64,000 nt of DNA from Salipiger bermudensis. Its GTDB lineage: Bacteria; Pseudomonadota; Alphaproteobacteria; Rhodobacterales; Rhodobacteraceae. Under the pieces are notes generated by a model that had not been told where the DNA came from, searched no databases, and saw only the letters and a program-made list of their open reading frames with translations. Position numbers and translations under genes: made by a program. The stretch spans positions 62,001 to 126,000 of the forward strand of contig NZ_JAIUZY010000011.1 of NCBI RefSeq assembly GCF_020171625.1. Direction: 5' to 3'. Positions 1 to 64,000 of the stretch are shown here, one piece after another. Position 1 is the stretch's first letter, and each line of letters opens with the position of its first letter.

Positions 1-715
1 AGAAATTGCAGGGCCCCATCTGCATCCCGTAGGGGTTCACATAGGAGGTCGAGGCGATCCCCGCCGAGGCCGGGAACGGGTGGTAGCCCATCGCGGCAGC
101 CGCGTCGCGGAACTTGGAGCTGTCATAGGTGGTGGGCATCGGCGGCATCGGGAAGTCTTCCGAGCGCCAGCCCTCGAACGGGTTGCCGCCTTCGCGGATC
201 TCGCCGTTGAGATTGCCGGCGTAGCCGGAGATGCCCGCGACCTTCTCGAACTGGGTGAAGAACGGCTCGAGCTCGTCATAGCTCACCGGGTAGTCGCCAA
301 GGTTCATGCCCTCGGGGATGATGTCGGCGCCGAAGGTTTCCTCGACATAGGAGCGCAGCCGGAGTTCAACCTCCTGCGGACGCCAGTTGAGGCCGTTCCA
401 GTGCGTGCCAGCCCCGCCGACGCCGTTGCCCGGCAGGAAGGAGCCGAGCTGGCGATAGGGCAGCGCCGTCTCGCCGCCGTTGCGGCGCACGGTCACGGTC
501 TGCTGCGACGGCTTCTGCATCATCTTCAGACGCACGCCGTATTTCAGCTCATCGATCTGCTGCGGGTATTCGAAGTTCGGGACGGTGTTCTGGTCGTGGC
601 CGCGCTCCAGCGCAACGATGTCGAGCCCTTCCTGCGCCAGCTCGATGCCGGCAATCGAGCCGGTCCAGCCGAGGCCGACAATGACCACGTCCTTTTTCTT
701 TTCCTGACGTGCCAT
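1..715 (-). CDS. GMC-family FAD oxidoreductase (gluconate 2-dehydrogenase-type large subunit), partial
   Basis: The first 238 codons are present; the gene runs off the left edge. The N-terminus (MARQEKKKDVVIVGLGWTG) carries the dinucleotide-binding GxGxxG motif of FAD enzymes, followed by the GMC pattern with a conserved GVGGAGTHWNGLNWRP stretch near residue 100. In this family the flavin subunit oxidises sugars, polyols or alcohols in the periplasm and passes electrons to a c-type cytochrome subunit. It has no signal peptide of its own, which fits export together with the Tat-targeted small subunit encoded immediately upstream (2-nt gap). The cytochrome subunit would be expected beyond the left edge. 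The substrate cannot be told from the sequence. Confidence 0.85.
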   Translation of the reverse strand, partial: MARQEKKKDVVIVGLGWTGSIAGIELAQEGLDIVALERGHDQNTVPNFEYPQQIDELKYGVRLKMMQKPSQQTVTVRRNGGETALPYRQLGSFLPGNGVGGAGTHWNGLNWRPQEVELRLRSYVEETFGADIIPEGMNLGDYPVSYDELEPFFTQFEKVAGISGYAGNLNGEIREGGNPFEGWRSEDFPMPPMPTTYDSSKFRDAAAAMGYHPFPASAGIASTSYVNPYGMQMGPCNF

Positions 716-717
716 GG

Positions 718-1419
718 TTATGCCCTTTCGCCGCTGATCGAGACCGGACCGAGCGGGTATTTTTCGTTGTGCCGCTCCGGCCATGCGCGATAGGCCGCGC
801 GGGCGCCCGGGAAGCCGATATAGACCCAGGACTGCATCTCGTGGTTGCCGCCGTATTGCGGGTCCGCGAAGTAGCCTTCCTTGGTGTTGGCCAGCAGGAT
901 CGAGAAGAAGTCGCGGATCTCGGGATCGAGCGCGACATCGCCGTCCTGCAGCGCGGTCAGCGCCGCATCCTGCGTCTCGGCCTCGAGCTCGGCGAAGGCC
1001 GCGCCGTGGGTCTGCTCGCACCATGCGTTGAAGACCGGGATCGCCTTTCGGTAGATTTCGGCCGGGTTAAGCGGGGTCTGCCAGCCGCGGGCAGGCTCGG
1101 CGTCGGGAACGTGCGGGCCTTCCATGTACCAGTCGTCAGCGCTGCCGTAATCGCCGGCAAGCTGGAGGTCGATGAAGACGGGCACGCGGGTCTCGATGGC
1201 GCCGGGGCCATCGCCTTCGGAGGGGATCAGCCGCGCGGTCGCGGCCATCACGAAGGCCCACTCGTCCGCGTTCAGATAGGCGCGGTCGTAATCTTCGAGG
1301 GGAACGGGGGGCGTGGTCTCCTGCGCTTTCGCTTGGGCGGCCAGACCGGAGAGTGCGACACCTGCCGCGGACGCTTTGAGGAAGTTGCGTCGGCTCGGGT
1401 ATCCGGGAAGATCGGTCAT
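718..1419 (-). CDS. Gluconate 2-dehydrogenase subunit 3 family protein, Tat-exported
   Basis: A 233-aa protein starting with a twin-arginine signal (SRRNFLK at residues 9-15, hydrophobic stretch, cleavage near AQA-QE around 30-33). The rest fits the gluconate 2-dehydrogenase subunit 3 family, the small partner that carries the cytosolically folded flavoprotein through the Tat system. Its stop lies 2 nt before the start of the GMC subunit, so the two are co-transcribed and probably translationally coupled. A long gene-free region with several inverted repeats lies upstream and should hold the promoter. Family call is firm, substrate is not. Confidence 0.85.
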   Translation of the reverse strand: MTDLPGYPSRRNFLKASAAGVALSGLAAQAKAQETTPPVPLEDYDRAYLNADEWAFVMAATARLIPSEGDGPGAIETRVPVFIDLQLAGDYGSADDWYMEGPHVPDAEPARGWQTPLNPAEIYRKAIPVFNAWCEQTHGAAFAELEAETQDAALTALQDGDVALDPEIRDFFSILLANTKEGYFADPQYGGNHEMQSWVYIGFPGARAAYRAWPERHNEKYPLGPVSISGERA

Positions 1420-1531
1420 GTAGAATGTCCTGCCGGTATGGGTGGAACGTATGTGCGCTAACTATGCACCAATTCCGACCTATGCCGCGGCAGGATGCCG
1501 CGCAAGCGGTCCGATGGGTTTGCGGGGTCCG

Positions 1532-1554
1532 GGCACTCGACGCTTCCGAGTGCC
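1532..1554. repeat. Perfect 8-bp inverted repeat (hairpin)
   Basis: GGCACTCG (1532-1539) and CGAGTGCC (1547-1554) flank a 7-nt loop. It lies 113 bp upstream of the gluconate-dehydrogenase-like small subunit, so on that strand it would sit in the 5' leader or promoter. No T-run follows, so it is not a clear terminator. Confidence 0.45.
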
Positions 1555-1613
1555 GTAGTATACCGTGAGAACGAACGAAAAGATGCCTTGCTGCCTTATT
1601 ATAAAGGTCCGAG

Positions 1614-1654
1614 CGGTCGCATCTTTCTGACCGTTCGGTCGCAAAATGCGACCG
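1614..1654. promoter_or_regulatory. Operator-like array of CGGTCGCA half-sites
   Basis: CGGTCGCA occurs at 1614-1621 and 1636-1643, 22 bp apart (about two helical turns). Its inverse TGCGACCG at 1647-1654 forms a perfect palindrome with the second copy (3-nt spacer). On the minus strand a TATAAT-like hexamer lies just downstream (about 1600-1606), so this could be the control region of the leftward dehydrogenase operon. The binding protein is unknown; LacI- or GntR-type regulators would fit the geometry. Confidence 0.45.
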
Positions 1655-1767
1655 AGTGAATCAATAATGCACACTGACTGTGCGCTGATGTGGAGCGCGC
1701 CCTGCCCGAAGTGGGCAGTCGGGCGACCGGAGCGGATCTGGCCCTGCCGTAGAACAGCGCGACCCGG

Positions 1768-1812
1768 GACTCTCTGCACGGAGAGTCAAACCTATCGCGC
1801 CCGGCGACTCTC
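1768..1812. repeat. Inverted repeat with an extra direct half-site
   Basis: GACTCTC (1768-1774) and GAGAGTC (1781-1787) form a 7-bp inverted repeat with a 6-nt loop. A further direct GACTCTC copy lies at 1806-1812. It may be a protein-binding site or an RNA hairpin; nothing identifies it further. Confidence 0.35.
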
Positions 1813-2026
1813 GGACCGCCCGCAGTGAACGGCGCTCAATCAGGAAACGTGTGGCCGAAGCGCCAGTTCCTCGGCCACGCCAGACCATCGACGGCCTGAC
1901 GCATGGTCAGCCTGAAGCGATTTCAAGCAATCCGGAAGCGTTTGAAATGGTGGAAAACTCTCTGCGTGGCGCGGTCACGCCGCCCCCGCCGTAACAGCCC
2001 GACTTGCGCCATGCACCGGACGCAGA

Positions 2027-2060
2027 GCGGGTCTGCATCCTCATGCATTGAAAGACCCGC
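2027..2060. repeat. Nested inverted repeat (long hairpin)
   Basis: Outer arms GCGGGTCT (2027-2034) and AGACCCGC (2053-2060) enclose inner arms GCAT (2035-2038) and ATGC (2043-2046) around a CCTC loop. It lies just upstream of, and partly overlaps, the possible promoter of the small RNA and could be either an operator or the end of an upstream transcript. Confidence 0.4.
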
Positions 2061-2075
2061 CGCGATCCTCCAAAT
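2048..2075 (+). promoter_or_regulatory. Possible promoter of the small RNA
   Basis: TTGAAA at 2048-2053 and CCAAAT at 2070-2075 are 16 bp apart, which would place transcription start near 2082. The spacing and the TTGAAA element are compatible with a heat-shock-type (RpoH) or housekeeping promoter. I recall that CcsR RNAs of Rhodobacter are RpoH-dependent, which is the only reason to favour the former. Weak call by eye. Confidence 0.25.
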
Positions 2076-2082
2076 GAACCCC

Positions 2083-2205
2083 AACGAACATTTACGAATG
2101 TTCATCAAGTTTCCTGAGGCTCTCTCCTCCTCCCTGAGCCTGGGAATCAGCGGCGACCCTCTCTCCTCCTCCCTGGGGGTCGCCGCGCCTCCCCCTCCTC
2201 CCCTG
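2083..2205 (+). ncRNA. CcsR/'cuckoo'-like small RNA with three CCTCCTCCC motifs
   Basis: Two consecutive stem-loops have unrelated stems but a shared loop sequence: AGGCTC/GAGCCT (2117-2122/2136-2141) and GGCGACC/GGTCGCC (2152-2158/2178-2184), both enclosing a CTCTCTCCTCCTCCCTG-type core. CCTCCTCCC occurs at 2126-2134, 2165-2173 and 2194-2202. A further 7-bp hairpin (2086-2092/2097-2103) precedes them. Stem divergence with loop conservation, tandem arrangement and an anti-Shine-Dalgarno CCUCCUCCC loop are the hallmarks of the alphaproteobacterial 'cuckoo' RNAs, including CcsR1-4 of Rhodobacter sphaeroides (stress-induced, tied to C1 metabolism and glutathione). The third copy has no clear stem. 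Ends are estimates. I see no DUF1127 gene upstream as in Rhodobacter. Confidence 0.65.
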
Positions 2206-2241
2206 TCCCCACACGGAAGAAGCGGAAGACGCGACGTCTCG

Positions 2242-3741
<1,500 letters not shown>

Positions 3742-3752
3742 GGATCTTGCTC

Positions 3753-5000
3753 CTATCCGAAGGATTTTTCTGCGCTTGCCGCCTGCGACCGGATCTCGGA
3801 CGAGGCCGCGATCTGGTAGTCGGCTGCAAAGTGTTCGTGGTTCTGCGACACGCGGGCCAGATCGTAAAGGTAGTTCACCATCACGCCGCCCGACTGGGCC
3901 ATGCCCTTGTCGGAGGTGTCGGCCCGTGCGTGGACCTTGTGGACCAGCGCGCCGTTGCCGAGGTGGAAGCGGGCGACCGGGTCCTGCGGCGCGCCGTTGG
4001 GGCGCCGCGCCTTGGTCAGGTAGTAGGCGGCCAGCTGCGTCATCCGCCCGTCATCGGTGACGTCATGGGCATGGCCTTCGGCCTCGAGCCAGCGGGCGAA
4101 GCCCGGGATCGGCGAGAGGGTCACGAAGGTACTCAGCTGCGGCAGCTCGAGCGCGAGATCGGCGGCCACCTGCTTGATCAGCGAATTGCCGAACGAGATG
4201 CTGGCCAGCCCCGACTGGCAGTTCGAGATCGAGTAGAACACCGCGGTGTCGGCCTCCTGCGGGGCGATCTTGTCGCGCTCCTCGGCCAGCAGGGTCTGGA
4301 TCGAACCGGGCACGCCCTTGGTCAGCGCGACCTCGACGAAGATCAGCGGCTCGTCGGGCATCGCCGGGTGGAAAAAGGCAAAGCAGCGCCGATCCTCGGG
4401 CTCGAGCCTGCGGCGCAGGTCGTCCCAGCTGTCGATGGCGTGAACCGCCTCGTAGGCAATGATCTTCTCGAGGATCTGCGCCGGGCTGTCCCAGTTCATC
4501 GGTCGCAGCACGAGGAAACCCCGGTTGAACCAACTGGCGAACAGGTGGCGGAAATCGAGATCGAGCGCCTGCAGCGAGTCGTCTCCTCGGCTTAGCCGCA
4601 GCAGGTCGGCGCGCATGTGCACCAGCGCCTGCGTCGCCCCCGGCACCTGGTTGAGGCGACGGATCAGCTCCTGCCGGGGCGGCTCGGCCGCCTCCATGAA
4701 GGCACGGTAGCTCGACTTGCTCTGGCCCTGCTCATAGGCGTCGAGCGCGCTGCGCACGGCCTCGGCGTCGATGGTCATGTCCTGCGCGAGGTGACGGAAG
4801 AAGGCGAGCTTGGCCTCGTCGTCCATGCCCGCGTAGCGCCCGAGGATGCTGCGCGCCACGGTCTGGCCCGAGACCTCGCCCGAGGCGCCGATCAGGTCGG
4901 CGGTCAGCGCCTCGAGCGGGCGGTTGTCGGGCTTCGAGCTGCCGCCGATGCGGTAGCGGCGCTCGAACACGGTGGAGAGAAGATCGGCGAGAATGGTCAT
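3753..5000 (-). CDS. matA: Malonyl-CoA decarboxylase
   Basis: A 415-aa protein of the MatA/MLYCD family, which converts malonyl-CoA to acetyl-CoA and CO2. The N-terminal helical half is followed by the GNAT-like catalytic half, with FFHPAMPDEPLIFVEVALTKG around residue 228 and the conserved CQSGLASISFGNSLIKQV segment in the middle; the C-terminal FHLGNGALVHKVHARAD stretch is typical. The start at 5000 gives ATGA overlap with the TRAP permease gene, so translation is coupled. No N-terminal targeting signal, hence cytoplasmic. A longer frame in the same register reaches back into the permease gene and is not real. Confidence 0.93.
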   Translation of the reverse strand: MTILADLLSTVFERRYRIGGSSKPDNRPLEALTADLIGASGEVSGQTVARSILGRYAGMDDEAKLAFFRHLAQDMTIDAEAVRSALDAYEQGQSKSSYRAFMEAAEPPRQELIRRLNQVPGATQALVHMRADLLRLSRGDDSLQALDLDFRHLFASWFNRGFLVLRPMNWDSPAQILEKIIAYEAVHAIDSWDDLRRRLEPEDRRCFAFFHPAMPDEPLIFVEVALTKGVPGSIQTLLAEERDKIAPQEADTAVFYSISNCQSGLASISFGNSLIKQVAADLALELPQLSTFVTLSPIPGFARWLEAEGHAHDVTDDGRMTQLAAYYLTKARRPNGAPQDPVARFHLGNGALVHKVHARADTSDKGMAQSGGVMVNYLYDLARVSQNHEHFAADYQIAASSEIRSQAASAEKSFG

Positions 5001-6313
5001 AGGGCAACCCCCATCACGAGATCGGGCAGCCAGGTGGCCAGCCCGGGGAACAGGCACAGCAGCACGATCGCCACCACCATGCAAGCCACGAAGGGCAGCG
5101 AGCCCACGAGGATGGTGCGCAGCGAGATATCGGGCGCGATGCCGTTGATGACGTAGAGGTTCAGACCAACCGGCGGCGAGATCAGCCCGATCTCCATGTT
5201 GATGGTCAGCACCACGGCAAACCAGATCGGATCGAACCCGGCGGTGGTGATGATCGGCAGCAGGATCGGCGCCGCCATCAGGATCACCGCCACCGGCGGC
5301 AGGAAGAAGCCGGCGATGATGAGGAAGACGTTGATCGTGCCCATCAGCACCCAGCGGTTCACGTCGAGCGTGCCGATCCACTCCGCGATGGCCTGCGTGA
5401 TGAAGAGCGACGACAGCATGTAGGAGAACACCCCCGCGGCGGCGATGATGAACAGGATCATCACCGACTCCTTTGTGCTGTCGCGCAGGATCACCCAGAT
5501 CGCCCGCGGGTCCCACAGCTTGTAGATCACCACCGCGATCACCAGGCAGAGCAGCGCGCCGACGGCGGCGGTCTCGGAGGGCGTCGCGATGCCGCCATAC
5601 ATGGCATAGAGCACGCCGATGATGATCGCCACGAAGGGCAGCACGCGGGGCAGGATCTCCATCCGCTCGCGCCAGCTGTAGCTCCCCGCCGACAGCACCG
5701 AGGCCTGCCCCGAGCGCCAGGTCGACCACAGCGACCAGAGCATGAACAGTCCCACCAGCATCAGCCCCGGCACCACGCCGGCCAGGAACAGCCGGCCGAT
5801 CGAGGTTTCGGTGGCGATGCCGTAGACGATCATCGTCACCGAGGGCGGAATGAGGATGCCGAGCGTGCCGCCTGCGGCGATCGAGCCCGCGGCCACGCCA
5901 TCGGGATAGCCGCGCTTGCGCATCTCGGGGATGCCCATCTTGCCGATGGCGGCACAGGTCGCGGGGCTCGAGCCCGACATCGCGGCAAAAAGCGCGCAGG
6001 CGCCGAGGTTCGACACCACCAGCCCGCCGGGAATGCGGGTGAGCCAGCGCTCGAGCGCTTCATACAGGTCAGCGCCGGCGCGGGTCGAGGCGATGGCCGC
6101 GCCCATGATGATGAACATCGGGATCGACAGCAGTGCGAAATTGTCGAGCTTGCCGAAGAAGATCTCCGGGATCAGCGACAGCGAGGACATGCCGTCGAAG
6201 ACGATCAGGAAACCGGCCGAGACCACCAGAAGCCCGGCAGCGACGGAGATCCCCGAGAACAGCACGGCGATGGTCAGGACGGCGACGAGCGCGCCAAGGG
6301 TGAGCGGATCCAT
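4997..6313 (-). CDS. dctM: TRAP transporter large permease (DctM family)
   Basis: A 438-aa membrane protein with about 12 hydrophobic segments and the signatures of the ion-transporter superfamily large TRAP subunit (GSSPATCAAIG near residue 130, GTLGILIPPSV near residue 160, VGLNLYVI near the C-terminus). It forms the sodium- or proton-coupled channel of a TRAP importer with the DctQ subunit encoded just upstream (TGATG overlap) and the DctP binding protein. Its location in front of malonyl-CoA decarboxylase and MatB makes malonate or another dicarboxylate the likely substrate. The start at 6313 (MDPLTLG) is chosen because upstream codons are out of family. Confidence 0.92.
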   Translation of the reverse strand: MDPLTLGALVAVLTIAVLFSGISVAAGLLVVSAGFLIVFDGMSSLSLIPEIFFGKLDNFALLSIPMFIIMGAAIASTRAGADLYEALERWLTRIPGGLVVSNLGACALFAAMSGSSPATCAAIGKMGIPEMRKRGYPDGVAAGSIAAGGTLGILIPPSVTMIVYGIATETSIGRLFLAGVVPGLMLVGLFMLWSLWSTWRSGQASVLSAGSYSWRERMEILPRVLPFVAIIIGVLYAMYGGIATPSETAAVGALLCLVIAVVIYKLWDPRAIWVILRDSTKESVMILFIIAAAGVFSYMLSSLFITQAIAEWIGTLDVNRWVLMGTINVFLIIAGFFLPPVAVILMAAPILLPIITTAGFDPIWFAVVLTINMEIGLISPPVGLNLYVINGIAPDISLRTILVGSLPFVACMVVAIVLLCLFPGLATWLPDLVMGVAL

Positions 6314-6915
6314 CAATCGGCCCTTTCGCTGGCCGCGTCGGCGGCATGTGTTTCGGTGAGGGTGGCGTCTTCGCTCAGCCCGAACGGCGTTTCGATCCCC
6401 CTCAGCATGGCGTAGAAATCGGCGGCCACCTGCAGGGTGTAGAGGCCAAAGCCCACCGGCAGCGCGAGATAGGGCACCCAGAGCTTGGGGTTCCACGGCG
6501 AGTTCGAGGTCTCGCCCCAGTCCCAGGCCTCGTGCCAGAACTCGTAGCCGTACCAGAGCATTCCGCCCGAGACCGCGAGCGTGGCGAGCATCACCACGAC
6601 GGCGAGCCCGCGGCGCAGCCCGAGCGGCAGCATCAGCGGCAGCAGGTCGACGTTCACGTGGCCGCGCAGATACTGCACGTATGGCAGGCCCAGCATGGTG
6701 GCGGCGATGACGATGTACGTCACGCCCTCGGTCTGCCAGACGGTGGAGCCGTTGAGCACGAAGCGGACAAAGATCATCTGGCAGGTGATCACCACCGCCG
6801 CGACGATCATCAGGGCGGCCACGATGCCGCAGATGCGGCTGAGCAACCCGATCAGGCGCAGCACGGGGTTGCCGCCGTGCCGGGCCGAGGGAATGGCGTG
6901 TAGGGAACCGGACAT
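6313..6915 (-). CDS. dctQ: TRAP transporter small permease (DctQ family)
   Basis: A 200-aa inner-membrane protein with four hydrophobic segments (about residues 19-50, 65-85, 103-122, 147-170), the usual DctQ architecture. It links the binding protein to the large permease. Its stop overlaps the dctM start (TGATG). A GC-rich hairpin separates it from dctP. The C-terminal 30 residues are an acidic cytoplasmic tail. Confidence 0.88.
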   Translation of the reverse strand: MSGSLHAIPSARHGGNPVLRLIGLLSRICGIVAALMIVAAVVITCQMIFVRFVLNGSTVWQTEGVTYIVIAATMLGLPYVQYLRGHVNVDLLPLMLPLGLRRGLAVVVMLATLAVSGGMLWYGYEFWHEAWDWGETSNSPWNPKLWVPYLALPVGFGLYTLQVAADFYAMLRGIETPFGLSEDATLTETHAADAASERAD

Positions 6916-7010
6916 GTCGGGGCTTTCTTGTCAGGCGTCAGGAAAAGCGCGACCGGGGCGCGGCCCTCGGGCTCGGGCGCGCGGCGCTGTCGCTCTCTCG
7001 GTCAGGGGGT

Positions 7011-7034
7011 GGGCGGGCCGCGCGTGGCCCGCCC
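7011..7034 (-). terminator. Strong stem-loop between dctP and dctQ
   Basis: GGGCGGGCC (7011-7019) and GGCCCGCCC (7026-7034) pair perfectly around a 6-nt loop, 9 nt after the dctP stop codon. No T-run follows. Such stems after a binding-protein gene usually stabilise the upstream mRNA or attenuate transcription so that the binding protein is made in excess over the membrane subunits. Confidence 0.6.
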
Positions 7035-7043
7035 GGGGTCAGC

Positions 7044-8030
7044 TCACTCGACGCTCAGCGCGAGATCGAGAAGCCGCTGGCCGTCCGGCGAGCCTTCGAG
7101 GAAGGCCTTGTAGGCGGTCTCCTTCGAGATCTCCTGCCAAGCCTTGAACTCCTCCTCGGTCATCTCGGCAATCTCGACGCCGTTCTCGGCAAAGACGTCG
7201 CGGGCGTTGGTGTCCTGCGCCTTGGCCTCTTCGAGATAGTAGGCTTCGGCCTTGGCCGAGGCGTCGAGCAGCGCCTGCTGCTGCTCTTCGGTGAGCCCCT
7301 CGAAGGTCGACTTGTTGATCAGCATCGGCTGGTACATGAACCACAGCGCATATTCGCCCGCCGGGGTGTAGCAGGCGACCTGCTCGTAGATCCGGTACGA
7401 CACGAAGGACGAGGACGAGGTGTTCGCCGCATCCAGAACGCCGGTCTGCATGGCGTTGTAGATCTCGGCCGAGGACATCGACGCGATCGAGGCCCCGGCA
7501 CCGGCCAGCATCTGCTCGAAGGCCTTGCCCGCGGCACGGGTCTGCTTGCCCTGCACGTCCTCGGGCGCGGTGATGCACTCCTCGGTGCCGGCAAAGCCGC
7601 CGGCGAGGTAGCCGTGCACCAGCGTCATCACGTCGTCCTCGTTCAGGATCGCCTCGATCTCTTCCATGAACTCGGAATCGTTGAGCCGCGCGGCGTGGTC
7701 GTGGTTCTTCACCAGCCCCGGCATCAGGGTGAGGTTGTAGGGGTTGCGCAGCCCGCCCGCGTAGGCCAGCGGGAAGACGATCATGTCGACCTGCCCGCGC
7801 GACAGCGGCTTGTACTGCTCGCGCGCCTTGAACAGCGATTGCGTCGGGAAAATCTTGATGTCGAGATCGACATCGGCGGCGGCGACCTCGTCGGCCACCA
7901 TCTGCGCCACCTTGTGGCGCAGGTCGCTCTCGGAAAACTGGTGCGACAGGCGCAGCTCGGCGGCATGCATGGCGGACGTGCCAAGCAGAACGGTCGCGGC
8001 GGCGGCCGCGAGGGTCTTGGTGAACTTCAT
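7044..8030 (-). CDS. dctP: TRAP transporter substrate-binding protein (DctP family)
   Basis: A 328-aa secreted binding protein. The signal peptide (MKFTKTLAAAAATVLLGTSAMHA) is cleaved near residue 23. The mature part follows the DctP pattern, including the mid-protein segment with GKAFEQMLAGAG and the region around SSAEIYNAMQTGVLDAANTS that contacts the ligand. The start at 8030 is preferred because it gives a proper signal sequence; an upstream in-frame start lies 57 nt earlier. First gene of the malonate operon, divergent from the GntR regulator. Ligand inferred to be malonate from the operon. Confidence 0.9.
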   Translation of the reverse strand: MKFTKTLAAAAATVLLGTSAMHAAELRLSHQFSESDLRHKVAQMVADEVAAADVDLDIKIFPTQSLFKAREQYKPLSRGQVDMIVFPLAYAGGLRNPYNLTLMPGLVKNHDHAARLNDSEFMEEIEAILNEDDVMTLVHGYLAGGFAGTEECITAPEDVQGKQTRAAGKAFEQMLAGAGASIASMSSAEIYNAMQTGVLDAANTSSSSFVSYRIYEQVACYTPAGEYALWFMYQPMLINKSTFEGLTEEQQQALLDASAKAEAYYLEEAKAQDTNARDVFAENGVEIAEMTEEEFKAWQEISKETAYKAFLEGSPDGQRLLDLALSVE

Positions 8031-8110
8031 GGTTTCTCCTCCCAGAGTTGACCGGATTATGCCCCCGGTCGCCGACCAACCTTGCAATGATTGTTTTTCC
8101 AGTCAAGGTT

Positions 8111-8136
8111 TTCGTATACAAGAATTCCAATCTTGT
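8111..8136. promoter_or_regulatory. Candidate MatR operator
   Basis: The region between dctP and the divergent gntR gene contains TTCGTATACAAGA (8111-8123), a near-palindrome centred on GTATAC. From memory, MatR of Rhizobium was reported to bind TCTTGTA/TACACGA halves; on the minus strand this site reads TCTTGTATACGAA. A second TCTTGT (8131-8136) forms an inverted pair with the first across 7 nt. It is well placed to control the malonate operon and the regulator itself. Confidence 0.55.
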
Positions 8137-8167
8137 CGGTCAGATCCGGGATGAGTAAGGTATTTCA

Positions 8168-8824
8168 ATGGAAAGAAAGCGTTCGGACATCATCGCTGAC
8201 GAGCTCGAGAGCCTGATCCTCGACGGCTCCTTCTCCGATGGCGCGCGGCTTGACGAATCCCAGCTGGCCGAGCGCTTCAAGGTTTCGCGCACGCCGCTGC
8301 GCGAAGCGTTCCAGCGGCTGGCGCTGTCGGGGCTGGCCGAGCAGATCCCGCGCCGGGGCGTCTTCGTGCGCCAACCCGGCCCGGTGGAACTGATCGAGAT
8401 GTTCGAGGTGATGGCGGCACTCGAGGCGCTCTGCGGCGAGCTGGCCGCCGCTCGCATCACCGACGCGGCACTGGACGAGTTGCGCGCCGCCAACACGCGC
8501 TGCCAGCAGGCGGTCGAGGCGCGCGACACCGATGCATATTACCGCGAGAACGAGTGTTTTCACGGCATCCTCTACCGCCAGTCCGGCAATGGCTTTCTCG
8601 AGCAGGAAAGCCGCCGCCTGCACCGCCGGCTTCAGCCGTTCCGCCGGCTGCAACTGCGGGTGCGCGGGCGGCTGGCGCAATCGATGGCCGAGCACGAGGC
8701 CATCGTCGATGCGCTCGAGGCGGGCGACGCCAAGGGCGCGGCGGCGGCGCTCAAGAGCCATGTCGCGGTGCAGGGCGAGAAGTTCCACCACCTGATCGCC
8801 AGCCTGCGGCAGGCGGCGGAGTAA
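8168..8824 (+). CDS. matR: GntR-family regulator of malonate metabolism (FadR/FCD type)
   Basis: A 218-aa protein with an N-terminal winged helix (residues 1-68, including LAERFKVSRTPLREAFQRLALSGL cut by its recognition helix) and a C-terminal all-helical FCD ligand domain with a metal-binding pattern (FH near residue 136, H178, H200-type positions). FadR/VanR-subfamily GntR proteins sense small acids or acyl-CoA. It is transcribed away from the TRAP-malonate operon, the arrangement of matR in rhizobia. The start at 8168 is preceded by a weak GTAAGG. The transcript ends at a strong terminator 20 nt downstream. Confidence 0.85.
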   Translation: MERKRSDIIADELESLILDGSFSDGARLDESQLAERFKVSRTPLREAFQRLALSGLAEQIPRRGVFVRQPGPVELIEMFEVMAALEALCGELAAARITDAALDELRAANTRCQQAVEARDTDAYYRENECFHGILYRQSGNGFLEQESRRLHRRLQPFRRLQLRVRGRLAQSMAEHEAIVDALEAGDAKGAAAALKSHVAVQGEKFHHLIASLRQAAE

Positions 8825-8843
8825 AGCGCACGAGCGTACGCAA

Positions 8844-8872
8844 AAAGGCCGCCCCTTTTCGGGACGGCCTTT
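8844..8872. terminator. Bidirectional intrinsic terminator
   Basis: AAAGGCCG (8844-8851) pairs with CGGCCTTT (8865-8872), with CCC/GGG extending the stem around a TTTTC loop. A-rich on one side and T-rich on the other, it can end both the rightward gntR transcript and the leftward carboxynorspermidine operon, which converge here. Confidence 0.85.
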
Positions 8873-8911
8873 CCTTGTATCGACGCGCCTGTATCAGAGC
8901 GCGGGGCGCAC

Positions 8912-10165
8912 TCAGCCGTTGAGCTCGGTCCAGGCCATGTCTTCTCCGCCAAGGCCGCCCTTCTGAACGCGGGTCGGCAGGCCGATGCGGTCGAGGATGG
9001 TAAAGAACGGCTTCGAATCCATTTCCTCCACGTTCTTCATCGCCTTGGCGTCCCACTCGCCGGTGGCGATCAGCATCGCGGCGGCGACCGGCGGCACGCC
9101 GGCGGTGTAGGAAATCCCCTGCGAGCCGACCTCTTCGTAGGCTTCCTTGTGATCGGCGACGTTGTAGACGAAATACTCGACCGCTTCGCCATCCTTCACG
9201 CCGGTCACCAGATCCCCGATGCAGGTCTTGCCGGTATACTCCGGCGCCAGCGAGGCGGGATCGGGCAGGCAGGCCTTCACGACCTTCAGCGGCACCACTT
9301 CGCCCCCATCGGCCAGCGTCACCGGCTGCTCGGAGAGCAGGCCGATGTTCTTCAGCACGGTGAAGACGTTGATGTAATGATCGCCGAAGCCCATCCAGAA
9401 GCGCACGTCGGCATCCGGGTAGTTGGTCGCGAGGCTGTGCACCTCGTCATGGCCCGACTGGTAGGCCTTGGACGGCCCCACCACCGGCAGATCCCACTCG
9501 CGCCCGGAAGCGAACATGGTGGTCTCTTTCCACTGCTTGTCTTCCCAGTAGTAGACCACGCCGGTGAATTCGCGGAAGTTGATCTCGGGGTCGAAGTTGG
9601 TGGCGAAGTACTTGCCGTGCGAGCCGGCATTGATGTCGACGATGTCGATGCTCTTGACCTCGTCCATCTGGTCGATGGCGAAGCGGGCATAGGCGTTGAC
9701 CACGCCCGGATCGAACCCAGCGCCGAGGATCGCGGTCACGCCCCTCTCGGCACACGCATCGCGGCGCTTCCATTCGTAGTTTGCGTACCACGGCGGGGTT
9801 TCGCAGATCTTGTCGGGCTCTTCGTGGATCGCGGTGTCGATATAGGCGGCGCCGGTCTCGATGCAGGCGTCGAGCACGTGCATGTTGACGAAGGCGGTGC
9901 CCACGTTGATGACGATCTCGGCCCCGGTCTTGCGGATCAGCTCCGCCACCTCGGCGGATTGGGTCGCGTCGACCGCATGCGCCTCGAAGGCACCGTCGAC
10001 CTTCATCGCGCCCTTGGCCTGCACGCTCTCGATGATCGCGTCGCATTTGGCCTTGGTCCGGCTGGCGATATGCAGGTCCCCCAGCACGTCGTTGTTCTGG
10101 GCGCATTTGTGCGCCACCACCTGGGCGACGCCGCCGGCGCCGATGATGAGAACGGTCTTCTTCAA
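8912..10165 (-). CDS. Carboxynorspermidine synthase (saccharopine dehydrogenase family)
   Basis: A 417-aa NAD(P)H-dependent reductase. The N-terminus VLIIGAGGVAQVVAHKCAQ is the Rossmann GxGxxxx motif, and the AGFDPGVVNAYARFA and DINAGSHGKYFATNFDPEINFREF segments are typical of the Lys1/CANSDH group. It condenses aspartate semialdehyde with a diamine to give carboxy(nor)spermidine, which the decarboxylase encoded 51 nt upstream converts to the triamine. This is the alternative spermidine route common in Rhodobacterales. Cytoplasmic. Ends at the shared terminator. Confidence 0.93.
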   Translation of the reverse strand: MKKTVLIIGAGGVAQVVAHKCAQNNDVLGDLHIASRTKAKCDAIIESVQAKGAMKVDGAFEAHAVDATQSAEVAELIRKTGAEIVINVGTAFVNMHVLDACIETGAAYIDTAIHEEPDKICETPPWYANYEWKRRDACAERGVTAILGAGFDPGVVNAYARFAIDQMDEVKSIDIVDINAGSHGKYFATNFDPEINFREFTGVVYYWEDKQWKETTMFASGREWDLPVVGPSKAYQSGHDEVHSLATNYPDADVRFWMGFGDHYINVFTVLKNIGLLSEQPVTLADGGEVVPLKVVKACLPDPASLAPEYTGKTCIGDLVTGVKDGEAVEYFVYNVADHKEAYEEVGSQGISYTAGVPPVAAAMLIATGEWDAKAMKNVEEMDSKPFFTILDRIGLPTRVQKGGLGGEDMAWTELNG

Positions 10166-10216
10166 GACTTTACCCTCCTTGCACGTTAAGTGGGTGCGCC
10201 GCGAGGCGCGGTCATG

Positions 10217-11308
10217 TCACGACAGGGCCGCCGCGAAATCCTCGTATCCGAAGCTGCGCACCAGCCGTTCGGTGCCGTCGAGCTCACGGATGGCAATCGA
10301 CGGCATCTGCACGCCGTTGAACCAGTTCTTCTTGACCATCGTGTAACCGGCGGCATCCTGAATGCTGAGCCGGTCACCGGCCTGCAGCGCCTTGGGGAAG
10401 CGGAACTCGCCGAAGATATCGCCGGCGAGGCAGGACTTGCCGCAGATCATCCAGTCCTGATCGCCGCTTTCCTGCATCTTGGCGCTCTCGCGGTAGATCA
10501 GCAGATCCAGCATGTGCGCCTCGATCGAGCTGTCGACGATGGCGAGGTTCTTGCCGTTGTAGAGCGTGTCGAGCACCGTCACCTCGAGCGTGGTCGATTT
10601 GGTGATCGCCGCCTCTCCCGGCTCGAGATAGACCTGCACCTCGTTCTCGCCAGCAAAGCGCTTGAGGCGTTCGGCGAGTTTGTCGAGCGGGTAGTCCGCG
10701 CCGGTGAAGTGGATGCCGCCCCCGAGCGAGATCCAGTTCATCCGCCGGATGAGCGCGCCGAAGCGGGCCTCGATCTGGCCCAGCATCTCGTCGAAGCGCT
10801 CGAAGCTCGCATTCTCGCAATTGTTGTGGAACATGAAGCCCGAGATCAGCTCGGCCACCGGCTCGATATCCTCGGGCGCATGTTCGCCAAGCCGCGAGAA
10901 CGGCCGCGCCGGATCGGCAAGGTCGAAGCCCGAGGTCGAAACGCCGGGGTTCACCCGCAGTCCGCGCGTATGATCGCGGCTCTTCTCCTCGAAGCGCTGC
11001 AGCTGCTGCGCGGTGTTGAAGATCACCTTGTCCGAGGAGGCCAGCACCTCGTCGATCTCGTCCGGCGCCCAGGCCACGGAATAGGCGTGGGTCTCGCCGG
11101 GGAACTTCTCGCGCCCGAGCTTGACCTCGAACAGCGAGGACGAGGTGGTGCCGTCCATGTATTCCGACATCATGTCAAAGACCGACCACGTGGCGAAGCA
11201 TTTCAGCGCCAGAAGCGCCTTGGCACCCGACTGCTCGCGCAGATGGGCGATCTTCTCCAGGTTCGGCAGAAGGCGGGACTTGTCGATGAGGTAGTAAGGC
11301 GTCTGCAT
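10217..11308 (-). CDS. nspC: Carboxynorspermidine decarboxylase
   Basis: A 363-aa alanine-racemase-fold PLP decarboxylase. The PLP-binding lysine is in LLALKCFATW near residue 36, the phosphate-binding LGGGIHFTG near residue 210 and the CENASFERFDE motif in the middle are conserved in NspC. It removes CO2 from carboxynorspermidine or carboxyspermidine. The start at 11308 (MQTPYYLIDKS) is the conserved family start and has AAGG upstream; an in-frame ATG at 11347 would add 13 residues. A much longer frame further upstream is not coding. It is the first gene of the two-gene polyamine operon. Confidence 0.9.
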   Translation of the reverse strand: MQTPYYLIDKSRLLPNLEKIAHLREQSGAKALLALKCFATWSVFDMMSEYMDGTTSSSLFEVKLGREKFPGETHAYSVAWAPDEIDEVLASSDKVIFNTAQQLQRFEEKSRDHTRGLRVNPGVSTSGFDLADPARPFSRLGEHAPEDIEPVAELISGFMFHNNCENASFERFDEMLGQIEARFGALIRRMNWISLGGGIHFTGADYPLDKLAERLKRFAGENEVQVYLEPGEAAITKSTTLEVTVLDTLYNGKNLAIVDSSIEAHMLDLLIYRESAKMQESGDQDWMICGKSCLAGDIFGEFRFPKALQAGDRLSIQDAAGYTMVKKNWFNGVQMPSIAIRELDGTERLVRSFGYEDFAAALS

Positions 11309-11572
11309 GCGCGTCAGGACCTTGGTTACGAGGGAGGCGTGATGCATCGGGCGGGGCTGTGTGGGGGCCACATAGTCCGACGGACCCCACGTCGCAAGCG
11401 CAGAGCCTATATTGCGGCGCTTTTTCCGGCCTTCGCGGCTTCGGAGGCGGGACTTAAACCGGGTCCGGGAACGGATCGCCGGGCGGCGGGTTTTGCCATG
11501 TTGCGCACGGGTCGCATGGCGCTCACCCGCCGCCCGACCTAGACTGCCCCCATCGCAAAGGCCGGAGACCGT

Positions 11573-11938
11573 ATGCGCTTTGTCTGGATCACGCTTGGAA
11601 CGCTGGCGCTCGGGCTCGGGCTGCTCGGCGTGGTGCTGCCGGTGCTGCCGACCACGCCCTTCGTGCTGCTGGCGGCATTCTCCTATGCGCGCGGCTCGGA
11701 GCGGATGCACCGGATGCTGGTGGAAAGCCGGATGTTCGGCCCGATGATCGCCGACTGGCAGGCCGAGGGCGCGATCTCGCGCCGCGCCAAGATCACCGCG
11801 GCGAGCATGATGCTGCTGGTCTTCGTCGTCAGCCTGTGGATGCGCCTGCCCTGGCAGGCGCTGCTGTTCCAGGGCCTCGCCATGGGCGGGGCCGCCACCT
11901 ACGTGCTGACCCGACCCTTGCCGGTGCGCGATCGCTAA
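11573..11938 (+). CDS. DUF454 (YbaN-type) inner-membrane protein
   Basis: A 121-aa protein with the DUF454 signature LGVVLPVLPTTPFVLLAAFSYARGSERMHRML near residues 19-50 and three hydrophobic segments (about 3-33, 75-92, 98-114). Function of the family is unknown. It stands alone, divergent from nspC and convergent with the glycosyltransferase gene (4-nt gap). Confidence 0.85.
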   Translation: MRFVWITLGTLALGLGLLGVVLPVLPTTPFVLLAAFSYARGSERMHRMLVESRMFGPMIADWQAEGAISRRAKITAASMMLLVFVVSLWMRLPWQALLFQGLAMGGAATYVLTRPLPVRDR

Positions 11939-11942
11939 ACGC

Positions 11943-12980
11943 TCAAAGCGCGTCGAGGACCCGGCCCATGATCGCCGCAGTCTCCGGCCAGCGCGGCAGC
12001 GCGCGGCCTTGCGCGCGCGCCTTCCGGGCCAGCTCCGCGCGCGCCGCGTCATCGCTCAGCAGGTGGCGCAGGTGGCGCGCGAAGGTCTCGGGATCGTCCG
12101 GCGGTGCGAGCAGCGCCCCCTGCCCCACCGTGTCGGGCACCGCGCCGCCCGAGCAGGTGACGATGGGCAACCCGTGGCAGAGCGCCTCGGCCAGCGCCAT
12201 GCCATAGCCCTCGTAGCGGGTGGCCAGCGCAAAGATCCACGCCTCGCGATAGGCCGCCGCCAGCTCCGCGTCGGGCAGCTCTCCGGCCAGCGAGACGCGG
12301 CCCGAAAGGCCAGTGTCCGCGATCAGCGCGTGCAGCTCTGCCTCGACCTCCGGGTCGAAGCTCTTGCCGACGATCTGCGCGCTCCAGTCGAGATCGGCTA
12401 CCCAGGACAGCGCCCGGATCAGCACGTCATGCCCCTTGCGCCGCGCCAGCAGCCCGACGGACAGGATCCGCGGCCCGGCCTCGACGCTGGGAAGGTCGCG
12501 CGGCCCGTCATAGCCCGGCAGCGCCACGGTGATCCTGTCCGGATCGGCGCCAAGCGCGGCATAGGTGCGCTTGGTGTGCGGACTGGTCACGACGACCGCC
12601 TCGGCATGGCGGATATTAGCGATCTCCTGCGCCAGCAGGTGGCGCGACAGCTCGGGGGCGAGGCCCTGCTCCATACCCATCGGGTGGTGCAGCATCGCCA
12701 CCACCGGACAGCGCAGCCGCGCCAGATCCGCGGTCTGCATCGCCGCGAAGACCAGCCCGTCGAGGATCAGCGGTTGGTCCGCGGGCAGCGCCCCGAGAAC
12801 TTCGGCCACCTCCGCCCGCAGCGCCGCATCTTGTTCGGCGCTTGCCGCCTCGGCCGGCAGGCGCACATGCGTCACCGAGCGTCCGGACGCCCGAAGCTCC
12901 TCCAGCAGGCGCCGCTGGTAGATGAAGCCGCCGGTCTTCTGGTGATGGTCGCCGGGGATCGCGAAGGCGCAGGCTCTCAT
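11943..12980 (-). CDS. Glycosyltransferase family 4-like protein
   Basis: A 345-aa GT-B protein. The N-terminus has the donor-side loop GDHHQKTGGFIYQRRLL, and the C-terminal half has RKGHDVLIRAL, the YEGYGMALAEALCHGLPIV segment with the two glutamates of the EX7E motif, and GGAVPDTVG. It would transfer a sugar from an NDP- or lipid-linked donor; the product is unknown. The start at 12980 overlaps the ABC permease stop (ATGA), so it is part of the transporter operon although no functional link is obvious. Cytoplasmic or membrane-peripheral. Confidence 0.85.
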   Translation of the reverse strand: MRACAFAIPGDHHQKTGGFIYQRRLLEELRASGRSVTHVRLPAEAASAEQDAALRAEVAEVLGALPADQPLILDGLVFAAMQTADLARLRCPVVAMLHHPMGMEQGLAPELSRHLLAQEIANIRHAEAVVVTSPHTKRTYAALGADPDRITVALPGYDGPRDLPSVEAGPRILSVGLLARRKGHDVLIRALSWVADLDWSAQIVGKSFDPEVEAELHALIADTGLSGRVSLAGELPDAELAAAYREAWIFALATRYEGYGMALAEALCHGLPIVTCSGGAVPDTVGQGALLAPPDDPETFARHLRHLLSDDAARAELARKARAQGRALPRWPETAAIMGRVLDAL

Positions 12981-14560
12981 CGCGCCAGCTGCTCGGCATT
13001 GGTGCGCGACAGCACCCAGCGCTCGAGCGCCCCCACCAGCCCGTGCACGATCACCGCCACCAGCCCGATCAGCGCGATGGCGCTCCACAACATGCCGTAG
13101 TCCGAGGTCGACGCCACCGTCGCCATCAGCGCGCCGACGCCGCGCCCGGTGGCCAGCCACTCGGCTGTGGTCACCGCGAGGATCGCCGCCGGGATCGCCA
13201 TGCGGGCCGAGGCGAAGAACGCCGGCAGCATGGCGGGAAGCTGCGCCCCGAGCATCCGCCGCCAGCGCTCCGCGGCATAGACCTCGAACAGGTCGAGCAC
13301 CGCGCGGGGCGTACGCGCCAGCCCGTGCAGGCAGGCCACCAGGGTGGGGAAGAAGATCATCACCGCCACCACCGCGATGGTGCCTGCCGCGCCGCGCCCC
13401 AGCGCCCAGACGATCAGCGGCGCGGTGGCGACGATGGGGATCGAGCGCAGCGCGATTGCCACCGGCATGGTGAGCGACGCGGCGCGCGGCGCCAGCGTCA
13501 GCACAACCGCCAGCCCCGCCCCGAACGCCAGCCCGGCCACGTATCCCGGCGCGGTGAAGCTCAGCGTCTCGGCCATCGCGCCCAGCAACTTGGCGCGATG
13601 CGCCTCTGCCCCCGGCCCGCTGACCATGTAGGCCCAGACATCCTCCGGCCGCTTGGCAAAGAACCGCGGCAGCGCGAAAAGCTCCATCGCGCCCTTCCAG
13701 AGCGCCAGCGTCACCACCAGCGCCAGCAGCGCCTCCCCCGGCCCCCGCCAGCGGCTCTGCCTTGCCTCCACCGGCGACGCCAGGAGCACCTGCGGCGGGG
13801 CGAGATCCAGCCTGCGCCCGGCCCAGCCCACCGCGGCGAAGGCCAGCACCGAGACCGCCGAGGCGATGACCGCGATCGACCACGTGGCCGGCAGGTCGAG
13901 CGCCCGCAGCGCCCGCACGGTTAGCACGCCGAGGCCGCGCTCGGCGCCGGTGAACTCGCCCACCATGGCCCCGAGAAAGGCCGCCGGTGCGGCGATCTGC
14001 AAGCCCGCCACGAGATAGGGCAGCGCCGCCGGCAGCCGCACCTCGCGCAGCGCCACCATGCGCCCGCGCCCATAGCTGCGCACGAGGTCGAACCAGCCCT
14101 GCGGCGCGGCGCGCAGCCCGACCAGAACCGGCAGGAAGGTGGTGTAATAGACCGCCAGCGCCGCCAGCGTGACCTGCGGCCCTTCGCCCGGGCCAAAGAG
14201 CACCCGCAGGATCGGCCCGGTCGCCACCAGCGGCAGGCAGAACACCAGCAGCGCCAGCGTAGCGACCAGCCGCTCGGCCCGCGGCAACAGCACCACCAGC
14301 AGCGCCATCAGCACGCCCGCGAGGTTGCCCCAGACGAAGCCGCGGACCGCCGCCCAGAGCGTGACCGCGAAGGCGCGCCAGAGCAACCCGGCATGGTCGG
14401 TCATGTGCGCGACGATGGCGCTCGGCGCGGCGATGAAGAAGCTCTGCGCCGTCAGCCGCGCGATGGCTTCCCACGCGATGAGGGCCAGCAGCAGCGCGAT
14501 CAACGCACCGCCCGGCAGGCGGGCGGCAAGTCGGCCCCGCTGTGCCAGAGCACCACTCAT
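12977..14560 (-). CDS. ABC transporter permease, double-length (two fused SsuC/TauC-type domains)
   Basis: A 527-aa membrane protein with two tandem binding-protein-dependent permease domains (about residues 15-245 and 270-520). Each has the EAA-type coupling loop (near 180-200 and near 410-445). Most NitT/TauT systems use a homodimer of a single-domain permease; here both halves are in one chain. It overlaps by 4 nt with the ATPase upstream and the glycosyltransferase downstream. Partners: the ATPase at 14557-15354 and the Tat-exported binding protein at 15366-16355. Confidence 0.9.
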   Translation of the reverse strand: MSGALAQRGRLAARLPGGALIALLLALIAWEAIARLTAQSFFIAAPSAIVAHMTDHAGLLWRAFAVTLWAAVRGFVWGNLAGVLMALLVVLLPRAERLVATLALLVFCLPLVATGPILRVLFGPGEGPQVTLAALAVYYTTFLPVLVGLRAAPQGWFDLVRSYGRGRMVALREVRLPAALPYLVAGLQIAAPAAFLGAMVGEFTGAERGLGVLTVRALRALDLPATWSIAVIASAVSVLAFAAVGWAGRRLDLAPPQVLLASPVEARQSRWRGPGEALLALVVTLALWKGAMELFALPRFFAKRPEDVWAYMVSGPGAEAHRAKLLGAMAETLSFTAPGYVAGLAFGAGLAVVLTLAPRAASLTMPVAIALRSIPIVATAPLIVWALGRGAAGTIAVVAVMIFFPTLVACLHGLARTPRAVLDLFEVYAAERWRRMLGAQLPAMLPAFFASARMAIPAAILAVTTAEWLATGRGVGALMATVASTSDYGMLWSAIALIGLVAVIVHGLVGALERWVLSRTNAEQLAR

Positions 14561-15354
14561 TGCGCCGCGAGCCGGCTCGGCTCCTGCCCGTCGCGCAGCG
14601 CCGCCGAGACCTGCCCACAGATCTCGCGGAACGCCTCGGAGGCCAGCACCACGCCATCGCGCGGGCGCGGCAGGTCGACGGGGATGTCGGCGGCGATGCG
14701 CGCCGGGCGCGGGCTCAGCACGAGGATGCGGTCGGCCAGCCGCACCGCCTCGGCCACCGAGTGGGTCACCAGCACCGAGGTCGCCCCGTGCGCCTCCCAG
14801 AGCGCGGGCAGCTCGGCGTTGAGCCGGTCGCGGGTCAGTTCGTCGAGCGCGCCGAACGGCTCGTCGAGCAACAGCAACTCCGGCGCGCTGGCCATCGCCC
14901 GGGCAATCGCCGCGCGCTGACGCATCCCGCCCGATAGCTCCGCCGGACGCCGCGCCTCGAAGCCCTTCAGCCCGACCAGATTGATCAGGTCAGACACCGC
15001 ACCGGCATCCCGCGGGCGGCGCGCCAGCGAGCGGCCAAGCGCCACGTTTCCGGCCACCGTGCGCCACGGCAGGAGTGCCGCGTCCTGAAACGCGACCGAC
15101 AGCGCGGCGCGCTTGCGAAGGTCGTCCGGGGTTTCGTCGCCGATGCGGATTTCGCCAGAGGAGGGCCGCTCGAGCCCCGCGATCAGACGCAGCAGCGTGG
15201 ACTTGCCACAGCCCGACGGACCGACCAGCGCGGTCATGCTGCCGCCCGCGAGCTGAAGGTCGAGCGGTGCCACCGCCGGGATCTCGCCGCCCGGCGCGCC
15301 GAAGCTCTTCGAGACCCCGGTCAGCCGGATGTCGGGGCGGCGCGCGTCAGGCAT
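14557..15354 (-). CDS. ABC transporter ATP-binding protein (NitT/TauT/SsuB family)
   Basis: A 265-aa ATPase with Walker A GPSGCGKST near residue 44, signature LSGGMRQRAAIARA near residue 142, Walker B LLLLDEPFGALDE near residue 162 and the switch His in VLVTHSVAEA. The sequence is closest to the nitrate/sulfonate/taurine/pyrimidine-precursor group. It energises the fused permease (4-nt overlap). Confidence 0.92.
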   Translation of the reverse strand: MPDARRPDIRLTGVSKSFGAPGGEIPAVAPLDLQLAGGSMTALVGPSGCGKSTLLRLIAGLERPSSGEIRIGDETPDDLRKRAALSVAFQDAALLPWRTVAGNVALGRSLARRPRDAGAVSDLINLVGLKGFEARRPAELSGGMRQRAAIARAMASAPELLLLDEPFGALDELTRDRLNAELPALWEAHGATSVLVTHSVAEAVRLADRILVLSPRPARIAADIPVDLPRPRDGVVLASEAFREICGQVSAALRDGQEPSRLAAQ

Positions 15355-15365
15355 TGATGCGTCCC

Positions 15366-16355
15366 TCAGCCATGCACCTCTTCCAGGATCGAGCGGTCCC
15401 AGAGATCGGCGCTCACCGGCTTGCCCAGCAGCTCCAGCGTCTCGATATTGGCCGCTACGGTCTCGTCGGTGAACCAGCCGAAGCCCTCGGCCTCCGTCAG
15501 GTCGGAGAACATAAGCGGCACCTGCCGCTCGGCCTGCAGCCTCTGCGTCTCGGGATCGAGCCCGGCATCGGGGAACATCTCGACCGTCAGCGCGGCGGCG
15601 GCGGCGGGGTCGGCCTTGTAGTCCTGCCAGCCCATGACCTCGCCCTTCATCAGCGCCACCAGTTCATCGCGGCGGTTGGCGAGGCTGTCCTCGGTGGCGA
15701 TATAGGTCTGCGAATGCACCGCGTAGCCGTGATCGGCGAGCAGCATGGTGACGTTGTCGATGCCCTGGATCTCCATCGCCACCGGCAGGTCGGTGGCCCA
15801 GCACAGCAGGCAGTCGACCTGCCCCTGCACCAGCGGCGCCGGGTCGTACTGCGTCGGCACCACCTCGATGGCGTCGATGTCGACATCGTTGATCGCGCAC
15901 AGCGCCTCGAGCACCGGCATGTTGGCCAGCGCCATGCCGATCTTCTTGCCGACCAGATCGGCGGGGCTGTTCACCGGGTTCTCGGCCAGCGAGGCGATGG
16001 CGAAGGGGTTCTTCTGCATCGCCACGCCGATGATCTTGAACGGCGCGCCCTGATTGACCGCCGCGGCGGTATAGTCGGCCGCCGAGATGCCCACGAGCGC
16101 GGTGCCCGCGACCACCGGCGGCTCGACCGGCGCGTTGGGCCCGCCCGGCAGCAGCGAGACCTCAAGCCCGTTGTCGCTCCAGTAGCCCTTGTCCTGCGCG
16201 ATGTAGCTGCCGCCGAACTGCACCGAATGCAGCCACGAGAGCTGGAAGTTCACCGCCTCCTGCGCCCGGGCGCTGCGCGGCAGGATTAGGCCCGCGGTGG
16301 CGGTGGTGAGCGCGCCGCCAAGGAACAGGCGGCGTGTGGGGGTGCGAAACGTCAT
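15366..16355 (-). CDS. NMT1/THI5-like ABC substrate-binding protein, Tat-exported
   Basis: A 329-aa periplasmic binding protein. The signal peptide has a twin-arginine motif (TRRLFLGG, residues 7-14), so it may be exported folded. The mature domain opens with FQLSWLHSVQFGGSYIAQDKGYW, the NMT1/THI5 and SsuA-like pattern that binds pyrimidine precursors, sulfonates or aromatic amines. Substrate undetermined. It heads the operon ahead of the ATPase and fused permease. Confidence 0.88.
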   Translation of the reverse strand: MTFRTPTRRLFLGGALTTATAGLILPRSARAQEAVNFQLSWLHSVQFGGSYIAQDKGYWSDNGLEVSLLPGGPNAPVEPPVVAGTALVGISAADYTAAAVNQGAPFKIIGVAMQKNPFAIASLAENPVNSPADLVGKKIGMALANMPVLEALCAINDVDIDAIEVVPTQYDPAPLVQGQVDCLLCWATDLPVAMEIQGIDNVTMLLADHGYAVHSQTYIATEDSLANRRDELVALMKGEVMGWQDYKADPAAAAALTVEMFPDAGLDPETQRLQAERQVPLMFSDLTEAEGFGWFTDETVAANIETLELLGKPVSADLWDRSILEEVHG

Positions 16356-16389
16356 GGCGAAGGTCCTCCCGGTTTTTCAGAAGATTAGG

Positions 16390-17319
16390 TTATTCCGACG
16401 GCGAAGCAATCTTTCCGCTGTTCCGCCCCTCCGCGTGGCCGGTGCGTTGCAGGAAGAATGCCCCGGGCAGGGCAGAGAGCAGCATGGCGATGCCGAAGGC
16501 GATGCTGGCGGCGATCCCTGCCTCGGCCCCCGGCCCCGCCATGGCAAAGAGGCTCGCCGCCGCGCCCTCGCGCCAGCCCCATCCGGCGACCGAGGCCGGC
16601 AAAAGCATGGCGGTCAGGATCAGCGGCACGATCAGCAGCGCCGTGGCGGGGGCCAGCGCGCTGCCGGTGGCGCGGGCGGCAAGGGCGAAGCCCGCCACGG
16701 TGAGCAGCGCCACCAGCACCGACAGCGCGCCCTGCACCGGCCAGCGCCTCAGCAAAGCTTCGCGTATGGCCAAGCGCCAGCCATCCTCGCGCCCTCCCGC
16801 GCGGCCAAGCGCCAGCGGCACCGCCCCGAGCAGCAACGCCACGAGGAACGCCATTGGCAGCCACGCGACGACCGGCAGCGCGCTGGCGGCGGGAAGCACC
16901 CGGTGTGGCGCCGCGACGAGCAGCAGCAGGCCCAGCACCGACACCAGCGCCATCCCCGCCTGCCCCGACGCGCGCTCGAGCACCACCGCCTGCGCGGCGC
17001 GGCGCATCGGCCCGCCCTTGCGACTGCGCATCGCCCGCGCGGCATCGCCCAGCACGCCGCCCGGCAGGGTCTGGTTGACGAACTGCGCGAGGTAATACTC
17101 CCGCACCGCCTCGCCCGCGCCCAGGGGCAGGCTCAGGGCCGTCGCCGTGAGCTTCCAGCGCAGCGCCGACAGCAGCGTCACCGCGTTGAGCAGCACGACC
17201 GCGCCGATGAACCAGCCGACCGACAGGCCCGAGAGCCGCTCCAGCACCGCGCGCCCGTCGGCCAGCCACAGGCACAGCGCGATCAGCGCCAGCGGCACGA
17301 GCAGCCGCAGCACCCTCAC
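16390..17319 (-). CDS. Lysylphosphatidylglycerol synthase TM region / UPF0104 flippase-like protein
   Basis: A 309-aa polytopic protein with about eight hydrophobic segments and the family motif NQTLPGGVLGDAARAMRSRK near residues 82-101. Members include the membrane half of MprF and AglD-type proteins and are thought to move or present lipid-linked groups; there is no aminoacyl-transfer domain here. Its start overlaps the end of the sulfatase-fold gene by 4 nt, and that gene overlaps a CDP-alcohol phosphatidyltransferase by 4 nt, so the three form one unit acting on an envelope lipid. Confidence 0.8.
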   Translation of the reverse strand: MRVLRLLVPLALIALCLWLADGRAVLERLSGLSVGWFIGAVVLLNAVTLLSALRWKLTATALSLPLGAGEAVREYYLAQFVNQTLPGGVLGDAARAMRSRKGGPMRRAAQAVVLERASGQAGMALVSVLGLLLLVAAPHRVLPAASALPVVAWLPMAFLVALLLGAVPLALGRAGGREDGWRLAIREALLRRWPVQGALSVLVALLTVAGFALAARATGSALAPATALLIVPLILTAMLLPASVAGWGWREGAAASLFAMAGPGAEAGIAASIAFGIAMLLSALPGAFFLQRTGHAEGRNSGKIASPSE

Positions 17320-18935
17320 GAGCCGCCCTCCGTCTCTCGGCTCGTGGCCTCGAGAAAGCGGTCGCGGAAGGCGCTCATCGGCCAGCTTTGCAGCGCAGGA
17401 TCGGGCGTCAGGCCAGAGCTCCAGCCCCAGCCCTCGAACAGCGCGACCGCCTCGGGCGGCCCGATCAGGTGCACCGGCACGTCCATGCCGCCGTGCTGCG
17501 ACACGAAACCCGCCGCCTGATGGTCGCCCAGCACGATCAGCAGCGGCTGGCGTTCGCGCGGCAGCGCGGCCCAGCTCAGGACCGTCTCGATGGAATAGTC
17601 GAGCGCCCGCCCGTACTGGTCGCGGATGCTGTCGCGGTCGGCCCAGACCTCGCCCGGGCTAGGCCCCGCCACCGCCTGCGCGTCGAAGACGCTGCCGTCG
17701 CCCACCGCGTCCCACGGCACCATCTCGGCCACCGGCGTCCACGGTGCATGGCTCGAGATCAGCGCGATCTCGGTGAGCCGCGGCGCGCCCGGCGGCGCCA
17801 GCCGGTCATAGGCCGAAAGCGTGTACTGGTCGGGCATGGTCACCCAGTTGTAGGGGAGGCCCGCATAGCCCAGATCTGCCGCCGCCAGCACCGTCTCGAA
17901 GCCAAGCTGCGGCCCTTCGGGCCACGGCATCACGATGGCCGGCGCCACCGCCACGCTCTGATAGCCCGCCTGCCGCGCCAGCGTGAACAGGGTCTTGCGG
18001 TCGCTCGTGAGCAGCGCGCGGTAGCGTGTCTGGTCGCTGACGTCGAGGCCGGAGACCAGCGAGGCGTGCGCCAGCCAGCTCTGCCCGCCCATCACCGGCG
18101 AGCGCAGCCAGCCCGAGCGCGCCTCGAGCCCTGCCTGCCTCAGCGCCGCCTCGCCCGACGCCAAAGTCTCGGCGTGGCGGGCGGCATAAAGCGGATTGTC
18201 ATAGGCGGCACGGCCATAGCTTTCGACGAAGACGATCACCACGTCGCGCCCGCCAAGCTGCGCCAGCAGCCCGCCCTGCCCGTCCCACGGGTCTGTTCGG
18301 GAGGCGAGCCGGAAGGCGGTCAGCGCGGTGCGCGCGCGGCGGAAATCGCGCAGGTGTTCCGCGGCAAGCCGCGAGGTGAAGGCGGCGCCCGGCGGGTTCC
18401 AGCCCTGCCAGCCATTGAGCGCTGTGCGGATCTCTGCCGCCGAGAGGCCGGCGAAGACCAACGCGACGATCCCCGCCGCGAGGCGCGCGGGCCGCGAAAG
18501 GCGGCTGCCCGTGCGCGCCCAAAGTGCGAGCGCCAGGAAGAGCAGCCAGGCGACGGCGGCGAGCGCGAGCACCAGCAACGCTCCCAGAAGTGCTGTGCCG
18601 AGAACACCGATGCTCCCGGACAGCAGATGCAGCCCGGCGGGCAGCAGGTGCAGGTCGGCAACCGGATCGTAGCTGCGCGCGAAGGCCGTATAGACCCCGA
18701 AATCCGCGAGCTTCACCAGCACCATGACCAGCAGCGCCAGCGCTGCCACCAGCGCCAGCCCCGTCGCCCGTCGCCCCAGCGCCAGCAGCCCCAAGAGCAG
18801 CACCGGAAGTTCGAGCGGCACCAGCCGCAGCGCGCCCCAGCCGAGGGCGGCCGGATGGTTGGGCTGGATCAGCACCAGATCGATCAGCAGCGCGGAGGCG
18901 AAGAGCCCGAGGGCCAGCCGCGCGCCGCCGCTCAA
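17316..18935 (-). CDS. Membrane-anchored sulfatase/LtaS-like phospholipid-hydrolase fold protein
   Basis: A 539-aa protein with four to five N-terminal membrane segments (to about residue 170) and a periplasmic alkaline-phosphatase-superfamily domain. Metal-site motifs are visible: DVVIVFVESYGR near residue 240, GGQSWLAH (nucleophile region) and LIVLGDHQAAG near the C-terminus. It resembles LtaS/EptA-type head-group transferases and sulfatases. No ATG suits; a TTG at 18935 overlaps the upstream stop (TTGA) and is taken as the start, since the next in-frame ATG lies inside a membrane segment. A longer frame upstream is non-coding. Confidence 0.78.
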   Translation of the reverse strand: MSGGARLALGLFASALLIDLVLIQPNHPAALGWGALRLVPLELPVLLLGLLALGRRATGLALVAALALLVMVLVKLADFGVYTAFARSYDPVADLHLLPAGLHLLSGSIGVLGTALLGALLVLALAAVAWLLFLALALWARTGSRLSRPARLAAGIVALVFAGLSAAEIRTALNGWQGWNPPGAAFTSRLAAEHLRDFRRARTALTAFRLASRTDPWDGQGGLLAQLGGRDVVIVFVESYGRAAYDNPLYAARHAETLASGEAALRQAGLEARSGWLRSPVMGGQSWLAHASLVSGLDVSDQTRYRALLTSDRKTLFTLARQAGYQSVAVAPAIVMPWPEGPQLGFETVLAAADLGYAGLPYNWVTMPDQYTLSAYDRLAPPGAPRLTEIALISSHAPWTPVAEMVPWDAVGDGSVFDAQAVAGPSPGEVWADRDSIRDQYGRALDYSIETVLSWAALPRERQPLLIVLGDHQAAGFVSQHGGMDVPVHLIGPPEAVALFEGWGWSSGLTPDPALQSWPMSAFRDRFLEATSRETEGGS

Positions 18936-19672
18936 CGCGGCCTCGCCAGCCAGAGCACATCTGCGGCGAAGGACCAAGTCAGCAGTGCCAGCGCGACGAG
19001 CGCGATGACGATGCTCACCGGGGGCACCACAACCGGCGCGAGCAGCACCACCAGCGCGCCGATCTGGATCACGCAGACCAGCTTGCGCCGAAAGCGCTGC
19101 GGCAGCGGCGCCGCCAGCCAAGGCAGCGGGTACGACGCCAGAACGAAGAGATAGCGCATCCCGCCAAGCAGCAGCACCCACGGCCCCGCCGCGCCGCTCT
19201 GCCAGACCACGGCGGAGAGCAGCAGCGCAAAGACCGCGTCGACCTCCATGTCGAAGCGTGCGCCCCATGGCCCCGCCAGCCCGGCGCGGCGCGCCAGCGG
19301 CCCGTCCAGCCCGTCGAGCGCCAGCGTCGCGAGCGCGAGGCCGAAGATCGCCCAACCCGTCGCGCCCTCGGTGAGCTCGGGGCGCAGCAGCGGCACCAGC
19401 ATCAGCGCCGCCAGCGCCATCCGGCCCAGGGTCAGGGCGTTGGCGTATCCCAGTTGCGGCGCCCGCCAGTGGCGCTGCAGACAAAGCGCCACCACGCCCG
19501 CGCCGAGACCGAAGCCCAGCACCGGCGTCAGCATCGGCACGCCCGCCAGAAGCGCGGCCCCGAACAGCAGCGCGGCGGCGAACGCCCCGGTCAGCACGAG
19601 AAGCGCTGCCACGGGCGCTCTCCCGGCGGGGCCGGCGTCGTTTGGAGGACTGGGGGCGTGGCTCATGTGCAT
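18932..19672 (-). CDS. CDP-alcohol phosphatidyltransferase family protein
   Basis: A 246-aa membrane protein with six to seven hydrophobic segments. The catalytic CDP-alcohol motif DGx2ARx8Gx3Dx3D is present (LDGLDGPLARR followed by GARFDMEVDA). It joins a CDP-activated lipid to an alcohol or phosphosugar. It is the first gene of the three-gene unit with the LtaS-like hydrolase and the flippase-like protein. The start is at 19672 or 19666 (two close ATGs). Confidence 0.85.
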   Translation of the reverse strand: MHMSHAPSPPNDAGPAGRAPVAALLVLTGAFAAALLFGAALLAGVPMLTPVLGFGLGAGVVALCLQRHWRAPQLGYANALTLGRMALAALMLVPLLRPELTEGATGWAIFGLALATLALDGLDGPLARRAGLAGPWGARFDMEVDAVFALLLSAVVWQSGAAGPWVLLLGGMRYLFVLASYPLPWLAAPLPQRFRRKLVCVIQIGALVVLLAPVVVPPVSIVIALVALALLTWSFAADVLWLARPR

Positions 19673-19777
19673 TTGAAATGAAGTGTCCCGGACGAACCTG
19701 CTGTCAAGATGAGCGCTGTTTACCGGTCGGTGCGGTTGATGTAATCCTGTATAGAACCGCTCAGGGAGGAGAGAGCA

Positions 19778-20329
19778 TTGGCGCCCCTGTCCGAGGTCCC
19801 ACCCGCGCGCTATCCGCGCCTGTCCCGGCTGCTGCACTGGCTGACGGCGGTGCTGGTGCTCAGCACCATTCCCGCCGGGCTGATCATGGTGCAGGAGGGG
19901 CTGTCGCGTGCACTGCAGGACAGCCTGTTCCTCTATCACAAGAACATCGGCCCGGTGATCCTGATCCTCGTGGTGCTGCGCCTCGTGGTCCGCTTTCTGA
20001 GGCCGGCCCCGCCCCTGCCCGCAAGCCTCCCGCGCCTGCAGGCGGTCGCGGCCGAGGCGGTGCACGGGCTGCTCTACCTGACCCTCATCGTGATGGTGGT
20101 GTCCGGCATCCTCCGGGTTCAGGCCGGCGGCTTTCCGATGGAATTCTGGGACCCGCTCATCGGCGGCATGGTGGCCAAGAGCGAACCCTTGGCCGACAGC
20201 GCCAAGGCGGTGCACCACTATGCCCATTACCTCATCATCGCGCTGGTCGTGGCCCATATCGGCGCCGCTGCGATGCACGGCCTGATCAAGCGCGACGGCG
20301 TGTTCAGCCGCATGTGGCCCCCGGCCTGA
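19778..20329 (+). CDS. Cytochrome b561-type di-heme membrane protein
   Basis: A 183-aa protein with four membrane segments and the histidine pattern of the b561/Ni-hydrogenase b-type family (HW near residue 20, H54 in YHKNIGPV, H93, and HH/H in VHHYAHYLIIALVVAHIG). It moves electrons between quinone and a periplasmic partner. The start is a TTG at 19778, supported by AGGGAGGAGAG 6-8 nt upstream. Convergent with the DUF2478 gene, 12 nt away. Confidence 0.85.
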   Translation: MAPLSEVPPARYPRLSRLLHWLTAVLVLSTIPAGLIMVQEGLSRALQDSLFLYHKNIGPVILILVVLRLVVRFLRPAPPLPASLPRLQAVAAEAVHGLLYLTLIVMVVSGILRVQAGGFPMEFWDPLIGGMVAKSEPLADSAKAVHHYAHYLIIALVVAHIGAAAMHGLIKRDGVFSRMWPPA

Positions 20330-20348
20330 GGCCTTGCGCGCTCAGGCC
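20323..20348. terminator. Hairpin spanning two convergent stop codons
   Basis: GGCCTGA (20323-20329) and TCAGGCC (20342-20348) form a perfect 7-bp stem that includes both stop codons of the convergent cytochrome b561 and DUF2478 genes. It may serve both transcripts; there is no T-run. Confidence 0.4.
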
Positions 20349-20863
20349 GCGGCGGCCTCGCCGATGCGGGCGCGGCACCAGTCGGTGACCGCCTCGACAT
20401 CGGTCGGCAGAGGCTCGGCCAGCTCCTCGGCGAAGGCAAGGAAGCCCTCGAGATTGGCCTGATTGACCGCGACCAGCACCGGCACGCCGGCGCCAAGCGC
20501 CTCGGCGATCACCGGGCGGAAGCCGCGCCCGTCGAGCTCCTGCTTGCCGAACTTGTTGACCAGCAGCAGCGCCGCGCCCTTGTCGAGCCCGGCGCTGACC
20601 AGCCCGACCACCCGCTCGAGCCCCTGCGGATCGAGCCGGCAGCCGCGCGACAGCGCCCCCAGATCCTGGCTGATGCGGACCACGTCGGTGCCGCTCAGCA
20701 CCTCGAGATCCATGTGGCACTTGGTGGTCGGCCCGGTCTCGATGTTGTGCTGCACCGCGCCTGCAAGCGGCAGCCCGTCGGCGCGCAGGCGCTGCGCCAC
20801 CTCGCGCATCACGCTGTCGACCTCGCCACGGCCGAGGCCCGTCACGTATCCAAGCATCCCCAT
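20342..20863 (-). CDS. DUF2478 protein, molybdenum-gene neighbour
   Basis: A 173-aa cytoplasmic protein matching DUF2478 by pattern: an N-terminal GMLGYVTGLGRGEVDSVMREVAQRLRADG half and a C-terminal VNKFGKQELDGRGFRP segment with ALLLVNKFG resembling a Walker-B strand. The family is often found beside molybdate transport and cofactor genes and resembles P-loop NTPases, but its role is unknown. It is divergent from fdhD. An ATG two codons downstream is an alternative start. Confidence 0.75.
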   Translation of the reverse strand: MGMLGYVTGLGRGEVDSVMREVAQRLRADGLPLAGAVQHNIETGPTTKCHMDLEVLSGTDVVRISQDLGALSRGCRLDPQGLERVVGLVSAGLDKGAALLLVNKFGKQELDGRGFRPVIAEALGAGVPVLVAVNQANLEGFLAFAEELAEPLPTDVEAVTDWCRARIGEAAAA

Positions 20864-20936
20864 CCCCTTGCAACTGGTCGGAGCACGTTACAAGATGCCC
20901 GGCGCACAGGCCAGAGGAGGCAAGACAATCCAACCG

Positions 20937-21800
20937 ATGCCAGACTTGCCGCTGCTTCCCGATCCCGCCGACCCGCGCCTCACCAGGCGCATCTCGGGCA
21001 CCGACCAGACCGGCGCACCGACCGAGATCGCGGTGGTCGAAGAACGCCCGCTGACGATCTATCTCAACCGTCAGGAAATCGTCACCGCGATGACCATCGG
21101 CGACCATCCCGAGTACCTCGCGCTGGGGTTCCTTCGCAATCAGGGCATGTTGCGCCCCGACGACGTGGTGACCGGCGTGGATTACGACGACGAGATCGAG
21201 ACCGTGGTGGTCCGCACCGAGCGCGAGACCTCGTACGAGGAGAAGGTGCAGAAGAAGACCCGCACATCGGGATGCGCCGTGGGCACCGTGTTCGGCGACA
21301 TGATGGAGGGGCTCGAGGGGCTGACCCTGCCCGACGCGCAGGTGCGCAGCTCGTGGCTCTATGCGCTGGCGAAGGAGATCAACACCACGCCGTCGCTCTA
21401 TCTCGAGGCCGGCGCGATCCATGGCACGGTGCTGTGCCAAGGCGACCGGCCGCTGGTCTACATGGAGGATGTCGGGCGCCATAACGCCGTCGACAAGATC
21501 TCGGGGTTCATGTTCCGCCATGATGTCGCGGCGCAGGACAAGATCCTCTACACCACCGGGCGGCTGACCTCGGAAATGGTGATCAAGACGGCGCTCATGG
21601 GCATCCCGGTGCTGGCCTCGCGCTCGGGCTTCACCGCCTGGGGGGTCGAGATCGCCCGGCAGGTCGGGCTCACCCTGATCGGACGGATGCGCGGCCAACG
21701 CTTCGTCTGCCTGTCCGGCGAGGCGCGGCTGCTGCGCGATGTCGATCCCGCAAGTGTGCCCGACGAAGACCGCAAGTCGCGCCGGAAGGCCGCCGAATGA
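20937..21800 (+). CDS. fdhD: FdhD, sulfur carrier protein for formate dehydrogenase
   Basis: A 287-aa protein required to sulfurate the molybdenum cofactor before it is inserted in FdhA. The MEDVGRHNAVDKISG and LTSEMVIKTALMGIPVLASRS motifs are intact. The loop that in E. coli carries the CxxC pair reads SGCAVGT here, so only one cysteine (C113) remains. AGGAGG at 20914-20919 is 17 nt from the chosen ATG; an in-frame ATG at 20895 lies upstream of that sequence, so the exact start is uncertain. It overlaps mobA by 4 nt and begins a cofactor operon fdhD-mobA-mobB-moeA. Confidence 0.92.
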   Translation: MPDLPLLPDPADPRLTRRISGTDQTGAPTEIAVVEERPLTIYLNRQEIVTAMTIGDHPEYLALGFLRNQGMLRPDDVVTGVDYDDEIETVVVRTERETSYEEKVQKKTRTSGCAVGTVFGDMMEGLEGLTLPDAQVRSSWLYALAKEINTTPSLYLEAGAIHGTVLCQGDRPLVYMEDVGRHNAVDKISGFMFRHDVAAQDKILYTTGRLTSEMVIKTALMGIPVLASRSGFTAWGVEIARQVGLTLIGRMRGQRFVCLSGEARLLRDVDPASVPDEDRKSRRKAAE

Positions 21801-22447
21801 GCCGCGCGCTGCAACAGCCCCTCGGCGTGATCCTCGCCGGTGGCCTCGCCACGCGCATGGGTGGCGGCGACAAGGGCCTGCTCGAGATCGGCGGCGCACC
21901 GCTCCTGCAGCGGGTGATCGACCGGCTGGAGCCGCAGGTGGCCGGGGTGGCGCTCAACGCCAACGGCGATGCGAACCGCTTCGCGGGCTACGGCCTGCCG
22001 GTGCTGCCCGACAGCATCGCGGGCTTCCCGGGGCCGCTGGCAGGCGTGCTGGCGGGGCTCGACTGGGCGGCGGAACAGGGCGCCGACAGCATCGTGACGG
22101 TGGCCGCCGACACGCCGTTCTTCCCCTGCGATCTGGTGCCGCACCTGCTGCTCGCCGCCGAGGACGCGCCGCATCCGCTGGCGCTGGCCTGCACGCCGCG
22201 CTCTGGCGAGGAGGCGCTGAAATCCGGCGGCGGCAAACGTCTCAACCGCCACCCCACCTTCGGCCTCTGGCCGGTGGCGCTCGCCGACGACCTGCGCGCA
22301 GCACTCGGCGAGGGCCTGCGCAAGGTGGTGCTCTGGACCGACCGGCACGGCGCCGGCGAGGCGCTGTTCCCCGCCGAGCCGTTCGATCCGTTCTTCAACG
22401 TCAACACGCCCGAGGATCTGGCCCGCGCCCGCGAGCTCGCCTCATGA
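21797..22447 (+). CDS. mobA: Molybdenum cofactor guanylyltransferase
   Basis: A 216-aa nucleotidyltransferase that attaches GMP to molybdopterin to make the MGD cofactor used by formate dehydrogenase. The GTP loop LAGGLATRMGGGDKGLLEIGG is near residue 14 and the metal-binding AADTPFFP near residue 103; NVNTPEDL closes the domain. Overlaps fdhD and mobB by 4 nt each. Cytoplasmic. Confidence 0.93.
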   Translation: MSRALQQPLGVILAGGLATRMGGGDKGLLEIGGAPLLQRVIDRLEPQVAGVALNANGDANRFAGYGLPVLPDSIAGFPGPLAGVLAGLDWAAEQGADSIVTVAADTPFFPCDLVPHLLLAAEDAPHPLALACTPRSGEEALKSGGGKRLNRHPTFGLWPVALADDLRAALGEGLRKVVLWTDRHGAGEALFPAEPFDPFFNVNTPEDLARARELAS

Positions 22448-22935
22448 GGATCTACGGCGTCACCGGCAGCAAGAACTGCGGCAAGACCGGGCTGATGGAG
22501 CGGCTCGTGGCCGAGATCTGCGCGCGCGGCCTGACGGTCTCGACCGTCAAGCACGCCCATCACAGCACCGATGTCGACCAGCCGGGGCGCGACAGCTTCC
22601 GCCACCGCGAGGCCGGCGCCGGCGAGGTGCTGCTCGCCTCGCCCAACCGCTGGGCGCTGATGCACGAACTGCGCGGCGCGCCCGAGCCGCCGCTGTCGGA
22701 GCTGCTGGCCAAGCTCGCGCCGGTCGATCTGATCCTGATCGAGGGCTACAAGCGCGACCCGCATCCGAAGATCGAGGCACACCGCGCCGAGACCGGCAAG
22801 CCGCTGCTCTCGCCCGACAATCCCAGCATCCGCGCGCTTGCCGCCGACAGCGCGGTCGAGTCCGCCCTGCCGCGCTTCGATCTCGACGACACACGCGGCA
22901 TCGCCGATTTCATCCTGCGCGAGGTGGGGCTGTGA
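22444..22935 (+). CDS. mobB: Molybdopterin-guanine dinucleotide biosynthesis adapter MobB
   Basis: A 163-aa P-loop GTPase. The Walker A sequence GSKNCGKTGL at residues 8-17 has N-C in place of the more usual S-G, and VKHAHH, GRDSFRHREAGA and LILIEGYK are family motifs. It assists MobA in MGD formation. ATGA overlap with mobA upstream and 4-nt overlap with the moeA fusion downstream. Confidence 0.93.
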   Translation: MRIYGVTGSKNCGKTGLMERLVAEICARGLTVSTVKHAHHSTDVDQPGRDSFRHREAGAGEVLLASPNRWALMHELRGAPEPPLSELLAKLAPVDLILIEGYKRDPHPKIEAHRAETGKPLLSPDNPSIRALAADSAVESALPRFDLDDTRGIADFILREVGL

Positions 22936-25094
22936 GTTTCGACACCATCGTGGTGGTGGACTGGTCCGGGGCCTCGTCGCCCTCGCCCGCGAAACCCTCG
23001 AAGGACGCCATCTGGATCGGCGTCGCCCGCCGCGGCGCGGCAGAGGTCGCCACCAGCTACCACCGCACCCGCCACGACGCGACCGAGACGCTCGCCACGC
23101 TGTTCGAGGCGGAGCGCGCCGAAGGGCGCCGGGTGCTGGCGGGGTTCGACTTCCCCTTCGGCTATCCGCGCGGCTTCGCCGAAGCGGTCAGCGGCCAGGC
23201 CGACCCTATGGCGCTCTGGCGAGTCATCAGCGACCTCATCGGGGATGCGGCGGACAATGCCAACAACCGCTTCGAGGTCGCCGCCGATCTCAATGACCTG
23301 TTCCCCGGCATCGGCCCCTTCTGGGGCTGCCCCGACAGCCTTGGCGACCCGCGCCTGCCCAGCAAGGGCACCGTGCGCCACGGCCACGGCATGTCCGAGC
23401 GCCGCGCATGCGACCGGACCAAGGGCGCGCAGCCGGTCTGGAAGCTCTTCACCACCGGCTCCGTCGGCTCGCAGGCGCTGCTTGGCATCGCCCGGCTGCA
23501 ATCCCTACGCGACCGCTTCGGTGCCGATCTCGCCGTGCGCCCGTTCGAGCGTCACGATGCGCCCATCACCCTTGTCGAGCTTTTCCCCTCGCTCATCGCC
23601 CCGACCGTGGAGGCGCTGGCGGAAGAGAACGAAATCAAGGATCGCGCGCAGGTCCGCATCCCTGCCGCAGCCCTGGCGCAGCTCGAGCCGCGCCAGCTTG
23701 ACGCCATGACCCGAGAGGGCGACGCCGAAGAGGGCTGGATCCTTGGCCTCGGCCACGAAACCCTGCTCGAAAGCGCCGCCCGTGCCGCGCTCGCCACGCC
23801 CGACCTGTTGGAAGACATGCCCAAGACCGACCTGATGCCGCCCCGCCTCCGCGACGACTGCTTTGCCATGCCGCAGGGGGTGAGCTGGGTGCCGGTGGGT
23901 GACGCGCTCGACAAGCTGCGCGATGCCCTGCACCCGGTGACCGGTCTCGAGACCCTGCCCACCGCCCGCGCCGCGGGCCGGGTGCTGGCGGCGGATGTGG
24001 TGGCGAAACGCTCGAACCCGCCGATGCCCAACTCGGCAGTGGACGGCTACGGGTTTGCCCACGGGACCACGGGCGCGGGCGTGCAGCGCCTGCCGCTGGT
24101 GGCGGGGCGCGCCGCCGCGGGCCAGCCCTACCCGCACGCGGTGCCGCCGGGCCATGCCATCCGCATCCTGACCGGCGCGATCCTGCCCGAGGGCGTCGAC
24201 ACCGTGGTGCTCGAGGAAGACACCAATACCGACGCCACCACCGTGGTCTTCGACGGCCCCGTCAAGCCCCGCGCCAACACCCGCAAGGATGGCGAGGACG
24301 TCGCCGCAGGCGCCCCCGCCCTGCCCAAGGGCCGTCGCCTGCGCGCGCCCGATCTGGCGCTGGCCTCGGCGCTCGGCATCGGCGAGCTGCCGGTGCACCG
24401 CCCGCTGCGGGTGGGCGTCGTCTCGACCGGCGACGAGATCGTCTCCGCCCCCGACCGCCCCGCCGCACCGCACCAGATCTGGGACGCCAACCGCCCGATG
24501 CTGCTGGCGCTGGCCTCGGGCTGGCACTGCGAGGCGGTGGATCTCGGCCACGTGCCGGACGATCCCGAGCAGATCGCCGCACGGCTCGGCGAGGGCGCGC
24601 GCAAGGCCGACGTGATCCTGACCTCGGGCGGCGCTTCGGCGGGCGACGAGGACCACGTCTCGGCCCTGTTGCGCCAGCGCGGCACGCTCTCGAGCTGGCG
24701 CATCGCGCTGAAGCCGGGGCGCCCTCTGGCGCTGGCGATGTGGGACGGCACGCCGGTCTTCGGCCTGCCGGGCAACCCGGTGGCCGCACTGGTCTGCGCG
24801 CTGATCTTTGCCCGCCCGGCGCTGTCGCTGATGGCGGGCGCCGGCTGGACCGCGCCGCAGGGCTTCACCGTTCCGGCGGCGTTTTCCAAGCGCAAGAAGC
24901 CGGGCCGCCGCGAATACCTGCGCGCGCGGCTCACCGCAGACGGCGCGGCAGAGGTCTTCGCCTCGGAAGGCTCGGGCCGGATCAGCGGGCTGTCATGGGC
25001 CGACGGTCTGGTGGAACTGCCCGACGCGGCGGTAGAGGTCACTCCCGGCACGCCGGTGCGCTACATCCCCTACGCGTCCTTCGGGCTGATCTGA
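22932..25094 (+). CDS. moeA: Fusion of a DUF429-like RNase-H-fold domain with molybdopterin molybdotransferase MoeA
   Basis: A 720-aa protein. Residues about 325-720 are a full MoeA (NSAVDGYGFA, IRILTGAILPEG, VGVVSTGDEIV, SGGASAGDEDH, LKPGRPLALA, VFGLPGNPVAA), which inserts molybdate into adenylylated molybdopterin. Residues 1-310 are a separate domain with DWSG (D10), GFDFPFG (D73) and VELFPS (E216), the acidic pattern of DUF429-type RNase-H-fold proteins. No internal start or ribosome site suggests a separate gene. The role of the front domain is unknown. Last gene of the cofactor operon. Confidence 0.88.
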   Translation: MSFDTIVVVDWSGASSPSPAKPSKDAIWIGVARRGAAEVATSYHRTRHDATETLATLFEAERAEGRRVLAGFDFPFGYPRGFAEAVSGQADPMALWRVISDLIGDAADNANNRFEVAADLNDLFPGIGPFWGCPDSLGDPRLPSKGTVRHGHGMSERRACDRTKGAQPVWKLFTTGSVGSQALLGIARLQSLRDRFGADLAVRPFERHDAPITLVELFPSLIAPTVEALAEENEIKDRAQVRIPAAALAQLEPRQLDAMTREGDAEEGWILGLGHETLLESAARAALATPDLLEDMPKTDLMPPRLRDDCFAMPQGVSWVPVGDALDKLRDALHPVTGLETLPTARAAGRVLAADVVAKRSNPPMPNSAVDGYGFAHGTTGAGVQRLPLVAGRAAAGQPYPHAVPPGHAIRILTGAILPEGVDTVVLEEDTNTDATTVVFDGPVKPRANTRKDGEDVAAGAPALPKGRRLRAPDLALASALGIGELPVHRPLRVGVVSTGDEIVSAPDRPAAPHQIWDANRPMLLALASGWHCEAVDLGHVPDDPEQIAARLGEGARKADVILTSGGASAGDEDHVSALLRQRGTLSSWRIALKPGRPLALAMWDGTPVFGLPGNPVAALVCALIFARPALSLMAGAGWTAPQGFTVPAAFSKRKKPGRREYLRARLTADGAAEVFASEGSGRISGLSWADGLVELPDAAVEVTPGTPVRYIPYASFGLI

Positions 25095-25102
25095 GGCGGC
25101 GC

Positions 25103-25366
25103 TCAGGCCTTGCGGATCAGGTAGACCTGCGCGCCCTCGGCCTCCGAGGCGCCGAGGAAGGCGTGGCCGCTCTCGGTGCAGAAATGCGGCACGTCGATCA
25201 CCGCCGCCGGGTCGGTGGCGACGAGGCGCAGCACCTGTCCGCTCTGCATGCCCTGCAGGCGTTTGCGCGCCTTCAGCACGGGAAGCGGGCAAAGCAGCCC
25301 GCGGGCGTCGAGTTCGTGATCCCAGTCCATGACCATCAGATAGGCGCCCCCCGCGCCGCTGTCCAT
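25103..25366 (-). CDS. TusA-like sulfurtransferase
   Basis: An 87-aa (or shorter) protein with the TusA core: LDARGLLCPLPVLKARKRL with the persulfide cysteine in CPLP, then the acidic half and VYLIRKA end. Small carriers of this type hand sulfur to partner proteins, and its position between moeA/fdhD and the formate dehydrogenase accessory genes suggests cofactor sulfuration. Starts at 25366 or at the ATG at 25330 just before DHELDARG are possible. It is convergent with moeA and follows the sensor-kinase gene by 7 nt. Confidence 0.82.
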   Translation of the reverse strand: MDSGAGGAYLMVMDWDHELDARGLLCPLPVLKARKRLQGMQSGQVLRLVATDPAAVIDVPHFCTESGHAFLGASEAEGAQVYLIRKA

Positions 25367-25373
25367 AGCGCCC

Positions 25374-27317
25374 CTAGGCGACCGGCAGCCAGACGGTGAA
25401 CACCGCCCCTCCCTCCGGCGCGTTGCCCGCGGTGATGATCCCGCCCGCGCCCTGCACGATGCTTTGTGAGATCGACAGGCCGAGCCCGGTGCCCTCGCCG
25501 CGGCGCGTCGTGAAGAACGGATCGAAGAGCGATCCGAGAGCCTCTTCGGCGATCCCCGGCCCGCTGTCGCGCACCGTCAGCACGACCCCCGCGACGCCCT
25601 CGCGGGTCTCTTCGCCAAGGCTCAGCCAGAGACGTCCGCGCCCGCTCATCGCCTGCGCGGCGTTGAGGATCAGGTTGATCGCCACCTGCTGCATCTCGCC
25701 GGCATCGATCGCCACGGGCGGCAGCTCCGGCAGATCGGTGAGCACCTCGATGGCGCCCTTGCTCAGCGCGTGGTCGACCAGCATCAGCGAGTCCTCCACC
25801 ACCGGCGCCAGAGCCACCGTCTCGGCGCAGTCGGAATAGTCGGAGGGCTGCGCGAATTTCAGCAGCTTGCCGACGATCGCTTCCATCCGCATCACCTGCC
25901 GGTCGATCAGCGTGAGCTCGGTCTCGACCCGGGCCGCCTCGGCGCCCAGCTCCATGCGGATCACGTCGACATTGCCCTGGATGACCGCCATCGGGTTGTT
26001 GATCTCATGCGCGACCCCGGCGGTGATCTCGCCGATGGCGGCGAGCTTCTCGCTCATCACCAGCTGCCGGAAAGTCTGTTCGAGCTTGGCATTGGCCTCG
26101 CGCAGTTCGGCGGTGCGTGTGTCGACCCGGTCCTCCAGCTCTTCGGCCCAGGCGCGCAGCTTGAGGTCGCGGTCCTGTACCTGGTCGAGCAGATCGTCGA
26201 GATGCCCCGCCACCTGCCCGATCTCGTCGCGCGCGCCGACCGGACCGATGCGCGCCGCGAGGTTGCCGCGCCCGACGCGGCGCATGGTCTGGGTCATGCG
26301 CTCGAGCGGCGCGAAGATGCCCTTGGCCAGCCACAGGAAGACCGGCGCCGAGAGCAGCAGGACCGCCGCGAAGGCCGCCATCATCCAGAGGTAGGCATCC
26401 CGCTTGGCCTGCGTGAAGGGCGCCTCCAGCATCCCCACGTAAAGCATCCCCACCCGCTCGCCGAAGCTGTCGGTCAGGGGCAGGTAGCCCGAGATATACC
26501 AGTCGTTGACGACAAACGCCCGGTCGAGCCAGGTCTGCCCCTCGTCGAGCACCACCTTCCGCACCGAGGCGGAGACCCGCGTGCCGAGCGCCCGCACGTC
26601 CTCGAACAGCCGCACGTTGGTCGAGATCCGCACGTCGTCGAGAAACAACGTCGCGGTGCCCTGCCGCGTGCCGCCGGTGACCGGGTTGAGATAGACCAGC
26701 GCGTTGATGGCGTCGATGAAGCCGAGATTGCCGTTGAGCAGGATGCCCCCGACCAGCACGCCCTCGTGCCCCGGAAGCCGCACCGGGCTGGCGGCGTGCA
26801 CCACCATGCCGCGATCCTCGACCTGCCGGTCGGTGGGCACCGCGGCGGTTGTCTCGATCAGGTCGATGCGGGCGCGGGTCTCGAGATCCCCCGGCAGCGC
26901 CGCCAGCATCTCGGAGGGGAAGATGTCGATGGCGGTCCGGGCACGGCCCTGCCGGGCGGCCTCGATCACCGGCCAGCGCGCGCCTGCGGTGTCGTCGTTG
27001 CCGGACGGCAGGAAATAGAGGAAGTCGAGCCCGAGCTCGCGGCGCTTGGCATCGAGAAACCGCGCATCCGGCCCGTCGCCCTCAAGCGCTGCATCGAAGG
27101 CCAGCGACTCGGCCACGCCGGTCAGTTCCTCGCCGGTGCGGGTCATCAACTGCGACAGGTACTGTTCGGCGATGCGCAGGTCGCTTTGCACGTTCGCGGC
27201 AAGAACCTTGTCGTAATCGCCGGTCCAGCGCGTCATGCCGAGCAGAAGCAGCAGCGGCATCAGCAGCACCAGCGGCGCCAGCGCGAGGATCAGCAGGCGC
27301 AGGCGAACGGTGGTCAT
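25374..27317 (-). CDS. Membrane sensor histidine kinase (NtrB/DctB-like)
   Basis: A 647-aa kinase: membrane segment 1 (residues 8-28), a periplasmic Cache-like sensing domain of about 270 residues, membrane segment 2 (about 312-332), HAMP linker, a short coiled coil (380-415), HisKA with AHEINNP (phospho-acceptor H437), and an ATPase domain with NLILNAAQA, DSGPGI and GTGLGLSIS. No receiver is adjacent. The closest candidate partner is the NtrC-like regulator at 40746-42110 at the far end of the formate dehydrogenase genes. The signal is unknown; formate or an electron-chain state would fit the neighbourhood. Confidence 0.9.
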   Translation of the reverse strand: MTTVRLRLLILALAPLVLLMPLLLLLGMTRWTGDYDKVLAANVQSDLRIAEQYLSQLMTRTGEELTGVAESLAFDAALEGDGPDARFLDAKRRELGLDFLYFLPSGNDDTAGARWPVIEAARQGRARTAIDIFPSEMLAALPGDLETRARIDLIETTAAVPTDRQVEDRGMVVHAASPVRLPGHEGVLVGGILLNGNLGFIDAINALVYLNPVTGGTRQGTATLFLDDVRISTNVRLFEDVRALGTRVSASVRKVVLDEGQTWLDRAFVVNDWYISGYLPLTDSFGERVGMLYVGMLEAPFTQAKRDAYLWMMAAFAAVLLLSAPVFLWLAKGIFAPLERMTQTMRRVGRGNLAARIGPVGARDEIGQVAGHLDDLLDQVQDRDLKLRAWAEELEDRVDTRTAELREANAKLEQTFRQLVMSEKLAAIGEITAGVAHEINNPMAVIQGNVDVIRMELGAEAARVETELTLIDRQVMRMEAIVGKLLKFAQPSDYSDCAETVALAPVVEDSLMLVDHALSKGAIEVLTDLPELPPVAIDAGEMQQVAINLILNAAQAMSGRGRLWLSLGEETREGVAGVVLTVRDSGPGIAEEALGSLFDPFFTTRRGEGTGLGLSISQSIVQGAGGIITAGNAPEGGAVFTVWLPVA

Positions 27318-27395
27318 CGGGCAGCGATCCTCGGGCGGGTCCTGAAGCTCATCGGGGCCGAGCCTAGCACGGCCCCGTCGCGCGGTCAGCGCGGA

Positions 27396-27890
27396 TCAGT
27401 GATGATGCGGCTCATCGTCGAGCGAGCCGTGGATGGCGAACTGCTCAAGCCCGGCGTCGCTCGATTCAATCACCCGGTAGGCCTCGCGCACGCCGGACCC
27501 GGTGAGCTCGCGCGCCACGGTCAGCAGGGTGTTGGGCGCGTGATCCTCGCAAAGCTCGATCATCTGGCCGATCTCCTCCTGCGCCACGGGTCGGGCGGCC
27601 TCGGCGGAGGGGGCGCCGTAATAGGTGACGAAGTGCTCTGCCAGTAGGTCGGTCAGCGCCTCGCGCTCGGCCGGCTCCAGTGCGGTGACGGCCACGAAAG
27701 TCGCGCGGCCAAAGGTCTCGAGCCCGAGCCAGCCATTGGCAAAGGCCTGCCGCGGCTTGCCGGTCAGGTCGCCCTCGGTCCAGTTGGAGAACTCGAACCC
27801 GCCCGAGATGCACCACTCGCCGGTGCGGGCGGGCGAGGCATAGACGCGCGTGTCGCTCTCGTCGAAATGGATGGCGCGGGCAAGCTTCAT
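27396..27890 (-). CDS. DUF6505 family protein
   Basis: A 164-aa cytoplasmic protein starting MKLARAIHFDESDTRVY and ending in a His-rich tail (DDEPHHH). I recognise it as the DUF6505 family that recurs in Rhodobacterales formate dehydrogenase loci; function unknown. Its ATG overlaps the stop of the ligase-like gene upstream (ATGA). Confidence 0.7.
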   Translation of the reverse strand: MKLARAIHFDESDTRVYASPARTGEWCISGGFEFSNWTEGDLTGKPRQAFANGWLGLETFGRATFVAVTALEPAEREALTDLLAEHFVTYYGAPSAEAARPVAQEEIGQMIELCEDHAPNTLLTVARELTGSGVREAYRVIESSDAGLEQFAIHGSLDDEPHHH

Positions 27891-28597
27891 GGGGCGGGCT
27901 CCAGAACGGTCGTCAGCGGAATGAGATGGGTGGTCTCGCCGTCACGCAGCAACATGCCGAAATCCTCGTCGACGCCGAGGAAGGTGCCGGTGCGGCCGTC
28001 GCGGGTAATCTCTTCGCCCATGTCCTGCGCCAGACCGCGCCACTCGGAATGCAGCGCGCGGCTGCCCTCGTCATCCCAGCGGTTGATCCAGTTGAGGCTG
28101 TGCCGTGCCCAGGCCTCGATCAGGGCGTGCGGCGCAACCTCGGCGCAGCCCTCGGCATAGAGCGAGGTCTGGTCGGGCGTATCGCCGGGGCGGTCGCTGG
28201 CGGGGATCAGCGGCAGGGTGAAGCCGATGACCAGCCAGTCGGGCACTTGGGCCGGGTCGGTGGTGGACGCCATCGCCCGGAAGCGTCCGCAGGCGGCACC
28301 GTTGACGCGGATGCCGCCATCCCAGTCGAGATGCACCGCGACCTCGGGCGGGGCCAGCACGCCAAGCGCGTTCTGGAACCCCACACCGCAGAGCGGCAGC
28401 ATCGCCATGGCCTGCGCCAGCGGCACCTCGGGGGCGAAGACCAGCGCCGCCTGCGCCACGCTGGCGCTGACGCGATGGGCTACGAGGCCCGCGTCGCAGC
28501 CCAGCAGCGCCCGCTGGCAGGCGTGGTCGAAGGCATCGGTCGACACCGCCTCGCCCCAGAGCAGCGGCGGAAAGGCCAGTGCCTCGGCCTCGCTCAT
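27887..28597 (-). CDS. Biotin/lipoate-protein-ligase-like protein (DUF4444-type)
   Basis: A 236-aa protein with a ligase-like core (LLWGEAVSTDAF, AMLPLCGVGFQNALGVLAPPEVAVHLDWDGGIRVNG near residues 68-105) and a C-terminal GTFLGVDEDFGMLLR segment typical of the DUF4444 extension. The classic KxGG biotinyl-lysine site is not evident, so whether it biotinylates or lipoylates anything is doubtful. It overlaps both neighbours by 4 nt (mrp upstream, DUF6505 downstream). Confidence 0.68.
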   Translation of the reverse strand: MSEAEALAFPPLLWGEAVSTDAFDHACQRALLGCDAGLVAHRVSASVAQAALVFAPEVPLAQAMAMLPLCGVGFQNALGVLAPPEVAVHLDWDGGIRVNGAACGRFRAMASTTDPAQVPDWLVIGFTLPLIPASDRPGDTPDQTSLYAEGCAEVAPHALIEAWARHSLNWINRWDDEGSRALHSEWRGLAQDMGEEITRDGRTGTFLGVDEDFGMLLRDGETTHLIPLTTVLEPAP

Positions 28598-29658
28598 GCC
28601 ACCCCCTTCGCCACCAGCGCGGCGGCGACATCGTGAAACGCCTTGGCCTGCCCGCTGTCGGGCTGGCTCACCACGATCGGCGCGCCGCCGTCGGAGGCGA
28701 GGCGGATCTGCAGGTCGAGCGGGATCTCGGCGAGAAGCGGCACGCCGAGCTTGGCCGCCTCGGAGGCGACGCCGCCATGGCCGAAGACATGCTCCTCGTG
28801 GCCGCAGGCCGAGCAGATATGCGTCGACATGTTCTCGATCATGCCGAGCAGAGGCACGTTGAGCTGCTTGAACATGTCGATGCCCTTGCGCGCATCCAGA
28901 AGCGCCACGTCCTGCGGCGTCGAGACCACGATGGCCCCGTCGACCTGCGCCTTCTGGCTCAGCGTCATCTGCACGTCGCCGGTGCCGGGCGGCAGGTCGA
29001 CCAGAAGCACGTCGAGCGCGCCCCACTGCACCTGCATCATCATCTGCTGCAGCGCGCCCATCAGCATCGGTCCGCGCCAGACCACCGCCTGATCGTCATT
29101 GGTCATCAGGCCGATCGACATCATCGTGACGCCGTGATTGCGCAGCGGCAGGATGGTCTTGCCGTCGGGGCTCGCCGGGCGGCCCGAGACGCCGAGCATC
29201 CGCGGCTGGCTCGGCCCGTAGACATCGGCATCGAGCAGACCCACGCGGCGGCCCTGCTGCGCCAGCGCACAGGCGAGGTTCGACGACACGGTCGACTTGC
29301 CGACCCCGCCCTTGCCGCTGGCAATGGCGATGATGTGGTTGACGCCGGGGATCTTCTGCGGCCCCTGCGGCTCGGCCTTGCGGGTGCGCAGCTCCGGCGG
29401 CGCCTTCTCGGTGTGGCCGGTCATCACGATCGACACGCCGGTGACACCCTCGGTGGCCTTCAGCGCGGCCTCGGCCTCGTCCTTGATCTTGGTGTAGGCG
29501 GTGCTGGCGCTCGGCGGGATCTCCATGACGAAGCGCACGGCGCCGGCCTCGTCGACGTTCAGCGCGCGGACCACGCCGCTCGACAGGATATCGCCGCCCG
29601 CGACCGGGTCGGCGATGTTCTTCAGGACGGTCTGAACCGTCTCTCTGCTGGCTGGCAA
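28594..29658 (-). CDS. mrp: Mrp/ApbC-type P-loop Fe-S carrier protein
   Basis: A 354-aa protein with an N-terminal MIP18-like (DUF59) domain, deviant Walker A GKGGVGKST (residues 115-123), DADVYGPSQPRMLG, DLPPGTGD and a C-terminal CSAC pair (C282, C285) that binds a bridging [4Fe-4S] cluster. It delivers clusters to apoproteins. In this locus the obvious clients are FdhA, FdhB and the polyferredoxin. Confidence 0.93.
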   Translation of the reverse strand: MPASRETVQTVLKNIADPVAGGDILSSGVVRALNVDEAGAVRFVMEIPPSASTAYTKIKDEAEAALKATEGVTGVSIVMTGHTEKAPPELRTRKAEPQGPQKIPGVNHIIAIASGKGGVGKSTVSSNLACALAQQGRRVGLLDADVYGPSQPRMLGVSGRPASPDGKTILPLRNHGVTMMSIGLMTNDDQAVVWRGPMLMGALQQMMMQVQWGALDVLLVDLPPGTGDVQMTLSQKAQVDGAIVVSTPQDVALLDARKGIDMFKQLNVPLLGMIENMSTHICSACGHEEHVFGHGGVASEAAKLGVPLLAEIPLDLQIRLASDGGAPIVVSQPDSGQAKAFHDVAAALVAKGVA

Positions 29659-29661
29659 GGT

Positions 29662-29853
29662 TTACTCCTGTCCCTTGATCTCGCCGTCGACCTCGTGGGT
29701 CAGACCAAGCTCTTCGATGGTCACCACCGCCTTCACCTTGAAGGTCTTGCCGGCAGTGTCCTGCTCGCGCATGGCCTCTTCGATGGCCTGCTGCGAGGTG
29801 ACGCCCACCTGCTTGAGGAACTTGCGCATGGACATGTTGAAATCGTCGCTCAT
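29662..29853 (-). CDS. DUF6494 small protein
   Basis: A 63-aa protein (MSDDFNMSMRKFLKQVGVTS...), charged and helical at the N-terminus with a C-terminal beta-rich half (KVKAVVTIEELGLTHEVDGEI). I place it in DUF6494, a small family of these loci; no function is known. It lies between mrp (3-nt gap) and the polyferredoxin (23-nt gap). Confidence 0.68.
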   Translation of the reverse strand: MSDDFNMSMRKFLKQVGVTSQQAIEEAMREQDTAGKTFKVKAVVTIEELGLTHEVDGEIKGQE

Positions 29854-29876
29854 ATCGGCCTCCCGTTGTGGCGCAC

Positions 29877-31826
29877 TCAGTGGTCGCGCCGCTTGCTGAG
29901 ATAATCGTCCGTGGTGCGCGGACGCCGCGGCTCGCCCACCGCGAAGGGGTTGTTGTGGGAATGATACTGCGCGTTGACGCGACAGTCGTCACACATCTGG
30001 ATCATCCGCAGCTTGTCGCCGTCGAACATCGGATGGGCCTGAAGCTTTTCGGTGATCCGGTCAATGGTCGATTTCACCCCGAAGAGCGTGCCGCACTCGA
30101 CGCAGGCGAAGGGCTCTTCCTCGTTGAGCACCTTCTGGTCGAAGGCCTCGTCGGTGAGCAGCAGCCGCGGCTCGTAGGCGATGGCGTCCTCGGGGCAGAC
30201 ATTGGCGCAGAGCCCGCATTGCAGGCAGGCATCCTCCTGGAAGCGCAGCTGCGGCAGATCCGGGTTGTCGCCAAGCGCGCCCGAGGGGCAGAGCGAGACG
30301 CAGGACAGGCACAGCGTGCAGGCGTCCTGATCCACCAGCACCGCACCGTAGGGCGCGCCTTCGGGCAGCGCGAGGCTTTCGGCCTCGGGATGCAGGGCGC
30401 GCGCCGCCTGCCGGGTGATCTGGCGCCTTGTGCCCAGCGGGCGCACCGGCGTGGCGACCGGCGCGGGGGTCTCTTCGCCGTAAAGCGCCGCCGACATGGC
30501 GTCGGGGTCGGGCGTGTCGAGCAGCCTGACCTTGCCCCCGCCGCTGATCGCGTTCGAGAGCGCCACCTGCGTCTCGAGCGCCGGCAGATCGGCGCCCGGT
30601 CCGGGCAGCAGCGTCACCGAGGCGAAGCCCGCGGCAAGCGCCGCGACCGTCTCGGCATGGCCGAAGGCGCCGATGGCGCGGATCTCGAACGGGATCACGT
30701 CCGCCGGCAGCCCGTCGCCGTGGCGGGCCGACAGCCGGACCATCTCGGCCCCGTGGGCGTCGTGCACCAGAAGGCGCGGCGCGGTCCCTCCGGCCTCGAG
30801 ATAGGTCTTGGCCAGCGTCTGCACCCGGCGGAAGGTCAGGTCCACCGGCGGCGCGTCGTAGCTGATCGCGCCCGAGGGACAGGCCGAGGAACAGGCGCCA
30901 CACCCGGCGCAGATCATCGGATCGACGCTCACGTGCTCGCCATCGGGCGAGATCGCGCCGGTCGGGCAGAGATCGAGGCAGGCGGTGCAGCCGACCTGCC
31001 CGGCCCGGCTATGGGCGCAGAGCAGCGGCTCGGTGCGCACGTAGAGCGGCTTTTCAAAGGTGCCCACGAGATGCGAGGCCGCCATCACCGCCGCGGCCAC
31101 CGCCTGCGGGCGGCCCGGATCGGCGCGCAGGTAGCCTTCGCGCTTCTCATGGGCCGGGAACAGCGGCGCGTCGCGGCGCAGATCGAGGATCACGTCGCAC
31201 TCCGAGAGGCCGCCGTCGCGCGGCTCGGTCAGGGTAAAGCTGCCGCGCCCGCCCGGCTCGATCATGCGCAGCGCGTCGATGGTCACGCGGAACTGGCCGA
31301 GCGCGCCCTGCGCTTTGCGCAGCCGCCCCGTCACCACGTCATAGGCGCGGGTATCGGGCAGGTCGTCGACGCTTTCTAGCAGCACCGTGACGCCCAGATG
31401 CGGCGCGAGCTGCGCCGCCGCCTCGAGCGCCACACCCGGCGCGCCGAGGATCAGGCACAGACCCTCCGAGATCACGTCGAGCGATTTCTCCGGCGCCGCG
31501 GGTAGCATCGCCTCCGCCGCCAATGCGGACATTTTGGGTAGTTTGGACGCCTCGTCTGCGCTCCACCCGGCCCGGTCGCGCAGGTCGAGGAGCGGCGCGG
31601 GCTCGAGCTCGAGTTCCGCGGCAAGCGCCTCGAAGGTGCGGGACTCCTGGGTGCAGCAGAGCACGACATTACCTTGCGTCAACCCCTTTGCCGCAAGCTC
31701 GATCTGGGTGGTGCAGAGCGCCTTGCAAGGGGGGGTCACCTCGAATCCCGTGGCCTCGGACAACGCCTTGGCGTCGATCGACTGGGAGCCCAAGCAATCG
31801 CATGTTATCAAGGTCTTGGTCATCAT
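29877..31826 (-). CDS. Polyferredoxin-like 4Fe-4S accessory protein of the formate dehydrogenase locus
   Basis: A 648-649-aa protein (MTKTL start at 31823 or MMTKTL at 31826). It carries four ferredoxin-type motifs (CTACLDLCPTGA, CAGCGACSSACPSGA, CTLCLSCVSLCPSGA, CLQCGLCANVCPEDA), an N-terminal CDCLGSQSI/CTTQIE region and two further CxxC pairs (CVECG, CDDC) near the C-terminus. No signal peptide or membrane segment, so it is a cytoplasmic electron carrier or cluster scaffold. Proteins of this type accompany DUF3305/DUF3306 formate dehydrogenases. It heads a leftward operon divergent from the fdh genes. Confidence 0.85.
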   Translation of the reverse strand: MMTKTLITCDCLGSQSIDAKALSEATGFEVTPPCKALCTTQIELAAKGLTQGNVVLCCTQESRTFEALAAELELEPAPLLDLRDRAGWSADEASKLPKMSALAAEAMLPAAPEKSLDVISEGLCLILGAPGVALEAAAQLAPHLGVTVLLESVDDLPDTRAYDVVTGRLRKAQGALGQFRVTIDALRMIEPGGRGSFTLTEPRDGGLSECDVILDLRRDAPLFPAHEKREGYLRADPGRPQAVAAAVMAASHLVGTFEKPLYVRTEPLLCAHSRAGQVGCTACLDLCPTGAISPDGEHVSVDPMICAGCGACSSACPSGAISYDAPPVDLTFRRVQTLAKTYLEAGGTAPRLLVHDAHGAEMVRLSARHGDGLPADVIPFEIRAIGAFGHAETVAALAAGFASVTLLPGPGADLPALETQVALSNAISGGGKVRLLDTPDPDAMSAALYGEETPAPVATPVRPLGTRRQITRQAARALHPEAESLALPEGAPYGAVLVDQDACTLCLSCVSLCPSGALGDNPDLPQLRFQEDACLQCGLCANVCPEDAIAYEPRLLLTDEAFDQKVLNEEEPFACVECGTLFGVKSTIDRITEKLQAHPMFDGDKLRMIQMCDDCRVNAQYHSHNNPFAVGEPRRPRTTDDYLSKRRDH

Positions 31827-32167
31827 GTCCTTCCTGATGGGCGCGGCGTTTTCCGGCCCCTCATCGCGCGGTTCGCCCGTTAGCTACCCTCGATTCGCCG
31901 CGCGGCTCAACTCAAATCCCCGCGCGGAATTCCGCCAACGCTGCGCGGCCGGGCGGCTGCCTCGCAAGGGTGATTCGGATGCTGCGCCGCGGCACCTTTC
32001 CCAAGAAAAACACTCGGATTGGACAGTCTGTCCCTGCACGCCGACCACCCCTGCCCCACCTGCCCAAATTGTCCCGGAACGAACAAAGAATACCGCCGTG
32101 CACCGATTGCCCCTTTCGCGAGGCACGCCACGTGCTTCAATCAGGACGGAGGAGAAGAAGGTTCATC
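31827..32167. other. Divergent control region of the formate dehydrogenase locus
   Basis: About 340 bp separate the polyferredoxin gene (leftward) from DUF3305 (rightward). It contains the palindrome GGACAG-T-CTGTCC at 32021-32033 and a nearby TTGTCC half. No convincing -24/-12 (sigma-54) element was found. No credible small gene is seen. Confidence 0.5.
32021..32033. promoter_or_regulatory. Perfect 13-bp palindrome, candidate operator
   Basis: GGACAG (32021-32026) and CTGTCC (32028-32033) flank a single T. It lies 135 bp before the DUF3305 start and 195 bp before the polyferredoxin start, a fitting position for the response regulator encoded at 40746. It was not seen elsewhere in the window. 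Confidence 0.5.
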
Positions 32168-32731
32168 GTGACTGCGTACCCGAGTAATGACCAATACATG
32201 CCCGTGGGTGTCGTGCTGCGCCGCACGCCCGGGGTCACTCGCTGGGCGAAGTACGCTTGGCGGGCGGTCGCCGTGCTGCCGGGCGCCGGCGAGGCCAACT
32301 GGCGCGAGCTGCGCCGCGAAGGCGAGGCGGTCGAGTACCACGCCGCGACCCTTTCGCTGGAGCTCTACCGCGCCGAGACCGAGGCCTACCTGCACGGCAT
32401 CACCGCCCGCGAGCCCAGCATCTATGTCGTGATGCGCAAGATCATCGGAGAGCACCCGTTCGAGATCGTCCTCGTCACCGCGTCACCCTACGAGGCGCAG
32501 GATTACTGCGACAGCGGTGAGGACGTGGTCGAGAAGGTGCCGATGCCGCAAGGCCTTCTGGCCTGGGTCGGCGATTTCGTCGAGCGTCACCACGAGGACG
32601 AGGAATTCGTCAAGCGCCGCCGCAAGAACGCCAAGGTCGACGGCGCGCAGGACGGGATCGGCGATCCGCGCATCGTCAAGCCGGCCGACATCTACGCCTC
32701 GCCCTCGCTGAAACGGGGGCGGCTGCAATGA
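32168..32731 (+). CDS. DUF3305 formate dehydrogenase accessory protein
   Basis: A 187-aa cytoplasmic protein with the DUF3305 opening (MPVGVVLRRTPGVTRWAKYAWRAVAVLP) and LELYRAETEAYLHG in the middle. It always travels with DUF3306 and a formate dehydrogenase; the biochemical role is unknown. The start is a GTG at 32168 with AGAAGG 6 nt upstream; the earlier frame into the intergenic region has no support. Overlaps DUF3306 by 4 nt. Confidence 0.85.
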   Translation: MTAYPSNDQYMPVGVVLRRTPGVTRWAKYAWRAVAVLPGAGEANWRELRREGEAVEYHAATLSLELYRAETEAYLHGITAREPSIYVVMRKIIGEHPFEIVLVTASPYEAQDYCDSGEDVVEKVPMPQGLLAWVGDFVERHHEDEEFVKRRRKNAKVDGAQDGIGDPRIVKPADIYASPSLKRGRLQ

Positions 32732-33369
32732 GAGATTTTTGGTCCCGCAGGAAGGCCGCCGTCGAGGCCGAGCAGAAGGCCGAGGCCGATGCCCGGCTCG
32801 AGACGCAGCGCGCCGAGCAGGAAGCCCAGCTCGCCGAGCGCAGCGACGAGGAGCTGCTCGCCGAGGCCGGCCTGCCACTGCCCGAAGACGTCACCGACGG
32901 CGAGATGGTGCAGAAGTTCCTCAGGTCGCAACTGCCCCGGCGGCTGAAGAACCGCGCCCTGCGGACGCTGTGGCGCTCGAACCCGGTGCTGGCCTGCCTC
33001 GACGGTCTGAACGATTACGACACCGACTTCACCTTCGTCACCCCGGCGGCGGACTTCAAGACGACCTATCAGGTCGGCAAGGGCCTGCTGGCGCATCTCG
33101 AGTACGTCGCCAAGGGGGCAGCCGCGGACGAGGCGGCAGAGCCCTCGCCCGAAGAAGCCGCGGTGCTTGCCGCCGAGACCACCTCGCTGCGCGCGCCCGA
33201 AACGCTGGGCCCCACCCGCGAGGCGCAGCCCGAGATCCCGCCGCTCGAGGTGCCTGCCGCCGAGACCGCGGCGCCCGAGATCGCCCAAATCGACACCCCT
33301 CCCGAAGAGGAAGATAGCGTGCTCCCGGCCACCGCCCGCCGCATGCGCTTCCACTTCGAGGCCAGCTGA
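32728..33369 (+). CDS. DUF3306 formate dehydrogenase accessory protein
   Basis: A 213-aa acidic protein. Residues 1-115 hold the DUF3306 core (FWSRRKAAVEAEQ at the start, LPLPEDVTDG, LPRRLKNRALRTLWRSNPVLACLDGLNDYDTDFT). The rest is a low-complexity Ala/Glu/Pro tail ending ARRMRFHFEA. Overlaps DUF3305 by 4 nt and the chaperone gene by 1 nt (TGATG). Confidence 0.85.
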   Translation: MRDFWSRRKAAVEAEQKAEADARLETQRAEQEAQLAERSDEELLAEAGLPLPEDVTDGEMVQKFLRSQLPRRLKNRALRTLWRSNPVLACLDGLNDYDTDFTFVTPAADFKTTYQVGKGLLAHLEYVAKGAAADEAAEPSPEEAAVLAAETTSLRAPETLGPTREAQPEIPPLEVPAAETAAPEIAQIDTPPEEEDSVLPATARRMRFHFEAS

Positions 33370-34016
33370 TGACGGACCCGACCACCATGAGTGCAGCCCC
33401 CGACCTGACCACAGATGCGAAACCGGCCCACAGGATCGCCGAAGAGGATCGGCTGCGTGCCGATCTCTACAACTTCCTCGGCCTGATCCTGTCGCGGCCC
33501 GCCGATCAGGGCCTGATCGACCAGTGCGCCGGCCTCAGCGGCGACGCCAGCCCGGTGGGCGAGGCGGTGACCACGCTCGCCAAGGTGGCGAAGATCTCCA
33601 AGCCCGCCGCGGTCGAGAGCGAGTACAACCGCCTGTTCATCGGCCTCGGCCGGGGCGAGCTGCTGCCCTACGCGTCCTACTACCTGACCGGCTTTCTCAA
33701 CGAGAAGCCGCTGGCGCAGCTGCGTCAGGACATGACGGCGCGCGGCCTCGCCCGTGCCGAGAACGTGTTCGAACCCGAGGACAACATCGCCTCCCTGATG
33801 GAGATGATGGGCGCGATGATCGTCGGCCGCTTCGGGGTGCCCGCGACGCTGGGCCAGCAGAAGACGTTCTTCAACAAGCATATCGGCCCTTGGGCCGCGC
33901 ATTTCTTTTCGGATCTCGAGGGCGCCAAGAACTCGGTCTTCTATGCCCCGGTCGGACGTCTCGGCCGGGCCTTCATGGAGATCGAGTCCGAGGCGTTCCG
34001 GATGAGCGCGGAGTGA
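33369..34016 (+). CDS. TorD/DmsD-family chaperone
   Basis: A 215-aa all-helical protein with the TorD-type pattern: RADLYNFLGLILSRPAD near residue 30, the YNRLFIGLGRGELLPYASYYLTG loop near residue 86 and EPEDNIASLMEMM near residue 137. It binds the Tat signal and apoenzyme of a molybdoenzyme until the cofactor is in place, here FdhA. Translationally coupled to DUF3306. Confidence 0.9.
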   Translation: MTDPTTMSAAPDLTTDAKPAHRIAEEDRLRADLYNFLGLILSRPADQGLIDQCAGLSGDASPVGEAVTTLAKVAKISKPAAVESEYNRLFIGLGRGELLPYASYYLTGFLNEKPLAQLRQDMTARGLARAENVFEPEDNIASLMEMMGAMIVGRFGVPATLGQQKTFFNKHIGPWAAHFFSDLEGAKNSVFYAPVGRLGRAFMEIESEAFRMSAE

Positions 34017-34066
34017 TCCGCACCCCGGCGGGCGACCGCCACAACCAAGAGAGAGGAGGTCTCTCA

Positions 34067-34261
34067 ATGACGCGGAAAGACGATGCGGCCAAGAGCCGCC
34101 GCGACTTCCTGAAACTGGCCTCGACCGGTGCGCCGCTTGCGGCGGTTGCCGTCGCCACCACCGGCGGCACCGAGGCCGAGGCCGCCGAGCCCGACCTGGC
34201 ATCGTCCAAGATCCAGGACACCGCGCATACCCGCGCCTACTACGCCGCCGCCCGGTTCTGA
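34067..34261 (+). CDS. 64-aa twin-arginine signal peptide-bearing protein of the fdh operon
   Basis: A short protein with a complete Tat signal (SRRDFLK at residues 10-16, hydrophobic stretch, cleavage near AEA around residue 39) and only about 25 residues after it (AEPDLASSKIQDTAHTRAYYAAARF). A strong GAGAGGAGG site precedes the ATG. It is found ahead of fdhA in related loci. It may be a small periplasmic subunit or a Tat decoy for the chaperone. Confidence 0.8.
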   Translation: MTRKDDAAKSRRDFLKLASTGAPLAAVAVATTGGTEAEAAEPDLASSKIQDTAHTRAYYAAARF

Positions 34262-34383
34262 CCGGACGCCGGCTTTCCCGCCAAGGACGACTGGTTGCGT
34301 GACGCCCGACTGTCCAAGGCACATTTAACGCCAAGCAAGCGAGGCACCATGCGGGGGCCGAGCACGCAAGGGGAGTGAGAAAC

Positions 34384-37362
34384 ATGTTGAGGAAAAAGAC
34401 CAACGGGGTTGCGCGACGCCCCCAGCGGACAAGTATCCTTTCCGAGGTGTCCAACGCCTCGGTTGACCGCCGCGCCTTCCTGCGCGGCTCGGGTCTGGCG
34501 ATCGGCGGGCTTGCGGCTGTGGCCGCGACCGGCGGTACCGTGACCCAGGCCACTGCCGCGACCGCGGCCACCGGCGACGTGAAGCGGGTCAAATCCGTCT
34601 GCACCCACTGCTCGGTCGGCTGTACCGTCGAGGCAGAGGTTCAGGGCGGCGTCTGGATCGGGCAGGAGCCCGGCTGGGACAGCCCGTTCAACCTCGGCGC
34701 ACACTGCGCCAAGGGCGCCTCGGTGCGCGAGCACGCGCATGGCGAGCGCCGCCTGAAGTACCCCATGAAGAAGGTGGGCGGCGAATGGCAGCGCATCTCG
34801 TGGGAACAGGCCATCAACGAGATCGGCGACCAGATGCTGTCGATCCGCGACAGCTCGGGCCCGGACTCGGTGTACTGGCTGGGCTCGGCCAAGCACTCGA
34901 ATGAGCAGGCCTACCTGTTCCGCAAGTTCGCCGCCTACTGGGGCACGAACAACGTGGATCACCAGGCCCGGATCTGCCACTCGACCACCGTGGCCGGGGT
35001 TGCCAACACATGGGGCTACGGCGCCATGACCAACTCCTACAACGACATCCACAACAGCCGTGCGATCTTCATCATCGGCGGCAACCCCGCCGAGGCGCAC
35101 CCGGTGTCGCTGCAGCACGTGCTGAAGGCCAAGGAGCAGAACAACGCGCCGCTGATCGTTTGCGATCCGCGCTTCACCCGCACCGCCGCCCACGCGGACG
35201 AGTACGTCCGCTTCCGTCCGGGCTCGGACGTGGCGCTGGTCTGGGGCCTGCTGTGGCACATCTTCGAAAACGGCTGGGAAGATCGCGACTTCATCCGCAG
35301 CCGCGTCTGGGGCATGGACGAGATCCGCACCGAGATCGCCAACTGGACGCCCGACGAGGTCGAGCGCGTCACCGGCGTGCCGGGCAGCCAGCTCGAGCGC
35401 GTGGCGCGGACGCTGGCCAACAACCGTCCGGGCACCGTGATCTGGTGCATGGGCGGCACCCAGCACACCAACGGCAACAACAACACCCGCGCCTACTGCA
35501 TCCTGCAGCTTGCGCTTGGCAACATGGGCACCGCCGGCGGCGGCACCAACATCTTCCGCGGCCATGACAACGTGCAGGGCGCGACCGACCTCGGCGTGCT
35601 CGCCGACACGCTGCCGGGCTATTACGGCCTGACCGCGGGTGCATGGGCACACTGGGCGCGCGTCTGGGGTGAAGACCTCGACTGGCTCAAGTCCCGCTTT
35701 GCCATGCTGAAAGGCAAGGACGGCAAGGACAAGGAGATGATGGGTCTGACCGGCATCCCCGTGTCGCGCTGGATCGACGGCGTGCTCGAGGCCAAGGACA
35801 ACCTCGAACAGCCCGACAACACCCGCGCGATGGTGTTCTGGGGCCACGCCCCGAACTCGCAGACCCGCCTGAAGGAAATGAAAACGGCGATGGAGAAGCT
35901 CGACCTGCTGGTCGTGGTCGACCCCTACCCCACCGTCTCGGCGATCCTGCACGACCGGACCGACAACACCTACCTTCTGCCGGCCTCGACCCAGTTCGAG
36001 ACCTACGGCTCGGTGACGGCGTCGAACCGGTCGCTGCAGTGGCGCGAGAAGGTGGTCGAGCCGCTCTTCGAGTCGCTTCCCGATCACATCATCATGCACA
36101 AGTTCGCCACCAAGTTCGGCTTTGCGGATCGCCTGTTCCGCAACATCGAGGTGAATGGCGAGGAGCCGCTGATCGAGGATCTGACCCGCGAGTTCAACAA
36201 GGGCATGTGGACCGTCGGCTATACCGGCCAGTCGCCGGAACGGCTCAAGATGCACATGGAGAACCAGCACACCTTCGACCGCACCACGCTGCGCGCCAAC
36301 GGTGGGCCGGCGGACGGGGACTTCTACGGGATGCCGTGGCCCTGCTGGGGCACCGCAGACATGAAGCACCCGGGCTCTGCCAACCTCTATGACATCTCGC
36401 TTCCGGTGGCGCAGGGCGGCCTGCCGTTCCGGGCCCGCTACGGCGTCGAGCGCAATGGCGAGAACCTTCTCGCCGAGGGCTCCTACACCGTCGGTTCCGA
36501 GATCGAGGACGGCTATCCCGAGTTCACCATGCAGATGCTCATCGATCTGGGCTGGGACGGCGATCTCACGGCCTACGAGCGGCGCATGATTGAATGGGTT
36601 GCCGGCTACATCGACGCCCGTCCCGAGACCGACACGGACCTCGGCGAGCAATCGCAGACCGGCCCGTACCCCTCGGACTTCACCGAGGCGATCGGTGGCG
36701 TGAACTGGAAGACCGACCTTTCCGGCGGCATCCAGCGCGTGGCGATCAAGCATGGCTGCGCCCCCTACGGCAACGCCAAGGCCCGCTGCGTGGTCTGGAC
36801 CTTCCCGGACCCGGTCCCGGTGCACCGCGAGCCGCTCTACACCAACCGCCGCGATCTCGTGGAGGACTACCCGACCTACGAAGACAAAACCTTCTGGCGG
36901 GTGCCGACCATGTACGCGTCGATCCAGAAGAACGACTTCTCGAAGGACTACCCGATCATCCTCACCTCCGGCCGTCTGGTCGAATACGAGGGTGGCGGCG
37001 ACGAGACCCGGTCGAACCCGTGGCTCGCCGAGCTTCAGCAGAACATGTTCGTCGAGATCAACCCGCGTGACGCCAACAACATCGGCGTGCGCGACGGGGC
37101 GGATGTCTGGGTCGAAGGCCCCGAGGGCGGCAAGGTCAAGGTCATGGCCATGGTCACCCCGCGGGTGGGCGAGGGCGTTGCCTTCATGCCGTTCCACTTC
37201 GGCGGCCACTTCGAAGGTGTCGACCAGCGATCGAAATACCCCGACGGGGCAGACCCGATCGTGCTGGGCGAATCCACCAACACTGCGCAGACCTATGGCT
37301 ACGACTCCGTCACCCAGATGCAGGAGACCAAAGCCACCCTCTGCAAGATCATGCCGGCGTAA
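34384..37362 (+). CDS. fdhA: Formate dehydrogenase, catalytic molybdopterin subunit, Tat-exported
   Basis: A 992-aa enzyme oxidising formate to CO2 in the periplasm. A long leader with DRRAFLRGSG (R29-R30) is followed by the [4Fe-4S] site C73-x2-C76-x3-C80-x27-C108 and the active-site C198-H199 (QARICHSTTVAG), where some relatives have selenocysteine; here an ordinary Cys codon. Bis-MGD contact motifs run to VKVMAMVTPRVGEGVAFMPFHFGG near the end. The ATG at 34384 follows AGGGGAG; an upstream GTG at 34375 is possible. About 120 nt separate it from the Tat peptide gene, and FdhB follows 12 nt later. Confidence 0.95.
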   Translation: MLRKKTNGVARRPQRTSILSEVSNASVDRRAFLRGSGLAIGGLAAVAATGGTVTQATAATAATGDVKRVKSVCTHCSVGCTVEAEVQGGVWIGQEPGWDSPFNLGAHCAKGASVREHAHGERRLKYPMKKVGGEWQRISWEQAINEIGDQMLSIRDSSGPDSVYWLGSAKHSNEQAYLFRKFAAYWGTNNVDHQARICHSTTVAGVANTWGYGAMTNSYNDIHNSRAIFIIGGNPAEAHPVSLQHVLKAKEQNNAPLIVCDPRFTRTAAHADEYVRFRPGSDVALVWGLLWHIFENGWEDRDFIRSRVWGMDEIRTEIANWTPDEVERVTGVPGSQLERVARTLANNRPGTVIWCMGGTQHTNGNNNTRAYCILQLALGNMGTAGGGTNIFRGHDNVQGATDLGVLADTLPGYYGLTAGAWAHWARVWGEDLDWLKSRFAMLKGKDGKDKEMMGLTGIPVSRWIDGVLEAKDNLEQPDNTRAMVFWGHAPNSQTRLKEMKTAMEKLDLLVVVDPYPTVSAILHDRTDNTYLLPASTQFETYGSVTASNRSLQWREKVVEPLFESLPDHIIMHKFATKFGFADRLFRNIEVNGEEPLIEDLTREFNKGMWTVGYTGQSPERLKMHMENQHTFDRTTLRANGGPADGDFYGMPWPCWGTADMKHPGSANLYDISLPVAQGGLPFRARYGVERNGENLLAEGSYTVGSEIEDGYPEFTMQMLIDLGWDGDLTAYERRMIEWVAGYIDARPETDTDLGEQSQTGPYPSDFTEAIGGVNWKTDLSGGIQRVAIKHGCAPYGNAKARCVVWTFPDPVPVHREPLYTNRRDLVEDYPTYEDKTFWRVPTMYASIQKNDFSKDYPIILTSGRLVEYEGGGDETRSNPWLAELQQNMFVEINPRDANNIGVRDGADVWVEGPEGGKVKVMAMVTPRVGEGVAFMPFHFGGHFEGVDQRSKYPDGADPIVLGESTNTAQTYGYDSVTQMQETKATLCKIMPA

Positions 37363-37374
37363 GGAGAGCGAGAC

Positions 37375-37968
37375 ATGGCACGAGCTAAATTCCTCTGCGA
37401 TGCCGAACGCTGCATCGAGTGCAACGCCTGCGTCACCGCGTGCAAGAACGAGCACGAGGTGCCGTGGGGCATCAACCGCCGACGGGTGGTGACCATTCAG
37501 GACGGCCAGCCGGGCGAACGCTCGATCTCGGTCGCCTGCATGCACTGCTCGGACGCGCCCTGCATGGCCGTCTGTCCTGTCGACTGCTTCTACCAGACCG
37601 AAGACGGTGTGGTGCTGCACTCCAAGGACCTGTGCATCGGTTGCGGCTACTGCTTCTACGCGTGCCCCTTCGGCGCGCCGCAGTATCCGCAGGCGGGCAA
37701 CTTCGGTTCGCGCGGCAAAATGGACAAGTGCACCTTCTGCGCCGGTGGCCCGGAAGAGAACAACTCCGCCGCCGAGTTCCAGAAGTACGGGCGCAACCGG
37801 ATCGCGGAAGGCAAACTGCCGATCTGCGCCGAGATGTGCTCGACCAAGGCCCTGCTGGCGGGCGACGGCGACGAAGTGTCGTCGATCTACCGCGAACGCG
37901 TGGTCGCACGGGGCTTCGGCTCCGGCGCCTGGGGCTGGGGCACCGCCTACGACGAAAAGGCCAACTGA
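37375..37968 (+). CDS. fdhB: Formate dehydrogenase iron-sulfur (beta) subunit
   Basis: A 197-aa four-cluster ferredoxin: C13/C16/C19/C23, C55/C58/C63/C67, C87/C90/C93/C97 and C119/C122/C151/C155. It passes electrons from FdhA to the membrane cytochrome. It has no signal sequence and would be exported as a complex with Tat-carrying FdhA. A UUCG-capped stem-loop follows the gene before fdhC. Confidence 0.95.
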   Translation: MARAKFLCDAERCIECNACVTACKNEHEVPWGINRRRVVTIQDGQPGERSISVACMHCSDAPCMAVCPVDCFYQTEDGVVLHSKDLCIGCGYCFYACPFGAPQYPQAGNFGSRGKMDKCTFCAGGPEENNSAAEFQKYGRNRIAEGKLPICAEMCSTKALLAGDGDEVSSIYRERVVARGFGSGAWGWGTAYDEKAN

Positions 37969-37980
37969 GGCCGGACGACC

Positions 37981-38000
37981 GGCGGGCCTTCGGGCCCGCC
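37981..38000 (+). terminator. Stem-loop with TTCG tetraloop between fdhB and fdhC
   Basis: GGCGGGCC (37981-37988) pairs with GGCCCGCC (37993-38000) around TTCG, one of the most stable RNA hairpin types. No T-run follows, so it likely protects the fdhA-fdhB mRNA 3' end or partly attenuates transcription into fdhC and the cytochrome genes. Confidence 0.65.
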
Positions 38001-38078
38001 ATCGCCTGAACGAGACGCGCGGGGCGGCGATGGCCGCCGTTCCGCGCGGATCCTCCGTGACCGACATTGGAGATGACC

Positions 38079-39287
38079 ATGCTGCGCCATCTGTTGGCCC
38101 TTATCGCACTGGTCCTGATGACCGCCGCCCCGATGGGCGTGGCGGCACAGGAGACCCTTGTGCCCCCCGAGCCCGACCGCTCCGCCACCGGCGGCGCACA
38201 GACGCTCGAAGACATCATGCGGCGGCAGGCCGGGATCGAGGTGGATGACTCGTTCCGCCGCGAGAACATCGGCGGTGAGCCGCCCGCGGCGCCGGAACTC
38301 GGCCCGCTCGGCGGGGCCTCCGACCCCGACCTCTGGCGCGCCATGCGCTACAACGAGGTCGACCCGACCGTCACCACGCTCGACCCCAACGGCAAGGTGC
38401 TGATCCAAGACGGCGGCATGTGGTGGCTCGAATTCCGCGAAGGCCCCCTGCGCACCTATGGCGGCTGGCTGCTGCTTGGCACCATCGCGATCCTGGCGGT
38501 GTTCTTCCTGCTGCGCGGTCGCATCAAGATCGACGGCGGCAAGACCGGGTCCACCGTGCTGCGCTTCAAGTGGATCGAGCGCTTCGCCCACTGGGTGCTG
38601 GCGGGCTCGTTCATCCTTCTGGGCCTGACCGGGCTGGTGACGCTGTTCGGCCGCAAGTTCCTGATCCCGGCCTTCGGGCATGAGTTCAACTCGGTGCTGC
38701 TCACCGGGTCGAAATTCATCCACAACAACGTCAGCTGGGCCTTCATGATCGCGCTGGTCATGGTCTTCGTGATGTGGGTCTGGCACAACCTGCCCGACCG
38801 CACCGACATAACGTGGTTCGCGCAGGCCGGCGGCATCATCGGCGACAAGCACCCGCCGGCAAAGAAGTTCAACGCGGGTCAGAAGATCATCTTCTGGTCG
38901 GTGATCGTGCTCGGCGTTTCGGTCTCGGTCTCGGGCCTGTCGCTGCTCTTTCCCTACGACCTGCCGCTGTTTGGAAAGACCTTCTCGATCCTCAACGACT
39001 GGGGCGTTCCGGGCTGGTTCGGGCAGGAGAGCTTCCCGGTGGCCCTCGCCCCGCAGGAAGAGATGCAGTTCGCCCAGCTCTGGCACGCCATCGTCGCCTT
39101 CCTGATGATGGCGGTGATCATCGGCCACATCTATATCGGCACGATCGGTATGGAGGGCGCCTATGATGCCATGGGCTCCGGCCAGGTCGACGAGAACTGG
39201 GCCCACCAGCACCACTCGATCTGGTACGACAAGGTGAAGGAGCGCGAAGCCGAGGCGGCCAGATCGTCGGCCACCCCGGCGGAGTGA
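38079..39287 (+). CDS. fdhC: Formate dehydrogenase cytochrome b (gamma) subunit
   Basis: A 402-aa protein: signal peptide (residues 1-23, VAAQ), a periplasmic N-terminal domain of about 100 residues, then five hydrophobic segments starting near residue 128, with heme-ligand histidines in ERFAHWVLAGSF (H171), KFIHNN, WHNLP and AQLWHAIVAF/IIGHIY. It anchors FdhAB and carries electrons to quinone. The ATG at 38079 has GGAG 6 nt upstream; ATG 38073 and TTG 38067 are in frame. Its end overlaps or abuts the cytochrome c fusion gene. Confidence 0.92.
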   Translation: MLRHLLALIALVLMTAAPMGVAAQETLVPPEPDRSATGGAQTLEDIMRRQAGIEVDDSFRRENIGGEPPAAPELGPLGGASDPDLWRAMRYNEVDPTVTTLDPNGKVLIQDGGMWWLEFREGPLRTYGGWLLLGTIAILAVFFLLRGRIKIDGGKTGSTVLRFKWIERFAHWVLAGSFILLGLTGLVTLFGRKFLIPAFGHEFNSVLLTGSKFIHNNVSWAFMIALVMVFVMWVWHNLPDRTDITWFAQAGGIIGDKHPPAKKFNAGQKIIFWSVIVLGVSVSVSGLSLLFPYDLPLFGKTFSILNDWGVPGWFGQESFPVALAPQEEMQFAQLWHAIVAFLMMAVIIGHIYIGTIGMEGAYDAMGSGQVDENWAHQHHSIWYDKVKEREAEAARSSATPAE

Positions 39288-39292
39288 GCGCC

Positions 39293-40603
39293 ATGCGCCG
39301 GCTGGCCCTGGCTCTGGGGCTGATGCTCTGCGCCGCGCCTGTCCTTGCACAGGAGACGGCGCAGGGGACGGAGCCGGAGTTCCGCACCCTCAAGGGTCAC
39401 GGCGGGCCGGTCATGGCGATTGCCGTGGCCCCCTCGGGTCAGGTCGCGACGGGCAGCTTCGACAATTCCGTCGGTCTCTGGAACGGGACCACGCCGCGCT
39501 GGCTCGAGGGCCACGCGGCGGCGGTCACGGCGCTGACCTTCGGGGCGCAAGGGCAGCTCGTCTCCGGCGGCGACGATTTCGCCGTGCGGCTCTGGGGTGA
39601 CGAGGCCCGCACGCTCGGTCAGCATCAGGGCAAGGTGACGGCGCTTGCCGTCGCCCCCGACGGGGCGTCGGTGGCCAGCGGCAGCTGGGACGGCTCGATC
39701 ATGCTCTGGCCGCTTGCGGGCGGCGAGGGCCGCTCCCTGCCCGCCCCCGGCGCGGGCGTCAACGCGGTGGCGTTCGGCGACAACGACACGCTCTATGCCG
39801 CCACCATGAACGGCGCGCTGCTGCGCTACGACCTCGATGGAGGCGCGCCGGTGCCGCTGGCGCAACATGGCTTCGGCATTAACCGGCTCGCTCTCGGCAA
39901 TGGCTGGATCGCCTATGGCGCGGTCGATGGCGGGACCCGCGTGCTCGACCTTGCCACCGGCGAACAGATCGCCGACCTGACGCTCGACCGCCGCCCGATC
40001 CTCGCACTGGCGCATCATGCGGAGAGCCACCAGCTTGCCGTCGGCGATGGCGAAGGGTTCATCATGATCGTCGACACGACCGACTGGCACATTGCCCGCG
40101 ATTTCCGCGCCACCCGCAAGGGGCCGGTCTGGGCGCTCGCCTTCTCGCCGGATGGCACCGTGATCCACGCCGGCGGGCTCGATGACGTGGCCTATGCGTG
40201 GCCCGTCGCCATGCTCGACCAGTTCGAGCCGGGCATCAGCGGCGCACGCTCCTTCCTGCGCGAGGCCGAGACCATGCCCAATGGCGAGCGGCAGTTCATG
40301 CGCAAATGCTCGATCTGCCACGCCCTCGCCCCCGGGCCCTCCCGCAAGGCGGGGCCGAGCCTGCACGGCGTCTTCGGCCGCCGCGCCGGCACGGTGCCGG
40401 GCTACAGCTATTCCGACACGCTGGGTGGCTCCGACATCGTCTGGAGCGAAACCACCATCGATGCACTTTTCGATCAGGGCCCGGACCATTACATTCCCGG
40501 CTCCAAGATGCCCATGCAGGTGATTGCCGGCGAGGATGACCGCGCCGACCTGATCGACTATCTCAAACAGGCCGCCACCGCGCCGGCCACCACAGGAGAG
40601 TGA
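39293..40603 (+). CDS. WD40 beta-propeller fused to class I cytochrome c
   Basis: A 436-aa secreted protein. After the signal peptide (residues 1-18, VLAQ) come about six to seven WD40-like repeats (GHGGPVMAIAVAPSG, GHAAAVTALTFGAQG, QGKVTALAVAPDG, KGPVWALAFSPDG), then a C-terminal cytochrome c with CSICH (C339, C342, H343) and axial Met near 406 (GSKMPM). It probably receives electrons from formate oxidation or scaffolds the complex in the periplasm. The ATG at 39293 has GGAG 9 nt upstream; GTG at 39284 would overlap the fdhC stop. Confidence 0.88.
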   Translation: MRRLALALGLMLCAAPVLAQETAQGTEPEFRTLKGHGGPVMAIAVAPSGQVATGSFDNSVGLWNGTTPRWLEGHAAAVTALTFGAQGQLVSGGDDFAVRLWGDEARTLGQHQGKVTALAVAPDGASVASGSWDGSIMLWPLAGGEGRSLPAPGAGVNAVAFGDNDTLYAATMNGALLRYDLDGGAPVPLAQHGFGINRLALGNGWIAYGAVDGGTRVLDLATGEQIADLTLDRRPILALAHHAESHQLAVGDGEGFIMIVDTTDWHIARDFRATRKGPVWALAFSPDGTVIHAGGLDDVAYAWPVAMLDQFEPGISGARSFLREAETMPNGERQFMRKCSICHALAPGPSRKAGPSLHGVFGRRAGTVPGYSYSDTLGGSDIVWSETTIDALFDQGPDHYIPGSKMPMQVIAGEDDRADLIDYLKQAATAPATTGE

Positions 40604-40608
40604 CTTAC

Positions 40609-40734
40609 ATGAAAGCCATGTTCACCGGCTTCGTTGCCATCATCGTCATCGGCATCGTCGCCTATTTCGGTCTGCACGAGATCGGCTTCTCGTCCGCCGA
40701 GGTCTATTCCGGCCCGAACGTCCGGCTCGACTGA
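40609..40734 (+). CDS. 41-aa single-pass membrane peptide
   Basis: A short open frame (MKAMFTGFVAIIVIGIVAYF... ending SGPNVRLD) with one membrane segment at residues 5-21 and a polar C-terminus. It starts 5 nt after the cytochrome fusion stop with ACAGGAGAG upstream and ends 11 nt before the response-regulator gene, so it is in the operon. Composition is that of a real membrane peptide. It could be a small structural subunit of the FDH-cytochrome complex; no family recognised. Confidence 0.72.
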   Translation: MKAMFTGFVAIIVIGIVAYFGLHEIGFSSAEVYSGPNVRLD

Positions 40735-40745
40735 GCGGCGGTCCG

Positions 40746-42110
<1,365 letters not shown>

Positions 42111-42116
42111 CGGCGC

Positions 42117-42995
42117 TCAGGCATTCCAGATCACCTCGCCGAGCCGCGATAGGTCGTACCCCCCGAGGCTCTCGGCCCGCTGGCCGAACGCGTCAGAGCG
42201 GCAGAAGGCGATCAGCCCCTGCATCGCAGGCTCGAAATAGGCGCGCCGGTCGATCAGCAGGTCGAAGCGCTCCTCGATGACCGGCACGAAGCTCAGGCCG
42301 TAACTGCGGGCCACCGACTCGAGCCCGAAGGTCACGTCGGCCTCGCCCCGGCGCACCGACTGCACCGCCTCGTCCTCGCTGCGCTCCATCGCCGTGAGCG
42401 TGACGCGCCCCAGATCCAGCCCGGCCTCCGAGGCCAGATCCCGCAGCAGCCCGGCGGTGCCCGAGCCCTCCTGCCGGGGCGCCAGCCGCAGCCCGGCCAG
42501 ATCGGCCAGGCCGCGGACCTGCGGCCCGTCCTCCTGCATCACCAGCCCGCGGCGGCGCCCCGCGAAGGCGATCAGCACCGCGTTCTGCCCCTCGGCCACC
42601 TTGCGCGCGGCGCGCAGGTTCCAGGCGCTATCCGTGTCGCGCACGTGCAGCCCGGTCGCCACGCCTTCGCGCGCACCAAAGCGGGCAAGACCATCAAGCG
42701 AGCCGTCGAAGAACGTGGCGAGCCCGCAGCGCGACTGGCGGATGGCCCAGTCGAGCAAAGGGTCGTGGCTGCCGAGAAAGACGCCCGGACGGGGGGTCGA
42801 GGCCGCACCGTTCTGGGCGCCGGCGATCCAGGCGCGCACCTCGGCTGCGGGAAACAGCAGCTTTCCGGTGGCGCGCGAACAGGGCACCTCGCCCGATGCG
42901 GCAAGGTCATAGACCTTGCGCTCCTTCAGGCGCAGCAGATCGGCCAGTTCGCGGACGGTGAGATATTCGTGGGTCTGGGTCTGCAGGTCGGTCAT
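42117..42995 (-). CDS. HTH_17/PBP-like transcriptional regulator next to the tungstate importer
   Basis: A 292-aa protein: an excisionase-type helix-turn-helix at residues 11-60 (LTVRELADLLRLKERKVYDLAASGEVP) followed by a periplasmic-binding-protein-like domain (residues 75-290; APRQEGSGTAGLLRDL resembles the oxyanion loop of molybdate/tungstate binding proteins). No signal peptide, so it acts as a cytoplasmic sensor. It follows tupA by 45 nt, separated by a hairpin. Likely senses tungstate, molybdate or the cofactor and controls tup or fdh genes. Confidence 0.85.
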   Translation of the reverse strand: MTDLQTQTHEYLTVRELADLLRLKERKVYDLAASGEVPCSRATGKLLFPAAEVRAWIAGAQNGAASTPRPGVFLGSHDPLLDWAIRQSRCGLATFFDGSLDGLARFGAREGVATGLHVRDTDSAWNLRAARKVAEGQNAVLIAFAGRRRGLVMQEDGPQVRGLADLAGLRLAPRQEGSGTAGLLRDLASEAGLDLGRVTLTAMERSEDEAVQSVRRGEADVTFGLESVARSYGLSFVPVIEERFDLLIDRRAYFEPAMQGLIAFCRSDAFGQRAESLGGYDLSRLGEVIWNA

Positions 42996-43008
42996 GGGCT
43001 CGTCAATC

Positions 43009-43031
43009 GGGGGCGGCTCCTTGCCGCCCCC
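43009..43031 (-). terminator. Strong stem-loop after tupA
   Basis: GGGGGCGGC (43009-43017) pairs with GCCGCCCCC (43023-43031) around a 5-nt loop, directly after the tupA stop. There is no T-run, so it is either a terminator of the tup operon or a stabilising end with read-through into the regulator gene. Confidence 0.65.
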
Positions 43032-43040
43032 GCGACCCTA

Positions 43041-43862
43041 TCAGTTCCCGGAGGCGTTGGGAAAGAACAGCTGCTGCCCGTCGACCTCATAGGCGGCGAT
43101 CGCCTCCTGACCTGCCTCGGAAACCAGCCAGTCGGCAAAATCCTGAGCGGCATCGATCTTGACCGAGGGGCAGTGCTCGGGGTTCACCGGGATCACGCCG
43201 TACTGGTTGAACATCGCCTCGTCGCCCTCGACCTCGACGCTGTAATCCTGCTTGTTCTGGAAGCTGATCCAGGTGGCGCGGTCGGTCATCACGTAGGCGC
43301 CCATGCCGATGCCGGCGTTCAGGGTCGCGCCCATGCCGGAGCCGGTCTCGCGGTACCACTCGCCCGAGCCGCTCTCCAGATCGACCCCGGCGGCCTCCCA
43401 CAGTGCCACTTCCTTCTTGTGGGTGCCGCTGTCGTCGCCGCGCGAGGCAAACAGCGCCCCCGCCTCGGCGATCTTCGAAAGCGCCTCTTCCACATCGGTC
43501 ATTCCGGCAACGCCGGCCGGGTCGCTCTCGGGGCCGACGATGACGAAGTCGTTGTACATCAGGTCGGTGCGCTCGGTGCCGTAGCCGGCCTCGACGAACT
43601 TCTCCTCCGAGGGCTTGGCGTGCACGAGCAGCAGGTCGCCGTCGCAGTTCTCGGCGTTCTTGATCGCCTGCCCGGTGCCCACGGCCACCACGTTGACGGT
43701 GATGCCGCTTTCGTCGGTGTAAAGCGGAAGCAGATAGTCGTAGAGGCCGGAGTTGGCGGTCGAGGTGGTCGATTGCACGATGATCGACGTGTCCTGCGCG
43801 GCCACGGCCCCCGCGAGGGTGAGCGAGGCGGCGGTGGAGGCGATCAGTCTGGCGAAAGTCAT
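43041..43862 (-). CDS. tupA: Tungstate ABC transporter substrate-binding protein
   Basis: A 273-aa binding protein with a signal peptide (residues 1-22, AVAAQ). The TupA signature VQSTTSTANSGLYDYLLP sits at the mature N-terminus, and the DDSGTHKKEVALW and VIPVNPEHCPSVKID segments are typical. TupA binds tungstate tightly over molybdate. The start at 43862 gives the signal; a longer frame runs into tupC. Confidence 0.92.
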   Translation of the reverse strand: MTFARLIASTAASLTLAGAVAAQDTSIIVQSTTSTANSGLYDYLLPLYTDESGITVNVVAVGTGQAIKNAENCDGDLLLVHAKPSEEKFVEAGYGTERTDLMYNDFVIVGPESDPAGVAGMTDVEEALSKIAEAGALFASRGDDSGTHKKEVALWEAAGVDLESGSGEWYRETGSGMGATLNAGIGMGAYVMTDRATWISFQNKQDYSVEVEGDEAMFNQYGVIPVNPEHCPSVKIDAAQDFADWLVSEAGQEAIAAYEVDGQQLFFPNASGN

Positions 43863-43914
43863 GGAAAATCCCTTTTGTCTTCTGGGGGTACGGATCGGAA
43901 GCGGGCCGGCAGGA

Positions 43915-44682
43915 TCAGAGAACGATCCGGCCGGCAAGATAGTCCCGCGCCACGAGCGTGCGCGGCTCGGGGAAGAACTCTGCCGCGGCGCTGTGCTCGG
44001 CGACGCGACCACGGTGCAGGAAGACGACGTCATCGGCGATGCGCCGCGCCTGCCCGATGTCGTGGGTGACAAAGACGATGCGCGTGCCACGGGCACAGGC
44101 CTCGCCCACGATGCGCTCGATCACCTGCACCGAGGCCGGATCGAGGCTGGCGGTGGGTTCGTCGAGAAACAGCACCTCCGGGTCGGTGGCAAGCGCGCGG
44201 GCCAGCGCCAGCCGCTGCGCCTCGCCGCCCGAGAGCGACCGGGCGGGCTGGCGCGCCTTGTGCGCAAGCCCGACATCCGCGAGCAGCGCGTCGCGGCGGT
44301 CGCGGTTGCCACCGCGCGCCTTCAGCACGAAATCGAGATTGGCCGCCACCGAGCGCCGCAGCAGCACCGGCTTCTGGAACACCAGCGCCTGACGGGCGGT
44401 GGCCGCGGTCGCGGGCAGGCCGTTCCAGCTCACCGAGCCGGCGGTCGGGGCAAGGAGCCCGTGCAGCAGCTTCAGCAGGATGCTCTTGCCGGCGCCGTTC
44501 GGCCCCATGATGACGGTGCAGCCGTGGCGCGGCAGGGTCAGGTCGAGCCCGTCCAGCAGCGCGCCCTGCGGGATGTCGAGCCGCAGGCCCGACACGCTCA
44601 GTGGCAGCAGCGGCCTGGCTGCCGCACGGGCGGCGCGCCTGCGCGGGAGGCGGACGGCATCGGTGATCTGCAGGTCAGACAT
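43915..44682 (-). CDS. tupC: Tungstate ABC transporter ATP-binding protein
   Basis: A 255-aa ATPase: Walker A GPNGAGKS near residue 59, LSGGEAQRLALARAL signature near residue 147, FLDEPTASLDPAS Walker B and VTHDIGQARR. The first 30 residues are an Arg/Ala-rich extension. It overlaps tupB by 8 nt. Confidence 0.9.
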   Translation of the reverse strand: MSDLQITDAVRLPRRRAARAAARPLLPLSVSGLRLDIPQGALLDGLDLTLPRHGCTVIMGPNGAGKSILLKLLHGLLAPTAGSVSWNGLPATAATARQALVFQKPVLLRRSVAANLDFVLKARGGNRDRRDALLADVGLAHKARQPARSLSGGEAQRLALARALATDPEVLFLDEPTASLDPASVQVIERIVGEACARGTRIVFVTHDIGQARRIADDVVFLHRGRVAEHSAAAEFFPEPRTLVARDYLAGRIVL

Positions 44683-45400
44683 TTGCGGCGGCCCCGTAAC
44701 TGGCTTGTTTCGCAGCGCTCATGCGCAGCATCTGGACGCCCGCGTTCACGCCGAGCGCGATCACCAGCAGGACGATCCCCAGCGCCAGCGCCAGCGGCAG
44801 GTCGCCCTTCGAGGTCTCGAGCGCGATGGCGGTGGTCATGACCCGCGTCAGATGGTCGATATTGCCGCCCACGATGATCACCGCGCCGACCTCGGCGGCG
44901 GCGCGACCGAACCCCGCGAGCCCCACGGTCATCAGCGCGTAGCGCCCGTCCCAGAGCAGCGTGGTGATGCTCTGCCAGCGGCTCAGGCAGAGCGAGCGGA
45001 ACTGCTCGGCATATTCGCCGTGCAGATCCTCGAGCACCTGCCGCGACAGGGCCGCGACGATCGGCACGATCAAGATGGTCTGCGCCACGATCATCGCGCC
45101 GGGGGTGTAGAGCAGCCCGAGAAAGCCCAGAGGGCCCGAGCGCGAGAGGTAAAGATAGACCAGCAGACCTACGACGACCGGCGGCAGCCCCATCAGCGCG
45201 TTGATCATCACCAGCACGGCGCCGCGGCCGCGAAACCGGCTCACCGCAAGCAGGGCGCCCACCGGCAGGCCGATGGCGCAGGCGATCAGGGTCGCGCTCA
45301 GACTCACCTGAAGCGAGAGGCCGACGATCTCAAAGAGATCGGCGTCGCCGGACAGAACCAACGTCAGTGCCAGATGGAAGGCTTCCCCGATATCTTGCAA
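44675..45400 (-). CDS. tupB: Tungstate ABC transporter permease
   Basis: A 241-aa permease with about six membrane segments and the coupling motif GFGRAAAEVGAVIIVGGN near residue 183. First gene of tupB-tupC-tupA. The start is a TTG at 45400, supported by GGGAGG 7 nt upstream on the minus strand (45408-45413). Both lie in a stem-loop (45396-45428) that could gate translation. Confidence 0.9.
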   Translation of the reverse strand: MQDIGEAFHLALTLVLSGDADLFEIVGLSLQVSLSATLIACAIGLPVGALLAVSRFRGRGAVLVMINALMGLPPVVVGLLVYLYLSRSGPLGFLGLLYTPGAMIVAQTILIVPIVAALSRQVLEDLHGEYAEQFRSLCLSRWQSITTLLWDGRYALMTVGLAGFGRAAAEVGAVIIVGGNIDHLTRVMTTAIALETSKGDLPLALALGIVLLVIALGVNAGVQMLRMSAAKQASYGAAANV

Positions 45401-45428
45401 AATCTACCTCCCTTTCGGAAATTTTGCA
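45396..45428 (-). promoter_or_regulatory. Stem-loop enclosing the tupB ribosome binding site and start codon
   Basis: TGCAAAAT (45396-45403) and ATTTTGCA (45421-45428) are perfect 8-bp inverted arms. In the mRNA the TTG start lies in the 3' arm and the GGGAGG site in the 17-nt loop. Alternatively the DNA palindrome is an operator for the HTH/PBP-like regulator. Either would control the tungstate operon. Confidence 0.55.
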
Positions 45429-45723
45429 GTGTTTCGACAATAGCTCTCCGCACGCCCGATGCAAGCGGGTTGTCGGCGCGCCGGTAGAGAAGAACGACGC
45501 CCGACGCCGCCTGGAACCGCGTGTCAGGGTCCACTCGGATCGACCACCGACTCCGCGACGGAAGAACACACCTCCCGCAAGACACGCGACGCGCACACGC
45601 GGCTCCCGAAAGCCCCGCACATTGCTGCAATACCGGGATCGCGAGGCACAATCCGGGCTGGCTTTCAGCTTCGGATCGGCTAGATCGCACCCCATCGTGC
45701 CCGCGACGCCAGGAAGGCGGGCC
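45401..45723. other. Intergenic region between tupB and the MscS-type channel gene
   Basis: About 320 bp between divergent genes. Beyond the tupB stem-loop it has CGACAA (45435-45440) and TTGTCG (45470-45475) as widely spaced inverted halves. Open frames here are short and lack ribosome sites. Nothing else recognised. Confidence 0.4.
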
Positions 45724-48099
45724 ATGTCCGAAACCGACAACGCCAAGAAACGTGCTGACATGACCTTTCCCAAACACTGGATCGCAGCGATGCTGTTCCT
45801 CGCGGCGCTTGTTTTCAGCGCCGCCCTTCCGACCCCGACGCTGGCACAGGAGGACACTGCCTCCGAGCCCGCCCCGAGCAATCTCGAGCTACTGCTCGAC
45901 GTGATCGAGAACGACGACAGCCGCGCCGCGCTGATCGACGAGCTCCGCGCCGCGCAGAGCGAGGCCGAGGAACCGGTCGACGACAAGATCGTCGAGACCC
46001 TCGCCGGCGATGGCGCCACGCCGCCCGAGGCGCTGTCGTTCAGCCGGCGCATCGCGCTCATCACCCAGGAGGCCGCGGAGGACATCGCCTCGGGTCTCGA
46101 GACCGCCTGGACCCAGATCACCCGCGCCCCGATGGTCTTCGAGGGCCTGAGCGGGGGCGAGGCCGGCGTGCTTCTGGAAGCCGCAAAGCAACTGGCCCTG
46201 ATCATCGTCGTGACGGTGGCGGTGTTCCTCGCGCTGCGCTGGATGGGCAAATCGCTCTATGCCCGGATGGACGCCAAGGCCGAGGCCAGCGGCGCCCTGC
46301 GCACGACGCTGCTCTTCATCGCCTCCGCCCTGATCGACGCGCTGATCGTGATCGTCGCCTGGGCTGCCGGCTATCTCATCGCGACGCTGTTCCTTGGCAA
46401 TTTCGGCGAGATCGGAATTCGCCAGACGCTCTACCTCAACGCCTTCCTGCTGGTCGAGCTGGCCAAGGTGGGCGTGCGCCTGATCGTGTCGCCGGCCTCG
46501 AGCAGCCTGCGTCCGCTGCCGATCTCCGACGGCTCTGCGAAATACCTCGGGTCGCGACTCAACTTCATGGTCGGCATCGTGGGCTACGGTCAGTTGCTGA
46601 TCGTGCCGATCCTCAACGCCAGCATCTCGGCCTCCGCGGGCCGCGCCGTCTCGGCGCTGATCGCGGTGATCGTGGTGGGCCTCGCGATCTGGATGGTCCT
46701 GCGCAACCGCCGCCCGGTGGCCGACTGGCTCGAGCGCGGTGGCCGCAGCAAGGCCGACATGGTGCGCGAATCCCATCTCGAGGAACAGGGCGAACCGGTC
46801 GAACCGGTCGAGACCCCGGCCAGCGAAGAGTTCCCGATGGGCACGCCCGAAACGCCCAAGAAGAAGCGTGGCGGGCTGCAGGTGCTGGCGCGGAACTGGC
46901 ACATCCCGGCCCTGATCTACCTGCTGGTGATGCTGGTGCTGGTGCTGGTCCAGCCCGGCGACGCCGCCTTCCTGTCGCTGATCAACTCCGGTCAGGTGCT
47001 TCTGGTCGCGATCCTCGGTGTGGCGGTCGCGGGGGTGATGACCCGGACCATGGTCAACGGCGTGCAGCTTCCCGACACCGTCAACGCCCGCCTACCGGCG
47101 CTGCAGCGGCGGCTGAACACCTTCGTGCCGAAGGCGCTCTTCGTGCTGCGGCTGGTGATCTTCGCCCTCGTGGTGATCTTCGCCCTCAACGCCATCAGCG
47201 TCATCGACCTGCGGGCGTGGATGGCCGGCCAGTTCGGACGCGAGTTCACCGCGACGGTGTTCTCGGTCGTGGCGGTCCTGCTGGTGTCCTTCGCGATCTG
47301 GGTCGGCATGACCTCGTGGGTCGATTACCGCCTGAACCCGGAATACGGCACCGTGGCGACCTCGCGCGAGCAGACGCTGCTGACGCTCCTGCGCAACGCC
47401 GCGACCATCGCGCTGGTCATCATCACGTTGATGTTCGTGCTCTCCGAGATCGGTCTCGACATCGCCCCGCTGCTGGCCTCGGCCGGGGTGCTGGGCCTTG
47501 CCATCGGCTTCGGTGCGCAGAAGCTGGTGCAGGACATCATCACCGGCATCTTCATCCAGTTCGAGAACGCGATGAACGTGGGCGACGTGGTCACCGCCGG
47601 CAGCACCACCGGCGTGGTCGAGAAGCTGACCATCCGCTCGGTCAGCCTGCGCGACGTCAGCGGCGCCTACCACCTGATCCCGTTCTCGTCGGTGGACATG
47701 GTGACCAACTTCATGCGCGAGTTCGGCTACTTCGTCTGCGACATGGGCGTCGCCTACCGCGAGAACATCGACGAGGTGAAGCAGGCCATGCTCGACGCCT
47801 TCGAGCAGCTGCGCGCCGATCCCGAACAGGCGGCCAACATCATGGGCGATCTGGAGTGGTTCGGCATCAATTCCTTCGGCGACAGCGCCGTGGTGGTGCG
47901 CGCGCGGATCAAGTGTGTGCCGGGCACCCAGTGGGGGGTTGGCCGGGCCTATAACGGTGTGCTCAAAGAGGTGTTCGACGCCCGCAACATCGAGATCCCC
48001 TTCCCGCACCAGACCATCTATCTGGGCGAGTCGAAATCCGGTGCGACCCAGCCCTTCCACGTCGTCACGGAGGGCAAGGACAGCGGCGGCGAAAGCTGA
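45724..48099 (+). CDS. Large MscS-family mechanosensitive channel
   Basis: A 791-aa protein: signal-like N-terminus (to about residue 40, TLAQ), an acidic periplasmic domain, about ten membrane segments, and the C-terminal MscS core with pore helix ASAGVLGLAIGFGAQKLVQDIITGIFIQFENAMNVGDVV and the beta domain IPFSSVDMVTNFMRE. A charged cytoplasmic loop (EEQGEPVEPVETP) splits the membrane part. It resembles the YbdG/YnaI-type large channels. The ATG at 45724 has AGGAAGG 7 nt upstream; an ATG 36 nt later is possible. Monocistronic with a strong terminator. Confidence 0.88.
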   Translation: MSETDNAKKRADMTFPKHWIAAMLFLAALVFSAALPTPTLAQEDTASEPAPSNLELLLDVIENDDSRAALIDELRAAQSEAEEPVDDKIVETLAGDGATPPEALSFSRRIALITQEAAEDIASGLETAWTQITRAPMVFEGLSGGEAGVLLEAAKQLALIIVVTVAVFLALRWMGKSLYARMDAKAEASGALRTTLLFIASALIDALIVIVAWAAGYLIATLFLGNFGEIGIRQTLYLNAFLLVELAKVGVRLIVSPASSSLRPLPISDGSAKYLGSRLNFMVGIVGYGQLLIVPILNASISASAGRAVSALIAVIVVGLAIWMVLRNRRPVADWLERGGRSKADMVRESHLEEQGEPVEPVETPASEEFPMGTPETPKKKRGGLQVLARNWHIPALIYLLVMLVLVLVQPGDAAFLSLINSGQVLLVAILGVAVAGVMTRTMVNGVQLPDTVNARLPALQRRLNTFVPKALFVLRLVIFALVVIFALNAISVIDLRAWMAGQFGREFTATVFSVVAVLLVSFAIWVGMTSWVDYRLNPEYGTVATSREQTLLTLLRNAATIALVIITLMFVLSEIGLDIAPLLASAGVLGLAIGFGAQKLVQDIITGIFIQFENAMNVGDVVTAGSTTGVVEKLTIRSVSLRDVSGAYHLIPFSSVDMVTNFMREFGYFVCDMGVAYRENIDEVKQAMLDAFEQLRADPEQAANIMGDLEWFGINSFGDSAVVVRARIKCVPGTQWGVGRAYNGVLKEVFDARNIEIPFPHQTIYLGESKSGATQPFHVVTEGKDSGGES

Positions 48100-48121
48100 G
48101 CGGTCTTCACCCGAAAAGAAC

Positions 48122-48153
48122 AAGGGCCGCGCGGCAGATGCTGCGCGGCCCTT
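48122..48153 (+). terminator. Intrinsic terminator of the MscS-type gene
   Basis: AAGGGCCGCGC (48122-48132) pairs with GCGCGGCCCTT (48143-48153), followed by TTCT. An 11-bp stem 22 nt after the stop codon. It also sits 41 nt before the end of the convergent periplasmic protein gene and may serve both. Confidence 0.88.
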
Positions 48154-48194
48154 TCTCACTGCTTACCTTCGCCGCCCGGAGCGGCAGCCCTGCC

Positions 48195-48623
48195 CTACTG
48201 GATCGAGATCTCGACCCGCTGGCTCTCGCCGGTGCTGCCGGGGATGCGCAGGAAATAGCGCCCGGGCTTGATGGCGAGAAACTCGATCTCCATCGTGCCG
48301 GCCTCGTCGAACTCGACGCTCTCGAGCCCGAAGGGCCGGATCTCGAGCCCGTTCACCACCACCTCGTTGACCCAGATCGCCCGGAAGAAGCCCGAGCCCT
48401 CCAGCGCCAGCTCGCCGGTGCCGTCGGCCTCGATCTCGAGCTCGTAGAGCATGCCCGACTTGAGCGCGATCGGCCCATCGGTGAGCGGCTTGCCGACCGA
48501 GAGCAGGATGCCGGGCATCTCGCCCTTGTTGGTGTTCGACAGCACCCCGGCAAAACCAAAATCATGGGCGGTCGCGGGCAGCGCCAGCAGCGAGAACGCG
48601 GCGGCAAGCAGCGGGAATTTCAT
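48195..48623 (-). CDS. Small secreted protein of the methanol-oxidation locus
   Basis: A 142-aa protein with a signal peptide (residues 1-19, ATAH). The mature part is beta-rich (LYELEIEADGTGELALEGSGFFRAIWVNEVVVNG, PGRYFLRIPGSTG) and could be a cupredoxin-like fold, but no Cys/His metal set is complete. It is the last gene of a leftward group with an ATPase and a binding protein (17-nt gap). Function not recognised. Confidence 0.7.
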   Translation of the reverse strand: MKFPLLAAAFSLLALPATAHDFGFAGVLSNTNKGEMPGILLSVGKPLTDGPIALKSGMLYELEIEADGTGELALEGSGFFRAIWVNEVVVNGLEIRPFGLESVEFDEAGTMEIEFLAIKPGRYFLRIPGSTGESQRVEISIQ

Positions 48624-48639
48624 CGGGGGATCTCCTTCT

Positions 48640-49314
48640 TCAGATCAGATGAGGGGTGAGCGTGGCGGGGGTGCCGCGCAGCTCGAGCACCCGGCTGGCA
48701 AGGCGGTCGGCCTCGTCTCTGGCGTGGGTGACGAATAGGGTCGCCGGGCGGTGCTCGGCGATCAGCGCTTCGGTGAGGCCGAGCATCGCCTCGGCCAGCT
48801 CGGCATCGAGAGACACGAAGGGCTCGTCCATGATCAGCATCTCGGGCGCCCCGGCAAAGGCGCGCGCCAGCGCCAGCCGGCGCTGCTGGCCGAGCGAGAG
48901 GCTGCGCGGAAACGCCTCCTCGCGGCCCTTCAGCCCGACCCGCGCCAGCATCGCCCGTGCGCCGTTGTCGCTGAGATCAGGATGCACCAGCGTCAGGTTC
49001 TGCAGCGCGCTGCGCCACGGCAGCAGCGTCGGTTCCTGAAACACCATCGCGACGTCGTCAGGGCGATGCACCCCGCCGTCGAAGGCGCGGTCAAGCCCGG
49101 CGACAATGCGCAAGACCGTCGACTTGCCGATGCCCGATGGCCCGACCAGCGCCACGGTCTCGCCCCGCGCGACCGAGAAATGCACCCCGCGCAGCACCTC
49201 GGTGGCGCCGAAGCGCTTGCTGCGGATGTCGACGCGGATCGCCGCCCGGTCGGTCGGCACCGACAGCGCGGGCGGGGCCTGCCGACCCCTCCCGTTCTGC
49301 ATCCCCGGCGTCAT
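48640..49314 (-). CDS. ABC transporter ATP-binding protein (NitT/TauT family)
   Basis: A 224-aa ATPase: Walker A GPSGIGKST near residue 60, FQEPTLLPWR Q-loop, SLSLGQQRRLALARA signature (first residues SLSLGQQ rather than LSGGQ), and MLIMDEPFVSLDAE Walker B. It overlaps the binding-protein gene by 4 nt. No permease gene is adjacent, which is unusual. A long upstream frame is not coding. Confidence 0.88.
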   Translation of the reverse strand: MTPGMQNGRGRQAPPALSVPTDRAAIRVDIRSKRFGATEVLRGVHFSVARGETVALVGPSGIGKSTVLRIVAGLDRAFDGGVHRPDDVAMVFQEPTLLPWRSALQNLTLVHPDLSDNGARAMLARVGLKGREEAFPRSLSLGQQRRLALARAFAGAPEMLIMDEPFVSLDAELAEAMLGLTEALIAEHRPATLFVTHARDEADRLASRVLELRGTPATLTPHLI

Positions 49315-50276
49315 TCGACCTCCGCGAAGAGGCCTTCGGGGAGGCTCTGGGCCTTGCCCACCAGCTCGGTACCGCCAAGCTCTGCCATCAGCGCCAGCAG
49401 CTTGCCCGCCGCCGCGCCGTCCACCGGGCCACGCGCCGGCACCCCGGCCAGCCAGTCGCTGCGCAGCTGCTCGAACTCGGCCTCGCTCGACGCGTTCATC
49501 TGCGGGCGGATCGCCTCCCACGCCGCCGGGTCCTCGGCCAGCATCGCCTTGGCCTCCCGGCTGGCCTCGTAGAAGGCCTGCGCCAGCCCGTCGTTCTGGT
49601 CGAGGAACTCGCCCTTGAAGTAGTAGCCCAGCAGCGGCACGTCCGGGTCGAGCCCCAGCGCCTCGGCCGCGGTCTCGACCGAGATCAGCTCGCGCATCCC
49701 GGCGGCCTTCATCTTGGCGAGGAAATGCCAGAAGTTGATCGCACCGGCATAATCGCCACTGATGCCCGACTTGAAGATCAGCGGCGGCGCGCCGAAGACC
49801 TGCTCGGTCTCGGCCTTCAGGTCCATGCCGAATTCCTGCTGGGCATAGGCGCGCAGGATCAGCCAGCTCTTGTCGAGCGGCCCGCCCGCGATGCCGATCT
49901 TGCCGCCCGCGAGGTCCTGCAGCGTCTCGGCCTGCGACCCTTCGGGCACCACCACGCCGCCCACGGCGCGGGAATAGGGCACCACGACATAATCCTTGCC
50001 GTCGGCGCGCTGCCGCGCCACCCAAATCCAGTCGGCCACCGCCATGTCGGCCTCGCCGCCCTCGACGGCGATGCGGGTGGCGCCGTTGTCGGCGTAGGGC
50101 ACGACCTCGAGCCGGAAGCCGTGCTTTTCGTCCAGCCCCTGCTCGGCGATGGTCGCCAGCTCCCAGTTGACGGTGCCGATCTTGAGCACCGCCGCCCGCA
50201 CCACCGGCAGCTCCTGCGCCATGGCGCCAAGGGCGGTCACGCATCCCAGCGCCAGCGCGGTCAGAAATGTCTTCAT
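49311..50276 (-). CDS. NitT/TauT-type ABC substrate-binding protein of the methanol locus
   Basis: A 321-aa protein with a signal peptide (residues 1-20, AMAQ). The mature part reads as an SsuA/TauA-like binding protein (VRAAVLKIGTVNWELATIAEQGLDEKHGF, EADMAVADWIWVARQR). Similar proteins sit in PQQ-dependent alcohol dehydrogenase loci and have been proposed to bind a cofactor or substrate precursor. ATGA overlap with its ATPase; no permease seen. Confidence 0.85.
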   Translation of the reverse strand: MKTFLTALALGCVTALGAMAQELPVVRAAVLKIGTVNWELATIAEQGLDEKHGFRLEVVPYADNGATRIAVEGGEADMAVADWIWVARQRADGKDYVVVPYSRAVGGVVVPEGSQAETLQDLAGGKIGIAGGPLDKSWLILRAYAQQEFGMDLKAETEQVFGAPPLIFKSGISGDYAGAINFWHFLAKMKAAGMRELISVETAAEALGLDPDVPLLGYYFKGEFLDQNDGLAQAFYEASREAKAMLAEDPAAWEAIRPQMNASSEAEFEQLRSDWLAGVPARGPVDGAAAGKLLALMAELGGTELVGKAQSLPEGLFAEVE

Positions 50277-50338
50277 GTGCTCCTCCCTGAAACCCCGCCC
50301 CGCGCACGGGACCGGGCGATGTCTGCCGCGACCGGGCG

Positions 50339-50605
50339 CTATTCCGCGCGCCGGCTGACCTCGTTGAGCTCCGCATCGAGCACCACGTCAAACTGGCCGG
50401 TGCCCTCGCAGATCACGTCGTCGAGGTCGTAGCCGCCCTCGTCGGTCATCTCGATGTCATCGGGATCGACCTCGCAGCGCATCGCGGTCATCTTCTCGGC
50501 GATCTTCTCCTTAGCCTCATCAGAGACCATGTGATCGTCGGCAAGCGCCGGCCCCGCGAGGCAAAGTGCGAGCATCCCGGCGCCGAGTTTTCCCAGTGTG
50601 GTCAT
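50339..50605 (-). CDS. Small secreted PepSY-like protein
   Basis: An 88-aa protein with a signal peptide (residues 1-23, PALADD) and a short acidic domain (KIAEKMTAMRCEVDPDDIEMTDEGGYDLDDVICEG), two cysteines probably disulfide-linked. The repeat-like fold resembles PepSY-type domains. The ATG at 50605 has GGAGG 6 nt upstream. Sits between the beta-propeller and the binding-protein genes of the quinoprotein locus; function unknown. Confidence 0.7.
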   Translation of the reverse strand: MTTLGKLGAGMLALCLAGPALADDHMVSDEAKEKIAEKMTAMRCEVDPDDIEMTDEGGYDLDDVICEGTGQFDVVLDAELNEVSRRAE

Positions 50606-50688
50606 TGTCGTCCTCCCGTTCGGGGCCACGGCCCCCATTGCAGTCTGTCGTCAGAGAAAGACCCTCGTAGGGCCAAGCACGCCGCCGG

Positions 50689-51660
50689 TCAGTTCGGCGT
50701 GATCGCCACGCCCCAAGGCTGCTGCCCCACCTGGATCGACTTGATCGCCTTTTCGGCGGCCACGTCGATCACCGTGATGTCGTTGGAGTTGCCGTTGGTG
50801 GTCACGAGGTATTCCTCGCCCGGCGTGAAGGCCATCTGCCAGACCCGCTGGCCCACCATGATGTAGTCCACCACCTCGAGCGATGCGCCGTCGATCACCG
50901 CCACCCGGTTCGCCGGCCCAAGCGCCACGAAGATGCGGCTGCCGTCGCTCTTGGCCTTCACCCCGACCGGCTGCAGCCATTCCGGCAGCACGCCGGGCAC
51001 CTCGAAGCCGATCTTCTGCCGCAAGGTCGGCGTGCCGTCCTCGGCGATGTCGATCACGCTGACCGTGCCGCCGATCTCCGAGCTGACGAACAGCCGCGTG
51101 CCATCGTCGAGATACTCGGCGTAGCGCGGGCGCTGATCGACGAGGATGTTGTGCTTGATCTCGTAATCGGCGGTGTCGATGAAATGCGCCATGTTGGTGG
51201 TCTCGGAGGTGTTCACCACCCACTTGCTGTCGGGCGAGATCGCCATGCCCTCGGGCTCCACGCCCACCGGCACCTCCGCCAGAACGGTGTGCGCGTCGGT
51301 GTCGGTCACGGTGACGAGGTTGTCGTCCTCGTTGGCGATGTAGAGCGGGCTGCCGCTGGGATGGATCACGAAAAGCTCCGGGTCCGGCCCCGAGGGCAGG
51401 GTGTAGAGCTCTTCATAGGTGTCGGTGTCGAACACCCGCACCGTGTCGTCATCGGAGGCGCAGACGTAAAGCAGCGACCCGTCGGGCGAGAGGGTGATGC
51501 CGCGCGGACGGTTGCCGCCCTCGAACTCCTCGAGCACCTCCCAGGTCTCGGTGTCGACCACGGTGATGGTGTTGCCACGCTCGTTCGACACGAAGGCCTT
51601 CCCGGCGAAGGCACCGGTCGCGGCCATGCACAGAGCGGCGGAGAGCATCAGGTGTTTCAT
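50689..51660 (-). CDS. Secreted YVTN-type beta-propeller, PQQ-pathway associated
   Basis: A 323-aa protein with a signal peptide (residues 1-19, GAFA) and about seven repeats of the type ITVVDTETWEVLEEF, VRVFDTDTYEEL and VTVTDTDAHTVLAEV, each a blade of a 40-45-residue YVTN propeller. Proteins like this recur in PQQ-dependent methanol/alcohol catabolic clusters and are probably scaffolds or sensors in the periplasm. Follows the ABC-type binding protein gene by 8 nt. Confidence 0.85.
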   Translation of the reverse strand: MKHLMLSAALCMAATGAFAGKAFVSNERGNTITVVDTETWEVLEEFEGGNRPRGITLSPDGSLLYVCASDDDTVRVFDTDTYEELYTLPSGPDPELFVIHPSGSPLYIANEDDNLVTVTDTDAHTVLAEVPVGVEPEGMAISPDSKWVVNTSETTNMAHFIDTADYEIKHNILVDQRPRYAEYLDDGTRLFVSSEIGGTVSVIDIAEDGTPTLRQKIGFEVPGVLPEWLQPVGVKAKSDGSRIFVALGPANRVAVIDGASLEVVDYIMVGQRVWQMAFTPGEEYLVTTNGNSNDITVIDVAAEKAIKSIQVGQQPWGVAITPN

Positions 51661-51668
51661 GGTGGTCC

Positions 51669-52856
51669 TCACTGGAATGCGGTGCAGTCGGATTCGGGCG
51701 CGTCGAGCCCCAGCGTGTCGAGTGGCGAGCGCTGGTGCAGAAAGCCCTCCTGCGGGCTGACGCTGACGGTGATGCGGTCGTCGTAAAGCAGGATCGGCTG
51801 GCGCAGCTGGCCGTTCCAGGGCCGGAACGTCACCTTCTGGCCCTTGAAGGCCGCCAGCTCGAACGCATCGGACAGGATGTAATCCTCGACCACCTGCGGA
51901 TCGGCCGAAGAGGTGCGCGTCACCGCCTCGCCCAGCACCCGCAGCGCCAGCCACGCGTTGTAATCCTCTTCCTGCACGTGGCGCCGGGTGAGCTTCTCAA
52001 AGCGGGTCTGGAACTGCGTCGCGCCCCATGCCTCGTGGGCGGCGTGGATGGTGACCGGACGCAACCCGGCGCTGCCCATCACCGGGCGCGGGGTCCAGAG
52101 ATGATAGGGCAGGTAGGCGGCGAAATAATCGGTGGCATCGGCGGCGATCACCACGTCATGCGCCTCGGTGTCCTGCAGGAAGGTCGGCAACTGCCGCTGC
52201 ACCATGACGTGGCCGCTGTCGGTGCGCCGGGCGCCGCCGGTATCCTCGAACTCGCGCTCCTCGACGATGGTGGCGCCGAACTTCCGCGCCGCCCGGCGAT
52301 AGGCGTCCGCCAGCGCCCGGTCCTCCGGGTTCGAGCCCGAGACCAGCAACCAGCGGTCCCACTGCTTCCAGATCGCGAACTGCGCCACCGCGTCGGCCTG
52401 CATCGCCACCGAGGGCGCGATGTGCAGAAGGTTCGCCCGGCACGCCTCGCTCCGCAGGGCCAATTCGGGGGCGCGCGCGTTGAACACCAGCGCTCCCGCC
52501 TCCGCCGCCAAGTCGCTCAGCGCCGTGACCTCCTCGGCCCGCGCATCGAGCACCACGTAGCGGATGCCGTCGTCGAGCAGCGCCCGCATTTCCTCGGGCG
52601 CGGTCTCGGGCGCGGTGGCCACGGTCACGGTCTCGTAGCTCTGCCCCATGAACCGGCCGGTGGTGTTGTTGTCCTCGTCCGCCAGCGCCGCCCCGGCAAA
52701 GGCCAGATCCTCGGCGCGCAGATCGTAGCGCGAGATCGGCAACAGGCTCGGATAGTCCACCCGCAGCACCGCGGCGCGCACCTCCTGCGCCCCGGCGCCG
52801 GTGGCGGAAACCATCAGACATGCCGCTGCCAGGAGCGGCCCAAACGATCTCAGCAA
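51669..52856 (-). CDS. Branched-chain-type binding protein of the PQQ-dependent alcohol dehydrogenase system
   Basis: A 395-aa secreted protein (signal to about residue 23, GAGAQ) with the Leu/Ile/Val-type binding fold: LPISRYDLRAEDLAFAGAALADEDNNTTG at the front and VVIAADATDYFAAYLPYHLW in the middle. It matches the set of ABC-type binding proteins tied to PQQ-dependent alcohol dehydrogenases. No permease or ATPase of that class is nearby, so transport is not certain. First gene leftward from a divergent promoter region. Confidence 0.82.
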   Translation of the reverse strand: MLRSFGPLLAAACLMVSATGAGAQEVRAAVLRVDYPSLLPISRYDLRAEDLAFAGAALADEDNNTTGRFMGQSYETVTVATAPETAPEEMRALLDDGIRYVVLDARAEEVTALSDLAAEAGALVFNARAPELALRSEACRANLLHIAPSVAMQADAVAQFAIWKQWDRWLLVSGSNPEDRALADAYRRAARKFGATIVEEREFEDTGGARRTDSGHVMVQRQLPTFLQDTEAHDVVIAADATDYFAAYLPYHLWTPRPVMGSAGLRPVTIHAAHEAWGATQFQTRFEKLTRRHVQEEDYNAWLALRVLGEAVTRTSSADPQVVEDYILSDAFELAAFKGQKVTFRPWNGQLRQPILLYDDRITVSVSPQEGFLHQRSPLDTLGLDAPESDCTAFQ

Positions 52857-53020
52857 TCTCTCCTCCCTTGCCCGTCCTCCTCCGACGGGCCCGCCTCAAA
52901 CTCTGACGATCAAAGGCTTTTCCCGAAACCGATACTTTTGGTTCGGTTGCGAGGTCGAGGGTAGCGACGGCACCATGACTTACGACTCTTAATTTCTAAG
53001 AAGTTTCCAGAAAGGTCCCG
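52857..53020. promoter_or_regulatory. Divergent promoter region of the quinoprotein accessory genes
   Basis: 164 bp between the leftward binding protein and the rightward DUF3280 gene. An imperfect inverted repeat, CCGAAACC (52923-52930) and GGTTCGG (52940-52946), could be an operator. AGAAAGG precedes the DUF3280 ATG. No regulator gene of the xox system is in the window. Confidence 0.4.
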
Positions 53021-53512
53021 ATGAAGAGACTTGCGCTCCTGTTGCTTCTGGCGCTCTCCGGCCCCGCGTGGGCCGGCGAGAAGGTCGCGTTCTTCGGCAT
53101 CGCCTTGCTGGATTCCTCGCTGCAGACCGCCGAACTGGGACAGGATCCGGCGGAGCTGGCGCGCATCACCATGCTGGAGGAGCTGGTGGCCGAGCGCTTT
53201 GCAGAGGGAGGTTACGAGTTGCTGGATCTCGATCCGGTGGCGGACGATCTCGATCGCATCGTCAACCCGGCCAAGTGCTATGGCTGCGACACGCGCATGG
53301 CGGCAAAGCTGGGGGCGGATTACGCGCTCGTTGGCGAGGTCCAGAAGGTCTCGAACCTGATCCTGTCGATGAACCTGCAGCTGCGCGACGCATCCACGGG
53401 CGAGACGGTGAAGGGCCGCGTGGTCGACATCCGGTCGAACACCGATGACAGCTGGCGGCGGGGCATGAGCTACATACTGAAAACCGCATTCTTCAAGGAG
53501 GAGGAAGGATGA
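53021..53512 (+). CDS. DUF3280 secreted protein
   Basis: A 163-aa protein with a signal peptide (residues 1-18, AWAG) and a domain typical of DUF3280: VAFFGIALLDSSLQ, NPAKCYGCDTRMAAKLGADYALVGEVQKVSNLI, then LQLRDASTGETVKG. The CYGC pair may form a disulfide. Family members occur in PQQ-alcohol dehydrogenase clusters; role unknown. Overlaps the SRPBCC gene by 4 nt. Confidence 0.82.
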   Translation: MKRLALLLLLALSGPAWAGEKVAFFGIALLDSSLQTAELGQDPAELARITMLEELVAERFAEGGYELLDLDPVADDLDRIVNPAKCYGCDTRMAAKLGADYALVGEVQKVSNLILSMNLQLRDASTGETVKGRVVDIRSNTDDSWRRGMSYILKTAFFKEEEG

Positions 53513-54060
53513 ACAGACGAACCCTGCTCGCAGCGGGCGTGGCGCTTGCCATGATCCCCGCAGCCGCGATGGCCCACGGGCCGACCCGTCAGAAGATCAC
53601 CGTGACCACCGAACTTGCGGCTGAGCCGGCCGAGGTCTGGGCCGCGATCGGCGATTTCCAGGATCTCACCTGGCACCCGGCGGTGGTCTCGCAAAGCGGC
53701 GAGGGCGGCAACGAGATCGACGCCACCCGCACGCTCTACCTCTCCGATCAGGGCGCCGACGGGCCGGTGATCGACGAGGTGCTCTACAAGTATTCCGACG
53801 AGAAGATGAGCTACAGCTACCGCATCACCGACGTCGCCGTCGAGGTGCTGCCGGTGACCAATTACTCCTCCCACCTCACGGTGATGCCGCGCGACGGCGG
53901 CGGCTCGGTGGTGGAATGGCGCGGCGCGTTCTACCGCGGCTATCCCAACAACGACCCACCGGAAGAGCTCAACGACGAGGCCGCCATCGCGGCGGTGACG
54001 GCGATCTACGAGACCGGGCTCGCTGCACTGGTCGAGCGGTTCGGTGAGCCGGCTTCGTGA
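53509..54060 (+). CDS. Secreted SRPBCC/START-like protein (MxaD-like)
   Basis: A 183-aa protein with a signal peptide (residues 1-22, AMAH) and a polyketide-cyclase/START-like fold (ITVTTELAAEPAEVWAAIGDFQDLTWHPAVV, then VVEWRGAFYRGYPNN). It resembles MxaD, a periplasmic protein that aids electron transfer between methanol dehydrogenase and cytochrome. Translationally coupled to DUF3280; the next gene starts 17 nt before its stop. Confidence 0.82.
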   Translation: MNRRTLLAAGVALAMIPAAAMAHGPTRQKITVTTELAAEPAEVWAAIGDFQDLTWHPAVVSQSGEGGNEIDATRTLYLSDQGADGPVIDEVLYKYSDEKMSYSYRITDVAVEVLPVTNYSSHLTVMPRDGGGSVVEWRGAFYRGYPNNDPPEELNDEAAIAAVTAIYETGLAALVERFGEPAS

Positions 54061-54985
54061 CCTCGCCCTCGGGCTGAGCCTGAGCCTCGCCGCCCTTCCG
54101 GCGGCGGGGGAAATCGCATTCGTCACCTGCCAGACCGGCGACGCGGTGAGCGTGCTCGACCTCGACACCGGCGCCGAGCGCGCCCGCTGGGAGGTGCCGG
54201 GCAAACCCGCCGGCATCGCGGTGGGCGGCGGGGCCGTGTTCGTCGTCTCACCCGACAGCAAGACGGTGTGGCGCTACGGGTTGAGCGGCGAGGTGACCGC
54301 CACCGCCCACCTCGACGGCGGCCCGATCGGCGCCGTCTATCACCCCGGCCTCGACCGGCTCTTCGTCTCCGACTGGTACAACGCCCGGCTCTGGGCCCTC
54401 GACGGCACGACGCTGGAAGTTCGGGCCGAGCTGCCCGCCGGCGCGGCGCCCGCGGGCCTCGCTCTGTCGCAAGACGGCAGGCTGCTGGCCGCCGCCGAGC
54501 GCGATGCCGACCGGATCAGCCTCTACGACCCGGCGAGCCTCGCGCTGCTGCGCAGCGTCCCGGTCGGCAGCCGCCCGTTCGGGCTCGGCTTTGCGCCGGA
54601 CGGTCGGCTCTTCGTCGGCAATGTCGGCAGCAACGACGTGACGGTGATCGCGCCGGCCTCTGGCAAGGTGCTGGCGACCATGTCGGTGGGGGAGCGCCCC
54701 TATGGCGTGGCCTTCGCCGCCGGGCGCGCCTTTGTCACCAACCAGTACGAGAACACGCTGTCGGTGGTTGCGCTCGAGGATCTCTCGCCCGTCGCCACGC
54801 TGGAGGCCGGAGAATACCCCGAAGGCATCGCCGCCACCGCCGACGGCCGAATCGCGGTGGCCAACTGGTTCGACAACACCCTGAGCGTGATCGACGCGGA
54901 GACGCTCGAGACGGTGTCCGTGCTCGACACCGCCGACGGCCCGCGCGCCTTCGGGGCCTTCCTGTTCGACGGCGTACTGCCGTGA
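54044..54985 (+). CDS. Secreted YVTN-type beta-propeller (second copy)
   Basis: A 313-aa protein with a signal peptide (residues 1-22) and about seven propeller blades (VSVLDLDTGAERARWEVPG, ISLYDPASLALLRSVPVG, VTVIAPASGKVLATMSVG, LSVIDAETLETVSVLDT). The start is a GTG at 54044 inside the end of the MxaD-like gene (17-nt overlap). It is related in style to the propeller at 50689-51660; the two may act together around XoxF. Confidence 0.82.
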   Translation: MSRLRDLALGLSLSLAALPAAGEIAFVTCQTGDAVSVLDLDTGAERARWEVPGKPAGIAVGGGAVFVVSPDSKTVWRYGLSGEVTATAHLDGGPIGAVYHPGLDRLFVSDWYNARLWALDGTTLEVRAELPAGAAPAGLALSQDGRLLAAAERDADRISLYDPASLALLRSVPVGSRPFGLGFAPDGRLFVGNVGSNDVTVIAPASGKVLATMSVGERPYGVAFAAGRAFVTNQYENTLSVVALEDLSPVATLEAGEYPEGIAATADGRIAVANWFDNTLSVIDAETLETVSVLDTADGPRAFGAFLFDGVLP

Positions 54986-55256
54986 TGGCCCTGCGCTAGA
55001 GAGAAGGATGGGATTCTGCCCCCTGGCGCGCCAGAGGCGCGTGCTAAAAGTACAGTAAGGGGGCTCTGCCCCCTCTTGGCCTTCGGCCAATTCACCCCCG
55101 GGATATTTTCAGCCAGAAGAAGCCATGAGCGCCACGCCCCTGCTTCTCTTCGTCAAAAATACTCCCGCCGGAGGCAGGCCGGACCGTGCCGCAGCGAGAC
55201 GTTTTGGCAAGGGCGCAAGCTGGTCGCGCGGATGTCTCGTAGCCGGGAAGCTCCGC
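54986..55256. repeat. REP-like palindromic element between convergent genes
   Basis: Contains hairpins GGGGGC-TCT-GCCCCC (55059-55073) and TTGGCC-TTC-GGCCAA (55076-55090), then two related arms in opposite orientation: CCCGGGATATTTT to GAAG (55097-55122) and CTTCTCTTCG to CCCG (55143-55170). I recall a 'GGGATATTTTTGGCCA...GAAG' intergenic repeat from many roseobacter genomes. It lies between convergent genes, as REP elements do, and may act as a bidirectional terminator. No gene is seen here. Confidence 0.65.
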
Positions 55257-55808
55257 TCAGGGGTGACCGGGGGCGGGCGTGACGGGCTCGAGCGGGTGGC
55301 CCGACGCGGCCCAGCCGTCGGTGCCCTCGGGCAGCCAGTAGACCCTTTCATAGCCGTAGCCGAGCGCGCGCTTCGCGGCGTTCCAGCTCATCCAGCAGGC
55401 ATCGAGACAGAAGAACAGCACCGGATGCGCCGGATCCCCGCCGGTGGCCTCGGCGAGGCCCGCGCGGAAGTAGCTGTCGGTGCTTTCGGCAATCGCCCCG
55501 TACCCCACGTTCGGCAGCCAGGTCGCACCGGGGATGCTGTCGCGCGGCGTGTCGCGCCAGATCGTGCCCTCGGGCAGGTTCGCGGGCTTCGGCGGACGGG
55601 GCAGGACATCGATGAAGGCGGTCTCGCCGGACTGCCAGAGCGCGAACGCCTCGTCGGGCCCGACCACCGTTGCGCCCGACAGGGTGTCCGGCACCGGGGC
55701 GCGGTAGCTGTCCATCTGGAAGCCCCCGGGCTCAGGGACTTGCTCAGGGACCTGCGCAAGCGCCAGCGCCGGCAGCAGCGCAAGCCCCACCGCCAGCGCC
55801 CGGATCAC
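55257..55808 (-). CDS. PQQ-dependent catabolism-associated CxxxCW protein (rhodanese-like)
   Basis: A 183-aa secreted protein (signal residues 1-18, ALAQ). Rhodanese-like pattern GATVVGPDEAFALWQSGETAFIDVLPRPP, then HPVLFFCLDACWMSWNAAKR near residue 135 with the C-x3-C-W motif that names the PQQ_CXXCW family. Probably a thiol or copper-handling partner of quinoprotein dehydrogenases. Last gene of the xox operon, overlapping xoxJ by 4 nt. Confidence 0.88.
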   Translation of the reverse strand: MIRALAVGLALLPALALAQVPEQVPEPGGFQMDSYRAPVPDTLSGATVVGPDEAFALWQSGETAFIDVLPRPPKPANLPEGTIWRDTPRDSIPGATWLPNVGYGAIAESTDSYFRAGLAEATGGDPAHPVLFFCLDACWMSWNAAKRALGYGYERVYWLPEGTDGWAASGHPLEPVTPAPGHP

Positions 55809-56656
55809 TGACCGACCTCGCGCAGCCCGTCGCCCATGTCGGTGACCAGCGGCACGCCGGCCTCGACGAGGATGGCGTCGATCTCGTCCTGGTGGCGGCG
55901 GATCAGCGAGTTGAGCTCGCGCTGCCAGACCTTCTCGCCCTGACGCACCCCCATGGTGATGCGGTAGAAGAGCTTCGGGAACGCCGTCTCGTTGAGCAGC
56001 GGGATCACCTTGAGGCCCGGGTGATCGCGCTTGACCAGAGGACCGCCGATCGGCCCCCAGATCACCGCCGCGTCGATCTCTCCCGCATCGACATCGTTGA
56101 GCATGTCGACCGTGGGGCTGTCATAGCGCCGGTCCACCACCAGCTGGTAGGGCCTCGCCTTGCCGATCAGCCCGTAGCGCGCCATGTGGTTGGCCGGCGG
56201 CGAGCCCGCCACCACGCCGAGCACCCGGCCCTCGAGCCGCGGATCCGAGAGCTGCGTCACCTCGGCCAGCGGGCCGTCTTCGGGCACCACCAGCACGTAG
56301 GTGGAGACCATGTAGTGGTTGGTGTTGAGCACCAGCTCGTGGCCCTGGGCGTAACCCATCACCACGTCGCACTTGCCCGCCTTCAGCGTGTTGCGGATGA
56401 AGCCCGTCGCCATCGGGTACCACTCGTAGCGCACCGGCAGCTCCAGCTTCGAGGCGATCAGCTCGGCGAGTGCGTTCTCGTAGCCGGAGCCGTCCTGCAT
56501 CGACATCGGGTCGTTGGCCGGATCGGCGCAGACCCGGAACGCCGTTCGCGAGACGAGATCCGAGGTCTGCGCCTCCCCCGTCCCCGGGGCCAGGGCCATC
56601 AGGACCGCCAGCGCGACCGCCGGCAGGTCCCGCAATTTACGACCCCATGCAGGCAT
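55805..56656 (-). CDS. xoxJ: XoxJ, quinoprotein-associated periplasmic binding protein
   Basis: A 283-aa secreted protein (signal to about residue 29, GEAQ) with the family-3 binding-protein pattern: FRVCADPANDPMSMQDGSGYENALAELIASKLELPV near residue 40 and CDVVMGYAQGHELV. XoxJ is thought to help activate or assemble XoxF, not to import a nutrient. The start at 56656 gives a signal peptide; it overlaps the end of xoxG by 20 nt. An upstream in-frame extension is not supported. Confidence 0.9.
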   Translation of the reverse strand: MPAWGRKLRDLPAVALAVLMALAPGTGEAQTSDLVSRTAFRVCADPANDPMSMQDGSGYENALAELIASKLELPVRYEWYPMATGFIRNTLKAGKCDVVMGYAQGHELVLNTNHYMVSTYVLVVPEDGPLAEVTQLSDPRLEGRVLGVVAGSPPANHMARYGLIGKARPYQLVVDRRYDSPTVDMLNDVDAGEIDAAVIWGPIGGPLVKRDHPGLKVIPLLNETAFPKLFYRITMGVRQGEKVWQRELNSLIRRHQDEIDAILVEAGVPLVTDMGDGLREVGQ

Positions 56657-57170
56657 CTTCCATCTCGCTGAACGTGTCGCTCTTGGCTTCCTTCTGGGCC
56701 GGGCGGCCGCGCCCGATGGCGCCGGAGCCGTGCGCCTTGAGATAGGTGTATATGTCATCGAGATAGCACATCACGTTGGGGTTGGTGCCGAAGGCGGGCA
56801 TCACCGAGTTGTCGGCAGCGCCGACCTTCTGGCGGCCGTTCACCACCACGTCGACGAAATCGTAGTAATCCATCTCGAGCGCCGAGTTCTTCAGCGCCGG
56901 GGCATAGGTCGATCCCTCGCCGTCCGGGCCGTGGCAGACGTGGCACTCGGCGTGGTAGCGGCGGAAGCCCGAGAAGGTCGGCCAGTCAACGGTACCGTCC
57001 TCGGCCACGTTGAAGGTCGGGATGCCATCCTCGGTGTAGTAGCGCCCGCCTTCCTCGTAATCGACCGCGATGTTCGGGTCATCCATCGAGACGGCGTCCG
57101 CGGCGGACAGCGCGCTTGCCGACAGGGCGCAGGCCGCCGCGGCAAGAAGAAGGGAAATGGGTCGGGTCAT
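56637..57170 (-). CDS. xoxG: XoxG, c-type cytochrome electron acceptor of methanol dehydrogenase
   Basis: A 177-aa secreted cytochrome (signal to about residue 23) with CHVCH (C76, C79, H80) and axial Met in NSVMPAFGTN (M124). It matches cytochrome cL-type proteins that take electrons from XoxF. It follows xoxF by 78 nt including a strong hairpin. Confidence 0.92.
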   Translation of the reverse strand: MTRPISLLLAAAACALSASALSAADAVSMDDPNIAVDYEEGGRYYTEDGIPTFNVAEDGTVDWPTFSGFRRYHAECHVCHGPDGEGSTYAPALKNSALEMDYYDFVDVVVNGRQKVGAADNSVMPAFGTNPNVMCYLDDIYTYLKAHGSGAIGRGRPAQKEAKSDTFSEMEDACMGS

Positions 57171-57202
57171 GGGCTATCGGTCCTGGGATCACTGGGAAGT
57201 CT

Positions 57203-57233
57203 GGACCGGCGAGGCGGTCTGCCCCGCCGGTCC
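57203..57233 (-). terminator. Strong stem-loop between xoxF and xoxG
   Basis: GGACCGGCG (57203-57211) pairs perfectly with CGCCGGTCC (57225-57233), with a GGC/GCC extension inside the loop. It lies 15 nt after the xoxF stop with no T-run, so it likely stabilises xoxF mRNA or attenuates xoxG and later genes. Confidence 0.7.
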
Positions 57234-57248
57234 TGCATGGGCTGCGGA

Positions 57249-59051
57249 TCAGTCGGGAATGGCGAAGACCGTCAGCTGTCCGCCAAGCGCGGTGTAGTCG
57301 CTGAGGGCCGAGTAGCCGCCCACGGCGCCGAGACCGTCATTGGGGTTGGTGAGACCGGCCGCGAGACCGATGCCGGCCCAGCCGCCGACGCCCGAGAGGA
57401 TGCCGACATACTGCTTGCCGTCATGCTCGTAGGTCATCACGTTGCCGATGATGCCCGAGGGGGTCTTGAAGCGGTAAAGCTCGTCGCCCGTCTCGGAGTC
57501 CACGGCCTTGAGGTAGCCCTCGAGCGTGCCGTAGAACACCACGTCACCTGCCGTGGCCAGAGCGCCCGACCAGACCGAGAACTGCTCGGGGATCGACCAC
57601 TTGATCTCGCCGTTGATGTTGTCCCAGGCGATGAAGTTGCCCATGCCGCCATGGCTTTCGGGCGCCGGGTACATCGCCAGCGTCGCGCCCACATAGGGCT
57701 GACCGGCGGTGTAGCTCACCCGGAACGGCTCGTAATCCATGCAGACGTGGTTGGTCGGCACGTAGAAGAGCTCGGTCTTGGGCGAGTAGGAGGCCGGCTG
57801 CTGGTCCTTGGTGCCAAGCGCCGCCGGGCAGATGCCGGTCGAGTTCACGTCCTCGCCGTTCTGCTCGGTCGAGTACTCGGCCACCACTGCCGGACGACCG
57901 TAGTTTTCGGACTCGGGGTCCATGTCGACGCCCGTGGTCCAGTTCACCGCCGCATCGAACTTCTCGGCGACCATGAGTTCGCCCGTCAGCCGGTCCATCG
58001 TGTAGGCGAGGCCGTTGCGGTCGAAGTGGGTGAGAAGCTTGCGCGCCTCGCCGTCGACTTCCTGATCGGTGAGGATCATCTCGTTGACGCCATCGAAGTC
58101 CCACTCGTCATGCGGGGTCATCTGGTAGAACCACTTGGCCATGCCGTCGTCGGGATCGCGCGCCATGATGGTCATCGACCAGCGGTTGTCGCCGGGGCGC
58201 TGCGCCGGGTTCCAGGTCGAGGGGTTGCCGGTGCCGTAGTAGATCAGGTCGGCCTCGGGGTCATAGGAATACCAGCCCCAGGTGGTGCCGCCGCCGATCA
58301 TCCACTGATCGCCTTCCCACGTGTTGGTGCCCGAGTTCTCGCCCACCGGCTCGCCGAGATGGGTGGTGTTTTCCGGATCGACGAGAATCTCCTCGTCCGG
58401 CCCCATGGAGTAGGCGCGCCATTCCTGCTCGCCGGTCTCCATGTTGTAGGCTGTGACATGGCCGCGGACGCCGAATTCGCCGCCCGAGATGCCGACGATG
58501 ACCTTGTCCTTCACCGGCAGAACGGTGGCGGTATTGGTCTCGCCCTTGGACGGGTCGCCGTTCACCGCTTCCCACAGCACTTCGCCGGTCTCGCTGTCGA
58601 GCGCGACGACCTTGGTGTCGGCCTGATGCAGGAAGATCTTGCCGTCGGCATATGCGACGCCACGATAGACCGTGTCGCAGCACATCACCGGGATCACGTT
58701 GGGATCCTGCTTGGGCTCGTAGCGCCACTTGATCTTGCCGTCCTCGTTCAGGTCCAGCGCGTAGACGATGTTCGGGAACGGCGTGTGCACGAACATCGTG
58801 TCGCCGACCACGAGCGGCGAGCCTTCGTGACCGCGCAGCACGCCGGTCGAGAAGGTCCAGGCCACCTGCAGGTCGCCCACGTTCTCCCTGTTGATGGAGT
58901 CGAGTTCCGAGTAGCGCTGGTTGGCGTAGTCGCCGGTCTGGATCGCCCATTGCGAAGCGTCATCCATCCGGGTCATCAGGTCTTCGTTGGCCGAGGCAAA
59001 CGATGCGGCAAAAAGAGCCACGCCCGACGTCAGCAACGTCAGTGTCTTCAT
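57249..59051 (-). CDS. xoxF: XoxF, lanthanide-dependent PQQ methanol dehydrogenase
   Basis: A 600-aa eight-bladed quinoprotein with a signal peptide (residues 1-21, ASAN). The adjacent disulfide C124-C125 is present. Metal ligands by alignment to known structures are E192 (GGEFGVRG), N276 (GTGNPSTW) and D318, with the extra D320 (EWDFDG) that marks lanthanide enzymes. It oxidises methanol to formaldehyde in the periplasm. The start at 59051 gives the signal; a longer frame is out of family. Downstream of the second cytochrome and the formaldehyde genes on the same strand. Confidence 0.96.
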
Positions 59052-59102
59052 TTCCTTCTCCCTTGGGTGTGTCGGCGTTTCCGCCTGTTGTCCCAAAGCT
59101 GG

Positions 59103-59117
59103 CCGACCGCGGGTCGG
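59103..59117 (-). repeat. Hairpin in the xoxF leader
   Basis: CCGACC (59103-59108) and GGTCGG (59112-59117) form a tight 6-bp hairpin in the 150-bp leader between the class I cytochrome gene and xoxF. It could be part of a 5'-UTR or an independent xoxF promoter region. Confidence 0.35.
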
Positions 59118-59201
59118 TTCTGCCTCGGGCTCATCCGGGTCGGGCTCCTCTTCCTCCCGCCGTCACCGGATCGTCGTATGTGTCTGGTGTGCTGTCTCCC
59201 C

Positions 59202-59585
59202 TTACTCGGTGAACGTGGCCAGATAGGCGATGACATCGGCGCGCTCGTCGTCCTTGCGGAGACCGGCGAACGACATCTTCGTGCCCTTGGCATAATCGCG
59301 CGGCTTCTCGAGGAAGGCCGCGAGGTCCTCTTCGGTCCAGGCGCCCTTCTCGGCGGCAAGCTCGGTGAGCGCGTCGGAATAGCTGAACCCGTCGACCGAC
59401 GCGATCTCGCGGCCGACGATTCCGTTCAGCTCGGGGCCGACCTTGTTCTCGGCCCCCTCCCCCACTGCATGGCAGGCGCGGCACTTGCGAAAGACCTTTT
59501 CGCCTTTCTCAGCGTCGCCCTCGGCCGAGGCAATCCCGGCCGAAAGGCTAAGCAGGCACGCCGTGGCGAGCAGTTTCTGGATCAT
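59202..59585 (-). CDS. Class I cytochrome c (c550/c2-like)
   Basis: A 127-aa secreted cytochrome (signal residues 1-21, ASAE) with CRACH (C35, C38, H39) and axial Met in GTKMSFAG (M104). It is a likely soluble carrier from XoxG, or directly XoxF, to the terminal oxidase. It lies between fghA (28-nt gap) and xoxF. Confidence 0.9.
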   Translation of the reverse strand: MIQKLLATACLLSLSAGIASAEGDAEKGEKVFRKCRACHAVGEGAENKVGPELNGIVGREIASVDGFSYSDALTELAAEKGAWTEEDLAAFLEKPRDYAKGTKMSFAGLRKDDERADVIAYLATFTE

Positions 59586-59613
59586 CTTTGTCCTCCTCCC
59601 TTTCCAGGGTTCC

Positions 59614-60437
59614 TTACTTCAGTCGCGCGGCGTGCCAGGCGACGTGATCCCCCGCGAAGCTGTTCACGAAGAAATACGAATGGTCATAGCCTTCCTGCAT
59701 CCGGAAGGTGGCGGGCTGACGGCGCTTGGCGATGGCCGCGGCCAGCGCCTCGGGCTTGAGCAGGTCGAGGAACTGGTCGTTCGCCCCCTGGTCCACCAGC
59801 AGATCATCCTTCCAGCCGTGCTCCTCCAGCAGCAGCGTGGAATCGTGTTCTGCCCAGCAGCCCTCGTCGTCGCCGAGATAGGCCGAGAGCTGCTTGCGCC
59901 CCCAGTCCGACTGGGTCGGATGCGCGATCGGCGCAAAGGCCGACAGGCTGTCGAACATCGACGGGTTGCGCATCGCGATGGTCAGCGCCCCGTGCCCGCC
60001 CATCGAGTGGCCGGTGATGCCGTGCTTGTCACCGATGCCGCTCAGCCCCTCGACGATGCCGCGCAGATCCTTGGTGATGTAGTCGTACATCTGGAAATGC
60101 GGCTTCCAAGGGTCGCGCTTGGCGTTGACGTAGAACCCCGCGCCCTGGCCAAGATCGTAGGCATCGTCATCGGCCACGCCCTCGCCGCGCGGCGAGGTGT
60201 CGGGAAACACGACCGCAAGGCCGTGTTTCGCCGCGTGTTCCTGAAAGCCGCCCTTGGTCATGGCGTTCTCATGGGTGCAGGTCAGACCCGACAGATACCA
60301 TAGAACCGGCACCGGCCCGTCCTTGGCCTGCGGCGGCATGTAGACCGCGAAGGTCATGTCACAGCCGCAGGACTCGGAGGCGTGCTTGTACACGGTCTGC
60401 GTTCCGCCGAAGCTTCGGTTTTCCGCAACGGTCTCCA

Positions 60438-60438
<1 letters not shown>
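59614..60438 (-). CDS. fghA: S-formylglutathione hydrolase
   Basis: A 274-aa esterase-D-type alpha/beta hydrolase. The nucleophile motif GHSMGGHGAL, the LSGLTCTHENAMTKGGFQ loop, and the C-terminal DHSYFFVNSFAGDH region with the catalytic His are all present. It splits S-formylglutathione to formate and glutathione, the last step before formate dehydrogenase. TGATG overlap with the dehydrogenase gene upstream. Confidence 0.95.
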
Positions 60439-61722
<1,284 letters not shown>

Positions 61723-62337
61723 ATGTCTAAACGAAAATGCTATGCGGTTTTCGCAGTGCTCATGGGCTGTGCAACGGCCGGGAGCGCGGCGGATTTTTCC
61801 GACCCGACCTGGCCCTGCATCCAGCGCAAGGTCGAGCGGCTCTCGGTCGGGCTGATGTGGCCCGCGCCGCTTTCGGAAGAGGCGCTCGAGCCCGCCACCA
61901 AAGCCGCCGTCGGCGAGCTGGCCGAGACGCTGGCGCTGCGGCGCGTCGATCTCGAGGAGGCCCGAAGCAAGGTGGCCGCCTTCGCCGAGGCGCATGGCCA
62001 CGACATGGCCCTGATGGGGGCTGTCTTCGAGCGGGTATTCGACCGGCTCTCCAGCCGCCGCACCCACATCATCGACGGCATCGGAGAGTTCTCTCTCGGC
62101 CAGATCGCGCTCTCGGAAAAGATCGACGGCGCCCGCGCCGAGATGGACAGCCAGATGGCCCAGCCCGAGCCGGATTTCGACCGGGTCGACGCACTCGAGG
62201 AACAGGTCGACTGGGACCAGCGCATCTTCACCGACCGGCAGAAGACCATCACCTATCTCTGCGAGACGCCGACTCTGTTGGAAAAGCGCCTCTACGCGAT
62301 CTCGCAGATGCTGCAGGAGGCGGGGCAGAGCGGCTGA
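61723..62337 (+). CDS. Secreted helical protein of unknown function
   Basis: A 204-aa protein with a signal peptide (residues 1-22, AGSAAD), one conserved-looking Cys pair (PCIQRK and YLCETP) and long alpha-helical stretches (EEARSKVAAFAEAHGHD, ALEEQVDWDQRIFTDRQ). No family recognised. It is divergent from the formaldehyde dehydrogenase operon; proteins of this type occur beside methanol genes in Rhodobacterales, but I cannot assign a role. Confidence 0.68.
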   Translation: MSKRKCYAVFAVLMGCATAGSAADFSDPTWPCIQRKVERLSVGLMWPAPLSEEALEPATKAAVGELAETLALRRVDLEEARSKVAAFAEAHGHDMALMGAVFERVFDRLSSRRTHIIDGIGEFSLGQIALSEKIDGARAEMDSQMAQPEPDFDRVDALEEQVDWDQRIFTDRQKTITYLCETPTLLEKRLYAISQMLQEAGQSG

Positions 62338-62649
62338 GGCCCCTGCCCCGGTCCAGCTCCCTCAGGCACGTCACTCCCTCGCGGCGCGTGACTAGGCCAT
62401 AAGTTGTCGCGGTTTCGCCGCGCGCCCCGGCTCGCGGATCTTCGTCCTATTCTCCGGGCCGCTCGGGAGAGGCCGAAGCTCGGCCCCCGGGCGCGGCCCC
62501 TCTGTCGTAATCGTCCCGGCCACGGGACCGCTTTTTGTGCATATGCGCTGCGTGAACCCGCGCTTTCCGCGGTCGCATAAGCTGAAGAGTTGCAAGGCAA
62601 AGATTTGAAACCTAGCGAAGACCCGACTGCAAAGGAAAAGGGCACGGCA
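62338..62649. other. Intergenic region before the phosphotransferase gene
   Basis: About 310 bp without a credible gene. It contains several short GC-rich repeats and a CGGTCGCA octamer near 62571 like those at 1614-1654. AAGGAAAAGGG lies upstream of the next gene. A promoter is expected here but no clear one is seen. Confidence 0.4.
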
Positions 62650-63651
62650 ATGGCGGGACTATACGACGATGGATTTGTCGAGCGCCTGCGACAGGGGGTG
62701 CTGTCGCTGCGGGATCAGTGGGGCCTCGGCGCGGATTGCGACATCCGGCTTCTGACCCTGTCGGAGAACGCCACCTTCCTCGCCACCGATCCCGCCCGTG
62801 CCGCACCGATCGTCCTGCGGGTCCACCGCCCGGCCTATCACAGCCGCGCCGAGATCGAATCCGAGCTGGCCTGGATCAACGCGCTGCGCGACAGCGGCGC
62901 GGTCGACACGCCCGAGCCACTTCTGGCGGCGAATGGCAGCCACATCGCCTCGTTTCAGGATGGTGACGAGACCCGCCACGTCGTCGCGTTCTCGTTCATG
63001 CCCGGCAAGGAGCCCGAGGCCGGCGAGAGCCTCGCCGCGGGGTTCGAGATCCTCGGCGCGATCTCGGCCCGGCTACACGGGCAGAGCCGCACATGGCAAC
63101 GCCCCGAGGGCTTCACCCGCAAGACGTGGAACTTCCAGAGCGCGTTCGGCCCCGATCCGCTCTGGGGCGACTGGCGTGCGGCGCTGGGTCTCACGCCGGA
63201 GCAGGAGGCGGTGCTCGAGCGGCTCTGCGGCGTGCTCGAGCGCAAGCTTGCCGCCTATGGCGAGACCCCCGACCGCTTTGGCCTCGTCCATGCCGACCTG
63301 CGCCTCGCCAACCTGCTCGAGGATGGCGACCGGCTGGGCGTGATCGATTTCGACGATTGCGGGCTGTCGTGGTATGTCTACGACTTCGCCGCCGCCATCT
63401 CGTTCCTCGAGACCGAACCCTATATCCCGGCGCTGCAGGAAGCGTGGGTCAGGGGCTACCGCTCGGTTGCCCCGCTGGATGACGCGCATGTGGCGATGAT
63501 CCCCACCTTCATCCTGTTCCGCCGCCTGCTGCTCACCGCGTGGATCGCAAGCCACGCCGAAACCGCGACCGCCGCGGAGGCCGGCCACGCGGCCTATACG
63601 CTTGGCACCGTGGCACTGGCCGAGGCCTATCTCGCGGAGCACGACGCATGA
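62650..63651 (+). CDS. Aminoglycoside-phosphotransferase-fold small-molecule kinase
   Basis: A 333-aa kinase-fold protein: N-lobe with VLRVHRPAYHSRAEIESELAWINAL near residue 55, catalytic loop HADLRLANLL near residue 215 and metal motif VIDFDDCG near residue 235, as in choline, homoserine (type II) and hydroxylysine kinases. The substrate is open. It overlaps the following PLP-enzyme gene by ATGA. The next gene's class and the coupling argue for phosphorylation of an amino alcohol or hydroxy-amino acid. The start at 62650 is preferred; a TTG at 62590 lies upstream. Confidence 0.85.
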   Translation: MAGLYDDGFVERLRQGVLSLRDQWGLGADCDIRLLTLSENATFLATDPARAAPIVLRVHRPAYHSRAEIESELAWINALRDSGAVDTPEPLLAANGSHIASFQDGDETRHVVAFSFMPGKEPEAGESLAAGFEILGAISARLHGQSRTWQRPEGFTRKTWNFQSAFGPDPLWGDWRAALGLTPEQEAVLERLCGVLERKLAAYGETPDRFGLVHADLRLANLLEDGDRLGVIDFDDCGLSWYVYDFAAAISFLETEPYIPALQEAWVRGYRSVAPLDDAHVAMIPTFILFRRLLLTAWIASHAETATAAEAGHAAYTLGTVALAEAYLAEHDA

Positions 63652-64000
63652 GCCGGGTTCGCCAGATCCTCGACATGAACGCCTTCGACGCCTCGACCGG
63701 CGGGGACGGCGCGGTGAAGCGCCGGCTGGACAATCTCGGCGCCGCCTCAGTGCTGTTCTACCGCGAGCCGATCGAGATGGTCGCCGCCCGCGGCGCGTGG
63801 ATGGAGGCGCGCGACGGGACGCGCTACCTGGATTTCTACAACAACGTGCCCTCGGTGGGGCATTCCCATCCCGAGGTGGTCGCGGCGATCAGCGCGCAGG
63901 TGGCGCGGCTCAACACCAACACCCGCTACCTCGTGGAGATCGTCGACGACTATCTCGAGGCGCTGAAGGCCAAGCTGCCGCCTGACCTGTCGAACGTGGT
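63648..64000 (+). CDS. Class III aminotransferase-fold PLP enzyme, partial
   Basis: The first 117 codons are present; the gene runs off the right edge. The segment ARDGTRYLDFYNNVPSVGHSHPEVVAAISAQV is the conserved N-terminus of class III (omega) aminotransferases, and RLNTNTRYL resembles the phospho-lyase branch (AGXT2L1/AGXT2L2). The PLP lysine lies beyond the edge. ATGA overlap with the kinase suggests a kinase/phospho-lyase pair. Confidence 0.85.
   Translation, partial: MSRVRQILDMNAFDASTGGDGAVKRRLDNLGAASVLFYREPIEMVAARGAWMEARDGTRYLDFYNNVPSVGHSHPEVVAAISAQVARLNTNTRYLVEIVDDYLEALKAKLPPDLSNV

Follow-up and report, generated by a model that had tools for sequence, protein, structure and literature searches.

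What kind of gene is a short stretch of DNA in which one anti-Shine-Dalgarno (anti-SD) motif occurs three times, what would drive its expression, and on what would its product act? The stretch lies in a 64,000-nucleotide segment of the alphaproteobacterium Salipiger bermudensis (contig NZ_JAIUZY010000011.1, positions 62,001 to 126,000; hereafter the window). A preliminary description, made from the sequence, had read positions 2083-2205 as a tandem small RNA (sRNA) of the CcsR or 'cuckoo' type with three anti-SD motifs, lying outside the usual setting behind a DUF1127 gene and perhaps connected to C1 metabolism through the methanol pathway encoded in the same window. Its orphan status is upheld: no DUF1127 gene is found on the window's contig at E <= 1.

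Structure and family membership of the RNA

Three copies of CCTCCTCCC, starting at 2126, 2165 and 2194, lie on the + strand within 77 nt; over all 64 kb of the window the motif occurs four times, where shuffling gives an expectation of 0.97. The + strand folds with a z-score of -5.5, a stability equalled by none of 200 shuffles, and in this fold the motif is wholly unpaired in the open loops of both cuckoo hairpins (Table 1), the first of which spans 2117-2141 in the single-sequence fold and is lengthened to about 2111-2145 by the family consensus. The stretch also falls within a large + strand ORF (1903-3819), which was ruled out as it runs antisense to the well-supported matB; a coding reading is further opposed by the changes between copies, which track base pairs.

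Table 1 Features of the sRNA locus, its promoter, its neighbour, the candidate target sites and the related operon of the same genome
Feature	Position	Strand	Remarks
Promoter-distal box GCCATGC-N7-GCA-N3-CGGGTCTGCA	2008-2037	+	LysR/LsrB-type; near-invariant in 52 copies
Candidate -35 (TTG 2048-2050) and -10 (CCAAAT 2070-2075)	2048-2075	+	Column counts, 52 copies
RNA stretch	2086-2203	+	5' hairpin, two motif hairpins, pyrimidine tail
5' hairpin, 7 bp, GAACATT-TACG-AATGTTC	2086-2103	+	UACG loop, motif-free; fold
Cuckoo hairpin 1	2111-2145	+	CCUCCUCCC loop at 2126-2134; fold, family consensus
Cuckoo hairpin 2, 12 bp	2150-2186	+	CCUCCUCCC loop at 2165-2173; fold, family consensus
Unpaired C/U-rich 3' tail	2188-2203	+	Third CCTCCTCCC at 2194-2202
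Malonyl-CoA synthase gene matB	2242-3741	-	Convergent neighbour, outside the RNA gene; NCBIfam NF005702, 819.6 bits
Candidate target site GGGAGGAG	8036-8043	-	5 nt before ATG 8030 of the TRAP gene dctP
Candidate site GGGAGGAG	50280-50287	-	Before ATG 50276; predicted secreted, binding-protein-like; xoxF-like region
Candidate site, full 9-nt complement GGGAGGAGG	59592-59600	-	Before ATG 59585; cytochrome c-550-like gene
DUF1127-CcsR operon	contig C4 (L018:1834-2760)		DUF1127 gene, then 14 cuckoo hairpins (seven units)

The RNA structure is under selection. Among 47 copies, standard pairs occupy 95.6% of the pair cells, both-sided changes occur at 17 of the 25 pairs, and the covariation score reaches 0.34, against 0.20 after shuffling and 0.05-0.11 when the partners are slid. 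Covariation is present in all three helices, including the 5' hairpin with both-sided changes at four of its six pairs; RNAalifold missed this hairpin, partly through a one-base shift in a few rows including that of the window, and it was a count over the named structure that showed it. A GNRA tetraloop caps the 5' hairpin of 29 copies out of 51, whereas the window copy has UACG. The proposals of a cuckoo-type RNA with anti-SD loops, and of loops conserved over diverging stems, are both borne out: the three motif positions, the two hairpins and the stable fold are as described, and the loop letters are invariant while the stems covary across the copies. The extent given for the locus needs amendment, in that the hairpins do lie within 2083-2205 but the 5' hairpin had been omitted and the functional unit starts at the promoter, at 2008. 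All three motifs are likewise present as claimed, but the third sits in the unpaired tail and is not conserved. The full motif occurs in the tail of one of 51 orphans, namely the window copy, and CCTCC in 36 of 51; a conserved third anti-SD element is thereby ruled out, and the third copy is a peculiarity of the window locus. Pyrimidines make up 83% of the tails versus 55% of the sequence farther downstream, and a terminator scan of the + strand found no U-tract or Rho-independent terminator at the 3' end of the RNA.

With at least two adjacent hairpins, CCUCCUCCC in each loop and variable stems, the RNA has the defining features of the cuckoo superfamily, and we are highly confident that the window stretch is an sRNA gene of that superfamily. 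The cuckoo RNA family with its CIN1 locus, reportedly described by Reinkensmeier and Giegerich in 2015, is said to consist of adjacent hairpins that carry the same loop motif on variable stems, and the window RNA similarly has neighbouring same-motif loops on differing stems. The covariance-model search that the preliminary description had called for gives + strand matches to CcsR1 (RF02791; 2109-2191, 50.4 bits, E 4.4e-11) and to ar14 (RF02344; 45.0 bits, E 9e-7), but both remain below their cut-offs (65.3 for CcsR1 and a gathering cut-off of 58.8 for ar14), and a default Rfam scan of the window is silent for this reason. Nine Salipiger loci were scanned in all, and every one of them stays under the Rfam cut-offs. 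With the ar14 model, rhizobial controls score 97-116, above the cut-off, and an orphan from Yoonia passes it barely at 59.4; a class-wide ar14 search returned no copy over the cut-off from a sample that was probably too thin.

The architecture of the RNA points in two directions. In common with CcsR1-4 of Rhodobacter sphaeroides (PMC10253847, PMC8307010) it has a tandem two-hairpin unit with CCUCCUCCC loops and belongs to the same bacterial order, and it shares an upstream box with the array operons of the family; unlike CcsR1-4 it is a single unit outside any array, with its own start and 5' hairpin, with no DUF1127 (ccaF1) gene upstream after which it would be co-transcribed and no Rho-independent terminator at its 3' end. 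In common with alpha-r14/NfeR1 of Sinorhizobium and its relatives it is a free-standing gene with three hairpins in a row, the last two displaying CCUCCUCCC anti-SD loops, and its own promoter carries an LsrB-type box some 60-72 nt before the inferred start. Unlike NfeR1, in which all three hairpins bear the anti-SD motif, the Salipiger RNA has a motif-free first hairpin (UACG or GNRA) and a last hairpin without a U-tract terminator, and the Salipiger orphans are more numerous per genome and scattered. Sinorhizobium medicae has a tandem pair of ar14 genes with a spacing of about 270 nt (L193:6912-7305). By cut-off as well as by architecture, the RNA cannot be formally placed in CcsR1 or ar14. 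We therefore treat it as a separate variant, belonging to a subfamily of dispersed orphans that is marked by a pyrimidine tail and by a 5' hairpin lacking the motif. The earlier CcsR assignment stands as regards the cuckoo type but not as a simple stray CcsR, since the copies form a dispersed set with a promoter of their own.

Dispersed copies in the genus

Orphan copies were sought by BLAST and then with a covariance model in 20 genomes of the genus, taken in the GTDB sense to comprise Salipiger, Alloyangia and Citreicella. At 95 bits or more the covariance model finds at least 57 orphans in 17 of the 20 genomes, up to seven per genome and scattered across chromosome and plasmids, and none in the other three; a gap in score separates the orphans (95-131 bits) from the DUF1127-CcsR arrays (85 bits at most). 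Scores at the orphan level occur beyond the genus in only two of 151 sampled genomes of the family, and other Rhodobacterales carry orphans of greater divergence. The genome under study holds a second orphan on contig C5, 89% identical to the window RNA over the aligned part, in addition to a DUF1127-CcsR operon whose array comprises seven units compared with the four CcsR sRNAs of R. sphaeroides and has a T-run behind its last hairpin.

In the nearest species the alignment resumes exactly at 2008 and continues at 90% identity, 1509-2007 being unalignable; the hairpins are thus conserved between close relatives, as the first reading required. An apparent absence of the RNA from the syntenic site of a third species (G019) was ruled out, the site being occupied by a run of N that marks an assembly gap. 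This run lies exactly over the RNA (C5, near 576960), as if stable hairpins hinder sequencing, and the absence of orphans from draft genomes needs cautious reading. The flanks of 52 orphan copies fall into about 25 distinct contexts, and the RNA is annotated in none of six annotated public copies. A phage origin was ruled out, there being no match among phages. Around the second orphan on C5 we noted six ACGAGTG words at irregular spacing upstream (about 3300-3040 of the locus, reverse strand), at which no tandem repeat was called, and, about 700 nt downstream, more hairpins with CCTCCC-type loops (about 2040-1920 of the locus, reverse strand) that match ar14 weakly (E 2.7e-4).

A conserved promoter with a LysR-type box

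Conservation upstream of the RNA starts abruptly at GCCATGC (2008) in the 52 copies compared, with none before it, and from there the same order of elements recurs: ATGC-N8-CA, C-N-G-N3-T, TTG and a -10-like cTAnnT. Within the promoter-distal box, which contains the LysR-type patterns T-N11-A and GCAN-N3-NG-N3-T, the ATGC columns are kept in 51-52 of the 52 copies, CA in 52 and 51, and the T at 2034 in all; a G precedes CA in 30 copies, that of the window included. We infer the location of the core promoter from conservation only. The -10 element of the window copy, CCAAAT, is a poor fit to the consensus cTAnnT, a consensus scanner reports no sigma-70 hexamers at the candidate core promoter, and the words TTGAAA and CCAAAT can be read either way as regards an RpoHI/RpoHII promoter. 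Transcription would begin at about 2082-2085, and with a start at 2083 the ATGC-N8-CA box (2011-2024) would lie at about -72 to -59. NfeR1 of Sinorhizobium is activated by the LysR protein LsrB from TGCA-N6-GCAT at -72 to -60 (PMC10746234). Both genes have an LsrB-type LysR box whose symmetry is of the TGC-N7-GCA type, located about -72 to -58. The published box of VtlR (LsrB) is GCAT-N3-TG-N3-T, and it stands before AbcR1 and VrsA of Agrobacterium, both VtlR/LsrB-regulated sRNAs (PMC7486931), whose likeness to the window locus lies in the regulator, the RNAs being different.

The box is not confined to Salipiger. When 84,980 genomes were scanned for ATGC-N8-CA together with two spaced motifs, a pattern for which one or two chance matches are estimated, at least 119 stretches in other genomes matched; among the records listed, those titled below phylum are all alphaproteobacterial, Rhizobiales and Rhodobacterales mixed. 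The G before CA, which lay outside the search pattern, is present in 69 of 80 loci of this set, and its rhizobial loci are ar14 over the cut-off. The ATGC-N8-CA box also precedes 26 of 27 array loci of the Rhodobacteraceae, and in most of these a CcaF1-like ORF separates the box from the hairpins. The box suggests an additional LysR input to CcsR, the promoter of which is described as RpoHI/RpoHII-dependent in R. sphaeroides (PMC10253847).

A candidate regulator is encoded in the same genome: a Salipiger LysR protein (C1:168083-168937) and S. medicae LsrB are each other's best match, sharing 40% identity overall and, within the DNA-binding part, 45 of 60 residues. The query was the S. medicae LysR gene beside trxB, an arrangement taken from PMC11975290; no trxB was found within 1.5 kb of the Salipiger homologue. 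LsrB has been stated, from a few selected species, to be unique to Rhizobiales (PMC11975290), and the presence of a homologue in Salipiger, a member of the Rhodobacterales, for which order LsrB had been reported absent, is at odds with that statement.

Candidate targets and proposed working

The genome contains 46 sites of the form GGGAGGAG-N3-9-ATG versus six for the reversed pattern. Nine of the 31 proteins read from GGGAGGAG sites are periplasmic binding proteins (seven TRAP DctP and two ABC-type), against one of 18 for AAGGAGG sites taken as a contrast; this contrast is small and post hoc and the enrichment suggestive only, and strong ribosome-binding sites may simply be a general trait of binding-protein genes. 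NfeR1 silences mRNAs through its anti-SD motifs, and most of its target candidates encode ABC transport systems (PMC10746234). When loop matches were ranked over the genes called crudely in the window, the top four were those of the starts 52856, 59585, 53509 and 50276, all of them at 49-62 kb around a PQQ methanol/ethanol-family dehydrogenase, again a post hoc observation. The cytochrome c-550-like gene (ATG 59585) adjoins this dehydrogenase, and its site is retained in the relative G019; the site at 50280-50287 is retained in two relatives. Retention of the sites of the xoxF-like region in a relative has low power at an overall identity of 93-96%. Several genes of the xoxF-like region between 49300 and 59600 have perfect 8-9 nt complements of the anti-SD loop at their ribosome-binding sites.

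CcsR is reported to target FlhR mRNA (PMC8307010) and to modulate C1 metabolism (PMC10253847). The proximity of the methanol pathway, from which a C1 link had been drawn, is by itself no evidence for one because the copies adjoin unrelated genes; a link through target pairing and not through neighbourhood is possible, and the candidate sites lend it a little support.

The locus probably works in the manner of NfeR1, as a cuckoo-superfamily sRNA with its own LysR-type promoter and with anti-SD loops acting in trans. An LsrB/VtlR-like LysR regulator, probably responsive to redox or nutrient state, would bind ATGC-N8-CA about 70 nt upstream and recruit RNA polymerase. The resulting transcript of about 110-120 nt, starting near 2083, would begin with the 5' hairpin, which is probably protective, continue with the two hairpins that display the CCUCCUCCC loops, and end in the pyrimidine tail. 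By pairing in trans with Shine-Dalgarno sequences to which they are strongly complementary, GGGAGGAG[G], the loops would prevent translation, chiefly that of the periplasmic binding proteins belonging to TRAP and ABC transporters. The dose would be raised by the scattered sister copies and by the DUF1127-CcsR array, whose promoter is of the same type.

Alternatively, the locus could be a detached CcsR unit, with promoter and hairpins descended from the DUF1127-CcsR operon, that has lost its DUF1127 gene and is still an RpoH-driven stress RNA, its maturation aided in trans by CcaF1 from the array, an account that overlaps in function with the NfeR1-like explanation. CcsR1 is the top Rfam match, array and orphan promoters have in common the box and a TTGTGC..GCAGCA block, and in an orphan of another Rhodobacteraceae genome (L262) an array-type box is immediately followed by a 5' hairpin and then two hairpins of the cuckoo type. 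We nevertheless consider such an origin improbable: the -10 consensus differs between orphans (cTAnnT) and arrays (CCATnTT-like), the orphans have a covarying 5' hairpin at the transcript start and no U-tract terminator, and for them release from a precursor is unnecessary. It is very unlikely that the hairpins have no role in trans and serve purely as structure, terminating transcription in both directions or insulating convergent genes from each other. They are indeed very stable, and a convergent gene, here matB, often lies some 20-150 nt downstream of the copies; yet the + strand lacks a T-run, the loops stay invariant while the stems change, and the conserved promoter points into each copy. 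A self-spreading mobile or REP-like DNA repeat is also hard to sustain, even though the paralogues are dispersed with differing neighbours (also at the six annotated copies), many singletons and some positions near contig ends, for every helix shows compensatory changes, the promoter block is kept, some groups are syntenic, and no transposase is annotated beside the six annotated copies. That the functional RNA is read from the reverse strand, its GGA-rich loops (which read GGGAGGAGG) serving for instance as a CsrA sponge, can practically be discounted, with a fold z of -2.9 versus -5.5 on the + strand, where both the Rfam sRNA matches and the conserved promoter lie.

Beyond the NfeR1-like working of the single locus, we tentatively put forward that a single LysR regulon of the LsrB/VtlR type, predating the rhizobia, may drive cuckoo sRNAs across the Alphaproteobacteria, including NfeR1, DUF1127-CcsR and the Salipiger set. 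CcsR in Rhodobacter and NfeR1 in rhizobia have been studied separately and with different regulators, RpoH and LsrB/NtrC respectively; because the box is shared and an LsrB homologue is present, the idea of a common regulator lends itself to direct test. Salipiger offers a natural case of an sRNA amplified as much as seven-fold and spread over the genome and, if the proposal is true, these sibling RNAs of a LysR regulon would jointly tune transporter genes and perhaps those of methanol oxidation.
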